64,000 nucleotides of DNA from Deuterostichococcus epilithicus. Taxonomy: Eukaryota > Chlorophyta > Trebouxiophyceae > Prasiolales > Stichococcaceae. A program made the position numbers and the translations under genes. Under the pieces are notes generated by a model that searched no databases, was not told the DNA's origin, and saw nothing but the letters and a program-made list of their open reading frames with translations. The stretch is taken from positions 1,426,082-1,490,081 of the forward strand of contig JAVTLE010000011.1 of NCBI GenBank assembly GCA_033439295.1. Direction: 5' to 3'. Each line of letters begins with the position of its first letter. Within the stretch, counting starts at the first letter, position 1. Shown here in pieces: positions 1 through 64,000 of the stretch.

Positions 1-53
1 CGCTGTTTAGGGTGGCAGAGGCCGTCCGCGGCGAGCGCGAGGCTGGCGCGCAC

Positions 54-959
54 CCGACGGCGGCTCCAGCCGCAGGCCCAGTCGCGAGCTGTATAGCGCC
101 ACAGCGACCTGCAGTGCCGCGAGGTCCGCCTGCTGCGCACCGCTGGTGGACGCCAGGGCTGCAGCAGTGCAACCGCTCCCAAGTCGGGTCAGGTCTCATG
201 GACGCCTCCAATGGATGCCGCAGGCATGCAACATTTGCCTGGTGACGCCCTTCTGCGGTCTGCTTTGTCGCGGAAGGTGAACCGACCGAAGCAATGCATC
301 ACAACTTGCAGGAGCCAGCCAGAGCCAGCCAGAGTGCCCACCTGCCTCCCGACTCTGCACCCGGCTGAACTCCTGCTGCAGCACGCTCTGCAACCGATCT
401 ATGTCCGCCGGCAGCGCCGCCTCGCTGACCCGGGCATCCTGCAGCCGCCTCTGCAGGTTCTCTATCACGGCTGCCTCCTCCAGCAGGCCTGTGCGAGGGC
501 GAACGACCTGGCGCTGAGTGCTGTTTTGTCATGGCGCTTGTTTGACGGAACTGGTGGCGCTTCACTGTTGGCGCTTCCAAGAGGCAGGGGCAGAGACAGA
601 GTTCGAGACAGCAGCGCACGTTGCCGGAGGCGCTGTGCTTCCTCGTTGAGCAGTTCTCGTTGCTGGCCCAGCTCTGCGATGGTCCCTGCGCCGCATGAGT
701 TGCGCATTTGTGTCAGCAGGCGCAGCCACGCAGTGCTCGCGGGGAAGAATGCGCCTGAGAAGTGACAGAGCTCACCCGAATGCTCCTGGACGCTCTTGAA
801 ATGCTCCTCGCTGACGTTCTTTGCAGACTCTGTGCGGCTGTGCGCCCAGGCATCCACATTCTCCTTCTCGTGGGCTAGGTGCTGCTGCAGACCTGCCACG
901 TCTATGAAGGGCGCTGGCATGACTGCCTTGAGGTTCGCGACGAGTGTGGTATCAAGCAA
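54..959 (-). CDS. SPC25-like kinetochore protein (NDC80 complex), 3' end outside window
   Basis: Four exons on the minus strand: 959-776, 685-620, 488-342 and 158-54. All the introns are phase 1 and GT-AG. The first three exons encode a hydrophilic, probably coiled-coil stretch (segments such as LLEEAAVIENLQRRLQDARV). The fourth exon carries ALYSSRLGLRLEP, which resembles the start of the SPC25 globular domain (family pattern: an aromatic residue, then LGL and an acidic or charged strand). SPC25 pairs with SPC24 in the NDC80 complex that attaches kinetochores to microtubules. The last visible exon ends in a donor at 53, so the C-terminal half of the globular domain lies beyond position 1. The start ATG at 959 is the first in frame. 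SPC25 sequences diverge strongly and coiled coils are easily confused, so the family call rests mainly on the LGL segment. Another coiled-coil kinetochore or spindle protein is possible. Confidence 0.55.
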
Positions 960-1246
960 AGCGCGAGGTGATTTTGAAATCTACAGATCGAAGCAAGCAA
1001 AGGACTGACAGTCACGGACGCGGGGACTGCAACAGCGACACTTCTGGCGCTTCTGTCAAGCCCGGCGCAGTTGACAAGCGGCAAATGCTGCTGCGATAGA
1101 AGTTCAGTCCGACCAACTGGCGCAGGGTTCGAAAGCAAACGAGTTTAGGGTTTTCCATCGCTGGAGATGCAGAGGCCCCTTTCCCTCGCTTGAAACGTAT
1201 GGACGACCCAATTAAATGCAGATAGTCTGCTGGTGGTGTCAGGGGC

Positions 1247-4200
1247 ATGCAAGACGATCGCATTGGCGCCCTAGGCCACATACTCGTGCTCGCATGCGGC
1301 ACGCGCGGTAAGCACCCGGCTTGCAGAGTCCTGCGCAGATGCCTGTCGCATTCGATGCTGCTACAACCTCTGCTGTAAACGTTTTCGCGCCAATGCGCTC
1401 CAGGCGATGCGCAGCCGCTGTACCTCCTGGCGGCGCGCCTGCATGCGGAGCAGCCACGGCTGCGCATCGACTACGTCACCCATGCAGCACACCGGGTGCG
1501 ATGAGAGAACGTTGCGCGGGAGACCCTGAAGAAGAAGCGTTAAACGCTGGCGAGCAGCCATGAAACCGGGTCCAGCCCAGATCCCGCCGTGCGCCCGATG
1601 TGGGTCTGTGACGCTCGCAGGAGTGGCTGCCACCGGGCAGCCTGCTGCACCACCACTGGCTGCCGCAGCCGCCAGCGCGCGTCTGGGGCGACGCCGCCAG
1701 CGGCGGCCGCAGCGCCGGTGTGCGTCAGGCGCTGCTGGCCTGCTGCGTCTCGGCGCTGCGGGGTGCAGGCGGCGGCGAGTCCAGCCCGCGGCTCGTGCTC
1801 TGCAACTGCTTCAGCCTCGAAGGTGCCGGCAGCGTGCTTGCCTCATACCTCAAGGTCGGCCGTCGCGGCGCTTGGGATATTTGAAGTCCATGCTCTACCG
1901 CCGCATGCGGGATGTACGCGTTGCAGCTGTCGATGCTGTGTGTCATGTTCGCAGGCTTTCACATTGCAGAGGCGCTGGGCTGCCCCTGCGTCGTGGCGTC
2001 GCCGTGCCTGGTGCCGTATGCGCCGCCAACCTCGTTCGAGCGCCGCTTCAGAGCCGCTTTCCCAACGCTCTACCAGCGCCTCCAGGATACTGACCCAGGT
2101 GCAGCGCTCGTCGGCAGGAAGAAGTGCACGAGCGCATCACTGCAAAATTTAAGCAGTCTGGCAGCAGTGGCTCGTGTGATCCATAGAGCAACACGTCAAG
2201 CTTGACGAATGAGCAACATCGTAGCGGAAAAGCACATTGCAGGGCAAGTAGGCTGCTCAAGGCGGAGCAGTGGTGTCCGCCTCTGCGAGCAGAGTCATCA
2301 AGCCTGGCGGGATGACCGGCACAAAGTCCCTATTGCAGGGCAGGTGGGCTGGCGGGAGGTGGACCACTGGATGTGGCCCCTCTTCACCGAGCCCTGGCAG
2401 CGCTGGCGGGCCGAGACGCTGACCCTGCCGCCAGTGCCCTTCCTGGCCGCCGCCGCCGCTGGTGGTGGTGCCCTGCCGCCGCCGCCGCCGCTGCTGTACG
2501 GGCTGCCAGAGTCCATCGTGGCGCGCCCGGGCTACTGGCCTGGTTCCACCCACATGTGCGGCTTCTGGATGGACAGCAAGGTGACCAATCGCTGCTTGCC
2601 TCGTCCAAACAATAACGTTCACTTGCGAACCCAGCACGGGTCTGCACGCCTACGTCACGACTGCCGGTCCCCCCCCGACCATGACGCCGTTCAACCTCTT
2701 GGCATCCTTGCTAACCAGCTCCGCTGCGTCCACGTCGCAAACCGCTCCTTGCGCCTGCGCAAAGCAGGTCGAAGGGCAGCTCAGCGCCCACCTCGGCGCT
2801 GAGGCGGTTGAGTTTGTGCAGCGTCCGAACCAGTCGCTGGTGGCGATAGACCTGGGCAGCATGCCGAACATGGGCTTCCTGCCGGACGCTGGCAGCTTCG
2901 TGCGGGCGGTCCGGGGCGCGCTGCACGCTGCTGGCCTGCGCGCGCTGCTGCTCACAGGCGTGTGACCGGGGCAGTCCGCTGTTGGAGTCGATGCCATGCG
3001 GGGACAACAGGCGGCACTTGGCAGCCTGTGAAACGCTGGCTCCCGGACGAGTGACCAGCAATCTGCAGAGCTGGCCATGACCTGTGTGCTTGATGCAAAA
3101 TGTTTCGGCCCCGAGACTATTGAAGAAGCTCGGGGCCAGGCCCTGTATCGGCGCCAATGAACTGATATCAGAACTTGCCTCCAGGATGACGACGAAATGG
3201 TTTGAAAAGCCGGCGCGCGGTTCGCCGTGCAGGGTCGTGCCAGGCGCTGCGGGCGGCATGCCAGCCGCATTCAGCGGGTGACGCAGACGAGGCTGCAGCG
3301 GGAGTGCTGCTGGCGGCGGCGTCGGCGCCACACGCGCTTCTGCTGCCGCTCTGCAGCGCCGTCGTCCACCACGGCGGCGCCGGCACTACGGCGGCAGCCC
3401 TGACCGCCGGCCTGCCGCAGCTGGTCTGCCCGCTGCACTTCGACCAGTTCGCATGGGTGAGGGCGAGGTCACTGTCTGCTGCCCCGGAAGGCTCTCGCGA
3501 ACGATCATCAAGACCCGCTTCACGTGTGGGTTCAGCAGACACTTTGGCGGCATGCTCTTGCGGCGGTCAGCCCGAGAGAGTGCTCCAGCTTGCAGGGGTG
3601 TCAACTCTCATGCTGGCAGATTGGCCTGTTTTCATATAAATGCCAGCCATATCATATGAATGCAGGCCGAGCGTGTCGAGGACATGGGCGTGGGCGTGCG
3701 CCTGCCGAGCGCCGAGCAGCTACTCGCAGGCACAGCCAGCGAGGCGGGGTGTGCCGCCCTGCAGGAGCAGCTGACCGGCCTGCTGCGCCGGCTGCAGCAG
3801 CCGCGCTTCCGGCAGCAGTGCAGCGCTGTGGCAGCCGCTTTGGGGCGAGAGCCGGACGGACTGGGCGTCGCGATGCAGCGCATCCAGGGCGCACTTGCGG
3901 CCGCGGCGGCGCGGCAGGCGGCACGGCCGCCGGCCATGAGCCCGGCGCTTGCGGCCCTCCTGGCAGAGCGTCAACTGCCAGAGGACAGCCGCATGCCGGC
4001 AGCAGGGACGCCGGCGGCAGGAGGATACACAGCTGACGCACTGCTCCTGCAGCTGACGCCAGGGTTCAGCATATACACCCACTGCCCAGGTGTGTCCCAG
4101 GCTCCGTGTTCATGCCAGCAAAGCTTGCGGAGGTCAAATGTGACAACTAGCATACCTACTTGCTTTGCTTTCACTTCTGCTCTCATGACTGCCCAGACGA

Positions 4201-4882
4201 GGCGCGCTTCATCCACCGCGAGATCTTCCAGCAGCGGTGTTACCTGCAGCACGGCATCGCCGTCGGCGCCGGCGGCGTTGTCATCGACTGCGGCGCCAAC
4301 ATCGGGTTATTCTCGCTGTCGCTGCTGCGCTCCGCCGCGCCGCCGCGGCGCATCCTGGCAATCGAGCCGCTGCCGCCCAACGTCGAGCTGCTGCGCCGCA
4401 ACCTGGCGCTGCACGGCGGCGGCGGCTGCGACCTGACGGTGCTGCCGGTGGCTCTGGGGGCGGAGGCGGCTGCCGGTCGTGAATTCACGTACTACCCACA
4501 AATGCCAGGCAACGGCACGGCGGCGCCTGCCGAGAAGGCGCGGCTCCAGGCGGGGGCCATGCAGGCGTCCAGGTTTGCGGGTCAGACCGCCTTCGAGTGC
4601 CGCGTCGCCACGCTCAGCGACGTGATCGCTGAGCAGGGCTTGACGCGCATCGACCTCCTGAAGGTCGATGTGGAGGGTATGGAGATGGAACTGCTCCAGG
4701 GCGTGCGCCCGGAGCACTGGGGCGCCGTCCGGCAGGTGGTGGCGGAGGTGCATGATGTGGCGGATGCGCACGGCGGGCGGTTGGTGGCGGTGCGGCGGCT
4801 GCTGCAGGCAAACGGCTTTGGCGTCACCAGCTGCCGTGCTGAGCAGCCTCCGTGCAACGTTTTGGTGTATGCCAAGCGCTAG
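1247..4882 (+). CDS. UDP-glycosyltransferase fused to FkbM-family methyltransferase
   Basis: Nine exons: 1247-1307, 1404-1495, 1621-1822, 1955-2098, 2339-2580, 2768-2959, 3244-3456, 3666-4089 and 4197-4882. They sum to 2256 nt, or 751 residues. Residues about 1-500 form a GT-B glycosyltransferase of the sterol-glucosyltransferase-like plant type. It starts with LVLACGTRGDAQPL and contains FHIAEALGCP, SPCLVPYAPPTSFERRF and HWMWPLFTEPW. The nucleotide-sugar binding part has VVHHGGAGTTAAALTAGLPQ followed by CPLHFDQFAW. Residues about 510-751 form an FkbM-type SAM-dependent O-methyltransferase, with VVIDCGANIGLFSLSLL as motif I and LLKVDVEGMEMELLQGV. The two halves are joined by a phase-1 intron (4090-4196) that restores the FkbM N-terminus (THCP|DEARFIHREIF). 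The substrate is unknown; a glycosylated and methylated lipid or polyketide is a guess. No stop or second promoter is evident between the halves. The gene is divergent from the SPC25-like gene. Confidence 0.8.
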
Positions 4883-5263
4883 TGATGAAGTGACGGTGAA
4901 GGCAGAGTGTTTCAAACTTGTTCGTGGTTTCATGAGAAGGTTCATCTTTGGTTTGATGGACCGGTGAAAATATTCACCTCTGCTGAAGGTTACACTGGGT
5001 GCTCCGCCAATGCCTCAATCTTGAGTGCTAGTCGCACTCATACAAGAATTAGAAAGCGCGCAAAGAAGTTGCGCGCTCACGCGAGCGCAACAATAACTAC
5101 ACCTGAACGACTACAGCCTGGTCACGTACGTGCCGCTCTTCGAGGGCCTTCACGTTGTTCAACTTTGGTTCAAAGGCAGGTTGCCATCCTGCAGCGTCAC
5201 GGGAGCGCCAAGCGCCGTCTCAAACCAGAAGTGCATACCTGACTCACACAAAAACCACAAAAC
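4883..5263. other. Intergenic, convergent 3' ends; candidate polyA signal for the CDF gene
   Basis: This stretch of 381 bases lies between two convergent genes and has no supported gene. The minus strand reads TGTAA at 4994-4990. That is the usual green-algal polyadenylation signal and lies about 270 nt past the stop of the CDF transporter. I see no TGTAA on the plus strand here. Confidence 0.5.
4990..4994 (-). other. Candidate polyadenylation signal TGTAA (CDF gene)
   Basis: TGTAA on the minus strand about 270 nt past the CDF transporter stop codon, in a region with no other gene on that strand. Confidence 0.4.
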
Positions 5264-7361
5264 CTAGGCCACCATGTCCGTCAGCCACTGCGGCTGCGCC
5301 GTCTTGCGCGGCGAGCGGCGCGCAGGACCGGAGGGCGCCGCCGGCGGCCGCCGCGCCGCTGCGTGGCTCGGCTGCACCTTGCGCTCCTGCGTCGCCGATG
5401 AGTGCTGCTCGTGGCTGTCGCACGCCTCCTGTGTGCCGGCCAGCTCGACGAACGAGTCCGCATAGCCCGCGTTCGAGAACACCTGGTGCGCCTGCCTCGT
5501 GAGAGCGCCCGCATCGGCGCCCGCGGCCGTGACCACGCGGATCGCCGCCAGGTGCTGCGCCGAGCCCACCTGCGGGGCCGAGGAGGAAGCCTAAACGGGG
5601 CTCTGGGCAGATGTGTAGTGCCGCCTGACAGCACCCCCGAGATAGGGCTGAGGGGTGGTGGGCGGCACGAGAAATCAGCTGGCACAGAAGCAGCTCGCTG
5701 CAAGCAGACCAGCAGCATAAGCTTCGACCGGCTGATCAGCGCATGACTCAGGATGGCAACACCAACCAGCACCACGTCAGCTCACGCCCATTCTCATTCA
5801 CCTGCACGCTGTGGACGTCTGGCACATCGACGACGCCCGCCAGGCCGGTGACCTGCTGCAGGCAGGCGTCAATCTGCAGCGCCGCCGGCGCCGAGGCCGG
5901 GTACTCCAGCAACATCGCTGCTGACTGCTGAACCAGCGGCAAGACGGCAGCGACGATGAGCGCCGCGATGGCGACGGATGCCAGCGGATCCGCCCAGTGC
6001 CAGTGCAGGTGCTGCACCTGTGGGCTTACGACACGGCTCTTGGCATCGGAGCTCGACGGCAGAGCCATTGCGCCAATTCAGGTGCGTCGCACACGGGTCA
6101 TCATCGCAGCAGGGCCTACATGCCCCCATTGTTCGTCGCAGCATCGTCCCAACTCCTCAATGCACTCAACCACGTCCTCTACCTCCGCTTTGTGTCAGGC
6201 AGGAGCACACCGCCAGGGTGGACATGATGACGGCCACGCTGCCGAGCGTGTCCGCCATGACGTGCAGGAAGATGGCACGCATGTTGGGGTCTGCGCCATC
6301 GCTACACGCGCAACTGGTGCACGCCTGACCTGCATGGTGCAGGGCCGCCCAAGAGCATTGAACCATGAGCCAGGCGTTTGGCGCTTGAGCTTGCCTGTGA
6401 TTCGACTCACAAGCAGCAAGGATGCATGGATTGACATGGCAATTGTCACAGCTTGCATAGGGAGTGGGAAGGTGTGACCGTGCTCAATCCTGCTACATCC
6501 TGCTGCGGTGCAACTGTTTTGCAGGATGCAGGTCAAGGTTCTCACCGCCACTGGAGGGGCCCTTGCGTTTGTGGTCCGCCCTGTGTCTGTGGCCGCTGCT
6601 TGGGACGTGGTGGTGGTGGGCCTCGTGCACAAACAGCAGGCCCAGCAGGTTCACGGCCAGGCCCATTATGGAGACCGGCAGCAGCCGGTGCGTCGTCACG
6701 TCGTGGCCGCCGCCCATGATGTGCACTGTGGCCTCCAGCACGATGTTCAGCGCCACGAACATGAGGATGACCGCGTTGGCAAAGCCAGCCAGCACCCGCA
6801 CCCTGGGGCAGACCGGCGGCGCGGGCTCAGCACTGGCCGTCGAAGCATTGCACGCCGGACCGGGACGGGTATTAAAAGCATCAGCAGGCGATAAAAAGAG
6901 TATTGGCTCATCTGCAGTTGCCACAGTCCACAGTTGGAACTTGCACGCTGCACTGCGGCGCCGCAGGGGCCCATCTGTGGGACGGCACGCCTGTCAGCCC
7001 ACCTAACGGGGTCGCTGCGGGAGCCGGTGCGGCTGCACTTTGCGGCGTGATGCTCTGCCACCAGGCCGATCACCACCGCCGCATTGTCCAGCAGCATGTG
7101 CGCCGCGTCTGACAGCATGCCCAGGCTGTGGTTCATGTAGCCGTGCACAAACTCTACAAACATGAAGCCGACGTTGACGACGAGGAACAGGATGAGGCGG
7201 CGCTCGCGGCTGACAGTGGACAGTGACGCCGCGCCCGGCAGCTTGTGCAGCAGCGCCGCGGCACCAGCCAGCCAGCCTTGCACCGCCGCGGCTTGTGAAC
7301 CCAGGCGGGAGCGCCGCCGCGCGGGTGCCTCGGCACGCTGCCCGCCATGTGGTGCCGCCAT
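5264..7361 (-). CDS. Cation diffusion facilitator (zinc transporter, ZnT5/7-MTP type)
   Basis: Five exons on the minus strand: 7361-7003, 6802-6546, 6290-6211, 6017-5802 and 5569-5264. They sum to 405 residues in frame. CDF proteins exchange Zn2+ or another divalent metal for protons, usually into endomembrane compartments. Several hydrophobic spans match the family. The second-helix metal site is SDAAHMLLDN (His88, Asp92) and the fifth-helix site is IFLHVMADTLGS (His215, Asp219). A His-rich loop between helices 4 and 5 contains HEAHHHH and GHRHRAD. The C-terminal cytosolic domain includes AGVVDVPDVHSVQ. The loop before VRVLAGFANAVILMF normally contains a YxYG motif in this family; here it reads SRTGSRSDPVR, so that motif is lost or the first donor is mis-chosen. 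About 95 residues follow the conserved domain as a basic, Ala/Pro-rich tail. The subfamily call (ZnT5/7-like) is by motif recall. Confidence 0.85.
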
Positions 7362-7855
7362 CCTGATCAGCGAGGAGGTCGGCCAGTGCTGTCAATATTT
7401 GCGCAACAGGGTGGTGTCGGGTTCAAGCGGACCGTGCATACGGAAGGCGCACTGTACCAATCGACGCTCCTTCTAGTTTCGGCTTGCGGAATGCGAGTTG
7501 GTGGGGGTGCGGTGGCAGGGTTGTGCACCCGCGACTACTGCACGCAAGTACGACAAGCAAGGATTACTGTACCAAAGTCCTGGCAGACTGGACTATGCCC
7601 GGCGCTGCAGCCTTGTGCACAGTGTCTGAGACAGCAGGCACAATCTTGAGCCGAGTGGATTCTCTGGCCACCATCGCAGCCTCCCCTCAACCAACCGCAG
7701 TCGAGGTACCTGACTACGCATTCAAGACCGCCCTGGTGCATCTACGATTGGCGAGCTGGTTCGAACGACCGCGACAGCAACGAGGGAGTCTGTAAATTCT
7801 GACAGAACAAGGTCCGATTAAAGGTGGCGATCAGCAAGGGCCATCAGACTCAGCA
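7362..7855. other. Divergent intergenic region (promoters of CDF and BCCIP genes)
   Basis: These 494 bases separate two divergent genes and should hold both promoters. I see no clear TATA box and no gene. Confidence 0.5.
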
Positions 7856-10173
7856 ATGCCGAAGCGGCGGCGGCAGCCGGAGGCGGCGGCACCAGGATCG
7901 AGCGATGAGGCAGAGTCCGAAGACGACGAACAGCAGCAGAGCGGGTCGGAGAGCGGCACGTCATCAGACAGCGCTGTGACCGACGGATCTAGAGGGCCGG
8001 GCAGTGGCGACGACGGCGATGCCACATCCATGGAAGAGGAGGTGCAGACGACATCCTTCGTCCCTGAACAAGGCACTATGATAGAACGCAATCGATTTGT
8101 GTGATCAGTGCCCTCAATATCGACGCTTACAACCGCCCTACGCGTGTTGTGTCAGGCTGGCAACTGGCATGCAACATGCGGGCATTAGGCGTGCATCACC
8201 ACATCCAAATACTTGTGATCATGGCCATTGACCTGCTCGCTCAGGTGGAGGTGGACATCGAGTTTTTCGACCCGGGGGAGGGCGACTTCCATGGCATCAA
8301 AACCCTGCTGCAGGACCTGCTGGGCGGCACCGAGTTTGACGCCTCCCAGCTCGCAGACGCAATCATCGCTCAGGCACGCAGACCCCTGAACTGCCTTGAT
8401 GGAATCTAGAATCTGCCTGACGATCTGCGCATCCTCATGCACAGGCTGCCATGCAAGCTGTGCTGATGCCTATGTCCAAAACCCTGGGGTATTTGGATGA
8501 CCCTCGTGAGACCATCAACATCGTGGAGTGAAGTCGTGTTAAATCCACTTAATGAGCTTCACGCCAAGCAGAGCTCGGTGGGCACGGTGGTGAAGTCGGG
8601 CGAGGACGAGGAGCCCATCGGCGTGGTGTCGCCGCTCAATCTGCGGCGCTATGCGGCGCTGGAGGCGCTGCAGCAGGTTAAATCGCACCTTGTGCGGCAC
8701 TGCGACTTGCCGGCCGCCAAGGAGGCGCTGCCCGTGGTGGGTGCCTGCCTTGACCAAACATTCCTGGACCGGAAGAGGTACCGAAACCTCACAGCAGCGC
8801 GCCAAGGAGCAGCTGCTTGCGGTGGGCGCCCTGTGCAGACACCCTGCAGCACAATTCTGGGGAGGCGGGGCCTCCAAAAGGCACGGCGCACAGGATTTTC
8901 TGGGTGGTCGAGTTTGCCAAGTGGCGAGATTATGCAGCTCCAAGCAGGGCCGCAGCTATGAGTATACCCGCTGTGGAATTGGACTGAGGCCACACCGAAT
9001 TGCCAGGTGCCGTGCGGCACCCTCGCCCCATGCTGCTGCTGCTGCCTCTCCGGCCAATGAACCTATTCTGAGGTCGCGCGCCCTTGTGCTTGGGCAGGTG
9101 CTGGAAGACGCGGGCACGGGGTTGATCGTCAATGAGCGCCTGGTGAACTCGCCGCCGCAGATCGCGCCGCCACTCATGCAGGCGCTCTTCGACGAGATTG
9201 CTTGGGCTGTGGAGGACGAGCCTGACAAGGTGCGAGATGAAACCACGAGCAGGACTGTTGAATTGCATTGGAGCAGGGTGGCGAACTCCGAAACGACTCG
9301 AAACGACTGCTGACAGCGTTATGGTGGATGCCCGGATTCACATCATGCTACTCAGCTGGCTGCAGCATTGCCAATTCTGGCTTGCTGCAATTCGCGCGCA
9401 ACTGACTCGGAGTAACTTATGTTCGTTGCAGGAGCTGCAGGACAGCTTTAGATTCACGCAGTACCTTGTGATAGCGTCTGCATACCGGGACCCGCAGGCC
9501 GGCGCCGCCGAGCCTGAGCAAAAGTCGGCAAAGCCGTCGAGGAAGAAGCCAAAGGTCAATTTTCCTGGTCGACCTGCTGTTGCGCCTTAGGTGCCCTGGC
9601 TGATGTGCTCAATGCAGCATGCACTCACATGCGTGCAGTGCTAGGCCCTCTGCTGCCATGGAGGGCTCAGGCATGTGTGTTGCGAAAATGCAGGCGGAGG
9701 CGCCGCTGGTGTACACGAAGCCAGAGGACGAGTTCTTCCACAAGCACTGCTCATGGTCCTACACCTTCTCCACGCCCAAGGTGGGCACTCCTCAAAGGCT
9801 GGTGTGAGCGCAAGCACGCAGCCGACATTTGGCGTCAGAGGTTGCATATTGTCCGCCCTGTCCCACCGCAGAATTCCTATCCTTACTACGACCTTGAAAT
9901 CCGGCACTGAAACTGGAGTGCGCATCGGCAGCAGAGCTGCAGCCGATCTGTCTGGTGATGCTCGTCCCCACTTGTGGTGGGCCCTTTCTCTACCTGTGTT
10001 ATAACGTCCAGCTCCCTACACAACAGGAGGGCGCGCCGGCAGAAGAGGAGCTGCAGCCAATCCGCCTGGTCATGCTGGTCACCTCGGAGCAGGTTGCGGC
10101 CGCCCGCAAGGAGCTGGACGAGGTTGTCGGCAACGCCACCGCTGAAGAGGGCGCGGATGAGCAAGGCTCCTGA
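7856..10173 (+). CDS. BCCIP (BCP1) homologue
   Basis: Seven exons: 7856-8041, 8245-8373, 8572-8777, 9073-9229, 9432-9554, 9694-9780 and 10027-10173. They sum to 344 residues, close to the roughly 300 usual for the family. The N-terminus is basic then very acidic (MPKRRRQPEAAA, then SSDEAESEDDEQQQ), as in BCCIP. The conserved core follows, with VEVDIEFFDPGEGDFHGIKT, VGTVVKSGEDEEPIGVVSPL, GLIVNERLVNSPPQIAPPL and EDEFFHKHCSWSYTF. In animals BCCIP binds BRCA2 and p21; in yeast Bcp1 is a nuclear chaperone for ribosomal protein L23 and aids export. The second intron (8374-8571) appears to start with GC (CAG|GCACGC) rather than GT. The acceptor at 9073 was chosen by phase and is the least certain join. 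Confidence 0.85.
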
Positions 10174-11157
10174 TGCAGCAGCGGGCCATGATCTGGATCA
10201 TTCTGCTGGCGGCAGCCGCTGGAGGGATGCAGGTGTGCCGTGGTGCCTGCGAGCCTGTTTGTGCCTGCGCGGCTGCCCTGCTGTCGGCGAGGCTGAAGAG
10301 TGTGCACTATGTGCTACAGGCTTCGCCATACGTTGTCGAAGTGCCATCGTGATGCAGGCGTTGCATGGTTCTTGTCAGGTTCCACTTGAATGAAAGTGGA
10401 ACGTTTGCAATTTGTGCCGCCTTCGAGCTGCGTGTCCCGCATGGTCTTGGCTGGTGTTGATCTGTTGGTCAGGAAACTGCGCCCAGTCCAGAAGTCCAGA
10501 TGCCTGTCTCCGCCGGATATTACACATGAGGGCGACAATGGTGACCACTCGTCGCATGAAAATGACGACAGACCTCGATCGCACATGCGCCTGCTGCATT
10601 CGATCATCGCCGGCGTGGAGTCTCCATCGGGTGCTGTGGCACGCCTGACGCTTGCTTGCGATACGTCCGTCCTGTGCTTCCATTGCACTGCACAGATCAC
10701 ACACCCTGTATAAGCACGCAACACACCGATGATACCTGCCCAGCATTGCTCAACAGTCGCCGAGCTCAAGAACGTGGTGTCGAACTGTTTTTATTGCTGA
10801 GCATTGTACGTGAACGGAAAGTGGCCGGGTCTTGCTGGCAGCCAGCTGCTCAGCAACTTAGCGCAAATTTTGAGGACAGCAGGCTTGCTGCAAGGATGAC
10901 CTGCGTGGCGTTGGACATTTTGACGTGAGACGCTGCCTAGACCACGCTTGCAGCTGCGTGACGAGCTGCGCCGCTTGGCGCCTCGCGGTTGCCGCTGCCG
11001 GTCCCTGCTGACCTGCCGACGATTCGCGCAAGGTGAAGCTTGCAAGGTTCCGCAGCAGCCTGCTTCCGTCTGATTGCATTATAATGCCGGAGCTGGGCAT
11101 TTCAGTGCCACTAAACTGTGCTTTCGATGCGTGCAGCTTCACGAGCAGGTCGGCGCT
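10174..11157. other. Intergenic, no gene seen
   Basis: These 984 bases lie between the BCCIP homologue and the P450 gene. Short ORFs on both strands show no family motif, signal peptide or plausible splice partners. I see nothing supportable. The P450 promoter and 5' UTR should lie in the right-hand part. Confidence 0.4.
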
Positions 11158-14100
11158 ATGCAGCTGCCAGACTATTTGGCCGAACGTTTTGGCATGGCGT
11201 ACAAGCTGGTGCTGCTGCTGCTGCTGCTGGCGGCTGGCATCGCCGCCGCGTCCTTCGCCCGCACGCTGCTGACAATCCAGCGCATACAGCAGAGGCTGCA
11301 GCCGGTGCCGGCGCCGACGCCGCCGACGGCGCCGCTGCAGCGATGGCTGCACGACTGGCTGGGTCCGATCGTGCCGCTGTACAAGAATACGCCGTGGGAA
11401 GTCATGCGGCAGTGGGTGGCGGAGTCGCCGCCCATCGTCCGCATCCGCATCCTGCTGCGGCCGTGCATTATTGTCGGCAGCGCCGCCGGCCTGAAGCGCA
11501 TCTTCCAGGTGAACAAGCCAACGAGGATACATGGGCCCTGCTGTTGCATCATTGGACGCAGGACCTTGCACGGCCGCAGTTGCACGACTGGCACCTTTCC
11601 AGGGGGAAAGCTCAATTTGCTCATGGGCAAACACACAGCGCAGGAGGTTGGCTCATCGAGTCACTCGGCGAGTGGCAGTTTTGCGCGATCCTGCTGCACA
11701 TCTTCTGGCCGACCGCCCACCAAGAAACCGTGTCGAATGTCGCAGACGAAACAGCGGCTGTACGAAAAGGACCTGGACTTTTCGTACCACCCCTTCCTGC
11801 CCATCCTGGGCTCGGGGCTGGTGACGGCCAACGGCGCGCTGTGGCAGGCGCAGCGCCTGCTCATCGGGCCCGCGCTGCGGCTGGACATCCTGGACGATGT
11901 GGTTGGCATCGCGAAAGCCGCGGTGGACCGGCTCAGCAAGAAGCTGGCGCGTGTAAAGGTGGGTGACTGGCCATCGCCCATGCAGCCGATGCACAAATGG
12001 GTGCGGCAGGGGCCCGGGGGCGCCGCGTGCCGCGCTTCTGTTGCCGCAGCGACACCGCTGCAGTGGAAGGGCCGGGCCGGGCTGGCGCCGCCGGCATCTG
12101 CAAATAACTCTTCAAACAGGTCATGCCGCTAACTGAATGAAGCAGGCGCAGTGGTGAATTGGCACCTTGATGCGCAGGGCACTGGGCGGCCGGTAGATAT
12201 GGAGGAGGAGTTCCGCCTGCTCACGCTGCAAGTCATTGGGGAGGCCATTCTGGGGCTGCCCTACGAGGAGTGCGACAAGGTGGGCAGCTTTTGACACGCT
12301 TTTGTGCGGAGTGTGGCAGATTGCTGGAGTAAGGAGGTCCGTTCGGTTGGCGCCACTGGCTCTCGAGCGGCGTGCTTACAGTGTTCTTCAGCATGCATGG
12401 CTTGCATGGCCAGTGGCGCGTGTCGTGCGCCGGCGTCACTACACACGCGAGCGACAACCCAAACCAAGCCAACTCAAACCATGCTGGCTGAGGTCGCAGC
12501 ATCCGAAAGGAACAGTTGCACGCCTGCCAACCATCGACAAGGACAGTTCATTCTGCGACCCGATTGCATAACGGCGAGCCTGCCTCGCCCCGTGCACCTC
12601 GTAGTTTCTTCCGCATCTGTTCCTACCGGTCAGACTGCTCTGCAATCGCGCTCTGCAGTCTGTTGCAGCCGGCCACCCCTCTCTTGTCCTATGCACCCGC
12701 AGGTGTTTCCGCAGCTGTACCTTCCGGTCATGGAGGAGAGCAACCGGCGGGTGCTGCAGCCGTGGCGCGAATGGCTGCCCAGCCCTGCACTGTTCCTGTT
12801 CAACAGCCGCATGCGGCGACTCAACTCCTATATCTTAGGATTGCTGCGGCAGCGCTGGGCAGCGCGGCGGGCGCGCAAGGGGCCTGCCAAGCCGGATGTG
12901 CTGGAACGCATCCTGGCGGCCGTGGAGGTGACCTCCTGTCCTATCTCCACGGGCTGTTGCAAAATTACTTTGTTCGGCTTTGTCATTCCAGCATGACCAA
13001 GCCCACCGCGTAGCGCATCACCGCATCTGCGACATGCACCTCTACGGGAACTCTTTCTGTGTTCCTGCTACGTCACCGTATGTGGAGGTGTGCCAGCTTC
13101 ACAACATCGTGTCAGGCGCTGCAGCTTCAGCAGAAGTATGTGACGCACAAAACATCACGAACCTCCCCAACATCAGATGCATAGCATGGGACGAAATATG
13201 ACACGGCAATTCTAGCCACTTGCTGAACCAGGAAAACGAGCGTTGGGACGCGGGGCGCTGCAGCCGCAGCTGCGCTACAATATCAGGATCTTTCTACTGG
13301 CAGGCGGGAACCATCGTCCCACCTATCGGTATCGAATCATTCACTGTTGCCGCAGGAGCGGGGGGAGAGCTGGGATGGGGCGCTGGAGACGCAGCTGTGC
13401 TACGAGATCAAGACCTTCCTGCTGGCGGGTCACGAGACCAGCGCAGCCATGCTGACCTGGACGCTGTATGAGCTCACTCAGCACCCGGACGCCCTCGCCA
13501 AGGTGGGCCTTTCATGCCAGTATGTCCTGCCAGTCTCTGTCGCACGACGGCAACTCTGGTGATGCCACTCAGCCTGGAGCATGGTGTATACGTGTGAGGA
13601 TTGCTGTGCCAGCCGCAATGGTCAGTGACTGTCCACGAGTATTCAACGGGGGATCTCCTGTTTGCACCCACTGCAAGTGTTGGCTGAGATGCGCTGCAGG
13701 TGAAGGACGAAGCGGTGCGGGCGTTTGGCCAGGATGAGCGGCAGCTGTCGCGGCAGGCCGTGGAGGACATGACTTACACCGTCAGCGCGCTCAAGGTGCT
13801 GCGCCTTCTGCTGCATGGAGTGGTCGGCAGCGCAGGTGCAGCGCCCTGCCGGCTGCCTGCAGCTGTTGCGGCGCCGCTCGTCCAGCCTGTCTGCCTCGGG
13901 CACAAGAGCCGGTGCTGGCCGTCCAACGCGCCCCGCCGCGAGCATACCTTCATTGCACTGTTGCGAAATCGCTAATCAAATTTCTTGATCGCCAATCGCA
14001 GGAGTCGTTGCGGAAGTATTCGGTGGTTCCTGTGGTCGTGCGCCATCTGTCGACGGACGATGAGTTGGAGGGCCACGCCATCCCCGCCGGCACCACCGTC

Positions 14101-14986
14101 ATCTGCCACCTGCAGGCACGAGATTTCTGCTTCTAATTGCCTGACTTCGGAATCAAAATCCCGCAGCAAAGACTGTCCTTGCTTACTATCCTTGTGCCGA
14201 CATGAGGCTGCGGCTCGTGTGGTCATGACATTGGCGCCACGGGCGCAGCTGGCTGCTCGCAGCGCTGTGTTGCCTTCCTTTGCACCGCAGGCGAGGGGTT
14301 CTGTAACTGCACTGTCTGCGGGGCCAAGGATGCCCGGTAGGACTTGCAGCAGAGCTGCTGCACTTCCATCAGTGAGTAAAGCCTTTTGCATTCGCAGGCG
14401 GTTCACCATGCCTGGAAGACGCCAGAGGCGTGGCGTCCGCAGCGCTTCATGCCGCAGGGGGAGTACGACTCGTTCGACGAGGACATCCGCCCTTACATGG
14501 TTCGCATGCGCAGCGGCCCTCCCACTGCAGACAGATCAGCTGTGCTTTGCCGCAGGCGTTGCCCGCCTGTTGACCGGCAGCATGCAGACTGTGCTGACAG
14601 CTTGCAAAATCAATGCACGCTTGGATGTGAGCAACGCGCCGCAGTCATTCAAGCATCTCGTGTCTGCTTCGCGCAGTTCGTCCCCTTCATCCAGGGCCCA
14701 AGGAACTGCCTCGGGCAGTTCTTCGCGCTGCTGGAGGCACGAGTGGTGCTGGCGCTCCTGGTCAAGGTGCGACCACTATTGATGGGCCGGCGGTGCCACG
14801 TGCAGCAAGGTTCAGCCTGTCTGTACGAAGCATGAAGTGCAGTTTGAGCTCCGCCATTGCATTGAAGGGACATTTGTGCCGCTGCAGCGATTCAAGTTCC
14901 GCAACGTGCGTAGCGATGCCGGCGTCAGGCACCCATCTGTCATCCCAGTGGGCCCGCGGCATGGCATGCAGCTTCTGGTCGACTGA
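11158..14986 (+). CDS. Cytochrome P450 monooxygenase
   Basis: Ten exons: 11158-11508, 11746-11962, 12146-12279, 12703-12927, 13356-13502, 13700-13795, 14002-14115, 14398-14499, 14677-14766 and 14888-14986. They give 524 residues. The N-terminus has a hydrophobic anchor (AYKLVLLLLLLAAGIAAAS) followed by a Pro-rich hinge, so the protein is probably ER-bound. Canonical P450 motifs are all present: I-helix oxygen-binding AGHETS (residues 333-338), K-helix ExxR as ESLR (391-394), the PERF-region WRPQRF, and heme-binding FIQGPRNCLG with Cys473 as axial ligand. The sequence looks like the CYP97/CYP4-like side of the superfamily (AGHETSAAMLTWTLYELTQH), but I cannot assign a CYP family or substrate. 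The intron at 14116-14397 begins with GC. The intron at 12928-13355 holds a decayed duplicate of exon 5. An upstream in-frame ATG at 11074 is an alternative start. Confidence 0.88.
13238..13317 (+). pseudogene. Decayed duplicate of P450 exon 5 inside an intron
   Basis: About 80 bases within the intron before exon 5 align with the start of exon 5 at 13356. In one frame they read ALQPQLRYNIRIFLLAGGNH, compared with ALETQLCYEIKTFLLAGHET in the real exon. The AGHETS motif is ruined and the frame is not usable across the copy. A duplicated exon that has lost function is the simplest reading. Confidence 0.65.
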
Positions 14987-15493
14987 AGGAGTGAGGAATA
15001 TGCAGGCTTGACTGAGGGCTCAAGTGAGCTTTGAGTGAAGGTTCCACACACCAAGTCTTCGACCTGACGACCAGTGACTGACTTCGGCTTAGGTTCCGCG
15101 GCAGGGCCATGCTCTGTCGAGTGAAAATGTGCCAAACTTCGATATGCTGAATACTATGTGATGAGCCTTTCACCGGCTTGGCAGTCGGGGAAGTGGCTGA
15201 GCCGGCACCTAAAATTGCCGGGTGCAAACGCATGAGCATTGCAGTGCCCGCAACCACCTCAGGCCATCTGCAACTCGGGAGCGGACGGTCCGTATGCAAA
15301 GACTAATCAGCATCGGTTGAGGATGCTGCACCGATTCTGGCGCTTCCAACCGGCAATGCTGTGACTGGTGTACCAAGGTGACAGCACCGATTCCTCCAGA
15401 ACGTGGTCGCACTATCTACCATGCCTTAGCCACGGGCCCCTTCAGCTTTGACGAGACAGAATAGAGATAGATTCGAGGCGCCACCCCCCGCAC
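14987..15493. other. Intergenic, no gene seen
   Basis: These 507 bases lie between the P450 stop and the ATG of the ZUFSP-like gene. I see no coding motif and no TGTAA on the plus strand. Confidence 0.4.
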
Positions 15494-18400
15494 ATGGCCC
15501 AAACCCAGTCCCTGTGCCCAATCTGCGGCGTGCTGCAGCCAAGCGCCGAAATTCAGGTGGTTCTTGCTTGCTACACTCAACCCTTGGCTCGCCACGGCAC
15601 GGCGTCATTGATAACTTCAGACTCTTTTCTGAGAGATTCTTTGCTTGAGCAATGCGCTCTTGGCTGTTGTGCACAATGTCCAAAGTCACTTGTGCGCCTG
15701 CCCCAACCGCCAGTGACACAAGGTCTGCTTGCACAGGCACACTGCGAGGCGCACTTTGTGGAGCAGGAAGACTCGCCTGGGAAGAGGAGGTGTGTTTCTT
15801 GTGGTCTTGCTGCCTTGCATCTACGAATAACCCTCCAAGGCCGAGGTCATACATCGCATCATTGTTGCAAAGACACGCGGCAGGCTCATCCTGGGTCGTG
15901 CACCTTGTAAAGGGTGGCGAGCCTCTCTATGACGGCGCCATGCAGGCTACTAGCACGCTACATTTCTGACCGAACGAAGCTCAAACCCCACGCAGGCAGC
16001 CGAGGCTGTCCGGCGGCGACGGCGCCTCGGGGCTCCAGCACAATGGCGAACGCAAGTCTCTGGACACTCCAGTGGTCAGGTGATGCCGGATCATCGACTG
16101 TCCAGTGCAGCTTTCTGTTGTTGGTGGCCATGATATTTTCTGACGAGGTTGCTTTGCGGTGCTCGTGGTGGCCGCCACTGCCTCACCTGCTGTGCGCCCG
16201 TATCTGCAGGCCGGAGCCGCTGCAGCCAACCTGCTGCAATGGCACAGGCAGCGACCTGGTGCCCCTGATCGCGCGCTGCCTGGAGGCCCAGCAGAACTGC
16301 GCCTTTGCAGCGGCCTTGGCTGGTGAGGCTGCATGATGTTGCCTGGGTCCCGCATCGAACCCAGTGCGAAATCGGCATCCCGCATTCCCACTGTCCCGTG
16401 GCTGGCTCTCAACGCATCGTCAGTCCCTGATATGTTTGTGCGATTCCTCGGAAGCTGCTGTAACCACCTCTGCCTCGTGTACCAGCGAGTGCCCGCCCTT
16501 GGTACCGTGCAGGGTCCGGCGACCACTACCAATCGGAGGGCGTGGACACGGGGTGGGGCTGCGGATACCGCAACATCCAAATGCTGGTGGCGCACCTGCT
16601 CGGGCGCAGCGAGGTACGTGTTTGCCTTGCGGCCTGCGGCCTGATCCCGCGTGCTAGCGCATCGCACTGTGCGGCGCCGAGCGGATCGCTCCTCGAGGCG
16701 CTGTGTCCGTGCACCCATGCCGTGCAGAATCCAGCCGCACACCAGGCGCACAGCGATGCCGGCACGGGCAGCCGCCAGCAGAGCAGACGGTGTGAGCCAG
16801 CTTGCTGACTCTGCGACAGGAGATGCGGGAGGCGCTGTTTGACGGTTGCGGCTTTGTGCCAGACATCCCGTCCCTCCAGGCGCTGGTGGAGGCCTCCTGG
16901 GCCAAGGGCTGGGACAGGTGTGCACGTATACAACCCCGCGTACCGTCTGCTCTGAGCATCGCCCGGCAAGCTCCGCCCTAGGAGGCCCGCAGCGTTGATA
17001 GAGCTGCGCATACGACACAGCAGGAGTCGGCTCATGCCGTTTCAGCAGGCACACGGGAAGGAGGAACGGTGACACTTTCAGAGGCTATGACGCTATGATG
17101 TACCACAATCGTGGAGCAAGAAGCCACGATGCTGTGGTGCACCACACCTGTGGACCTCATCAGTGACCTCAGCAGCGCCTCCTCTACTCCGGGCCTGTGA
17201 CGGAGTCCCGACTCGCTCATGATGATGAGTACGGGTCTGTTTGTGCAGGGCTGGCTACGAACAGCTCGGCGGCAGGCTGCGGGGCTCGCACACCTGGATA
17301 GGCACCACTGAGTGTGCCGCTCTGCTGCGCTCCTACCGGCTGCGCGCCGAGATCGTCGACTTCGAGGTGGGCTGCCTCACCGCTGCACGTTTGGGCGTGC
17401 TAGGCAGGCACTGGCGGGGCTGTGCAGTCTGCAGTGTGCAGAGACTGCATCCATGGCCAAGGACATGCGGCGTGAAGGCATCTGCCAAGGCGGCCGCCGT
17501 ACAGCCCTGCACAGATGGCATCTTGTCGCACAGAGCCAGCAATGCTGCATCGGCAATTCTTCGGCACACTGCTTCCCGCTGGATGTGTCGCGGATCCCTT
17601 GGCCTGCGAGGCAGGCGGAGGGCTGCAGGCTGGCTGAGGACGCACCAGCACCAGGTTTCAGCTGAACACATCGACAAATGTTCCGATTCCTTTTTCAAGC
17701 GGCTTTTCTATAAGCGGGCTTTTTGATGCCCAACTTGCGGCCGCCGCCGAGCAGGGCGGGCGCGGACAGGTGCCGCTGCGGGCTGCGGAGGTGCACGGCG
17801 ACCAGTCGCGCCCGGCGCACGACGGCAGCGCTGGCGACACCGCCAGCGAGGAGGTGCACCCCGGCGTGCAGTGCGATGGCTGCGACGTCTGGCCGATCAC
17901 AGGTAGTCCGCCCCCGCCGCCCGCCCAGGCCTGCACCGCCGCCCTGGTGCCGCTGTGATGCACCCACGGCCGAAGCTGTTGCCTGGCCTGTCCAGCCGCT
18001 GCATGCATGCCCTGCCACACGGCCGCCGATGCAACGTCACAGGCTGGCCGTGACTGGCACGGCTGCCTGGACTCGGGCTCTATTCCCCAAAACAGGTTCT
18101 GCCGCTCTACTGCAGCGTGGCCTGCCTGGGCGCAACAGAGCATTGCTTCAAGAGTTAGTAGCTCCTCAAATGTGCCGTCCTTCCCATAGTTTCCCTGGCA
18201 CTGCAAGGCCCTGCTGCATGAGCCAGCAGCTTCTCATGCTCATGCTGCTGCTCAAATTCTCAGTTTCAACCGCAGGGCCCTGCTACACGAGCCAGAAGGT
18301 GGCCAACTACGACCTGTGCGGCCGCTGCCGCGCACAGCCCAAGGCAGAAGAGGCAGCCCCCTTTGCCCGCCGCCAAGGTCGGTCCTGCTGACTGCGACAG

Positions 18401-19897
18401 ATGCCCTTGTCAGGTCTGACTGAGCTGTTGCCGCTGATGGCACGAGTGTGCCGCTTGGGAGGTATTGGCGCCGCATTGAGCTGCAATAGGGTTTGTGAAT
18501 ACGGCAGCCAGATTCTGCAATGCTGCGTGTGCCTCCCAGGGCGCAAGCAGGGCCAGGAGGACAATGGTCCGGCGCTTATGAAGTGGTACGCTTCCGCAGG
18601 TCGCATTTGCCGAGGTTGCATGCAAGGTCGCCTGGCAGCTGTATGGCCTAGGCCCCTGCTCCGGCTTGCGATGTCTGATGAGGCGCCTGCAATGGGCGCT
18701 GCAGTCTGTGCTGCAGACTCTTCGACTGCACCCGAGCCGCATCGCCAATGATTTCCGTTGTGCACATGTCGCCTGCAGGGTTTGGAAGTACTTCACGGGG
18801 GAGGAGGTGCCGGGGCTGCGGCGCGCCGAGAGCAGCGGCGGCAACGCATTCCAGCACATGATGAGCAACGCGCGCCGCAGCGGCAACCGTGTGGTCCGTT
18901 CGGACAAGTCGCCGCTCTACTTCCAGCACGAGGTGGGCGCATGTCACTTGGGTGCCTGCAGGCGTGAGCGGTGTCCGCGCTATCAAGTGCTTGCTTCCTG
19001 GTGGATGCAAATAGCCCTGGGACCTGGCACGAGACAGCCGTTCAACTGTGGGCCGGTCCCCACTTCCGCGTTGCTGCCCGACCCTGTCGACACTCGGCCT
19101 GGACGATCCGCAAGGCTGGGTCGGGGAGGCTCTGCTTTGGACACCGGCAGCTGAAGACGCGCGTGCTCTCTGTTGCGCAGGGCCACTCACGAACTATTGT
19201 GGGTGTGGAGTGCCGGCAGCAGCCCGACGGCGAGGTTGGTGCCCTTGTTACTTGCCTCCCAGCTGCTGCTGGAGACCCTCATCGTGGCCGGGATCGCCAC
19301 GCGACTGCTCCACCACCTGTGCATGTGGTACTTCCATGTCATGTGTGGCCCGCGCTGCAAGCTCTGCCATCCGCGTGAATTCGAAGTCGCAAGCGAAGCC
19401 TGGACTCGGAAGCTGGATCCCGAAGTCGAACGCAGGAAACGACGGTCACCGGACAAGCGCAGGTGTGGTCGCTGCTGGTGCTGGACCCCAACCAGAAGTC
19501 GGCCGAGCTGCGCTCGGCGCTGCACGCCGGCCGCGGCTGGCAGCGCATGCTCAAGCGCGGCGAGCACACCCTCAGGTGCCCCCCCCCTCCACTACCCGCG
19601 GCCTTGCTCGTGGTCACGCATCTGCTGCCTCGTCAATGACTCCGCGCGCTCAGCCCTGCGGCGGCTTGCTGCGTGCCACACGCCCCGCCGTCATCTAGGG
19701 GGGTCATCCGCAGCGCATGCACGCGCGCACTGCCTCCAGTGGCCCCGCACGCGAGTGAGGCACGCTGTTCTGACGGCTGCGTCTGGCCCGCATGCTGCAG
19801 CAAGGCAGAGTACCAGGTGCTGTACGTCCGCGACGGCCTGGCGCCGCCAGAGGAGTCAGAGGACAGTAAGGTGATCCGTGCCGTCGAGAGGTTCTGA
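15494..19897 (+). CDS. ZUFSP/UFSP-type C78 cysteine protease with C2H2 and ZZ-like fingers
   Basis: About 13 exons. Supported ones are 15494-15556, 15737-15789, 15996-16079, 16210-16322, 16513-16613, 16820-16917, 17249-17366, 17662-17902, 18276-18377, 18779-18932, 19181-19234, 19463-19575 and 19801-19897. The N-terminus is a C2H2 finger (CPICG, then HCEAH). The catalytic domain starts at HYQSEGVDTGWGCGYRN, with the nucleophile Cys in WGCGYRN. It continues with SHTWIGTTECAALLRSYRL, RAEIVDFE, SPLYFQHE|GHSRTIVGVE with its conserved His, and SLLVLDPNQ with the Asp. It ends EYQVLYVRDGLAPPEE. Relatives cleave UFM1 or K63-linked ubiquitin, ZUFSP/ZUP1 in genome maintenance. Between VDFE and the His segment lies an inserted block with HPGVQCDGCDVWPITG and VANYDLCGRC, a ZZ-type zinc finger. 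The join between 18377 and 18779 is out of phase as modelled, so a small exon or different splice is missing there. Confidence 0.85.
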
Positions 19898-20107
19898 ACC
19901 CGAGCTTGGCGGCGGGACAGGCAGCGCCTTGTGCTGCCCGGCGGGCAGCCTCTGGCCAACGGCGGGAGCAGCGGCGCCCCACACACTGCCTGGAGGCAGT
20001 GCATGGAGTGATGGAAACACGTCCACCAGCGGCAGGGCTCGTGCCCTGCGCCGCTTGCTGGTGGTCCATAGAGCGGGGCCGGCCGCCGCTCGCGGTGCGG
20101 GCAAGAA

Positions 20108-20560
20108 GGCCTCGAAGGGTTCACACAGATGCAAGCCCGGCCTCTGCTGGCGAAGGCCACAAGGAATGCGGGGCCTGGTCGCGCAGATGCTCCAAGTTTT
20201 CACTCATCTGCGCCCTCACAGCGCAGCAGGTCACGGCGATGATTCGAAGAGTGTCGGGCGCAGTGCAGGATATACTCAAGAATATAAGCGTCACAGGATG
20301 CGGTTGTCTCTGGCGACCCAGCGCCACACATCGAGAAAGCCTCAAAGGTTCACATAAGGCAACCCCGACCTCCGGCGGGGGAAGGCCACACGGGGTCTGG
20401 TCGTGCAGATGGTCCAAGTCATTATTACTCTGCGCCCCATGGCGCAGCGGCGCATGGCGATGTTTTGAGGAATGTCAGGCGCTGTGCAGGACATAGGTAT
20501 GCAAACAGCGTTGCAGGCATGGTTGTCTCTGGCGGAACAGCGCCACACGTAGTTACTTAT
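20108..20560. repeat. Two-copy direct tandem repeat, unit about 230 bp
   Basis: Copy 1 starts near 20111 and copy 2 near 20341. Shared blocks appear in the same order in both: GGTTCACA, GAAGGCCACA, TGGTCG(C/T)GCAGATG, CTCTGCGCCC or CATCTGCGCCC, GTGTCGGGCGCAGTGCAGGA versus ATGTCAGGCGCTGTGCAGGA, and GGTTGTCTCTGGCG followed by CAGCGCCACAC. The copies have clearly diverged. There is no long ORF and no terminal inverted repeat that I can see. It could be a piece of a transposable element, a satellite-like repeat, or a duplicated 3' UTR block. Confidence 0.8.
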
Positions 20561-20615
20561 TATAGAGTTCAACTGCCGACAGTGTCGCTGTCGCGCCGTG
20601 CACATTTGCTGTCAT

Positions 20616-20620
20616 TTACA
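20616..20620 (-). other. Candidate polyadenylation signal TGTAA (carboxypeptidase gene)
   Basis: The minus strand reads TGTAA about 204 nt beyond the stop codon of the serine carboxypeptidase. TGTAA is the established signal in chlorophyte algae. Confidence 0.45.
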
Positions 20621-20823
20621 GTGTGCTTGAGTTTGCATGCCTGTCTGTGCGAGACCAAATTCATAGGTGTGGAACGAGATAACTACTTCGACCTGGCACA
20701 GACTCACGAAAATTTCGCTGTGGATTGCATGGACTATGAATACCTACAAATGTTGGCAGTGCTGCCCGTCGCAAGGTTGATCCTGCCACTGACGATCACA
20801 CCGTGCCTGTCGACTGCGCATCG

Positions 20824-23800
20824 CTACTGCGTGACAACGTTCCTCTTCCAGCTGATCTTGCCACCCTGCGGCCTCTCCTTTGGCGTGTGGTCGAACAGGC
20901 GTCCGCGCACAAAGTCGCCAAACAGGCTCAGCATGCGCTTTGGCTGGTCCATGGGCACCTGCATCCAGCACGGAAGTGCTGACATTGGGCTCCAAGTGGC
21001 TTTCATTTTCAGTGACGAAACCGCCGCAGGGCGCTGAGGGATGTGCTGCAGATAACACGACCAGAGACCACACTGTATGTTCGCAGCTTCGCTGCTGGGC
21101 GGCTCGTACCTGCAACCCCAAACCCCAGCTCGGGTCTGCAACGACACACTCTGCGAGCACCCCGTCCAACGCACCATGTGGCCGGCGTCGAGGATCTCGA
21201 CATTGGCAAAGTGCTTGGCGCGGCGGATGAAGCCGGCCAGGTCGCCGTCCACGCGCCAGTCCTCCTTGGGCGCCGCATTGAAGGCGTCGTGGCCGTGCCA
21301 CTCCAGCGCCGACGTCCACCTGCGTGAATGAAAACAGATGACCTTACGAGCATGTTCCTGACACGGCACATGCTCCAGTGTGCATTGACCGGCACGGCAG
21401 TTGCAGACTGCGGGGGCATCGCCAGACGGGGGCCGCCCTGCTGCTTGAAGGCAGCCGCCCGGGGTTCTGTGGCGCGTGTGAATGGAACACGGTGCGCTGC
21501 TAGTCGGCAGAATTCCCTTTCCCGTGCTGCCGCAGGCCGGCACGCGCTGCTGTCTACACAAAAGAAAGCTTCAGGTGCCATTGTCTGCTGTGGCGCAGAG
21601 CGGAGCAGAGGAAGGTCAGGGACACTGCCAGGCGCACCAGTGCTGCGACAGGGAGTTGCAGATCAGGTCCTCCAGCCCGGAGTAGATGAGCACTGGCAGC
21701 CCGGAATCCAGTAGGTAAGTAACTTCCGCCGCATACGACCGCATGAAGTCGCCTGCAGCACGATGAAATGGCATGCCCTCAGCCCGAGGAGGGATATGAT
21801 GAGTTGAAGCAGTGATGGTTGTCAGGTGTCGTAGGCTGGATCAAGCTGCGGGTCATCAGTGAAAGAGGGGAGGCATGGGAGGGCCACTGGCGGGGTGAGC
21901 AACACGGAGCCCTGTGGAGGTGAGACTGCAGGCATGTTGGGCACAGCAGAGTTTGGTGCGCAGGCAGTGTCAGAGGTGAGCGCCGCACCCATGAACTCCG
22001 CATTGACATTCATGTTGCACTCCTGCCACCTGCGCTCACGATGCAGTCACGATGTTACGGCGACTGTGTCAAGATATCCAGCAGGATCGAGGCCTGGACA
22101 CCGTGAAGTTGGCCAGTGAACATCAAGAAACACCCATGTGATATTCAATCCAAGACTTGCCATACAGTGCAGCTGGGAGGCTCACACGCGGCCCTTTGGC
22201 ACGCCCAGCTTCTTGCGCACGTCCGGCCGGTTCAGGTAGTCATCGACCTTGCTGAAGTCTGCGCGTCAGAAGGCAGGATTCTTGGACCTCTTGCTGCAAG
22301 CTGCTTCATTGCTCTTGCTGCAACCTGCAAAATGCTTGCAAAATGCGAAACAGTAACGCGGTGCAGACTGTTGCGGTAAACCGGTCATGCCACATCATGA
22401 ACGGCTTTCTGTCTGCAGCTACGATGCAGGGAGGTGGGGGAGGGGAGATGCCGGCTCACCATAGCAAAGTGGCCCCACACACTTCTTGCGGATCTGCGGG
22501 GGGCATGGCACTTAAAAATCAGCTGCGCTGCTTGCAGCAGCCTGGCAGCACCCCTGCTGCGAGGGTGCATGCAACAAGCAAGCGGCGGTGACTGCGGCAC
22601 CGCGGGCAATGAGAGCCACTCTCAATGTCATCGATGCAATGCTCACATCGTAGATGTTGGCGTTGTCTGACAAGGCGACAATGGGCGCAAACTGCGTCGC
22701 CTGGCAGTAGTACAGCGACAGGTCGCAGGTGAACGGCACGCCCGAGTTGCACATCGCGATGCCCGCCTTGCAAATTGGCCACGTCTGCGTCACAGGGATC
22801 ACACTGGAGCCGTCAGAAGTGTGGTCGGCTTGTCGAGTGCATGTGAGCAGTCTGAAGCCATCAGATGTTGGGTTGGCTTGTCGACTCTGCAGCTCACCAG
22901 CTGGATGGCCTTGGACGGGCCCGAGGAGATGAGGCCTTTCGCTTCGGCGAAGGGCGCGTAGGAGCCATACTGGTTTCCTGTGGACGGCGACAGGCAACCG
23001 CTCAAACCAGCTGACACTACTCGTAGGCAGCACCACGACGTTCGTGGGACATCTTGAGAGGACCCCCTCTGCGGCAGGGACATATTAAGTGTGGCATCAT
23101 TGGGGCCTGCCAGCTCGGAGGTAACACACCTGGGTCTGTGAGGCCGTTGCCAATGGCAATGCCCTTCAGGTTGATGCGCGCGCTGGGGTGCTTGTTCTGG
23201 TTGGTGCGGTAGATGTGCGCGGCCACCGCCGGCACGTAGTGCCCCTGCGCGTGAAAACAAGGCCCGGTGTTTGGCGAGGCCTTGAGCAAGGGGCGTCTGC
23301 GGTGCCGGGCGCAGCAGACAGGCGTAGCGTCAGTGATCTCGATCATGTGACACGCACAACGCACAGCCAGGCTGCATCGATGTGCTTGCCACGGCGTGCA
23401 AGCTGTGGCAAGGCTTGACCGCCTGGAGGCAGAACGCATGCAGAAAGGAGCAGCGAGGTTGTGGAATAGGTCCAGCAATCGCCCAGCGTTGTCAGAGCGA
23501 TCAGGCAACCCACCGCATAAGACTCGCCGGTGACGTAGAAGTCACGGTTCGCCAGGTGTGGACGCGCCTTTTGGAACTCCTCCTACAGAAACACAACCTT
23601 GAAACTGCTTGTCAACATGGCGCTGGTTGTTCGGGTTTGTTGTTCGTTGTCGTGTTCGCTCCCCGTCTACCCCGCACATCAGCCCAATGTGTGGGGAATT
23701 GTTTCGACAGCCAGCGGCGGTGAAGCTACAGCGGATGCACAACATAGTGCAATGTCCATGCATCACAAGTGGGTGCCTCGACGTACCAGGAAGTCCAGCA

Positions 23801-25171
23801 GGTCGCCGGCCACGCCCTCCTCGGTGGTCACCCGGTCATCGGGATCCTGCGCACATCAGCCAGGCCTTTGAACTGTCTGCCAGTATGTCTGCCTCTGTGC
23901 CGCGTCTTCATGGCCCTCTCCATACTGTAACAATCCCCGAGAGCGAGCATTTGCACAGGGACTGCACCTGCATGTCTGCCCCAAGCACTGCTGCATGTGC
24001 CGGCGTTGTGGACTCTAGCGCAGCAAATTGGCAGCGCCAATTGGCGCACGCACCTCGGAGTAGCTGAAGCCCACGTTGAGCGGCGAATCCACAAATAAGA
24101 GATTCGCCTGGAAAAAAGAGAACAGATGCAGACGCTTAAGAAGGCAACACGCATCTGCGGCACCGGAGCTGTGGGCCTGTCAAGTAGGAACTCCAGATCA
24201 TGACTGGATCCAGTGCAGATTCAGCAGCTGGCGGTCCTGGGCTGCAGCGCCAGAGACTGGGACATGCAGGGCGGCAGCCGAGCAGCTCTGCTCGTTGGCG
24301 GCCGAGCCGTCGTCTGCTGCCTCACCTCCACGTCCCATGCATATTTTCGCTCCTCCACCTCGCCGTCCGAGTTGATGCTGTACGGCCCGTTCTCTACGAA
24401 CACTGCGAGCTCGGAGCTGCAGCCGGGGCCGCCGGTCAGCCATATGGCCAGCGGCGCGGTGTCGCTGTTGTTGCGAGCCTGTGCGCGGGGACGGCAGCAC
24501 TCGCAAGCTGCAGCGAAGCACACGCATGCACGGCAGATTTGGGCTTTGCTGCGAACACGCCGCGTTTGCCCTCCTGGCCTTGCACGATGATTCTCCGAGG
24601 CTCACATTCTCATCAGCTGCATCACTTGGCCCACCTCGAAGAAAAAGTAGAACATCTCCGCCTTGTCAGTGTGCCTGAATCGAGTCGAGTATGATGAAGA
24701 ATCGGAGGTGCACCAGTCTTGCAGTGTCTTTTCAAGTTAAATAAACATGACCAGCAGCATGTCGACATGTTGGCATGGCAGCGTCTCCAGTGCACAGCTC
24801 TGAGTGCAACAGCGCGCCGCTATTGGTTCGCCACTGCCATGCACATGATGCGCATGCGACATTCTTCTTGCGAACCGTGGGAACGCGCGCCCGGCACATG
24901 CACGCGTAGTCAGCAGCACTGCAGACACAGTGCTGATGTGTCCAGCTCAAGACTAATACGGTGATCGCAAGCGTCATCGCTCGCAATGTCCGCACCTCCT
25001 CGACAGCTGGAAGTAGCCCGCAACCCTCTCAGGACCAGACGAAGTCCTCAGCACATCATGTCCCTGCTGCGCGAAGTCCAACTGATTTTCCCGGAGTCTG
25101 GGGCTGGACACCTGGAGTGCAGCTGCACAGCCGCAGCCCAGCAAGGCGACCACCAGGCACGCAGCCTGCAT
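20824..25171 (-). CDS. Serine carboxypeptidase (S10 family), secreted or vacuolar
   Basis: Fifteen exons on the minus strand: 25171-24996, 24674-24635, 24478-24326, 24107-24054, 23846-23787, 23582-23514, 23244-23130, 22977-22898, 22784-22647, 22493-22460, 22258-22186, 22029-21989, 21752-21638, 21319-21175 and 20958-20824. They sum to 475 residues in frame. A signal peptide (MQAACLVVALLGCGCAA) implies entry to the secretory pathway, probably to a vacuole. The substrate-binding motif WLTGGPGCSS and the triad are present: Ser182 in GESYAG, Asp373 in EDLICN and His430 in DAGHM. The enzyme removes C-terminal residues from peptides at acid pH. The usual GDxD before the catalytic Asp reads GLED, so only the catalytic Asp is kept. 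A 34-nt exon (IRKKCVGPLCY) supplies two Cys that normally form disulfides. An in-frame ATG at 25189 is an alternative start. Confidence 0.93.
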
Positions 25172-25606
25172 GCTGCCTGACACTCTCATGATTGTTAAAA
25201 ATTCAATCACGGTGACCAACTGAGTACCGCTGCAAGCCTGCAGGTCCATCGACAAAGCCCGACCGATTCCGACACTTGCGACTTCTCATGTTGCCGGTAG
25301 CACTGGAGTCTCAGCAATACACGGCATCACTCAGAGGCTAAACAGGGTTTTTGGGCCTGTGCAGCAAGTGGTACAGAGCACACATGCACACAGCAAGACA
25401 GCCAGCTTCCAGACCGCCGCTCTAGTACCATTTGTGAAGAATTCCCCTCTGCTGTATTGTACATCTGCAGCGGCGTGCCACACGCGGTTTCCGCAGCGTC
25501 TGTGGCAAAACATCTCACCATTGGGCTCAGGAAAGCACGCGCTCCCGGAGCGTGTCTGTCGGGCCGGCAGCAAAGCGGTCATCGTTGTCGCAGCAACGGC
25601 CGTCTG
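25172..25606. other. Divergent intergenic region (promoters of carboxypeptidase and HSF)
   Basis: These 435 bases separate two divergent start codons. I see no gene. GAA/TTC triplets are scattered, but I found no convincing inverted heat shock element. Confidence 0.4.
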
Positions 25607-28600
25607 ATGTCCAGGCGGACTGTCAACAACCCAGCGTCAAACGCACATGATGCAGCAGCTCCCCCGCCATTCCTCATAAAGACGTACGTTGCCCGCCTCC
25701 CTGCCGGGCGCTGCTCACCAGTTCAATCTCGACCTGCTTACCTACGCTTGCCGTGTGCATTGAGTCCCCTGACGTGTCCGCAGCGACACTAATTCCACCC
25801 TCCAGCCCCAGCTTCCGATGTCCAACGAAATGAACCGCTGAACCCCCATACCCCTGGCCCGCAGATATGATCTGATCTCGGATCCTGCGACGAATCATGT
25901 CGTCTCCTGGGGCGAGGACGGCACCAGGTGCCCGTGCATCTGTCTGCGCTCCGCCAGGAGCATGGCCACACGCCCGGCATAAATGTTGTGTCATGTTGTG
26001 GTCCAGGAGCTAACGTTGTTACCCTTCAAACACCGCAGCTTCATTGTTTGGAAGCACGAGGAGTTCTCCCGCGACCTGCTGCCGCAGTATTTCAAGCACA
26101 ACAACTTCTCAAGCTTTGTGCGGCAGCTCAACACCTACGTGCGCCCGCCCGCTCTGTGTTCATGATTCAGCTGTACTCTCGCCACGTCTGTCGCCGGCAG
26201 TGTCGTGGCGCTGTCATTCCTGTGTCAATTTCATGAGAGTCCTGTACCGTTCACATGCTGATGTGCATGCCACAGGGCTTCCGCAAGGTGGATGCCGACC
26301 GGTGGGAGTTCTCCCAGGAGCAGTTTGTTCGCGGCCGACGGGACCTGCTCAGCCACATCCACCGGCGGCGGCCCGCGGGCAACGCCGCCACCGGCCATGC
26401 CGCGCCCACCAACGCGCAGCAGACGGCCATCGAGGTGCACACCCATTTTGCCAAGCTGAGCAAACCACCGTGCGCGAGCCACCTTAGTGTTCCGGCATTC
26501 TGGCTGCTGGTGGCGCAGGCTGCTGCGCTGGGTGAACACGTGAGCACAGGAACGACAATGGGTCACATGTGCTCACTGGACCAGGGACGATCATGCAATG
26601 CAGGTCGGCCAGTTTGGCGGGATCGCCGACGAGCTGGAGGGCCTGAAGCGGGACAAGAACGTGCTCATGGTTGAGCTCGTGCGCCTGCGCCAGCAGCAGC
26701 AGGTACCGACGCCGTGTTGCACAATGACCGCAGTTGTACCAATCTGTGCATTCGAAGCTTTGCGTCACAGGGACACGCCCTACTCGGCAATACTCGGAGG
26801 CACAGAATGCCACGCTGCATCTACGGTCTGTGCTGGCATGGTTTGTCTCTCGCTACTGAGCTCCAACTCCCTTTCGCAGCGAGACTGACCAGCCAGAAAC
26901 CCATGTTTTCGGCTGCAGACCTCGGACACGGAGATGCGGATGCTGCAGAAACGGCTGGAGGTGCAGGAGCAGCGGCAGGTGCAGATGATGCAGTTCCTCA
27001 GCAAGGCGCTGCAGCACCCCGAGATGCTGCAGCAGCTGGTTGGCGCCCGCCAGAGCGTGCAGCGCATTGCCGGCGGCAATGGTGAGAAACCCGATTCCGC
27101 AGCCAGTTCGTAGCGACTGGTCCTGCCGCTTCCATCACTGCCCACATTGGCTCGCTCTGCCCAGTAATACGCGTCGTGCCTTAGCGGCTGTGGCAACTGT
27201 TGAATGCAGGTTCTGAGACTGACGGGTTGCCACAGTCTGTGGGTCCTGGGAGCCACATCCATGCGCGTGGCCTGACAGGCTCCTCTCTTTCCACTGAGTC
27301 GTGCTGCCCAACGGCGCTTCAAACGATGCCGCCCGCAGGCCGCAAGAAGCTGAAGCGGCGGGCGGCTCGCGATGACAGCAGCGAGAGCGGCAACCAGCAG
27401 GACCCGGGCAACCAGCTGGTGCAGTACCAGGGTGCTGGCGCCGGCGACTTTTTCAGCGGCCTCATGGCGCTGGATGGCATGGGCGACAGCGGCGACAGCG
27501 CCGCAGTACGCCGCAACCAGCCGGGCCTAATGGAGGTAGTTTGGGGCCTACTGCGGTTGATTGTAGCACACAGACTTTCAAGGACGATTCGCTACTCTGC
27601 ATCTCGCCTGGGTGACGTGCCTGCAGACTGCCATGCGGCTCTCTTGTGGATGTCTGAGGGTGACATGCCGCGCTGCATCCCCACTGGTCCTGAGTGCAAG
27701 CACCGTATTTCCTTGGCGTCACACAGGTGGGTTCAGCACTGGGCAGCATGAGCCTGGACCGGCCGGACCTGGCGGCCAATGTGTGGCCCTCCAGCGTGCG
27801 CATCCAGGAGCATGATCATGTGCCCTTGGCGGCGGCAATGCCCGCAATCCCAGGGCAGCCCGCCCCGCTGCAGCCGCAGCAGCAGCCGCCGAAGCCGCAG
27901 CCGGGCGGCGTCCCGCGCGTCAGCAGCACGCCCATGGCTGGCGGTCCGGCGCCCGGTGGCGAAGCTGCCGCGGGGCGCATGCGTGGCGCATCCGCCAGCA
28001 GCGCGCAGCAGCAGCAGGCGCTGGCTGGCCTGCCGGAGGGCATATCTATGATACCATCGCTGCCATCCATGGAGCTCAGCGGCGGCCTGGGCCAGATGCC
28101 AAATGGTCTGGACGGGCTGAACGGCCTGACCGATATGACCGGACTCAGCGGTCTGGATGACGGCTTCAGCGGCATGGGCAGCGGCATCGGCGGCGATGTC
28201 ACCAGCCTGTTCGGAAGCGACGCGGGGCTGCCTGGCGGCGCGGAGCCGGCGCCGCCGCTGGCAGCCAGCAGGGCGGCGCCGGCGCCGCAGGTTCCGGCCA
28301 ACTATAACATCGTGAGCGTTCTTCCTTCCCATTGACGGCATCCTGTGTGCGTCTGATTCCCTCGACCTCACGAACTGCTGTCTCTTCAGATGAGCGCAGT
28401 TGCTCGCCGTCAATCGTATGGGGCAGGGGCAATGTGCACATGGTTTCCACCTGCGTTCATCCTGTCTGTCCTCGTGCTTCGCCACTCGAGGACTGACTTG
28501 CTGCCCGCTGACGCTACAGGACGACTTCAATTTCGACCTTCTGAACAGCGGCGACTCGGCGAGCAACACGTCCGAGCTCCCGCCTGGCGACGCGCTGAAC

Positions 28601-28675
28601 AGCAGCGACGCTGCGCTGTGGCAGCAGTTCATGTCGGACAGCCCTGGGGAGGGAGAGGCGGGGCGCGTCATGTAG
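25607..28675 (+). CDS. HSF: Heat shock transcription factor
   Basis: Nine exons: 25607-25683, 25865-25927, 26039-26138, 26276-26434, 26604-26702, 26919-27081, 27210-27535, 27727-28311 and 28520-28675. They sum to 575 residues. The winged-helix DNA-binding domain (about residues 18-112) has [41 protein letters not shown] and the recognition helix [20 protein letters not shown] heptad-repeat oligomerisation region follows (about 134-220: [19 protein letters not shown], then [20 protein letters not shown]). A basic cluster ([11 protein letters not shown]) is a likely nuclear localisation signal. The long C-terminal part is rich in Pro, Gln, Gly and Met. Its end has aromatic-acidic segments ([18 protein letters not shown]) like the AHA activation motifs of plant class A factors. 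It should bind nGAAn elements and activate chaperone genes. The ATG at 25607 is the nearest in-frame start. A TGTAA lies at 28939-28943. Confidence 0.93.
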
Positions 28676-29694
28676 ATGCGAGCGGACAGGCTGTCGGTCG
28701 GCGCCGTCTTGGCCAATCGCCGTCTTGGCCAACCTTCGCATTTTATTTTAGTGCTTCATGCGTCAGCAACAATGTATAACAGCAGTCAGAACGGAACGAG
28801 TCGCATTCAGGATTTTGATTTTGCAGCAAGTCTAGAGCGTCCAGAGCATCCTTTTTGCGTCGCACCTTCTGTACATGGCACAGTGCAGAGGCAGGCAGGA
28901 CGTTGGCAGGCACGCGTGATGATGTATTGCAACCTCATTGTAAGGGTATAAAAAGGTCCTGAGAATACCTCTAGCCTCCGTGTGTGACCTCACAAGGTCT
29001 ACCCAAGTATGGAAATTTGAAAAGACTGTCGTATATTGTCCTCTTTGCATGATTGGCCTGGTATATAATTCAGATTGCTGTCGCCGCTGCAGACGCCAGT
29101 GTGGTCGTGTGACAGAGTAGCTTAAGCCCTGCGCTCACACCACTGTGCTGCAGTCTAAGCATTGCATCACCTCCTGACCAGTGTCGAAGCGTTTGAGCAT
29201 GGGCACCATATCGAGCTGCACTCTCATGGCAGCTGATTGTGCGTGCGGACGTCAGTCAACAGGCCAAATTTGATCCGAGTCGAGAACCTGCATCTCATGG
29301 ACGTGGAAGAAGGACTCAGAAAGAAAAACGCCAGGTGAACGCTTGTACTCAACCAGAAGAGGCCATTGTTCACGTTCAGCGTTCCGAAGTCGTGGGGCGC
29401 CCTTTTCATACTTGGCTGCCAGGCCTTGCTGCTGCGTTCTGCTTCTCTTCTGGACCACTCGCAACTTATTCAGGGGTGATTTCTGCAGAGAGGCGCGCAT
29501 CACTGACCGCAAGCGCCGCTGGTCGACATGACTGAAAGCGGCCGGTGCACATCCTTGCGCACTCCTGTGATCGACATGATGATTGCACAGCACACGGCGG
29601 AGGAACGGGATGGCAACAACATCACACATTTGACTGACACATGCCTGCGGAGCAGGTCCCGGCCAAGATGCACAGCTACTGGTGCCGAGCCCCG
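28676..29694. other. Intergenic, no gene seen
   Basis: About one kilobase follows the HSF stop and has lower GC than the neighbouring genes. It contains TGTAA at 28939-28943, the probable HSF polyadenylation signal about 264 nt past the stop. The rest shows no family motif. The first exon of the following coiled-coil gene may lie near 29641, where an ATG opens a short reading frame. Confidence 0.4.
28939..28943 (+). other. Candidate polyadenylation signal TGTAA (HSF gene)
   Basis: TGTAA about 264 nt past the HSF stop codon on the coding strand, the usual chlorophyte signal and distance range. Confidence 0.45.
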
Positions 29695-32242
29695 CACAGC
29701 GGCAGCATGTGCAGGCCCGTCAGCTCATCGCAGCCGATGCTTGCGACGGCGACAATGCTGCGTTGCTGGCCAGGGCAGTGGCGGATGAAACACAGCGCGC
29801 TAGCACCGCTGCTGACGCGGTGCAGGTGGCGCCCCCGCATGACGTCTGCGCCGCGGAATGTTGCTGCTGTTGTGTTACAGCGATCTGTACTGGGGCTGCG
29901 TCTCTGAGACGCGATCCAAGCTAGATCCAATAGTATCTAGCTCTTCGCTGATTCGAATGATGAGTTGAGTATCAGACCGACCATGACCTTGCGGCATCGA
30001 AATCGAGCCTATTTCGCACGGCCGTGCAGGAGCTGCAGGCTCGCATCGCCAAGATCGACGCCGCCCAGCCAGCGCAGCAGGCGGACGTCGAGTCATGCAT
30101 CGCCGCCCTCATGCAGCTGACAGACCCGCGGCAGTTGGCGGACACCGTAGCGGAGCTGTCGCGAGGCATCGTCAGCAGCGGCAGCGCTGCAGCAGAATCG
30201 GTGGGTTGGCAGCACGTTGGTGAGAACAAAGGGGCGCCTGCCTTGAATTCAGCTCGAATGTCGGCCTCGTATCATTCCTGCGCCTGCATTGCCGCACCGC
30301 CACTGGGCAAGGCGCATGGCGGAGGCGTGCACGGAATGCAGTTGTCGTTGCTTTGGCGCCATGAAGAACATCTGTAACGTGCGCTGCAGGTGATCCGCCA
30401 GTCGGAGGGCATGCAGCTGGCGGGGCACGACCGGTACCTACAGGGTTTAGCCATCAGGCCAGCGAGCGGGACGGCCTGCTGGCGGCCATGGAGCAGCTGG
30501 GCCAGCTGCATGCGGCCATGATGGAGCAGCTGGGCCAGCTGCATGCGGCCTGCATCCGACAGCTGGATGAGCTGAATGCCCTGCACACGCAGGCGCGCCT
30601 CTCATCCAGTACTATTCCCATGCATCATTGGCATGCCCCCTGCCGCCACACGCAGGCGCAGTCGCCTGCGTTCTCCACCAGTTGAGTGATGCCCTCGTTG
30701 CATGCGTTCTTGCCTAACTCTGTGGAATGGCGCGCCTTGTGCTCACATGGCGTCCCATGTGACAAGTTGACGTGTCGCACGGCTGCTGGAAACTTACTGC
30801 ACATATTGCAACACAGGCGGAGCGAGCAGGACCGGAGGCGGACCAGACCGAATTCGATGGGCTGTGCAGAGAGCGCGAGTCAGCAGAGACGACGTGCATG
30901 GAGCAGCAACTGCAGGTGCATACTGCCTTGGCATTCCATGTACCATGTCACGGAGCGCCTTGCGTTTTGTCATACGAGAGAGCTATACGTAGCAGGAGCC
31001 TGACTTGTGCGATTTGACCATAACGTTAGACGCTGCGGTGCAGGCGCTGAATGAGAGGCAGGAGCAGCTCCAGCAGCTGCGTGGCAGCCGCGCAGAGCAA
31101 TACCGAGCGCTGCGCACAACGTGGGTGACTCTTGGATGCCCGCTGACATGTTGACTGGCGCTTTCGAATGCCACATGCCCTGTTTCCGGATCTGAGATGG
31201 TGGAACAGCGCATTGCCCTTGCAAGCTAATTTGTTTTGAGCGCTAAACTCCATCTCCTCACCCGGCAGGGTGGCCCGGAAGGTCGACGAACTGGAGCAGC
31301 TGTGCAGCGCCCAGCAGGCCGCCTGCCTCATCGACGGGAAGCTGCAGCTCAATGGCCCAGACCAGGCATGGGACATTGAGGCGCATGCCCGCGGCATCGG
31401 TCGCGCCCAGCAGCTCCTGGCGGCACTGAAGGGTCCGGTCTCATGCTTGCTCGAGCACTCTCTGTCGCAGAGTATTGGTTTGGGATCTTCCAAACCCACC
31501 AGGGGGGGGCTGTTGATGACCCCGATGGTGCTGAGGCGGGCTGAGGTTCCATTTGCTGCAGCGGACAGATGTCGAGACAGAGCGGAGCTTTGCAAAGGAG
31601 AACTCGCTGCTCGGCAAAGCTGCGGGAGCTTCAGGCAAGGGAAGTGGACGTGCGTGCGTCTGCCTCAGCCAAGTATGGAGAGGTGCGCTGCCTCAAATCA
31701 GCATGCTCACGACATGTACATGCAGCCGAGCGTGCGTCTCACCGAAGGACAGATATGCCTCTTCTATAACGAAAACAGTAGGAGACTGGTTTGTGCTTTT
31801 TGCAATGCTGCAGCTGAGAAAGGTGAAGGTAGAGGAGATGCACGCGATGAGAGCTTATCTGCAGTGCACTACTCAAAACATAGCGCGGGCATTATTGGCA
31901 GGTGCGAAGGGTGCAAACGGAAAAACCGCATTTGGAGCTCAAGCAATTTTCATTTATGTGTTGTCGAGGTCACTTGCTAGACAGGGTTTCGTCACGTGCA
32001 GGTCACTCAGATTGGGACACGACAAGCAGTGCGGCCGAGGGGAGCGGCAAGCAAAACTGGCAGTTACTGGCACGAGTGCTGGCCCGTACATGCGATGCAC
32101 ATATACAGCTGTCACTGGATGCAGAGGAGCAGCAGCTGATGTGGCTGCAGGACGAGAAGCTCAAGCTGAATGCTGCGGGCAATGCGTTTACGACTATGAG
32201 CCGCTTGCACCCACCGACAATAGCCAGCAGGCTGCGTCCTGA
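29695..32242 (+). CDS. Unrecognised coiled-coil protein, multi-exon
   Basis: A chain of short plus-strand exons encodes Gln/Glu/Ala/Leu-rich, heptad-like segments. Examples are AALLARAVADETQRASTAAD (near 29760), ELQARIAKIDAAQPAQQADV (30030-30200), ERDGLLAAMEQLGQLHAAMM (30460-30600), AERAGPEADQTEFDGLCRER (30816-30914), EQLQQLRGSRAEQYRALRTT (31040-31120), VARKVDELEQLCSAQQAACL (31270-31440) and LSLDAEEQQLMWLQDEKLKL (32110-32180). Most are bounded by CAG acceptors and GT donors. I could not fix the start, all the joins or the last codon; a stop at 32240-32242 after DYEPLAPTDNSQQAAS is one option. Exon 30460-30600 contains a 33-bp in-frame duplication. No known domain is recognised. A cytoskeletal or spindle (augmin- or kinesin-associated) role is only a guess from the coiled coil. 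Confidence 0.5.
30488..30585 (+). repeat. In-frame 33-bp tandem duplication in a coiled-coil exon
   Basis: The codons for MEQLGQLHAAM are repeated at once, almost identical at DNA level, as MEQLGQLHAAC. A third, diverged unit reads IRQLDELNALH. Each unit is 11 codons, so the reading frame and heptad-like pattern are kept. Confidence 0.8.
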
Positions 32243-32627
32243 ACATTGCGCATTAGACGCTGCACGCTGTATCATCCATGTGGGACTCACAGTCCCGTCA
32301 GCATTTGCGTATCATATGTCACGAGCTTGTAAGCTGGCAGCACAGAGCGCCTAGCACAGATCGTGCTGCATTTATGTTCATACGTAGCGGCCCAGAGACT
32401 GAGCGCCTGAGCCGCCGCTCGCTGCCCGTGGCGGCGTTGGCCCCTTCAACGGAAAGCAGTCATGCCACTGGTCTTCCAGCCTGTCAGTGCGCTCCTTTCT
32501 TCTTCTGCAGAAGTACCGCAATAGAAGCACGTAAGACGTTCATTCATCGTGTGAGTGATGAAGCACAGCGGCAGGATCGTGCACAGCAAGCACACGATCC
32601 AAACATCAAGAAGTCAGCATTGACATC
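32243..32627. other. Intergenic, convergent; no gene seen
   Basis: These 385 bases lie between the end of the coiled-coil gene and the stop of the small minus-strand gene. I see no coding motif. Confidence 0.35.
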
Positions 32628-32934
32628 TCAGCCACGCACCCAGATGAAGCGAACGTTCTCGCTTTCCGGTTTGCACGGCATCGTGGAGCAGTAGGGCACG
32701 TAGTCGAGGCCCTTGTATGCCGCATCGTTCAGCGACTTCCTGATGTGGTACTCCCAAGCGTCATCCGGGATCGTCGCGTGCGCCTGCGGAAAAGCATCCT
32801 ATCAGCCACATCCTTTCAACGATGCACATTGCAATCGTTGTCCCGTCGAAAGCACCTAGAGGACTCACAGCTGCAGACCAGACATCGGGAGCGTCGTCGT
32901 CGGTGTCCACTGGCTGTGCCGTCTTGGCCGCCAT
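32628..32934 (-). CDS. Small acidic protein, 73 residues, function unknown
   Basis: Two exons on the minus strand: 32934-32869 and 32783-32628. The single GT-AG intron is phase 0 and the total is 73 residues. The N-terminus is acidic (PVDTDDDAPDVWSAA). The second exon reads like a conserved, folded segment with many aromatic residues (IPDDAWEYHIRKSLNDAAYK, then GLDYVPYCSTMPCKPESENV) and ends FIWVRG. Codon use resembles the neighbouring genes. I do not recognise the family; a small mitochondrial or complex-associated subunit is one possibility. No signal peptide or membrane span is visible. Confidence 0.55.
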
Positions 32935-33335
32935 TGGAGGTACTCAATTGGCTCGATGCAGGTTTATTTTCTGGTTTAGCACCGGAGACGGATCTGGGCC
33001 GAGCAGGCGCGGAAGCTCAACGGCCAGGGGGAAGTTCTTGGACGGGCAAACTTTGCTACTTCCTGCATTCAGTTTGACGTGATTTGTTCGTATCTTTCGT
33101 TGATTGCCCATTAAATTCGTTCCTCTGAGTGGAACCGTTGATCAGCTTCCGACAACTAGCTGCTCCTGCAACCCGTTTTCGTTTTCTGCAGTTTTCAACC
33201 AGCTTTCGTAGCGTTGGACGCGCTGAGCTGGCGCTTGAGGCATGTGCGTGCATATCACTGTCTGCTGAGGCCGGATGGATCCGCCACATTGAACCGGCGC
33301 GCATTGCTTGAGGGGCGCCGGGGGAACAGAGAGAG
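32935..33335. other. Divergent intergenic region
   Basis: These 401 bases separate the small minus-strand gene from the DUF2064 gene. The middle is AT-richer than the flanking genes. I see no gene. Confidence 0.35.
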
Positions 33336-34717
33336 ATGCCTGAATGCCTCGGCAGGGCAGTCATCATCTTTGCGCGCCTGCCGGTGGAGGGCAAGGTGAA
33401 GACCCGGCTGGCGAAATCGCTGGGGTCGGCACCCGCCGCGACGGAGTTCTACAAGGCATGCGCAGAGCACGCCTTCCAGCAGGCCAGCAGGTGTGCGGCC
33501 ATAGCAGCGCCAGGCGCAACCCTGCTGGCGATGCGCAAATTCGCGTGCAGGCTTTCGCAGCAGCGAGTGCACGGAACGTAAAGTGATGCTGCAATGCTAA
33601 GGTGCTGCTGGCAGGTGCGCGGGCGCAAGGCCATGCGTCTACCATGCCGCCGCTGGGGAGGAGGCGGCCGTCAGAGACTGGGTGGCCTCCTGCGGCCTGG
33701 TGCGAACACCCGCCGTTCTCAAAACGACCCAGTGCCCCGCATCCCCAGCTTGCAACAGGGAGCTTGCAGCAGGTTCTGTACGTGATCATGGCAGTGCGCC
33801 GGCGGCGACGACCTGGTGAATCAGCCGCTGTGTACCAGGCAGGACTTCAGGATCGCGCCGCAGCTGGACGTGGCGGACCTTGGCGTGCGAATGCGCTCGG
33901 CGCTGGCGGTGGAGCTCCAGGCAGCACAGCAGGTGGGCCAAGAACGGATGAGTAGACGCGCTCTGATCCCGAGAGGCTGCCAGCTCGAAAGATACAGGTG
34001 CTCACGCAGCCGGCGGAGTGCTGACGTCCTGAAACAATCTGGGCTCACGCGACGATGTGTGACACAGGTGGTGCTGCTGGGCAGCGACATCCCAGGCATC
34101 AGTCCTGAGGTCATAGAGGCCGCATTCAACGCTTTGGCAGGCCACGAGCTGGTGCTGGGCCCGGCATGCGATGGCGGGTTCTACTGCATCGGGGCGACAC
34201 GACTGCCGCCTACCTTCCTGGAGGTGCGGCCCGGCAGATGTTGCGCGCCTCCTGCGCGCCACCAAACACTTCAGTTCTTGTGCTAGTGCGGGTCTGCTGC
34301 ATAGCAGCGCTGCCTGGTCATGAGCGCTGCCTGGTCATGGGCACCCAGAGTCGGGATGTTCGTGCAAGTGCTGACATGTTTCGAATGCAGGGCCTGACCT
34401 GGAGCACCGACTGCGTGCTGTGCGATACCGTGACCCATGCTGAGCGGCTTGGCATGAGCGTTGCACCAGTGGATGTGCTGCCAACGCTTCCCGACATCGA
34501 CACTGCCCAGGTACAGCGCCATGCACATGCTGCAAAGCTTTCAATTGTTGAGCCTTCTTAAAGGCATGAATGCGTGGGAGTTGGTCGATGCGATCTGCTT
34601 GGTGTTTACTCTCAGGATTTGCGAGAATGGGAGGCGGGCTCCGATGGCCACCCGCTGCAGCGTGCGGCAAGGGCGGCGCTGGCAGCCGTGCCTACAGCAG
34701 CTGGCTCAGCAGGCTAG
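33336..34717 (+). CDS. DUF2064 / GT-A-fold glycosyltransferase-like protein
   Basis: Six exons: 33336-33490, 33615-33699, 33843-33932, 34068-34223, 34391-34510 and 34616-34717. They sum to 235 residues. The start MPECLGRAVIIFARLPVEGKVKTRL matches the conserved N-terminus of the family known as TIGR04282/DUF2064, whose members resemble nucleotidyl- or glycosyltransferases. The central motif VVLLGSDIPGISPEVIEAAF (Asp117) corresponds to the metal-binding aspartate region, followed by GPACDGGFYCIGAT. The next segment, LTWSTDCVLCDTVTHAERLG, and the end, LPTLPDIDTAQDLREWE, are also family-typical. In bacteria, relatives lie near carotenoid or other glycosylation genes, but the reaction is not established. 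No targeting peptide is evident. The quoted motifs are split where longer than the allowed length. Confidence 0.88.
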
Positions 34718-34932
34718 AAAACGAGATGTTCGCAATCAATATCCACGAAACTTCAGCCATGGCATGGGTGTAGTGTCGCTGACAGCTGCGAGGCGGTCTG
34801 CACGACTAGTTGTGAGCAGCACCCTGAGACCTGGGAAAACACACAGCAGTTTGTATTCTTTGCGAACACTGCTCTGGCATGGCGAAATCGAGCAGGATCT
34901 TTGTGTTCCTGCCGCAGCTCGAGGAAAAAGCG

Positions 34933-36101
34933 TCACTGCTCCGCCATCACAAAGCCGGGCATGCGCAGCAGGATCTTGGTGTTGTTGTCGCTGTCCAGCG
35001 CATGGTTCAGCGCCTCTGTGAATACGATAAACGAACTTGCTGCCTCAGGCGCCGGTAGTGATCGAGTTCTGCGGCATGCCTCACACCTGCTGGACGACAA
35101 CGCCTGCCGGCAGCGGCAATGACTCGTAGCTGCCTTTCTGCACTCCATATATGTCTGCCATGGACTCCGCAGTTAGGACCTCAGTTACGGCATCGCCCCG
35201 CGACCTCATCTATGCCTGTGAATATACATGAGTGCTCAGGCTTCGACATTCGCAAGCTTGAGTGTTTCAAAGGGGATGGATGTTGTTCAGCAAGACCGCA
35301 CCTCGAAGCCTGCAGTGTGGCTCTGGTTGTCCTCCTTGTGGACAGTGATCCGCTCCGAGATGTCCGTCGTCTCGATTGCCTCCTCCGGGTGCAGCCCCCG
35401 GTCGCGAAACACGCCGCCGCCAAAGGCGTCTGCAAAGTCCTCCTCGACCGTCTTCGTGATGCGGCCCGTCGCATCGTACTCCTCTCGCTGCATGCATGTG
35501 CGCACACCCCAGCATGAACGTCGGCAACACCCTGTCGTCAGCATGACGCAGATGTAGCTCTGCTTGCTTGTCGCGCAGCACAAGTGCGCACCTTCTTGGT
35601 GTCTGACAGCAATTCGTAGGCTGTCAGGATCTGCTTGAACTGTGCAGCGTCTCCGCCCTGCGGCGGGTGCAACAGCTTTCGATGCTGGGCAGAAGGCATG
35701 CTTTTCTGCCAGCAAGATGCATGTAATTAGCACATCTTCTACTAACACAGAGCTCTGATACAGATCTATCGTGTCTCATGTCATGGCATAGAGAGCGCGG
35801 CACTCCAGCACGTGGCGCCGCAAGTGGCCATGCACCGATAAGTGCCGCCGCTGAGTCTTCATCCTGGGCTCTGATATGGAATAAATTTTCCGTTGCAGTA
35901 CAACACCTTGTCCGGATGAGCTTTCGTGGCGAGATTGCGATAAGCTCGCTTCACCTGCAGCCAATTCAGGCACACAGTTTGCCACAGTCGCCACTCATGA
36001 CTCAACGCTGTCCGCCTCAGAAAGGGTGTGAGACCCACCTGCTTGTCCGTGGCCTGCTGCGAAATGCCAAGCAGCGCATACAAGCCAGCGTCGCCAGCCA
36101 T
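34933..36101 (-). CDS. Small DnaJ-domain (HSP40) protein
   Basis: Five exons on the minus strand: 36101-36039, 35954-35907, 35657-35592, 35487-35302 and 35043-34933. They sum to 157 residues. The J domain fills the first 60 residues, with LYALLGISQQATDKQ, VKRAYRNLATKAHPDK with the HPD tripeptide, and ILTAYELLSDTKKREEYDATG. The HPD loop stimulates the ATPase of an HSP70 partner. After it comes a segment DFADAFGGGVFRDRGLHPEE and HTAGFE. The last exon, with LNHALDSDNNTKILLRMPGF, is joined by phase but its acceptor (CTGAG) is weak, so the C-terminus is less certain. No Gly/Phe-rich or zinc-finger region is present, so it is a class C J protein. No transit peptide is visible. Confidence 0.8.
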
Positions 36102-36389
36102 CGCTGCGCTACTTGGACGCCTCAACAGAAAGCGGTGAGCTCAGACTGGCGCCCACAGCGGCGCGTCCGACCGAAATCGTTGAGTTTGACTTTGTTCTGG
36201 TTTGAGCCTGCAGTCGTGAGCTGGGCGAAGCAGTGAACAGGTCGCTGCAACCAAGTCGATCCAGCTCCCAGGGGGAAGGGAAGCGAGGCTTGTACTGATA
36301 GTCCCGCGGATCTCTGAAAAACGTGCGGGAGGTGCAGCACGCTCACACTGAGTTCTCGGCCCTCAACACTCCAGCAAGTACATAGCACG

Positions 36390-38164
36390 ATGGCCCTTCA
36401 AATCTGCACACAGCAGCTGCGCATCGCTGCCACCTGCGCTCGCGGTCACACCTTCAGATCAGCAGTGCCACGTCACCTTGCAGCCACAAGCCGCAAGGCG
36501 CTTGCTGGCGTGCCGGTCGTTCAGAGAACGGTCTCAAGCCAGAGCAGGAGCCGCTCGACGCTAGCAGGCGGCGTCTCGATGGCCGCAGCCGCCCAAACAC
36601 TCCACGACTTTCAGGCAAAGGCAAGCGTTCGAGGCAACCTCTCGAAGCTTCAGTGCCTTGCTGTGCACATGCTCGAGCTAGAGGCTTTGGCATGGCAAGA
36701 GAGCCTGCAGGGCTCAGAATGCGATGCTTCAGCCCGTCGGCCATTGTGTGGCTCAGTCTGCAGCATGGACGGCAGCATGAGGCAGGGCGCCGTCATTGCC
36801 TGCGCTCAAACACGTCTGCCTCATTTTCCTCCGCATGACCGTCCTCTGCGTCGGATCTGGTGTAGGCATCATAGCGATGCAGTGTCACCCTGACGGTCCC
36901 TGTACCACCCGCCATACAGGACATTGACGGCAAGACGGTGGACCTGTCGAAGTACAAGGGCAAGGTCCTCCTGGTGCGTGGCTCCGTTGCCGTGCTCAGT
37001 GGATTCTGCCATTTGTTTCTGTTAGGTGAACGCTTATGTGGAACGCTTATGTGGAAGACATACTAAGCGGATATGTACAGTCGTGCAGGTGGTGAACGTG
37101 GCCTCAGAGTGAGTCGGCTGGGCGTGGCTCCGTTGCCTCGCCCAGTGGATCTTGCAATTTGTCTATAACGCCTTGTGTGGACGACATACTCAGCGGATCT
37201 GGACAGTCGTGCAGGTGCGGATTCACAAAGCAATACACTGGCCTTGCGGAGCTTCACGATAAGTACAAGGGCAAGGGATTCGAGGTGAGCCTGCGGTATC
37301 CCAGCCTGTCCTCACTCCCTTCGCTTGGACACTGACATACACTGTCACTCGATGGGTAACCTTCTGACGCCTTGGGTTGCTGGATGTGCAGGTTCTGGCA
37401 TTCCCATGTGAGCGGCTTCCTCCTGAATTGCGGTGACGGTGCTGCCCCAGTCACTGGCGACCCAGGAACACCTGTCCTTAGAGTTGCCACAAGCGTGACG
37501 TGAGTCAATTTTCTGATGCACTGCGCAACAGGCAATCAGTTTGGGGGCCAGGAGCCGGGATCATCCGAGCAGATCAAGGCATTTGCCAAGAATAAGGGTC
37601 AGTTGCCTGATGTGCAACGCCTTTCCGCAATCATCTGCCTTGCAGCATGCGGCTGCAGATGCTGCAGCGTGATGCCGATGTGCATGGTCATACGAAAGCC
37701 GACCTTTCTGGGCCTGCAGGCGCCAGCTTCCAGATGTTTGACAAAGTGGACGTGAACGGAGCCAACGGTGAGTAATTGAATAACAAAGTTGGCATGCAGA
37801 CCCCGCAAGGCACATCAGTTCAGGACTTGGAAACCAGAGCGTCGTCCGGGTTTCATGCGCGCTTGTTTCTGACGGGCCGGGGCCTGCTGTTTCCCACAGC
37901 GGACCCGGTGTGGCAGCACCTGAAGTCGGCCAAGGGCGGCTTCTTGACTGCCGACATCAAGTGGAACTTCAGCAAGGTGAGGCGCAAGATAGTTGTATGT
38001 GTAGGCATGTGCGGCTCCTGCCGAGCCGGGCGTTCCGTCCGCCAGCCTTGATGGAGCATTTCCACTCGCAGTTCCTGATCGACAAGGATGGCAATGTGGC
38101 CAAGCGCTATGGCAGCACAACCACACCGGAGGACATCGAGAAAGATGTGTTGGAGCTGCTCTGA
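36390..38164 (+). CDS. GPX: Glutathione peroxidase-like thiol peroxidase, probably organelle-targeted
   Basis: Nine exons: 36390-36620, 36920-36973, 37089-37108, 37215-37284, 37392-37407, 37532-37597, 37720-37767, 37900-37976 and 38072-38164. They sum to 224 residues. The first 65 or so residues are basic, Ser/Ala-rich and free of acid groups, like a chloroplast or mitochondrial transit peptide. The core has DIDGKTVDLSKYKGKVLL, NVASE|CGFT with peroxidatic Cys103, FPCNQFGGQEPG with Gln137 and IKWNFSKF with Trp190, the classical catalytic set. It reduces lipid or hydrogen peroxides using thioredoxin or glutathione. The resolving Cys that plant relatives carry after the QEPG segment is absent (IKAFAKNKGASFQMF). 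Exons 3 and 5 are only 20 and 16 nt. Intron 1 starts with GC (AAG|GCAAGC). Introns 2 and 3 are copies of each other. Confidence 0.93.
36974..37214 (+). repeat. Two homologous neighbouring introns in the GPX gene
   Basis: Intron 36974-37088 and intron 37109-37214 flank a 20-nt exon. Both contain the blocks CGTGGCTCCGTTGCC, CAGTGGAT, CATTTGT or AATTTGT, GACATACT, AGCGGAT and the identical end ACAGTCGTGCAG. The two are about 110 nt long and align over nearly their full length. Confidence 0.85.
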
Positions 38165-39268
38165 GCGATTCTTTCCATCGCACATCACCGGCAGGAAGTG
38201 CCCTGCCTTCACTGGACTGGAAACTTGGTTGACGATGTCAAACCTGGACCTGAGTGGGCGACGTACAGATACTTCAAAGTGCTAGGTACCTACTTCGAAG
38301 CAGGTTGATCCAATTGCAAATGATCTGTGATGAACTCTTGACACAGAGGCATCAATTACCAGGTTAAACACCAAGTATACTTACTGGGTACGCATCCAGT
38401 AGTACTGCGATCGTCAGAAGTGGCCTGCTGGCCGCCCCCAGCTTGAACGTATTACAACTTCTGAGTCTCCGTCGTCCGAATGCACTTGCGCCCCGTCTGG
38501 GCGGCGGCCTTCGAAACACCCGCGAGAAGCACTCATCTCCACATCTTCCGCTGCTTATGCTCCTGTCTGCTCTTCACGTCAATAATGTGATGCGTCATCT
38601 GGGGGTGGCGGTGGCGGCTTTAAATGCGTCATTGGTGGCAGCGGCTGCGTCTTTGGACAAGCTGCTTTGAACCTCCAGCTTTGAACCGTGTGTCATGGGA
38701 GTTCTTGCAGTCGCGAACGGGTCGGCACCACCGCGGTAAATTAGTGCAGCGGATGCACTCCAGGGCGCCGATCAAGCATCAAGCAGCCTGTCAGCGAAGC
38801 GGCTGCCAGTGGCAGCCTGCCACGGAGTCGCATTTGTCAGGACTATCGGTGCGGATTGTATCGAGCACACCTGATAAGCTTTGCGGCACAAGTGCTGTGC
38901 TTGAACGATTCCTGACCAGGATCCGGTTGCAGCCCAGGCGTTCTGAGACAATCCTGCACGCGCGCAATGCTGTGAATCGGTTTCGGGAAGTATTTACCGC
39001 CGATCTGCACGCGCCGGGCTTCAGGTCTTTGCAGAGGTTTCTGTGGCTGCGCCGCAGCGCATCCCGTGCCGCCCAGTGCCGCCACCTGCAGCGCACTGAG
39101 ACCGTTCCGAAGGTCAGACTGCTGCGTCTGATCTGCTGTAGACAGACTGTCAGTCTGTGCAGACCTGCATCATCGACGCGCCGGCAGGCGCCCAGCCGGC
39201 GTAACCAGCATCCGTAGTGGCACCCTGAAGCACCTGCTCTGCTGCCCACGCATGTTCAGGCACCCGGC
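38165..39268. other. Intergenic, no gene seen
   Basis: About 1.1 kb lies between the GPX and FPGS genes. Two overlapping ORFs on opposite strands (38624-39217 plus, 38791-39249 minus) have Arg/Ser/Cys-rich, non-family-like translations. An upstream exon with an organelle transit peptide for FPGS could be hidden here, but I cannot support one. Confidence 0.4.
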
Positions 39269-42200
39269 ATGTGCCAGGCGGACGAGTATGAGAAGGCCCT
39301 GGTGGCACTCGGCGGCCTGATCTCCGGCAAGAAGCGGTCGCACGGCGAGAAGTGGCAGCACGCGTATGAGGGCATGCGGGTGTTTCTGGAGGTGCGCTGG
39401 TGGTCGTAGGAACCGGAAGCGACCGAGACTGTGCCTTGGCGCGTGCCTGAGCGTTTCGCAGCGCCATCCGCTGCTACTGAACGGCTGGTATCCCGAGATC
39501 CTGTCCTCAAGTGGAAGTTCATGACCAACATGGAAAGCTCATCTTCTGTTTTGTTTCAAATGCAAGCGCCTGGAACTGGACACCGAGCTGCACAAGCTCA
39601 AGGTGGTGCACGTCGCCGGCACCAAGGGCAAGGTGAGGCCCGCACCACCGCGACTGCTTACGAGCCTCGTGACCAGCACCGGCAAGCTCATGCAGTGTCA
39701 CCCATGGACCGGGACGGCATGACGACGCTGGGCGCGCAGTGTACTGCTCGCCAGTCATGCAGCAGTACTCATGTAGCAGCCCTCAGCAGAGGCGGGGCTG
39801 TGGGATGCAGGGCTCCACGTGCGCGATGGTAGAGAGCATCCTGCGGCACGCCGGCTACAAGACGGGCATGTTCACATCGCCGCACCTGGTGGACGTGCGG
39901 GAGCGCATCCGCCTCGACGGGTGTGCAGCTGGCTCTTCTCAGCCAGCAATGTGTTTCGAGGCCGCTGTGTCACTTTTCCCGACCTGTTTGTTTCTGCAGC
40001 ACTGGGCCAGCTGACCTGGTGGCATCCGGCCATTGCTGGTGGAGGGTAGCAGCAGCAGAAAGCGACATTCCCTCAACAAGGAAAGATCTACGCACCTACC
40101 CACGGTCGTCTCTCCTGATTGGGCAGACAGCCCATCGCGAAGGGCCTGTTCCTGGAGCACTTCTGGTGGTGCTACTCGCGGCTGGCAGACAAATCGGACG
40201 CTGAGTACGGCATGGCTGCCTACTTTCGCTTCCTCACCCTCGTCGGTGCGCCTTTGATTGATAATCTGTAGTCGACGACAGGCAACATAGAGACTGACCG
40301 AGACCCGCTGGCGCTGAAAAGCAGGGCACATCTCTGCACTGTGCGTCCAACAGCAGCTCGTGATCCCAGCCAATCTGCACCAGCCAGCTCACGCCTGAAG
40401 GCTACAGAGAAAAAGCCTGTCAAGCGCGGCTTGCTGAGGGCGTTCTCTGGGTGCTCGCATAGCCCTACGGACGTTCCTGCAAGAGGGCGTGGACGTGGCG
40501 ATCATGGAGGTGGGCCTGGGCGGCCGCCTGGACGCGACGAACTGCGTGCGGTCGCCGGTGGTGTGCGGCGTTGCCGCGCTGGGCTTCGACCACATGGACG
40601 TGCTGGGGCACACCCTGCCGGTGGGGAGCAACCCTCCTCTGGGCCTGAACTCGACATCACCTGCTGTATGAAGTGAATATCAATTGAAAGCTTCTGAGAT
40701 TAAAGGGCCGGGAGACAGATCCGGATGGAAGGGCCGGGGGCAAGAGACTAGGGGAGACGGTCAGCACTGCTGCACAGCATTAAGAGACCCCTGCAGCCCA
40801 CAGCCCGGCAGGCCTTGATGAGCAGGCTGCGCTGACTCCACACTGTATGGTTCGTATGTCGCAGGAGATCGCACGGGAAAAGGCGGGCATCTTCAAGGTC
40901 GGCGCGCCGGCGCTGACCGTGCCGCAGCCGCCGGATGCAATGGCCGCCCTGCAGGTGCCTGAGCGTATACAACATCCGCCACACAATGTATTGGTCTTGA
41001 TCTTGTCACATGCCCCATACCTCGAATTGCTCAGAGCTTGGCGGAAGGCCATCCCTCAATCTAAGAGTGAGAAGCATTTCTGCCGTCCGTGCCTCCGCTA
41101 CGTGCTCGTACATCAGCGCGTCCCTGGATGTTCAGCGAACAATCTGCGCAGGAAATAGCTACGAAGGTGGGCACGAGCCTGACGGTTGCAAGGCCGCTCG
41201 AGGAGCAGTACCGCCTGGAGAGCGGGGCGCAGCTGCAGATGCGGCTGGGCGGCGCACACCAGCTGCAGAATGCGTCCCTGGCGGTGGGTTTCCAGCCCTG
41301 CAACCATGTTTAACTTGGTACATACATGAGCCCAAGTGGAGTAGCTCTGGATCTGATTCAAGATGGCTGTGAAGCTCATGACTGGACCGAGCCTGCTCCT
41401 GGACCAACGACAACGGCGTTCGAGACCCCAAGCACAGCAGAGCCTGTGGCGGCTGCTGCCTGGTGCAGGTCGGGCTGGCGGCGGCATGGGAGGCGGCGGC
41501 GGGCAAGGAGGCAGGGGCGGCGGAGCGGCAGGCGCAGCTGTCGGCGGGGCAGCTGCCGGCGGCGTATGCGCAGGGCATTCAGGTCTGCGAGTGGCCCGGC
41601 AGGAGCCAGGTGCGTGTGGGCGCTCATGAGCCGCTCGAAGCCGATTCGCCAGGGTGTGCATGTGGGAGACGCTGCCAGGAGCGCAGGTCTCACGCCTTGG
41701 AGCGTGTGTCTTGCAGACCATAATGTGCAGACTGCTCTGCCCGGCGCAGCCGTTTCTGAAAAGTCACCCAGAACCTGTGGTGACTCAATGGAAGCGGCGT
41801 CGCCTGCTCAGTAGGATCACCCGAGTTCTCATGCGAGACGCGTAACCTGCTGCACTCTGCCTGCACTCTGCCTGCAACCTGCTTGCAACGTGCGTGCAGG
41901 TTGTGCACCAGGAGGTGCCATGCGGGTCAGCTGGCGATGATGGCGCCGCAGCGTCGAGGGTGTCCTACTTCCTGGACGGCGCGCACACGCCGGAGAGCAT
42001 GGCCACGTGCGCCGAGTGGTTCGCAGGCGCCGCCGGCGCGGCCGAGGCGCGGGTGCCGCCCGCGAACCTCGATGTGCACCGCGTGCTGGTCTTCAACTGC
42101 ATGCAGGTGACTCCCTGCCTGCCAGATGTGTGCCCATACCCTGGCCTGTGCCAGCCAGCAGAAGCGCAGTCACATGTCTGCAGCGCGCACAGTTGCGGTG

Positions 42201-43292
42201 CGCGACGGCTGGGGTCCTTCAGGCGTTGCGCTTCGCGACTGCCAATGCTGCAAAGGCTCGCACCGCCTCACGCCTGCCTTCTCACTTCTCGAGGCATGCT
42301 CTCGTGCTTGTAGTGCTGATGCACCCCTGTCGGATTGTACAGAGTGCCATGCGTACACAGACAGGACGCAGCTGGATCATCGGCAAACTCCAGCTTCCCA
42401 TCTCCTTCCCACTCCCGAAGGAAGATCCTCACAGAATGAGCGTGCGTTCTGCACAGGAGCGGGATCCGGAGTCGCTGCTGAGCCCCCTCATCCAGACGCT
42501 GCGGCAGCAGCGGGCACTGCCAGCGCACGTTCTCTTCGTGGTGCCCGACTCGTCCTACACCTCCTTGTCCAAGCGCGGCCCGGAGGGCGTGCTGCGCGAC
42601 ACCTCCTGGCAGCAGCGCCTGGCGTCCATCTGGCGTGCCAAGCTGGCCGCCTCAGAGCCAGACGCCGCGTCGGCGCCGCAGGTGGAGTTATGTCGCTGGC
42701 TGTCGCAGTGTATTTACCCCTGCTCTGCTCGGTGTTCCTTCCGAAGGCTGCTGCACGGTTTTGTTCCCCCTGCCGCTCCTCATCATGCTGCAGCAGGTTG
42801 GCGCGCTGTGGGGGACCTCGACTACTATCAGGCAGCATTCCAATCGATCTGCGTGTCCTTCCATCCCAGGCAAACGGCACACAGGCCAATGACAGCAGGA
42901 CCGCAGCAGCAGCCGCAGCGCCGCCGCCGAGGGGCAACAGCGGCCGGCCGGCGTCGCTGCCGCAGTTGCACGGGCAGGATGCGCGGCGCGGCGCGGCGGT
43001 GCCGTCGCTGGCAGACACGCTGAAGTGGCTGCAGCGCTGCGCCAGGGAGCAACCCCGGCGCCACATGCAGGTGTGGTGGCAGCTGCGTGCGGTGCTGTGC
43101 GCCGTCCATGTGCGTCACCGTTCCTTGCGCAGAAATCCATGTAGCGGGCCGTTACCGATATTACAGCCCGTCATTTCGACGAGATGTCGGTCTGCGCCCT
43201 TGCAGGTCCTCGTGACGGGCTCGCTGTATATCGTGGGTGACACACTGCGGCACCTGGGCAAAGCGCCGACAGGTCCTTCTGATGCCATTTGA
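39269..43292 (+). CDS. FPGS: Folylpolyglutamate synthase
   Basis: Twelve exons: 39269-39391, 39567-39632, 39811-39920, 40127-40245, 40463-40620, 40865-40954, 41152-41283, 41469-41609, 41900-42106, 42457-42681, 42870-43070 and 43206-43292. They sum to 552 residues, normal for eukaryotic FPGS. The enzyme adds glutamates to folates using ATP, which retains folates in the cell. The P-loop is split over exons 2 and 3 ([16 protein letters not shown]). Other family motifs are [74 protein letters not shown] with the glutamate-site Asp-Gly-Ala-His, and the C-terminal [19 protein letters not shown] low-complexity Ala/Pro insert (about residues 457-485) sits before the last conserved part. The N-terminus starts right at the domain, so a transit-peptide exon may be missed upstream. 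Confidence 0.93.
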
Positions 43293-43847
43293 GTGACCAA
43301 AGGCGCAGGTCCATGCTATGGCAGTATTGCAATACATCAGTCAGCACATGGTTCAGAATCCAGACCGAATTGAAATGGACATTTCTGGCACGGTGTGCAA
43401 GCAGCATCCGCTACCTAAATGCAAGGATGTTTCGGGGTCACAATACTGCCCCAACCCCCTCGAGCAGCAGATCTTCTGGGCTGACACAACGTGTGCTGCA
43501 GAAATCGGCTTCAGGCGTCTACCGAAGCGAGCGCAGGATCGTGCATCACTGCTCGCGATCTCCGGTTGTCCAGGATCTCCAGCCGAGATCGACGAGCAGC
43601 AAATTTCTCGTGTGCTATCGTGTATCACCAGGCTTCGACGGGTATTCGGCAACACGTGGGTTGTCATATTGGCTGACCCAAGCTGAACGAGCAGTACTGC
43701 CTTGAGTCTGCTGGCGAGAGCTGGTGATCGACTGCGGCGTCGCTGCCCCGCTCAAGACGGAGGCAGCACGGTCGGATCGCAGCTGCGTAGTCGTTGCAGT
43801 CCAGAGCCGGGGGCTGTAGCTGTTTCACTCTTAGAAGGCTCGCCAGC
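43293..43847. other. Intergenic, no gene seen
   Basis: These 555 bases lie between the FPGS stop and the ATG of the UBAC2-like gene. A plus ORF at 43318-43686 shows no recognisable family or splice pattern. The promoter of the downstream gene should be here. Confidence 0.4.
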
Positions 43848-45632
43848 ATGAGCTTCGGTGCGCTGCACGGCGTGCGGCGACCGCTTCATGCAAGGGAAAC
43901 GCACCTTGCATCGATGCCTGACCATGATGAGCGCCCAGACATGCGTAGCACTGTCTGCATCAAGCAAGAGAATAGCAAAACCGTCACCGACATGCACACG
44001 CATGCTCATCACTGCTAGCTGTGTGGCGCGGCGACAGGCGGAGCGCCCATCAGCAGGGCGCTTGTGCTGGCCACCGCTGGCAGCTCGGTGGTCGTGCAGG
44101 CGGTGCGCGCGGCACGAAGGCCGATGCCAGCGTATGCAGCCGCCTGGGAGGATGTGTTTGTGTTGCGCCACCCTGGCGAGCTGCTGTTTGGCGTGGGCCT
44201 GCTGTACTATTTCAGGTGACGGTCTGCACTGTTGGCAAGCTCGTCTGGACATCACAATCATCCCTACTGCATGGTTGTGGATGGAACACTCATCGCTGGT
44301 TGATGCTGCTCAACTCGGTTTCAAAATCATTCGGATGAAGACGATGTGTGCCACCGCAGGCTCTTTGAGCGGCAGCAGGGCACGGCGAAGTTTGGCGGCA
44401 GGGTGCTGATCACGTCTGGGCTCTCGTCCCTGTTCAGATACGCAGCAGCAACGGCTTTCAAGTGAGTCGTTCGAAGACTGGTCTGTTCCACCTTGCTCTG
44501 CTGTGCGCAGGGGCATGGACTGCTCATTCATATGCGCAGACAAGATGTCCGTGCAAACTGTCGTGTGAGTTCACGGCAGGTGGCGCTTTCCAAGCGGACC
44601 CTATGGCTTGCTGTTCAGCTGCTTCGTGCCTTTTGCGCTGGAGGTGCCGCCGCTGCACCGATTTCAGCTTTTTGGCCTGCACCTCACCGACAAGGTAAGG
44701 TCGGGGTTCAATCCGCAGATGCTGGAGGTCAAGCCCGATCACTGCTCGCCTGTCACGCAGATCCGACCCAGTGCTTGTATGATGAATGGCAACGAGCCTT
44801 GCTTGACCCTGGAGCAGCAGTGGCGCCTTCGTGCAGGCATTGCGCTGTGTGTCGGCGGACGCATGTGGCAACAATGTGAGACCACTGCCCGATATGTTGC
44901 AGGCGTTCATCTGGGCGGCGGGCTTGCAGCTGCTGCTCAGCGTGCCGCGGCTCACAGCGCCCGCTGGCGCAGCCGGGCTGCTGGCAGGAGCTGTCCACCA
45001 GCTCAGTCCCATTGGCATCAAAAGCCTCAAGGTGCTGCTCTATAGCACCACACCTTGCATCGTGTGAGAATTCGCGCATTCTCACAACGTCCTGACGAGG
45101 CAAATCACCACGCGTCCTGAATCGTGCCTGCCATGCTTGCAGCTGTTCAAAAGGGCAGCAGGTAAACAAAAGTTTGAGCAATTTTCTGCTTGCAGCTGCC
45201 ACGGTGGGCGTGCGCTCTGTTCGGCACCCAGGTGCCGGCGCAGCCGATGGTGCGGCATGCAGGACCATTGGGCTCAGCTCAACAGGCGGCCCACCAGCAA
45301 CAGCACCCTGCTGCAGGCCAACAGGTGAGACCGTGTCTGCAGGCCATGCGTGGGTGGGCTTGCGCCCTGCTTGCCAGCCGTTTGCTGTGCTTGGCATGCG
45401 ATTGTTCGACAATCCGGCATAGTACTGGGCAAATGACGTCTGGTTCGTTCGCACCGCATAGGCACCCCTGCAGCATCAGCATCAGCAGCAGCAGCAGCCG
45501 CCGCAGCTGCCGCAGCCAAGTCCGGAAGGTCTCGCACAGCTAGTTGCGATGGGCTTTGATGACACAAGGGCCGCGCAGGCCCTGCAGCACACTGGAAATG
45601 ACATTAATGCTGCCATCGCGTTCCTGGTCTGA
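43848..45632 (+). CDS. UBAC2-like rhomboid pseudoprotease with UBA domain
   Basis: Seven exons: 43848-43857, 44038-44215, 44360-44461, 44580-44694, 44903-45031, 45232-45324 and 45474-45632. They sum to 261 residues. The start ATG lies in a 10-nt exon (MSF) that joins in phase to GGAPISRALVL, matching the N-terminus of plant relatives. The membrane part has the conserved LLFGVGLLYYFRLFERQQGT and GPYGLLFSCFVPFALEVPPL segments and several hydrophobic spans. A Gln/His/Pro-rich linker follows, then a UBA ubiquitin-binding domain at the end (LAQLVAMGFDDTRAAQALQH, then NDINAAIAFLV). Animal UBAC2 is an ER membrane protein that works with ERAD components and retains UBXD8. No rhomboid Ser-His dyad is visible, in line with a pseudoprotease. 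Confidence 0.88.
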
Positions 45633-45778
45633 GACAACTCAACTGGCAGCTTTGGATTCGCGGTCCGATTCCATCGGCAGCAACCCGAGCTGCATTTTCT
45701 AATAACCACAAGCAATGCAAAAAGTTTCTGCCTTCGCAATCTCGCAAAAGTCTGCTGTGAGGCATGCATTGCCGGCTG

Positions 45779-45945
45779 GCTTAGCATGCACCATCTCACA
45801 GCCCCTCCCACACACACGCTCAAAACCTGGACCCGGACCGTCCCAAGCCCTGCCCCCCGGCTAGCCTAGCATGCACCAACTTACAGCCCTCCCACACACA
45901 CTCAAACCTGGACCCGGACCGCCCTAAGCCCTGGCCCCCGCTTGC
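45779..45945. repeat. Imperfect tandem repeat, unit about 85 bp
   Basis: Copy 1 (from 45779) and copy 2 (from 45864) share in order TAGCATGCACCA, TCACAGCCC or TTACAGCCC, TCCCACACACAC, CTGGACCCGGACCG and CCTGCCCCCC or CCTGGCCCCC. They differ by small gaps. The repeat lies in the 3' region shared by two convergent genes. Confidence 0.8.
45881..45885 (-). other. Candidate polyadenylation signal TGTAA (small minus-strand gene)
   Basis: TGTAA on the minus strand about 85 nt past the stop at 45970. It lies within copy 2 of the local tandem repeat; copy 1 has TCACA instead of TTACA, so only copy 2 has the signal. Confidence 0.45.
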
Positions 45946-45969
45946 CGCAGCAGCATGCCTCTCAAACAA

Positions 45970-46613
45970 TTACTTGGACCCTTGATCTTTCTTGCCGCCC
46001 GCACCCTTCTCTGCCCCCTGTGGGAAATCGATTTCCGCTGGAGCATCGTCGACCGCCTGCAGAATCACATGAGAGCGAAAAGGCTGCAGTTCGTCTGACG
46101 GCGCTTGCGGCTGCGTATTGTACGATGATGAAATGGGCATTGGCGACGGTCCGTCTGAAACCCCAGATCGTCCCGCATGCTGTGCAGTGTGTGGTAGAAG
46201 AGATAGCGAAAGCAACGTCAACACATGCTTGCACTTGCCTTGTTTTTGTCCGGCACTGGCTTGCTGCCATGGTCCTTTGCGGCCGGCACCTCACTGGGTG
46301 GCCTGGTCTGCCCCTGATCCTTAGGAGTGGCTCGCATTTGCGATGCAGGTCTCCTGTTTGCTTGGGGTGCAGATGTGCTGTGGCCGAAGCGGCATGAGAG
46401 CTGCGTGCAGGTGAACATCGTGGTGATCTGATCTGATGCTGATCACGCCTCAACAATCAGTGGGCTCACAGTCAGATCTCCACTTTGCACATTCGCCGTT
46501 TCTTCTGCGGTTGTAAACTCTACGGCAAAAGGCCCTTCTTCGTCCAAATGCCCTGCATGGATCCAGCTTCCATCTGGCTTCAGAAGCAGGGATATGAGAT
46601 GAAATCCTCACCG
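45970..46613 (-). CDS. Small protein of unknown function, 5' end unresolved
   Basis: Three minus-strand exons are supported: an upstream exon ending at 46470, then 46400-46239 and 46056-45970. The last two join in phase. The first reads KPDGSWIHAGHLDEEGPFAV and EFTTAEETANVQSGDLT. The second is Pro/Lys-rich (ATPKDQGQTRPPSEVPAAKD). The end is VDDAPAEIDFPQGAEKGAGG followed by KKDQGSK and stop. The intron between the last two exons has a near-perfect GC donor (AAG|GCAAGT). I do not recognise the family. The tail is charged and probably disordered. The first coding exon and start codon could not be placed; coding may begin upstream of 46613. Confidence 0.45.
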
Positions 46614-47008
46614 CCAAGTGCCCCAACGCCCTCGTTCGACTCTCCAATGCCAATGCAACGCAGCTGTTTGCAGCTGTCAAACCTGTCAGCTCGCGCCAAC
46701 CAACGTGATACATAAGTGCAAGCCTGCAGGCAGTTCGATCTCATCTATCGTAGGCCTTTGCCCCCACCATCGAACGGCGATTCCTTTCTGCGACCGAGCA
46801 GATCTCTGTCACCATGTTTGGCGAGTCTCCAAGCGGCATGGAGGCACGTACCACCCTGAGTTGAATCAAAGATCCGAATGAGACGCCAATTTCATCTGCC
46901 GACTTGACGACACCGGCGGTGTCTTGGGAAACCCATGATTTGCAGAAGGAAATGAAAACTAGTCCGCCCAGCCGTGCTCATTCTAAGATCTGGCTACATA
47001 TGCTGCAG
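46614..47008. other. Region between two divergent genes, starts unresolved
   Basis: About 395 bases should hold the promoters and first exons of the small minus-strand gene and the plus-strand coiled-coil gene. A plus ATG at about 46949 is in frame with the first coiled-coil exon and is a possible start. I cannot choose between this and an upstream exon. Confidence 0.3.
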
Positions 47009-50000
47009 GTGAAACGCCTCCGGGCGAGGATTGTGCAAATGGAAAATTCGCTGACGGTTGCGCAGCAGGCCGAAAGCAAGGCCAAGGCCGATCTGGCACA
47101 CCTGCGGCAGGTACGTGTGGTATTGCGAGAGCATTGCAGGGATATCTGCACGGGTTGACTCTGTGCAGTCTTGATTTCGGCATTGCAAGAGGTTTGTGCT
47201 GTGGCCTCCAGACTCTCCGCCAGCGCGGCGGCCTGCAGCAGCGGCAGCAGCAGCAGCAGCAGTCAGTCGCACCGCCGCAGACGGCGGCGCCCCCCGCAGA
47301 GCCAGCAACGATCCCGTCTGCAGACCATCAGCAAGACCCGTCCGGGCTTTCCACAGCAGTTGCAGTAATGCAGCAGGAGACGGCAGATGCGCTGGCAGCG
47401 GCAGAGGCGGCACACGCTGAGGCGGAGCGCGCGCAACTGCGCGAGCAGATCAAGGTGAGTGCGTGTGAGCAAGCGTGCTGCCAGGCCGGCTCTGTGCAGT
47501 GACATGAAGGCCGTAGCAAATAGCTGGAATTCGAGACCATCTGCCGATTGTGCAGGCATCGGAGCTGGCAGAGCTGAGGGCGGAACTGACTGACGCAAAG
47601 CAGAAGGCAGAAATGTCACAGGCCCTCTACTCCCGCTCGGTTGACGCAGACTCTGCCGAGCGCCAGGTGTGGCGGTGCCATCCTCTAAGCTTCAAAGCTC
47701 TAACAGCTAATCAACAGCCTCAACTGCTGGCTGCAATATGCGCAAGATGCGTCCTCCGGCTGGCACACAGCTGCAGGCAATCGGGCTTGTCACCTGCGGA
47801 AAAGAAACATGGCACGTGTCCAACATTTTGTATTCATCAGCTCGAAGACTGCTGCTTGGGGCGTTCACAGGTGCAGAACCTGCAGAAGACGTCAGCGCTG
47901 CAGCTCGACAACATGCAGGCGCTGCAGCACAAGCTGGCCGCTGCCCGATCAGAGGTGGGTTGCATCAAGTAGCTGTGCCGGCGCACCCTGCGCCAGGCTG
48001 CAAGTGTTGGGAACCTCTGGGCGCTGAATCTGGACTGCAATCTTGCCTGGAGCTGGCCCCCAAGCCGGGCGTGCGCTGCACTGCAGGCGGGGGCCATGCC
48101 ATTGTCTCTTGCAGGACAGCGTCAATCGCTGTCGCTTCACTGCAGGCGGAGGCCAAGGAGAACGAGCTGCAGCGCCTGACGGGGGCGGTGGAGGAGGCTC
48201 GGGCTGATGCCGCTGGCGAGAGGGAAAAGGGCGCAACGCTGCGGGAGCGGCTGTCAGCGGCGCTGGCGGCCATCTCCACGCTGGAGGGCCGGGCCGCTGG
48301 CGCCAAAGCAGACTCGCAGAAGGCGTTTTCGAACATGCAGGCAACCAACCAGAATCTTCATGCCGGGCTTGTCCGAAAGCCCGTTCTCCAAGAATACCAC
48401 CGTGCAACAAGCCAGTTCAACGCTCATAGGCCGCAACGCTCATGCGCCGCCGCCGTCACTCAGCCCGCCGTCACTCAGACAGCGGTTTGACACAAGCATC
48501 GCTGCTTGGACTCACCAGTGGGAACTGGACTGGTGCCTCCTGGCGCAGGCGGCGGTCGCGGCGCTGCAGAACGAACGCGATGCGCTGCTGCAGAAAGCAG
48601 CCGTGGCAGGGCAGCAGGCGGACGCCGTGAAGGACGCGCTGACGGCGAAAGACCGCAGGATCGCGGACCTGCGCTGCGAGGTCGACCGCCAGGGTGCTCG
48701 CTGCGCCGCGCTGGACACCAAATGCAAGGCGCGCATGCTTCATGTCAGGATTATGACAGTAAGTGAAACAGTTGCACCACCCTAGCTTGAAGTTTCTGTT
48801 CTGCACTGCGCTGCACTGCGCATGTTCCGGCCCCACGACCTTGTGGACCCTGCAACCCAAAATCAGGGTTCAGGCCCAAGAACCCCTATCCATGAATGTG
48901 ACTCTGCGTTGGCACCAAGCAGGAGCTGGAGGATATGTGCGAGCAATCGGAAACAGCGGCCGATGCCGCGAGGAGGGAGGCGGACGGCGAGCGAGCCGAC
49001 GCCGAGTCCGCAGCCAGGAAGGCGGCTGCCCGCTCACAACAGCTGGAGGCCTCGCTGGCGGACGTGCGGCAGCGTATTCAAGAGGCGCAGGTGATTGCAG
49101 TCTACACTCCGCCTCCGCTTGCCCTTCATGGCTACCTTTGAGCTAGTTGCCTCTGGTGCGCTCTGTTCCGCGATGCACATGCGTGTGAATCGCGCAGGAC
49201 GCAGCGGCAGTAGCCAGAGCGGCGGCGCAGGGCTCCGCCGAGGCAGCAGCGCAGGCGGAGGCTCGTGCCCAGGCGCTGGAGGCTGCGCGGGCGGCGGAGG
49301 AGCGCAGGTGCGCGGCCCTGCAGGAGGACCTGGCGCAGCTGGCCGACGTGGCGGATGCCACGGTGAGGATTGAGTTTCAGAGTTCGAGCAGCAAGTGTGG
49401 CGGATGCAACGGTGCGGTGGGCAACAGCATAGTTGTCTACTGCCCGAATATGGCTTGACACACAGGCGCCCAGGATGCTATTGGCAGAATGGCATTGGCA
49501 GGATGGTTATTGGGTGGTTGCGGAGGCTACCCTCTTGCCATTCAACCTGTGCAGGCGGCGCACGTCGCTGCGCTGGAGGCGTCGTGCGCAGGGCTGCAAG
49601 CGCGGCTGGGCGTCACAGACCAGCTGGCCGAAACGGCCACGGCGAGGGCAGCGGAACTGGCACAGGCGCGCGCCGAGATGACAACTAAGTTGGCGCACAT
49701 CGCGGGGCTGCGGGCGGAGCTCGACGACGAGCGAGGCCGCGTCCAGGCGCTCGCTCAGGTGTGAGGTGGTGATAGTGGCACCTTCTAAACATCATGTGCG
49801 CCCATCTGTATCGAGGCAGCGTCCGAGTTGGGCTCCAGTTGCGGCACTGGTCCGGTCTCGGCTTGCTTTTGTTCACCTGCCAGTCCTCGGGCGCAAGGCG
49901 ACACGTCAGCCTCGGCAGGGTCTGTGGCGCTGTCGCTGGGCGGTGCCGCTGCATCGTTTCTGCCACCCATTCAGTTTCGATGACATCCTCTGCTGTGGTC

Positions 50001-51009
50001 CGAGCCTTGAGTTCTGCCCTGCAGGAGCGCGACACGGCGCTCAGCGACCTGGCCGCGGCGATGCACGAGCTGGCCGACGTCCGGGCAGCAGTGTCACCCA
50101 CCAAATTGCGCATGTCCCGCAGCGACTCCGAGGACATCCCGGGCGAGGTGGGTTCACGGAGTGCTCGCAACAGCACCTGGATGACTCCGGTGTTGTTGCC
50201 AGCAGCAGCGCTGCACGGGCAAGGTTGCATTCGCTCAAAACACAGATTAGGGCAAGCGAGGTCGGTCTGCAGGCAAGCGCTGCCTTTCAGCAGTGCATGT
50301 CCTCACGACCAGGCCTTGCGACTTCGAGGTCGCCGTGAAAGCGTTTTCTCGATCAGACGCGCAGCTATTCATCGAGATATCACAATTGGCAAATAGGTGA
50401 ATGGCCGCGGGGGCGGGGGTTGGCCCTCGCCGACAGAGTACCTGAGCACGCGCCAGCCGCTGAGCCAGGACGCTGCCGACATGCACACCATTGCCGAGGC
50501 GGCAGCAGAGGTGGGCAGTGGCTCTCAACCTCCGGTTTGCATCTGCCAGAGATGGAACATGTGCTTCTGTTGGGTTCGGCTGCTGTCTGTGTGTCCCAGG
50601 TGTGTCCCAGAGCTCATTCGGGCTTGCACAGGCGCAATCCAACACGCCGCGCAGCCCTGCGGCCCTTCATGGGTCGTTGCCGGCGCCGCGGTCGCCAACA
50701 GCCGCCATAGAGTCGCTGACGCTCGCCGCATCGCCACCTGGGTTGCCCCGCTCGCCTGCCTCCAGGCTCGCATCCCCATCAGCCGCCACTGCCAGCCCGA
50801 TGGCGGGGGGCGATCCCCTTGGTGGTGCGCTGAACGAGGCGGCAGAGGTGACGGCAGACACCATGCCGAATGCAACAGGATCCTCCCCGCCGTCCCCGCC
50901 CGCCGACAAGGAGAACGATGCAGACGTCGATCTCAAGGAAGCGAGCGCTGAGGCAGCTGCCGAGGAATCCCGCCCACGGCGCTATGCCCTGCGCTCCACC
51001 AACCGTTGA
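47009..51009 (+). CDS. Long coiled-coil protein with KEN box and basic C-terminus
   Basis: About twelve exons, each mostly heptad-like and bounded by CAG acceptors and GT donors. Examples are 47009-47110 (VKRLRARIVQMENSLTVAQQ), about 47168-47454 (ending AEAAHAEAERAQLREQIK), about 47555-47665 (ASELAELRAELTDAKQKAEM), 47872-47950, 48150-48340, 48549-48740, 48932-49089, 49198-49361, 49555-49758, 50026-50146, 50401-50511 and 50600-51009. The last exon is Ser/Pro-rich, with several SP sites. It contains ADKENDADV, a KEN-box-like degradation signal, and ends PRRYALRSTNR. Such proteins are often centrosomal, spindle or nuclear-lamina components; KEN and SP sites fit cell-cycle control. No named family is recognised. 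The start is unresolved. A TGTAA at about 51494 may end the transcript. Confidence 0.6.
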
Positions 51010-51534
51010 GCGCTTGTGCGGCGGTGTCTCAGGAACTCTGCAGCCTGCACCCTTGGAGGCGAAGCAGCGTCGGCATTGCCTATCGTCACCACAGTCAGAT
51101 TTCCAGTCAGATTCGGGGGTGCTCGGTTGTTTGGTAGGCAACAAGGGCAAGGCATAAACCCGGTTTCAGACAATGAAGTCCGCACGCTCTACGTCTTCAG
51201 GTCTGCGAGCCAATTTCCGGTCCCAAGGAGGCTACCGCAACTCATTAGTCTGGTGTGTGAGAGCCATCTAGAGGTAGGTGTAGCAGCAGGGTAGCGGGCG
51301 GTAGCTCGGTCTGAGTGTGTGTAGGCAGCCTTCCGTGGACCCGTAGGATAGAAGAGGCAGTTAGGGCACCTGTGTTACGGTGCACTTTCAAGAGGTCATT
51401 GCTGAGATGCTGGTCCAGAGTGTCAGCTTCTGCATGCTTCTGGGATGGTGTATCATCGAGCAGATACTTCGACTGCCTCTGTCATGCTTTCTGGTTATGT
51501 AAGCCCTGTCACCCGGCGGCAGCGATTAGCGAAC
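51010..51534. other. Intergenic between convergent genes, no gene seen
   Basis: These 525 bases separate the stops of the coiled-coil gene and the kinase gene. One TGTAA on the plus strand near 51494 could be the polyadenylation signal of the coiled-coil gene. Nothing else is supported. Confidence 0.4.
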
Positions 51535-54500
51535 TTAGCTCCAGAAAGAGCCTCCAGCTTTCCCGCGCGTGCCAAATGCGCTGGGCTCGAAGCCCAGGCC
51601 GCTGCTGTTGACGGCATTCGCTGCTGTACCGCTGGCACTGCCAAAGCCCTCGCTGCTGTCAAACCTAAGGACGCCCCGATCGGGCGAGGGTTCACGAGAG
51701 GAGCTGGCTGACAACCGTCCGAAGGCGTCGTCCAGGGGTGCGACGGCAGCTGGCGGTGCCGCCGCACCATGATCAAAAGCCACCCAGCTGCTGCCCGATG
51801 CCCCGGCTGTCCCATTCTGCAGCAGGATCCAATCAGAAACATTTGAACATAGTCCTGTGGCTGTCTGCCAGGTCAGAAGCCATGGGAATGACTTGCAAAA
51901 TCGTCAGAGTGACAGTGTTCTCCCCCAATCACATGCCACAAGAGTCACTGACGAGGCGGCCTGCAGCTGAAAGCAGAGCTCCTCCCACCCACCTGTTCCG
52001 CTGAGGCACCGCCAGGGGCCTGCCGCTGGGCCCCCAGCTGCGCCTTGAGCTGCTTGATGAGCGTCTGCTGCTTCTGGACCGTGTCCCTCAGCTGCGCATT
52101 CTGCCGCTGCGAGTCTGCCAGCTGCGCCTGCAGCGTCACCGCATCGCCCGCTGGCAATCCGCCGCTGGTGCGCCACTGCTCTGGGGCCAGCTGCGGCGCC
52201 CGCTGGGGCGGCAGCTCCCTGCTGGCCGACCTCTGCGCTGCTGGCAGGGCAGCTGTGCCGCTGCCGCTGTTTGTGCGGCCCGACGCAAGTGGTGTAGCCG
52301 ATGGTTGCCGCGCTGGGCTGCGCTGGTGTGCTGCCGGCGGCGGCGGCGCCTGCTGCGGCGGCGGGCCAAAGGTGGCAAAGGGGGCGGGCTGTGCTGCCAT
52401 ACCCGCATCCCACTGCCTGCGGCTGTCTGCAGCCACAGTGCATACCCATGGTCACTGGTTCATGAGATGCGACTCGACCTCATGGAACCGCTCGGCGACA
52501 TATGCCTCAACTCCAGCCGTGGCACCACACAGGCTCACCTGAACTGGCAGGCGCGAAATTCGGCGGCTGCTGCTGCTGCTGCTGCTGCTGCTGGGGCCCC
52601 GAGGTTTCCTCCGCCAGGGCCTTGCGGGCGCGCCGCAGCACCAGCTCAATGTCTGGCCGGTCGTCCGGGTGCACCTGGGATGTGCATCCACACTGAAATG
52701 AAGCTTCGTCATACAAAGTTGTACGCAGCCACTTGGGGCTGAGAGCCGATGCCTGTCATGGATCTTAGGCAGCGTTTGGCCCTGCCACAGGCTGTTGCGA
52801 GCTCAGCAGTCAGCATCTCCATTGACGCGCTGGTCTGCTATCAGTGAAAAAGCGCCGGCTTCCGAGCAGCATCTGCAAGAGAAATTTGTTACTGCCAAGC
52901 CGCACCAGTCGGGCAGCGCAAAAACATGCCACCACACACGCTCCCAGCAACGATGGAGCGCATCATCAGTGCGCGAGCGGGTAGGATGCACTCATGCAGG
53001 GTCAATCGGGCATGCAACATGCCGCCAGTTGCATTAAAAGTAGCTAGATGTTGGCTATCAACACCTGCAGCAGGTCGCGTACGAGGTTTGTGATCGCCGC
53101 GCCGCGCGAGTCTGGGAGCGCGTAGTCACCATTCAGGATCTGCAGCTTGGCCTCTGGCGGAAACGGCAGCTGGCCGTAGGCTATGTTGTACAGCAGGCAG
53201 CCCAGCGCCTGCATGGCGTGCATACAAAGGATAGCGATTCGCAGCACTCCTGGGTCGGCTGTTCTGCGATATGCCCTGGCACATGCAGTGCGCGCGCGCA
53301 ATGCCAGCCCTGCAGCGGGCAGCGGCGAGCAGGCACGTTGCCAGAACAAGTGCTCAATAGCTGGCGATGAGGCGAACATTCGTGTTTTCAGTGTGTTTCC
53401 TCGACCAGCATTCCGGGGCCCATACGATCGCTCACGCACCCACAGGTCCACGCGGTGGTCGATGGGGACCCGCGAGTACAGGTCGTACATTTCCGGTGCA
53501 CGGTGTGATGGCGTCGTGTGCCTCCTGATGTCGTCCTGCAGCGACAAGTATAGCGTAGTTGAAATGAATAATCCCTGGTGGTTGAGGTATTGTAGATGCT
53601 CCCAATGTGCGGACGGCAGCATGCAGATGCTCTTGCCCCTAGCGACCCGCAAAGCGCTCGACAGGTGAATTTCAGCTTTCAGACAGCCAGGCAGATGAGC
53701 AGGGCCTCACCTCGGCTAAGCCCATTTGCTCTGCGCCGGGCGAGCGCAGCGCGCTGTTGGTGGCGCTGCCGAAGTCGCAGAGGAGCCAGTCGCCGCTGGC
53801 GTGCAGCATCACGTTCTCCGCCTTCAGGTCCCTGCACAGGCGCCGACAGGGTTGTCAGCCAGCAGGATTTGTGTACCTATACAGGAAGGATATGGACCCA
53901 TGGCAGCAATGTGTGGCGTGCATGCCATTTCCTGGGTGCACCTCAGTAGCTCATGGGACGCCGCACGCACAGCGATACTTGGGCCAGTGCATCGATGGCG
54001 GGCCAGAACACGGCAGGGGACGCCCCTGCACTGCGCACCTGTGGGCGATCGGCGGCGCGTGGCTGTGCATGCAGGCGACACCGGTGCAGATGTCGGCAAA
54101 AATTTTGAGCACCGCCTTGTCCGGCAGCGTGCCTTGTGCGGCGTCCAGCACATTCAACAGGGTACCGTCGCACAGGTCCATGAGCAGAAACGCCTCAGAC
54201 TCCTGCATGCAGCGTGGGGTCAGTCACAAGGCCGCCATCATGCGGCAGGAGAGGAAAGTAAGGGTCACAGCTCTCACACAAGCGGATGCGAAAGGCTCAT
54301 CCGACGAGCACCCGCGGCTCAGGTGCATATCCGGAGGCTGTCGCTGTGTGCAACACCTGGTTGGATGGGCCAGCAAAGGCAACGGAGCGCAGCGTCAAGA
54401 TGTTAGGGCTGCCGCGGAGCGCCTTCATTATGGCGACCTCCTTCTTGATGTGCGCCACAGCCTCATGGTCGCCACCTAATCGTGCATGCTTCAGCGCCAG

Positions 54501-54854
54501 CATCTGCGCACATGGAGCAGCGCCTTGATGACCGCTAAGGGCATGTCTGCACTAAGCCTGTGATGTAGCGTGAGGATCCAGCAGGCCTGTAAGGGCAGTG
54601 CAGATCTCTATGGTACCTTCTGAGTAGTGGCGTCCTGCACGCGGTAGACGGAGGCAAAACCGCCCTCCGCCAACAGGGCATCCACCCTGACTGAGTAGGG
54701 ACCCACCTGCAAATTTGCATGCATGTAGTCCTGAATACGGTTCACTGCGCATGTGTTGCTGATGCGTTTGCAAGATGGCACATGTGCCTCCAGAACGCAC
54801 CCGGATGATCCTGCCGATCAGTCCAATTTCCTTCTTCTTGCGCATGAAGTTCAT
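51535..54854 (-). CDS. NAK-family (AAK1/GAK-like) Ser/Thr protein kinase
   Basis: Ten exons on the minus strand: 54854-54801, 54706-54617, 54503-54357, 54202-54039, 53831-53711, 53535-53440, 53208-53065, 52674-52539, 52426-51993 and 51816-51535. They sum to 555 residues. The kinase domain spans residues about 20-290: Gly loop AEGGFASVYR, Lys53 in ALKHA, HRDLKAEN (Asp153), CDFGSA (Asp171), RAPEMYDLYS and a subdomain IX WALGCLLY. The NAK style fits adaptor-associated kinases that phosphorylate the AP2 mu subunit in clathrin endocytosis. After the domain come a CAG-encoded Gln run of eight or nine, a Pro/Gln-rich region, a coiled-coil segment (LQAQLADSQRQNAQLRDTVQ) and a Ser/Gly/Phe-rich end with DDAFG and WVAF, which resemble short endocytic-adaptor motifs. 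Substrates are inferred from the family. Confidence 0.88.
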
Positions 54855-55284
54855 GGCTGCACCGCTGCAGCAACGAGTGTCACGATGTGCAGCTCGCCAA
54901 GCTCCTGTGCAAGGCGTCTCGTCTCGCCTCTCGACACAGGAGCTCTACTTCGATCGACCCAGCAGAGTTGCTCTGTGTAGACCAGACAGCCTGGATGCAA
55001 GTCAATATCACAGATGTTTGTGTTTCAGCGCAGCTGTGCCTGTGCAAACTGACGTCTGTCTGCACGCGGAAATATGTTGTGAAGTGAAGTGAGTGAAGTT
55101 ACTTACTTGTTACCTTACTTGTTGAAATGTCTCGGAGTTTGCACTTCAACTGTTCAACACGAATGCGAGGTGCCAGAAAGCCGTCACAGTTGCTGCTTCT
55201 ATCAGAGGTTCTAGAGCCACTCGGAGAATTTGTCTGCAGCGTGAACCCCCTCGCGCATCGCTGCTGTCTGAACTTCGAATCCCG
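54855..55284. other. Divergent intergenic region
   Basis: These 430 bases separate the kinase and ataxin-10 start codons. A short run near 55079-55130 is built from GTGAAG and TTACTT steps. No gene is seen. Confidence 0.4.
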
Positions 55285-58169
55285 ATGCCCGGCCTACCGA
55301 CGTTGACAGAAGCACAGCTGGAGCAGCTGGCGACCGACAGCAGGGATGCAGCCCTGACACAGCAGCTGCTGCAAGAGCATGTTCCCGAGCATGTCATGGC
55401 CCTGTTGGCGCAGCACGTCAGCAGCATGACGGTAGTGGGACCAGGCGCCGCACCGCTGACGCCAGCGCAGCAGAATAGCCTGCTGTATGCATTGCGCATC
55501 GTGCGCAACCTGTGCGCGGCCGGCGAGGCGGCTGTGAAGCAGCTGTCGCGGGCGAGCGCTGCTGCGCTGCTGTCGGCATCGGCATGCGTCCTGCTGACGG
55601 CTCACCCGGGTGCGCCATCGGCGGTCGACCTGGCCACAGCCCAGACGTTGCGGAGAAGGACAAGAAGCGCATGACTGGCGACTTTCAGCGGCCGCAGCAA
55701 AGCTCCACTCACCTCAGCGTGCTTCGTGTGGCAATGCAGGAGAGGGCCAGGTGTTGAACGCCAACATGCAGGCACTGGCCAACTTCGTCACCGGCGGCCC
55801 GGCGGCGGCCATAGCCATCTGGCAGGCACTCTTCCCGACGGCGCTGTCGTCCATAGCCAACAGCCATCCAGGCGGGGATTTTCTGCTGTCGGCGGATGAA
55901 CTGTGGCATCAGTCGATGGCATGGAGGGGAGGATTTTATGCGCAGCGCCCAAAGGCTCAGCAGTCAGAGTGTTGCGGCCGCAGAGCTGCACGACCTGGCG
56001 GGGTGCGTCATGTATCGGTGCGTGTCAGCGGCGGACGATGCGCAGCGCGACCTCCTGTCGCCCGCTGGCGCACGGCTGCTGCAGTCCCTGCTCACGCACG
56101 CGCCCGAGGTGCATGACTCCTATACCTTCGTGCCTGCTCCTCGGGCTCTCATGGTCAGCGTGCAACCTGTGCCACCTGGGTCGCTGCGAGAGCATGCTCT
56201 GTTGTCATTGCCATTTGCTCGAGCTCTTCACAGCAGGGACTGCAGCACTGACCTTACGGCCCCGCAGGGTCAGTCGCGCCTGTGGCTGCAGCAGCTGCTG
56301 GTGGAGGCCTGCATCGTGGGAGGACAGCTTGCAGCGGTGCGCGCCTAGTCTGCCAGCAATGCCTTCATGTGCATGTGCATGCCATGCCATGCCATGCCAT
56401 GCCATGCCATCACCATGAGCACCAACTCAGTGCCACGAGACGCTTTGCTTTCGCATCGGCATGGCTGCCAAAGCATGTTGTCAGTCCCGCCTCACCGAAT
56501 GAACACTGTGGCTTTGTACCCGTGGCACAGGTGCGGGAGGGCCTGCCGCCGGGGGCGGAGTCACTGCAGCTGCACCTCATTTGCGAGGAGCTGGAGTCTC
56601 GTGACACGCTGACGCTGGCGTCGCCCACTGCGGTGCGCTGGCTCCGCAGCAGTCCTGTCCCTGCAAGCTTGCATGGCACAGTACCTCTTCAGCTCTGTGT
56701 GCCGCAATACTGGACCTGTGGACTCCTGCCGCTGAGGCACAAGTCGCGCCCGGACGAATGGGAGAGCCAGGTGACAGGGCCTCGAATGCTGAGGGCTGAG
56801 GCATTGGGGCTGCTGCTGCATCAGGCGGCGCAGCTGGCGTCGGGGCTGGTCGAGCTGCTGACGCAGACAGCCGCCGCGGTTGCCAAAGCACGCGCGGCCA
56901 TGCATGCAGCCGCCGCCGAGCCTGCCGACGCCGGGGCGGACATCGCACAGGCGCATGCGGACCGCTTGGATGCGGTGCTGAAGGTCAGGCGCCCATCCCC
57001 GGCTGCTTGGCGCCTTGACGCCTCGAAATGCCGTGTTGTGCAACGCTCGCTCTGGCCGCCTGCGCCCCACACACTTTGTTGGTGCATCACAGCAGTCGTT
57101 TTGCTCTGCTTGACATGAGCGGAAAAGTCTCACAACGTCAAACCGTCGCATCGGAGTCGGACTGCGGGAACTGCTGCAAAAAGCCCCCGCCATCAACCTC
57201 CCTGCAGGTGGTGCGCGATCTCAGCGGCGTCGACCCGCGCGAAGGCTTGGGCACGGACCTGGACGTCACCTGGGCCATGTGCCAACGCGGCCTGGCAGCC
57301 CTGCTGCTGAACATGCTGCGCGCGCTGCCACCCATCACCAGGCCACCTCACAGCGGCGGCCCCCCGCCAGCGGCGCCCGCCGGGGTGCCGTCGCCATCCC
57401 TGCCGTCGGGGCTGCCGTACCAGGGCTACCGGAGCGACCTGGTGGCAGGTGAGCGGTCTTGCTGAATTCACAAAGGATTTTCTGGTGATTTGAGCCCTCG
57501 TCGTCTGCAGAACCGGAATGTGCCAGGCACTCCTTCAGAATGAGAGGCTCCAAGCGAAGCTGTGGCCTGCGGAGTTGCTGGCATGCACTGGCTCCGAAAT
57601 TGCAGAGGTGCATGGCCGTGCTTGCGTGCGCTGCACCAACGAGGTCAACTGGTGTTCACGAACTCCTTTGCTGGTGCCGCAGTGCTGGCAAACGCCGCTT
57701 TCGGGCGGCCGCCGGTGCAGGAGGAGATCAGCCGCAGCGGCGGCGTGGAGCTTCTGCTGGACCAGTGCCAGGTGACTGGAGAGCTGCCTCTGCGCCCCGG
57801 CAGCGCTGTGCTTCCTTGCAACGTTCCAGCAGCGCGTGGGAGCTGCCCGCAGACACCAGCGCACCCCTTGGCGGTCGCAACATTTTGGCGCTGCATTGGC
57901 GCCGCATCTTACGCTGTCGAAATGCAAGTCCAGGTTTTCCATGGCGTGTTGTGTAGATCGACGAGGCCAACCCGCTGGTGAAGGAGTGGGCGCTGTGGGG
58001 TGTGCGCAACCTGAGTGCAAATGCGGAGGTGAGAAAGACCATCGAGGAGCTGCAGGCTCAGGGCGTGGCCGCGAGCGACGTGCTGCAGGAGGCCGGCTAC
58101 GATCTGGAGCTGAATCAAGCCACCAAGCGGCCCCGGCTGTTACCTGCACACGGCCCTACAAACCTCTAG
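55285..58169 (+). CDS. ATXN10: Ataxin-10 homologue
   Basis: Nine exons: 55285-55609, 55740-55871, 55984-56108, 56268-56336, 56531-56632, 56771-56983, 57208-57448, 57683-57771 and 57957-58169. They sum to 502 residues, close to the usual 475. Most of the protein is predicted helical repeat (armadillo-like), with RIVRNLCAAGEAAVKQLSRA early on. The conserved C-terminal domain has LPYQGYRSDLVAVLANAAFG, VQEEISRSGGVELLLDQCQ and IDEANPLVKEWALWGVRNLS. Ataxin-10 acts in cytokinesis and cell survival in animals and is found across plants and algae. The intron 55872-55983 appears to have a GC donor (CAG|GCGGGG); this joins the exons in frame, but the donor context is weak. The intron 56337-56530 contains a pentanucleotide repeat. 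Confidence 0.88.
56376..56410 (+). repeat. Pentanucleotide (CCATG)n microsatellite in an ataxin-10 intron
   Basis: Around six or seven copies of the unit CCATG (also readable as ATGCC) lie in the fourth intron of the ataxin-10 gene. The array is short and slightly impure at its left edge (GTGCATGTGCATG). Confidence 0.85.
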
Positions 58170-58628
58170 AGACCAGAAGTCGGCAGAAGGTTGCCATTGA
58201 AGATTGACCGCAAGGTACCCCTCAAAGCCTCTATTACAAGTTATTACATTAAGTTATACAAGCTCCTTGGTGTTGCGATGGAAGCTGCTGAACAGGACCA
58301 CCCCCTCGTGAACACGACACATTCCACACTGGAGAATCACACACAAAATTTCGGCAGTCCGTCCACCCATAACACAGGCTTCTGTCCCTTCGGCCCATTG
58401 CGCCATCTGTTCGAAGCCTTGGTAGCCCCGGGGTAACCCCTTTGGGCGACATTCCTACGAAAGGCCTGGTGTACCCTGACGCCTGACCACGAGTCTGCAG
58501 TCTCTAGGGTACGTCAGCGCGAAGGTTGGAAATAGCATGTCAGCTCTGAGCGGCAGACCGAAGCTCATCTCAAGTGCTCCCCGTCATTCCTGCACAGCAG
58601 TCTCTGACTGCCGATGTGAACCACTAAA
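58170..58628. other. Intergenic between convergent genes; two TGTAA signals on minus strand
   Basis: These 459 bases lie between the ataxin-10 and phosphatase stops. The minus strand carries TGTAA at 58248-58244 and again at 58238-58234, about 385 nt past the phosphatase stop. They are candidate polyadenylation signals. No gene is seen. Confidence 0.45.
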
Positions 58629-61174
58629 TCAGCGTGGCCGCCTGAAGGCGACGACGGCTGCGGATGTGTTGTCTGCCTCTCCGTCCTCGCTGTCGATGGC
58701 GCGGTCCACAGCCTCCTTGCACAGCTGCTTGGCGGCTTCCCGCGCGCTGCCGCCGCCTTGGACGATGTCCATCACCAGCTCCACCGCCTCGTTGGGGCCG
58801 AACACATCCCAGACGCCTGTGCCACCAGGCGCCGGTTAAATCTTGCCAGTTCAGCAGGAAACTGGCGCTCGGCCAAGCGACACAGCGCCAAACACCCTGC
58901 CAGGCACGACAGACTAACGCAAGTCTGCGTGTGGTCTGGCGCCGCGAAAGGCTTGGTAGCGGCATGCGGGAGAGGCGCAGGAGGTCGCAAGGGGTCACCA
59001 TCAGAGGCGACGATGAGGCACGCGGCTGTTGAGGTGAGCTGCCGCTGCACGACCGACTGCATCACACCGACGGCAACTCGTCAACCGAGAAGGGAAACTC
59101 CTGAGATTGAGAAGGCCGATGCCAGAGCTTGCTATGCTGTGACCCAGATCTCGTCCATCTGAGGTGAAGCTTTGATGCAGATGCTGATTGGCAGCGGCTC
59201 ATGCCGATGCATGTCTCGATGTGAATTGGAGCTAGTTTTCGGGAAGAACGCACCGGAATCGGAATGACCCCAAAGTCCGCTAGCATGCTGTGGCCCAGAG
59301 CGCGCGTCATGGACAGCTGCATGGATGAATATCAGCAATCGAATGTTGGTGCCTATGATGTCTATCACCAAATGCCACATGCCATGCACAAGCAAGTCTA
59401 GATTGAGGAAGAGTTCATTGCTGCTGCCCACTCGAGCAGGGACGAGTCAGCACTTTAAAGCAAACAGGCGAGCGACCCAGGCACCTGGTAGCCCTTGAAG
59501 CGGCCGGCGGCAACGGAGATGTAGCCATCCTGCTGCAGGATCTCTACACGGCCGCCCTTTGACGAGTTGATGCGCTGCGCCTCCTCCTCGTTCAGCCCCT
59601 GGTTTGGACGGAAGCATGCATCATGCATTGAAACATGTGCTGAACGCTCTACTGCCCACAGCCGCATGGCAAGCATCATGGGTTTGGGTCGGCTCAAATT
59701 GGATCCAGGATCAGCTTCAGTAATCTGTTTCCGGGCCCCTGCAATGTGCTCGGGCCGGGATGCCGCAGCTGGCAGGTTACGTAACAAGTTTGTGGCGCAC
59801 CCAGTGCCGGACGGTGAGCTCTTCGCCACTGAACGAGCCGTCCTGGCCCCGACTGCAGCCCACAAATCGGGTCGTGGTGATGACATGATACACCCAGACA
59901 GAGGGCGCGGGGGAAAGTCGACCCCGCCACTCGATTCACGTTCAGTGTGTGCCCGGTCTGCTTCCCGAGATGCAAGCCAGGTCGCGGCAGGCAGGCAGGC
60001 TTGACCTTCGTTACTTTACTGGGCAGGGCAGGAGGCAATCTGCACACGAATGTCCGCACCTGCCCAGCACGGCGCCACTGTCGCCCACATTGGCCAGCAG
60101 CAGCTGCCCCCCCTGCAGCACTGCGACGGTGCACGTGGTGCCAAACTCCAGCAGCCGCTCGTTGCCGCCGCTGCCTGGCTTGTACATGGGGAGCCCTTCC
60201 ACGTATGTGAGCGAATACTCCTCCTGCAGCCTGTGCCAGCATTGACCATCAGCGATCGATGGTGTGCTTGCCTCCCAGCGTGGCTGCGCAGAGCCTGGAG
60301 GTTCGCTCACATGCCAGCAGGGCCCCTTGCTGCCGAGCTCAGGGCGGCTCGAGATCGACAGCACCGAGGCGCTGTGTCGCCTGTCGTGCATGCACTTGCT
60401 GCAAACCTGGGAGTGGAGAAGGCTGCCACTGTGCAAAGGTGTGCAACCTGCATGCAGTGCGGCTGCTTTCAGTTAGGCAGCGCCCGCGCCTGGAGCCGCG
60501 CGGGTAGGTGTAGGCCTCGGGCGGCGCCCGGTACAGCGCCAGCGCTGCCTCGTGCGCTGCCTTGAAAGCCTTAGTCATCACCCGCTGCAGGGCCTCCCCG
60601 TCTGCTGCGTCGGCGCCCGGCAGCCGCTCGGCGAGCTGCTCCAGCAGCGCGCTGCTAGCCGCCGCTGCGCACCCCTCGCCCAGCATCCCATGGCCTGTAC
60701 CCGGCCGACCGCAAGGTAGGGGTGTTTAGACAGCCTGTTTGAAGGCAGTGCGATGCAAGTCGGGAGGTGCCATCATCGCAGAGTGCAAGCTATAGCACAG
60801 GTGCATGATAATGCCGGCAGGACGAGGCTAGGGTGCGGACGAGTCTGGGGTGCAACTCTCATGCATCGAAATGCACACCGTCAAGCACCGCCACCGCCCA
60901 GGCCTGCCCGCCGTCTGCCGCATCGCCTGCTACCGACAGCGGCTGCAGCGCCTGTGCCGCCAGGGAGCATTTGTCGGTGAGTTCTTGTGTGTCAGAGTTC
61001 AGAAGAAGTGTGACCTTTGTGGGTTTGCATGGTGTTTCACGGCAGGCGCCATCACCCTTCACATACCGTGTAGTCCTGATTGAGGTCGCCGTAGCGGGTG
61101 CCCTCCAGCGTGCACTGGCCCAGCTCCGCCTCGTCGGTCTGCACCAGCCGGTCGCCGCGCATGTTTGCAGCCAT
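58629..61174 (-). CDS. PP2C-type protein phosphatase
   Basis: Minus-strand exons: 61174-61067, 60951-60879, 60694-60502, 60230-60060, 59852-59801, 59598-59485, about 59312-59263, 59025-58999 and 58816-58629. PPM/PP2C enzymes are Mn2+/Mg2+-dependent Ser/Thr phosphatases. The metal-binding motifs are present: RYGDLNQD early, LDGHG across exons 2 and 3, LLLANVGDSGAVLGR, LNEEEAQRI, MTRALGHSMLADFGVIP, and IVASDGVWDVFGPNEAVEL with the late metal Asp. The first six exons are in phase, provided the intron 60501-60231 starts with GC (no GT lies at that boundary). The join between 59263 and 59025 is out of phase as drawn, so a small exon is missed or a boundary is shifted. No targeting signal is evident; it is probably cytosolic or nuclear. 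The ATG at 61174 gives MAANMRGDRL. Confidence 0.85.
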
Positions 61175-61855
61175 GCTGCGTGGCGCCGCCAACACCGCCA
61201 CAAGCTCGGTGGCAATGCAGTATCTTGGTGATGCGGCGTGTGCGACGTGTCACGTCGATCTTTGATCGACTGACTGCAGAGCAGCGGTCATTGCACGATC
61301 TGCAACTGCGAATCCTGCAGTTTTGTGCGGTTTGCCTCTGCAGGGATGACGCTCGCGCCAATGGCTCAAGCGAAGATGGCGATGCTGCACACACGAGAGA
61401 AGCTAAAACGACGATGTCTACGAGTCTTGCCGGTTTGTTGCACAGCTTTGACCCTCCGGAGAGCCGGTGCCCTGTTTCAAGATTGCAGACGAGTGCAGCA
61501 GGTTGTCTTCAGGCCGCGGTGTTGATGCTGGCGATCGTATGGACCTGCAGACGAGCAAACGGATGGCAGCATAAGCACAGGAACGAGCCAATTGCGCACA
61601 TGGTGTACGGCAAAATGGTTCTCTGACATGGGATGAAGCAATGCATGTCGCGGAATGGCGCTCATTCCAGCTCATTCGTCTTTGTGCGCGGCCAAGCGTA
61701 AGCTTGAACTGCGTTTGCAGCCGACAGAGCTTGCAAACAGAGAGCTCGTTCGCAGCCTTCATTGCGACCGGTTGACCCTTTCGGACCCATCGGTTGCGCA
61801 CTTGCCTGGTGCAGTGCTCGTGTACAGCCAGGAAGAGGAAGCTCAGACCAGCAGC
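61175..61855. other. Divergent intergenic region, no gene seen
   Basis: These 681 bases separate the phosphatase and prefoldin starts. The reading frame that contains the prefoldin ATG is open upstream to about 61655, but its translation there has no family similarity that I can see. It is probably 5' UTR. Confidence 0.4.
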
Positions 61856-62511
61856 ATGGGGGAGCCTGCATTCCAGGACCTTCAGCAGAAGCTGGTTCAG
61901 CAGACAAATCTGCTGAAGCAGGTAAGCACGTGCCGCAGGCGCCGCCGGTGTGCTGCACCTGCTGCATCGCATTGGCTGACGCCCCTTGAGCGCCGCCTGG
62001 TGGAGTGCACAGCCATGCTGTGCATCTTCTCTGCCACTGAAAAGACCACTTGGTGGCACTGCAGGTGACACAACAGTCCCGGGTGGCAGAGACCACGTCA
62101 AAGCGGTCACAGCTCACGCTGCGGGAGCTGCAGAAGCTCGAAGAGTCAGTGAAGTGCTACGAGAGCGTCGGCAGAGCGTGAGCCGCCGCAAGAGGCTCCC
62201 TTGTCGCAAGTGCTGTCAACGCACTTGCACCCTTGCTGGTGCATGAAGACGCGCCGCATGCGCCGACGGGTCAAAGATGTGCTGAAAGCACTGCGCTGAT
62301 CACCGTCAGTGCCGCTTGCAGGTACTTCCTGAGGCCCAAGTCGGAGCTGTTAGAGGCGCTGCAGGAGACGGACACCGCCGCTGGTCGGCAGCAGGCAGAG
62401 CTGGCGAAGAACAAACAGATGATCACGAAGGACGTGAAAGCCGTCGAGAATGAGATCCGGGAGCTCATACGAGCAGAGCCAACGCTTGCGGAACGGTTCC
62501 TCGAGGGCTGA
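61856..62511 (+). CDS. PFDN1: Prefoldin subunit 1
   Basis: Three exons: 61856-61921, 62065-62177 and 62322-62511. They sum to 122 residues, the normal size for this beta-type prefoldin. The sequence has the two long coiled-coil helices (AFQDLQQKLVQQTNLLKQVT, then TDTAAGRQQAELAKNKQMIT) joined by the hairpin CYESVGRAYFLRPKSELLEA, the family signature. Prefoldin is a hexamer that delivers unfolded actin and tubulin to the chaperonin CCT in the cytosol. The ATG in MGEPAFQD is chosen because it starts right at the domain, as in other members, although an upstream in-frame ATG exists. Confidence 0.9.
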
Positions 62512-63024
62512 CCAATATCCTAGGTGCTGCCTTGCATGTTTCCAGCTGTAGGAGGGTTAAAGGGCATCGGGCGAGGTGGGGGTTTGAGAAATCGCGTGCG
62601 CATTGGCAGAGTGTGACGGACCAGGACAGTTTTGGTATAAAATATTCGGACGCAGTCATTACAGGAGGGGATGCAATGTGCACACACGAAGCAACCGCAC
62701 GAAGCGCGCTACCTAGCATCGCAGTCCTGCTTCCGTCCAATGCATGACAGCGGTCGACAATCAAGAGGGTCCGAAGCTAGGGGGGTGCGCCCCAACGCCT
62801 GGCAAGGCGTCCTCCCGGCACGAGCGCAGTGCGGGCGCCACCACATCCTAACGCTGCACATCGGGTGAACGCAGCGCTAAGGCACACCGTCCCAATCTTG
62901 TCCCAAGAAAGGCTCTGTCTACGACCAGGCGCAGATGGCGACATCAACTGGCGCAAGGTGGCTGCAGCGGGCTTGGGGGCTCCCGAGCGCTACACCCCGC
63001 CCTTCACAGGATGGGGGCAGCCAC
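62512..63024. other. Intergenic between convergent genes, with polyA candidate
   Basis: These 513 bases contain TGTAA on the minus strand at 62664-62660, about 360 nt past the ribosomal protein SA stop. No gene is supported. Confidence 0.4.
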
Positions 63025-64000
63025 TCAGTAGCCAGCAGCGGGCGCGGGCGCAGTGTACTCGGCGGCCGGCGCCTGTCGCACAGGGACAAGATGATTGTTC
63101 AAGATCTCGCACAGTGTGGCAGGCCTGCTGGGCCACGAGATCATTGGGGCACACACCGTGCACTTTTGGGCAGGCATGCTGCCTTCAAGTGGTGCAACGG
63201 AGGATGCGGTGGCTTGTGCCAGCCGTGCTTTGCAAATGGAGCGCCTTCCAGCGGAATCCCGCTGGAGGATCGAGAAGTTTTGTCCACTCCTGTTCCAGGC
63301 AGAGCGCTGCGCCTGACCTGGTACTGCTGCTGGCCCTCGAAGCCGGCGGCGGGCGCCGGCGCGGCCTCGAAGCCAGCGGCGGCGGGCGCGCCCCACTCGG
63401 CGCCCTCGGCGGCCGGGGCCGGCGCGGCATCAAAGCCGGCGGGAGCCGGGGCACCGTCCCAGTTGCCGGCCGCGGCGTCTGCAAAAGCGTGAACACGTCA
63501 GAGGCTGGCAGCACAACGCCTAGATGTTCAGCCCAAAGGAAGGTCAGCTGCACACCGCTGACTTTGCACACCGGCCACTGTAGCTCGACCAGCGGTCCAT
63601 CAGGTTCAGGCACCTTCCACTTGGCCGAAGGGTACAGCCTGCTGCCTCGCGGCCTTCCACCAACACCCAGAGACCCACCAGCTGCCGCTCCCCGCCCCCC
63701 CTTCCTCCCCCCGCGCGGGGCTGCCGCTGTTCGCCACCTGCAGCTGGCTGTTCTGCACCTGCCGCCACCAGCCGATGCATCTGCTGCAGCTCTGACAGCA
63801 TAAAGTGCTGCATCTGGTGGGGCGGCGCAGCGGACGGCACGCTGGCGCGGGGCGCACCAGGAGCCGGCAGGGCGGCGGCGTTGTAGGCGCCGCTGTCGGT
63901 GGGGTAGGTCACCGCCTCGGGCTCCTCCTCCTCCTTGGCCTCCTCCGGCTCGCGGTAGAAGAACAGGTCCACCATCACGTCCCACGGGTTGGCCGGGCTG
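63025..64000 (-). CDS. RPSA: 40S ribosomal protein SA (uS2), 3' part only
   Basis: Three minus-strand exons are visible: 64000-63858 (continuing past the window edge), 63478-63318 and 63072-63025. They join in phase. The first contains NPWDVMVDLFFYREPEEAKE, the strongly conserved end of the uS2/SA domain, in which the WDVMVDLFFYR motif is diagnostic. The rest is the eukaryote-specific acidic tail, here rich in Ala, Pro and Gly with repeated units (GFDAAPAPAAEGAEW, GFEAAPAPA). It ends EYTAPAPAAGY and stop. SA sits on the 40S head-platform region and is needed for 40S maturation. The N-terminal three quarters of the gene lie beyond position 64000. Confidence 0.9.

Follow-up and report, generated by a model that had tools for sequence, protein, structure and literature searches.

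Two adjacent introns of a glutathione peroxidase (GPX) gene in the green alga Deuterostichococcus epilithicus share a block of copied sequence, and we propose, at a probability of somewhat under 60%, that the pair arose when DNA was copied once, over a short range and on the same strand, within the gene itself. The gene lies in a 64,000-nucleotide stretch (positions 1426082-1490081) of contig JAVTLE010000011.1, hereafter the window. The copied piece would be the 3' part of the second intron together with one exon codon (GTG), placed into the exon immediately upstream.

The GPX gene and its products

The coding part of the GPX gene occupies 1,775 nt of the plus strand (36390-38164) and comprises nine exons (36390-36620, 36920-36973, 37089-37108, 37215-37284, 37392-37407, 37532-37597, 37720-37767, 37900-37976 and 38072-38164; some edges were corrected by hand) encoding 224 residues. 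The two introns under study, both GT-AG introns on the plus strand, lie at 36974-37088 (intron 1, 115 nt) and 37109-37214 (intron 2, 106 nt). They are separated by a 20-nt exon (37089-37108, plus strand) that encodes VVNVAS plus a portion of the codon for E. These coordinates had been given correctly in the earlier note, and both introns terminate in ACAGTCGTGCAG.

Removal of both introns yields a complete GPX, and the spliced protein covers 108 of 108 positions of PF00255 (E 1.3e-41, Pfam scan). A 223-aa protein, P0001, is 95% identical to the window GPX and was found on two contigs, the longest of 1,024 nt; it shows the same exon join, uninterrupted across VLLVVNVASECGF. We take this contig for a transcript (cDNA) of a close relative, given its length relative to the 1,775-nt gene, and as such it supports both introns. 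The 20-nt exon is required for VVNVASECGF, which is common to P0001 and similar in relatives. Among the matches listed, the nearest GPX protein is a JGI protein with 95% identity, the named green algae (Apatococcus, Botryococcus, Myrmecia, Coccomyxa, Chlorella, Micractinium and Haematococcus) show 52-66% identity at 70-100% query coverage, and several land-plant proteins outscore the proteins of these algae. Elsewhere in the genome, contig C21 carries an RbcL reading frame with 92% full-length identity to three proteins and to one from the alga Batophora. At least two paralogous GPX loci are present in the genome, at about 4499-5067 of sampled stretch L012 and about 5327-4664 of L013 (minus strand), a lower bound, as the family search scored single exons and missed the window gene itself. 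Both loci are uninterrupted across the matching stretch and have no intron at either site. This absence is in keeping with a gain in the window gene but does not prove it, the paralogs being distant.

Several further features of the gene were recorded. The first GPX intron (36621-36919) has a GC donor (AAG/GCAAGC, the slash marking the splice site) and at 299 nt is more than twice as long as the other introns. The same 16 bases, encoding KYKGK, occur in two GPX exons (36950-36965 and 37261-37276), 311 bases apart; this identity may reflect shared codon use or else another local copy. The second KYKGK site is altered in two relatives, to KYKNK and KYSPR. Rfam families were absent from 36300-38300 at gathering scores.

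Extent of the copied block

Local alignment of intron 1 with intron 2 gave a score of 77, compared with a maximum of 29 across 2000 dinucleotide shuffles, which bears out the earlier proposal that the two are copies with intact splice sites. The copied block spans 36977-37091 on the intron 1 side, including GTG, the first codon of the 20-nt exon, and 37123-37217 on the intron 2 side, including the exonic bases GTG (both plus strand). It starts with CGTGG (36977 / 37123) and ends with the GTG past the acceptor (37091 / 37217). The alignment consists of 95 columns, of which 83 are identical and 12 different (6 transitions and 6 transversions; Jukes-Cantor 0.14), and it contains three gaps of 2, 6 and 12 nt. 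Today the copies are offset by 126-147 bases. With differences at 12 of 95 columns and three indels, an assembly duplication was judged unlikely.

Between the two blocks lies an unmatched spacer of 31 nt (37092-37122, plus strand), made up of the remainder of the 20-nt exon and the first 14 bases of intron 2. The BLASTN match begins further left, by way of CTGG, pairing 37118, the tenth base of intron 2, with position 36971 of exon 2, and the last 5 spacer bases fall inside it. In shuffle tests of the left flanks, P was 0.37 for 24 bases with a strict score and 0.28, 0.06, 0.24, 0.37 and 0.38 for windows of 10, 12, 14, 18 and 24 bases with a looser score. Because the left-flank likeness (CTGG) did not rise above chance in the shuffles, the firm match was counted from base 15 of intron 2. 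As a correction to the earlier note, the likeness does not run the full length of the introns. To the right of the block, 4 of 24 flanking bases agree.

GTG is present on either side of each intron, as a target-site duplication would be. Relatives, however, have a pair of residues where the window gene has V-V (VVNVAS, IVNVAS), which can be explained without the gain of any base. Intron 1 alone contains a 13-nt tandem repeat, two units of GAACGCTTATGTG (37028-37053, plus strand), which is a later indel. Intron 2 folds far more stably than its shuffled versions (z -4.1) and intron 1 does not (z -0.7); a CTGGGCG/CGCCCAG hairpin close to the start of intron 2 is absent from intron 1, the differing bases being clustered.

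Proposed copying event and its direction

We propose that, at the exon site CTGGTG^GTGAAC, a strand being synthesized in repair or replication jumped ahead by 31 bases, copied CGTGG...GCAGGTG (the 3' part of intron 2, its acceptor and the next GTG) and then returned. The product would be exon 2 ending in CTGGTG, followed by CGTGG...GCAGGTG and then GTGAAC. The donor of the new intron, GTGCGT, would thereby consist of the exonic GTG and the copied CGT, and the acceptor would arrive within the copied block. The copied GTG would restore the reading frame, leaving the protein unchanged, and the insert would be spliceable at once. We infer that the copying took this direction in a single event, by slippage, and that it was an intron gain rather than a replacement. 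The same-strand orientation, the short distance and the abrupt ends point to out-of-register repair synthesis or same-strand fork slippage as the mutational step.

Intron 1 is probably the younger copy, and it is quite likely that intron 2 rather than intron 1 served as the source. With intron 2 as the source, all bases of intron 1 are explained, later indels excepted, whereas with intron 1 as the source intron 2 would open with 11 bases that are left over (7 if CTGG is counted). The right edge of the block lies three bases into the exon and the left edge within intron 2; a right edge that passes the acceptor into the exon is compatible with DNA copying. The intron 1 donor GTGCGT is the sole one of the eight GPX donors without A at +4. 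As an argument for a young intron 1 this weak donor is thin, since a TRF4-like exon in sampled stretch L015 ends at a GTGGGC donor. Copying of the whole intron followed by loss of 11 bases after GTG would give the same sequence. Net intron gain and its direction are suggested, and not proven, by sequence comparison within one genome.

Copying in the reverse sense, with intron 1 as the template for intron 2, or the replacement of an intron that already existed by its neighbour, appears rather unlikely. The start of intron 2 bears a faint likeness to the end of exon 2, seen in the BLASTN match through CTGG and in one of the six flank tests (P 0.06, 12-nt window), which leaves room for copying from exon 2 into intron 2, and the hairpin found in intron 2 and absent from intron 1 could stem from inverted templated synthesis. 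However, this reading leaves 7-11 bases of intron 2 without explanation, and the remaining five flank tests gave P values of 0.24-0.38.

Local direct copies across the sampled genome

Self-comparisons were made of seventeen stretches amounting to 224 kb, or 0.5% of the genome. They comprise the 64-kb window, two stretches of 10 kb chosen for the GPX paralogs, and fourteen more of 10 kb taken at a fixed coordinate of other contigs. BLASTN returned 46 same-strand self-matches versus 1 on the opposite strand, and five block-wise dinucleotide shuffles of the 224 kb produced 1 match in all. In a looser search, 35 direct pairs 60-200 bases apart versus 1 inverted pair scored at least 32 bits, and each of three shuffles gave 0; with the threshold lowered to 26 bits there were 49 direct and 6 inverted pairs, and each shuffle gave 2. 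The offsets in this search peak at 80-160 bases. Among the 31 direct BLASTN pairs less than 1 kb apart, a number that retains two which by eye are plain coding or simple repeats (L012 3986 and L018 9289), the offset was 97-150 bases in 18. Offsets near 120 may reflect the copying machinery or merely the spacing of exons and introns.

Most of these pairs (27 of 31) are spaced, with a ratio of block to offset of at most 0.82, the value of the GPX pair itself, and 4 of 31 are arranged head to tail (at least 0.98). The likeness extended into the flanks beyond the 95% level of a null made of random pairs in 3 of 62 cases, about the chance expectation. We dropped simple tandem duplication followed by decay as a general model, the flanks not being extended even in pairs that are 95-100% identical. 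AGGT occurs in register in 10 of 31 pairs, and eleven control 4-mers did so in 0 to 9, so in-register AGGT is suggestive at most as a general sign.

This survey bears on a second explanation of the GPX pair, namely a 126-base tandem duplication of the 20-nt exon plus intron 2, followed by loss of about 31 bases from the left copy. The loss would have removed the redundant exon copy and the old donor, the spare exon would have become essential, and two introns would remain. The 3' halves of the GPX copies are indeed offset by exactly 126 bases (20 + 106), GTG is found at every junction, the head-to-tail arrangement does occur in the sample, and a boundary-crossing tandem duplication is documented for the potato RdRp intron (PMC4974935). 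Yet two events are required, the duplicated 20-nt exon shifts the frame, so that the intermediate would rely on exon skipping, and the spaced arrangement prevails among the local pairs; we regard this course as unlikely. A local duplication, offered in the earlier note as the alternative to an introner-like origin, fits better than the latter, but its simple tandem form is disfavoured by the 31-nt spacer between the blocks and by the frequency of spaced short-range copying in the 224 kb.

Several repeats were also noted in the sample. In the window, units of 215-226 bases at 20104-20329 and 20334-20548 lie almost head to tail and are 75% identical, a tandem duplication, and an 81-base unit occurs twice in tandem at 45772-45940 with 87% matches. 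Triple copies in a row, identified by eye or from overlapping pairs, were seen at L018 398-608, L020 7238-7523, L021 2240-2554 and L025 1036-1364. At such sites the middle copy is often more decayed. The triple copies suggest that copying recurs at the same exon.

Exon copies and their decay

Sixteen exon-like translations, picked by eye, were scanned against Pfam. Fitting matches were obtained above the cut-off for four of them (NTP_transf_2, Glyco_transf_90, Helicase_C and p450) and below it for three (PP2C, and PAP_assoc twice), and eight gave no match. The seven fitting matches correspond to seven pairs with one exon member, and at least seven such pairs therefore exist, a lower bound drawn from reading frames and Pfam in which the non-coding state of the partner copies was judged by eye, except in one TRF4-like case in L015. 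A rhaM match (E 0.029) was set aside as weak and ill-fitting, as was a DddA-like match (E 0.093, below the cut-off, beside one of the PAP_assoc matches). A codon-usage classifier of exons versus decayed copies failed to separate the known GPX exons from introns and was left unused.

Four pairs in L015 (7427/7566, 9041/9191, 9552/9653 and 9767/9894) fall within about 2.5 kb (7427-9934) and look like parts of one gene, for a TRF4-like poly(A) polymerase. Its upstream exon, which we take from its motif to belong to the TRF4-like family, ends at 7139 (IWPTAQVQ), and the next exon begins at 7580 (VFGSFATGLYLPTSDMD). The decayed copy at 7427-7471 lies inside the intron and includes the 14 bases preceding the acceptor. 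The pair at 9767/9894 is 95% identical over 41 nt, and a pair in L025 (2127/2247) is 100% identical over 31 nt with both copies in one open frame, so that either may be coding; both pairs look young, though the likeness ends abruptly.

Comparable arrangements were noted elsewhere. In the window, a cytochrome P450 exon (PF00067, over the cut-off) forms the downstream member of a pair at 13252-13304 / 13377-13429, with a decayed copy 125 bases upstream that is 81% identical. Another direct pair (9911-9969 / 10022-10083) is 111 bases apart and 77% identical; its downstream member has the appearance of a gene's final exon and the upstream copy looks decayed, and Pfam gave no match for this pair. 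At L016 859-1192, a likely intron opens with sequence resembling the beginning of the following exon (GT90 family) at an offset of 271, with AG/GT in register, 11 of 25 bases agreeing beside the splice site and 89% across the next 36. This is a possible intron of the type modelled by Rogers.

Judging by these copies, the GPX event would be an instance of a local copying process that is frequent in this genome and whose products also include decayed exon copies within or next to introns. What sets the GPX case apart is that the copied piece brought a working acceptor and was inserted at a site where a donor arose. The same observations weigh against an RNA route, in which spliced intron 2 would have been reverse-spliced into GPX mRNA 20 nt upstream, reverse transcribed and recombined, intron 1 then losing 11 bases. 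Intron 1 does align as a version of intron 2 that has one 11-base gap near its start, and indels of 2, 6 and 12 nt already exist. But the match reaches three bases into the exon at the right, and local copies elsewhere include exon pieces and some exon-intron junctions, neither of which is made by RNA intron transposition, making this route very unlikely.

The search for further copies

The earlier note had called the introns introner-like and proposed a search for further genomic copies between splice sites. DNA searches of the 46.8-Mb, 21-contig genome, conducted with both introns jointly and with each separately, found no third copy of the block; each sister copy was itself detected weakly (E 0.001 and 0.005), and the searches skip very common words and give counts that are lower bounds. 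The lack of other copies is one half of what the note had given as refuting its reading. Across the whole genome, degenerate patterns for the 5' part and the 3' end (23 and 26 fixed bases, up to 3 mismatches tolerated) matched only the GPX pair, although copies more diverged than the pair could escape them. Inverted repeats of at least 12 nt were absent from 36700-37600.

In PMC9860276, introners are recognized as families of at least 4 similar introns, by similar introns outside genes with similar proteins, and by a likeness that, in each of the two introns compared, sets in no more than 5 exonic or 10 intronic bases from either boundary; terminal inverted repeats (TIRs) or a target-site duplication are present in part of the known families. 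Genome-wide, two adjacent introns alone were found, strongly diverged copies possibly escaping detection, and they belong to a single gene, with 20 nt between them. The likeness begins within the stated distances at three of four boundaries; at the fourth, the 5' end of intron 2, the BLASTN match starts at base 10, which is the limit, and the firm match at base 15. An introner element, in the sense of a mobile intron family with many copies, is hardly credible: although the copied intron retains intact splice sites, some introners bring one splice site and recruit the other (PMC9860276), and heavily diverged copies would lie beyond the reach of the searches, just two copies were found, in the same gene and the same orientation and without inverted repeats of 12 nt or more.

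Discussion

It is possible, and we advance it only tentatively, that short-range same-strand copying, of about 30-120 bases moved by about 100-150 and mostly spaced, is frequent enough in the genes of Deuterostichococcus epilithicus to shape gene structure. Decayed copies of adjoining exons would add to the length of introns, and an occasional acceptor-bearing copy would give rise to a new intron, as in GPX. If this is true, intron birth needs local copying alone and no transposon. The sequence from which a gained intron derives is known in few cases (PMC4974935). For GPX a likely source can be named, and the limits of the copied piece and the way in which its splice sites were recruited can be followed base by base; the surrounding genome seems to contain sister events at various stages of decay.

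Among known systems, introner elements (Gozashti et al. 2022, PMC9860276) likewise consist of copied introns with working splice sites. The GPX pair differs from them in that no family of at least 4 was found, a single gene is involved and inverted repeats of at least 12 nt are lacking.

The local pairs of the alga are like short paired duplications, reportedly described in mammalian genomes by Thomas et al. in 2004, in being short direct copies a short distance apart. To our knowledge, short paired duplications are not known as a source of introns. The phrase "short paired duplications" does not occur among the literature matches listed.

Decaying duplicated exons are reported for 0.4-1.0% of mammalian genes in PMC2718932, and the alga resembles them in that decayed copies lie close to the parent exon. 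In the sampled sequence, direct pairs with a separation of 60-200 bases occur at a density of one in 6.4 kb; not all of these are exon copies, and the figure is not directly comparable with the mammalian per-gene value. The titles and opening lines of the literature matches listed hold no description of such exon ghosts in algal introns, nor are they mentioned in the excerpt of the Coccomyxa genome paper (PMC3446292).

In the model of Rogers (1989), as it is outlined in PMC4974935 and PMC3443670, an exon segment that contains AGGT is duplicated in tandem in the genome, and an intron results. The GPX pair is similar in that a local duplication yields splice sites and leaves the protein unaltered, and AGGT is in register, at 37087. 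The two copies are not head to tail but separated by the 31-nt spacer, a tandem unit followed by deletion being conceivable but unlikely, and the block is not an exonic segment but intronic save for three bases.

The nearest published case among those read is the intron of the potato RdRp gene, gained by a boundary-crossing duplication (Ma et al. 2016, PMC4974935). As in potato, the GPX copy carries the 3' side of an existing intron, including its acceptor, and runs on into the exon that follows; the block ends in GCAG/GTG with three exonic bases, and the donor would likewise have been recruited from exonic sequence. The potato RdRp event was a tandem duplication in which the gain is demonstrated by species comparison, whereas the GPX blocks lie 31 nt apart and are known from one genome, and unlike in potato only three exonic bases were copied.
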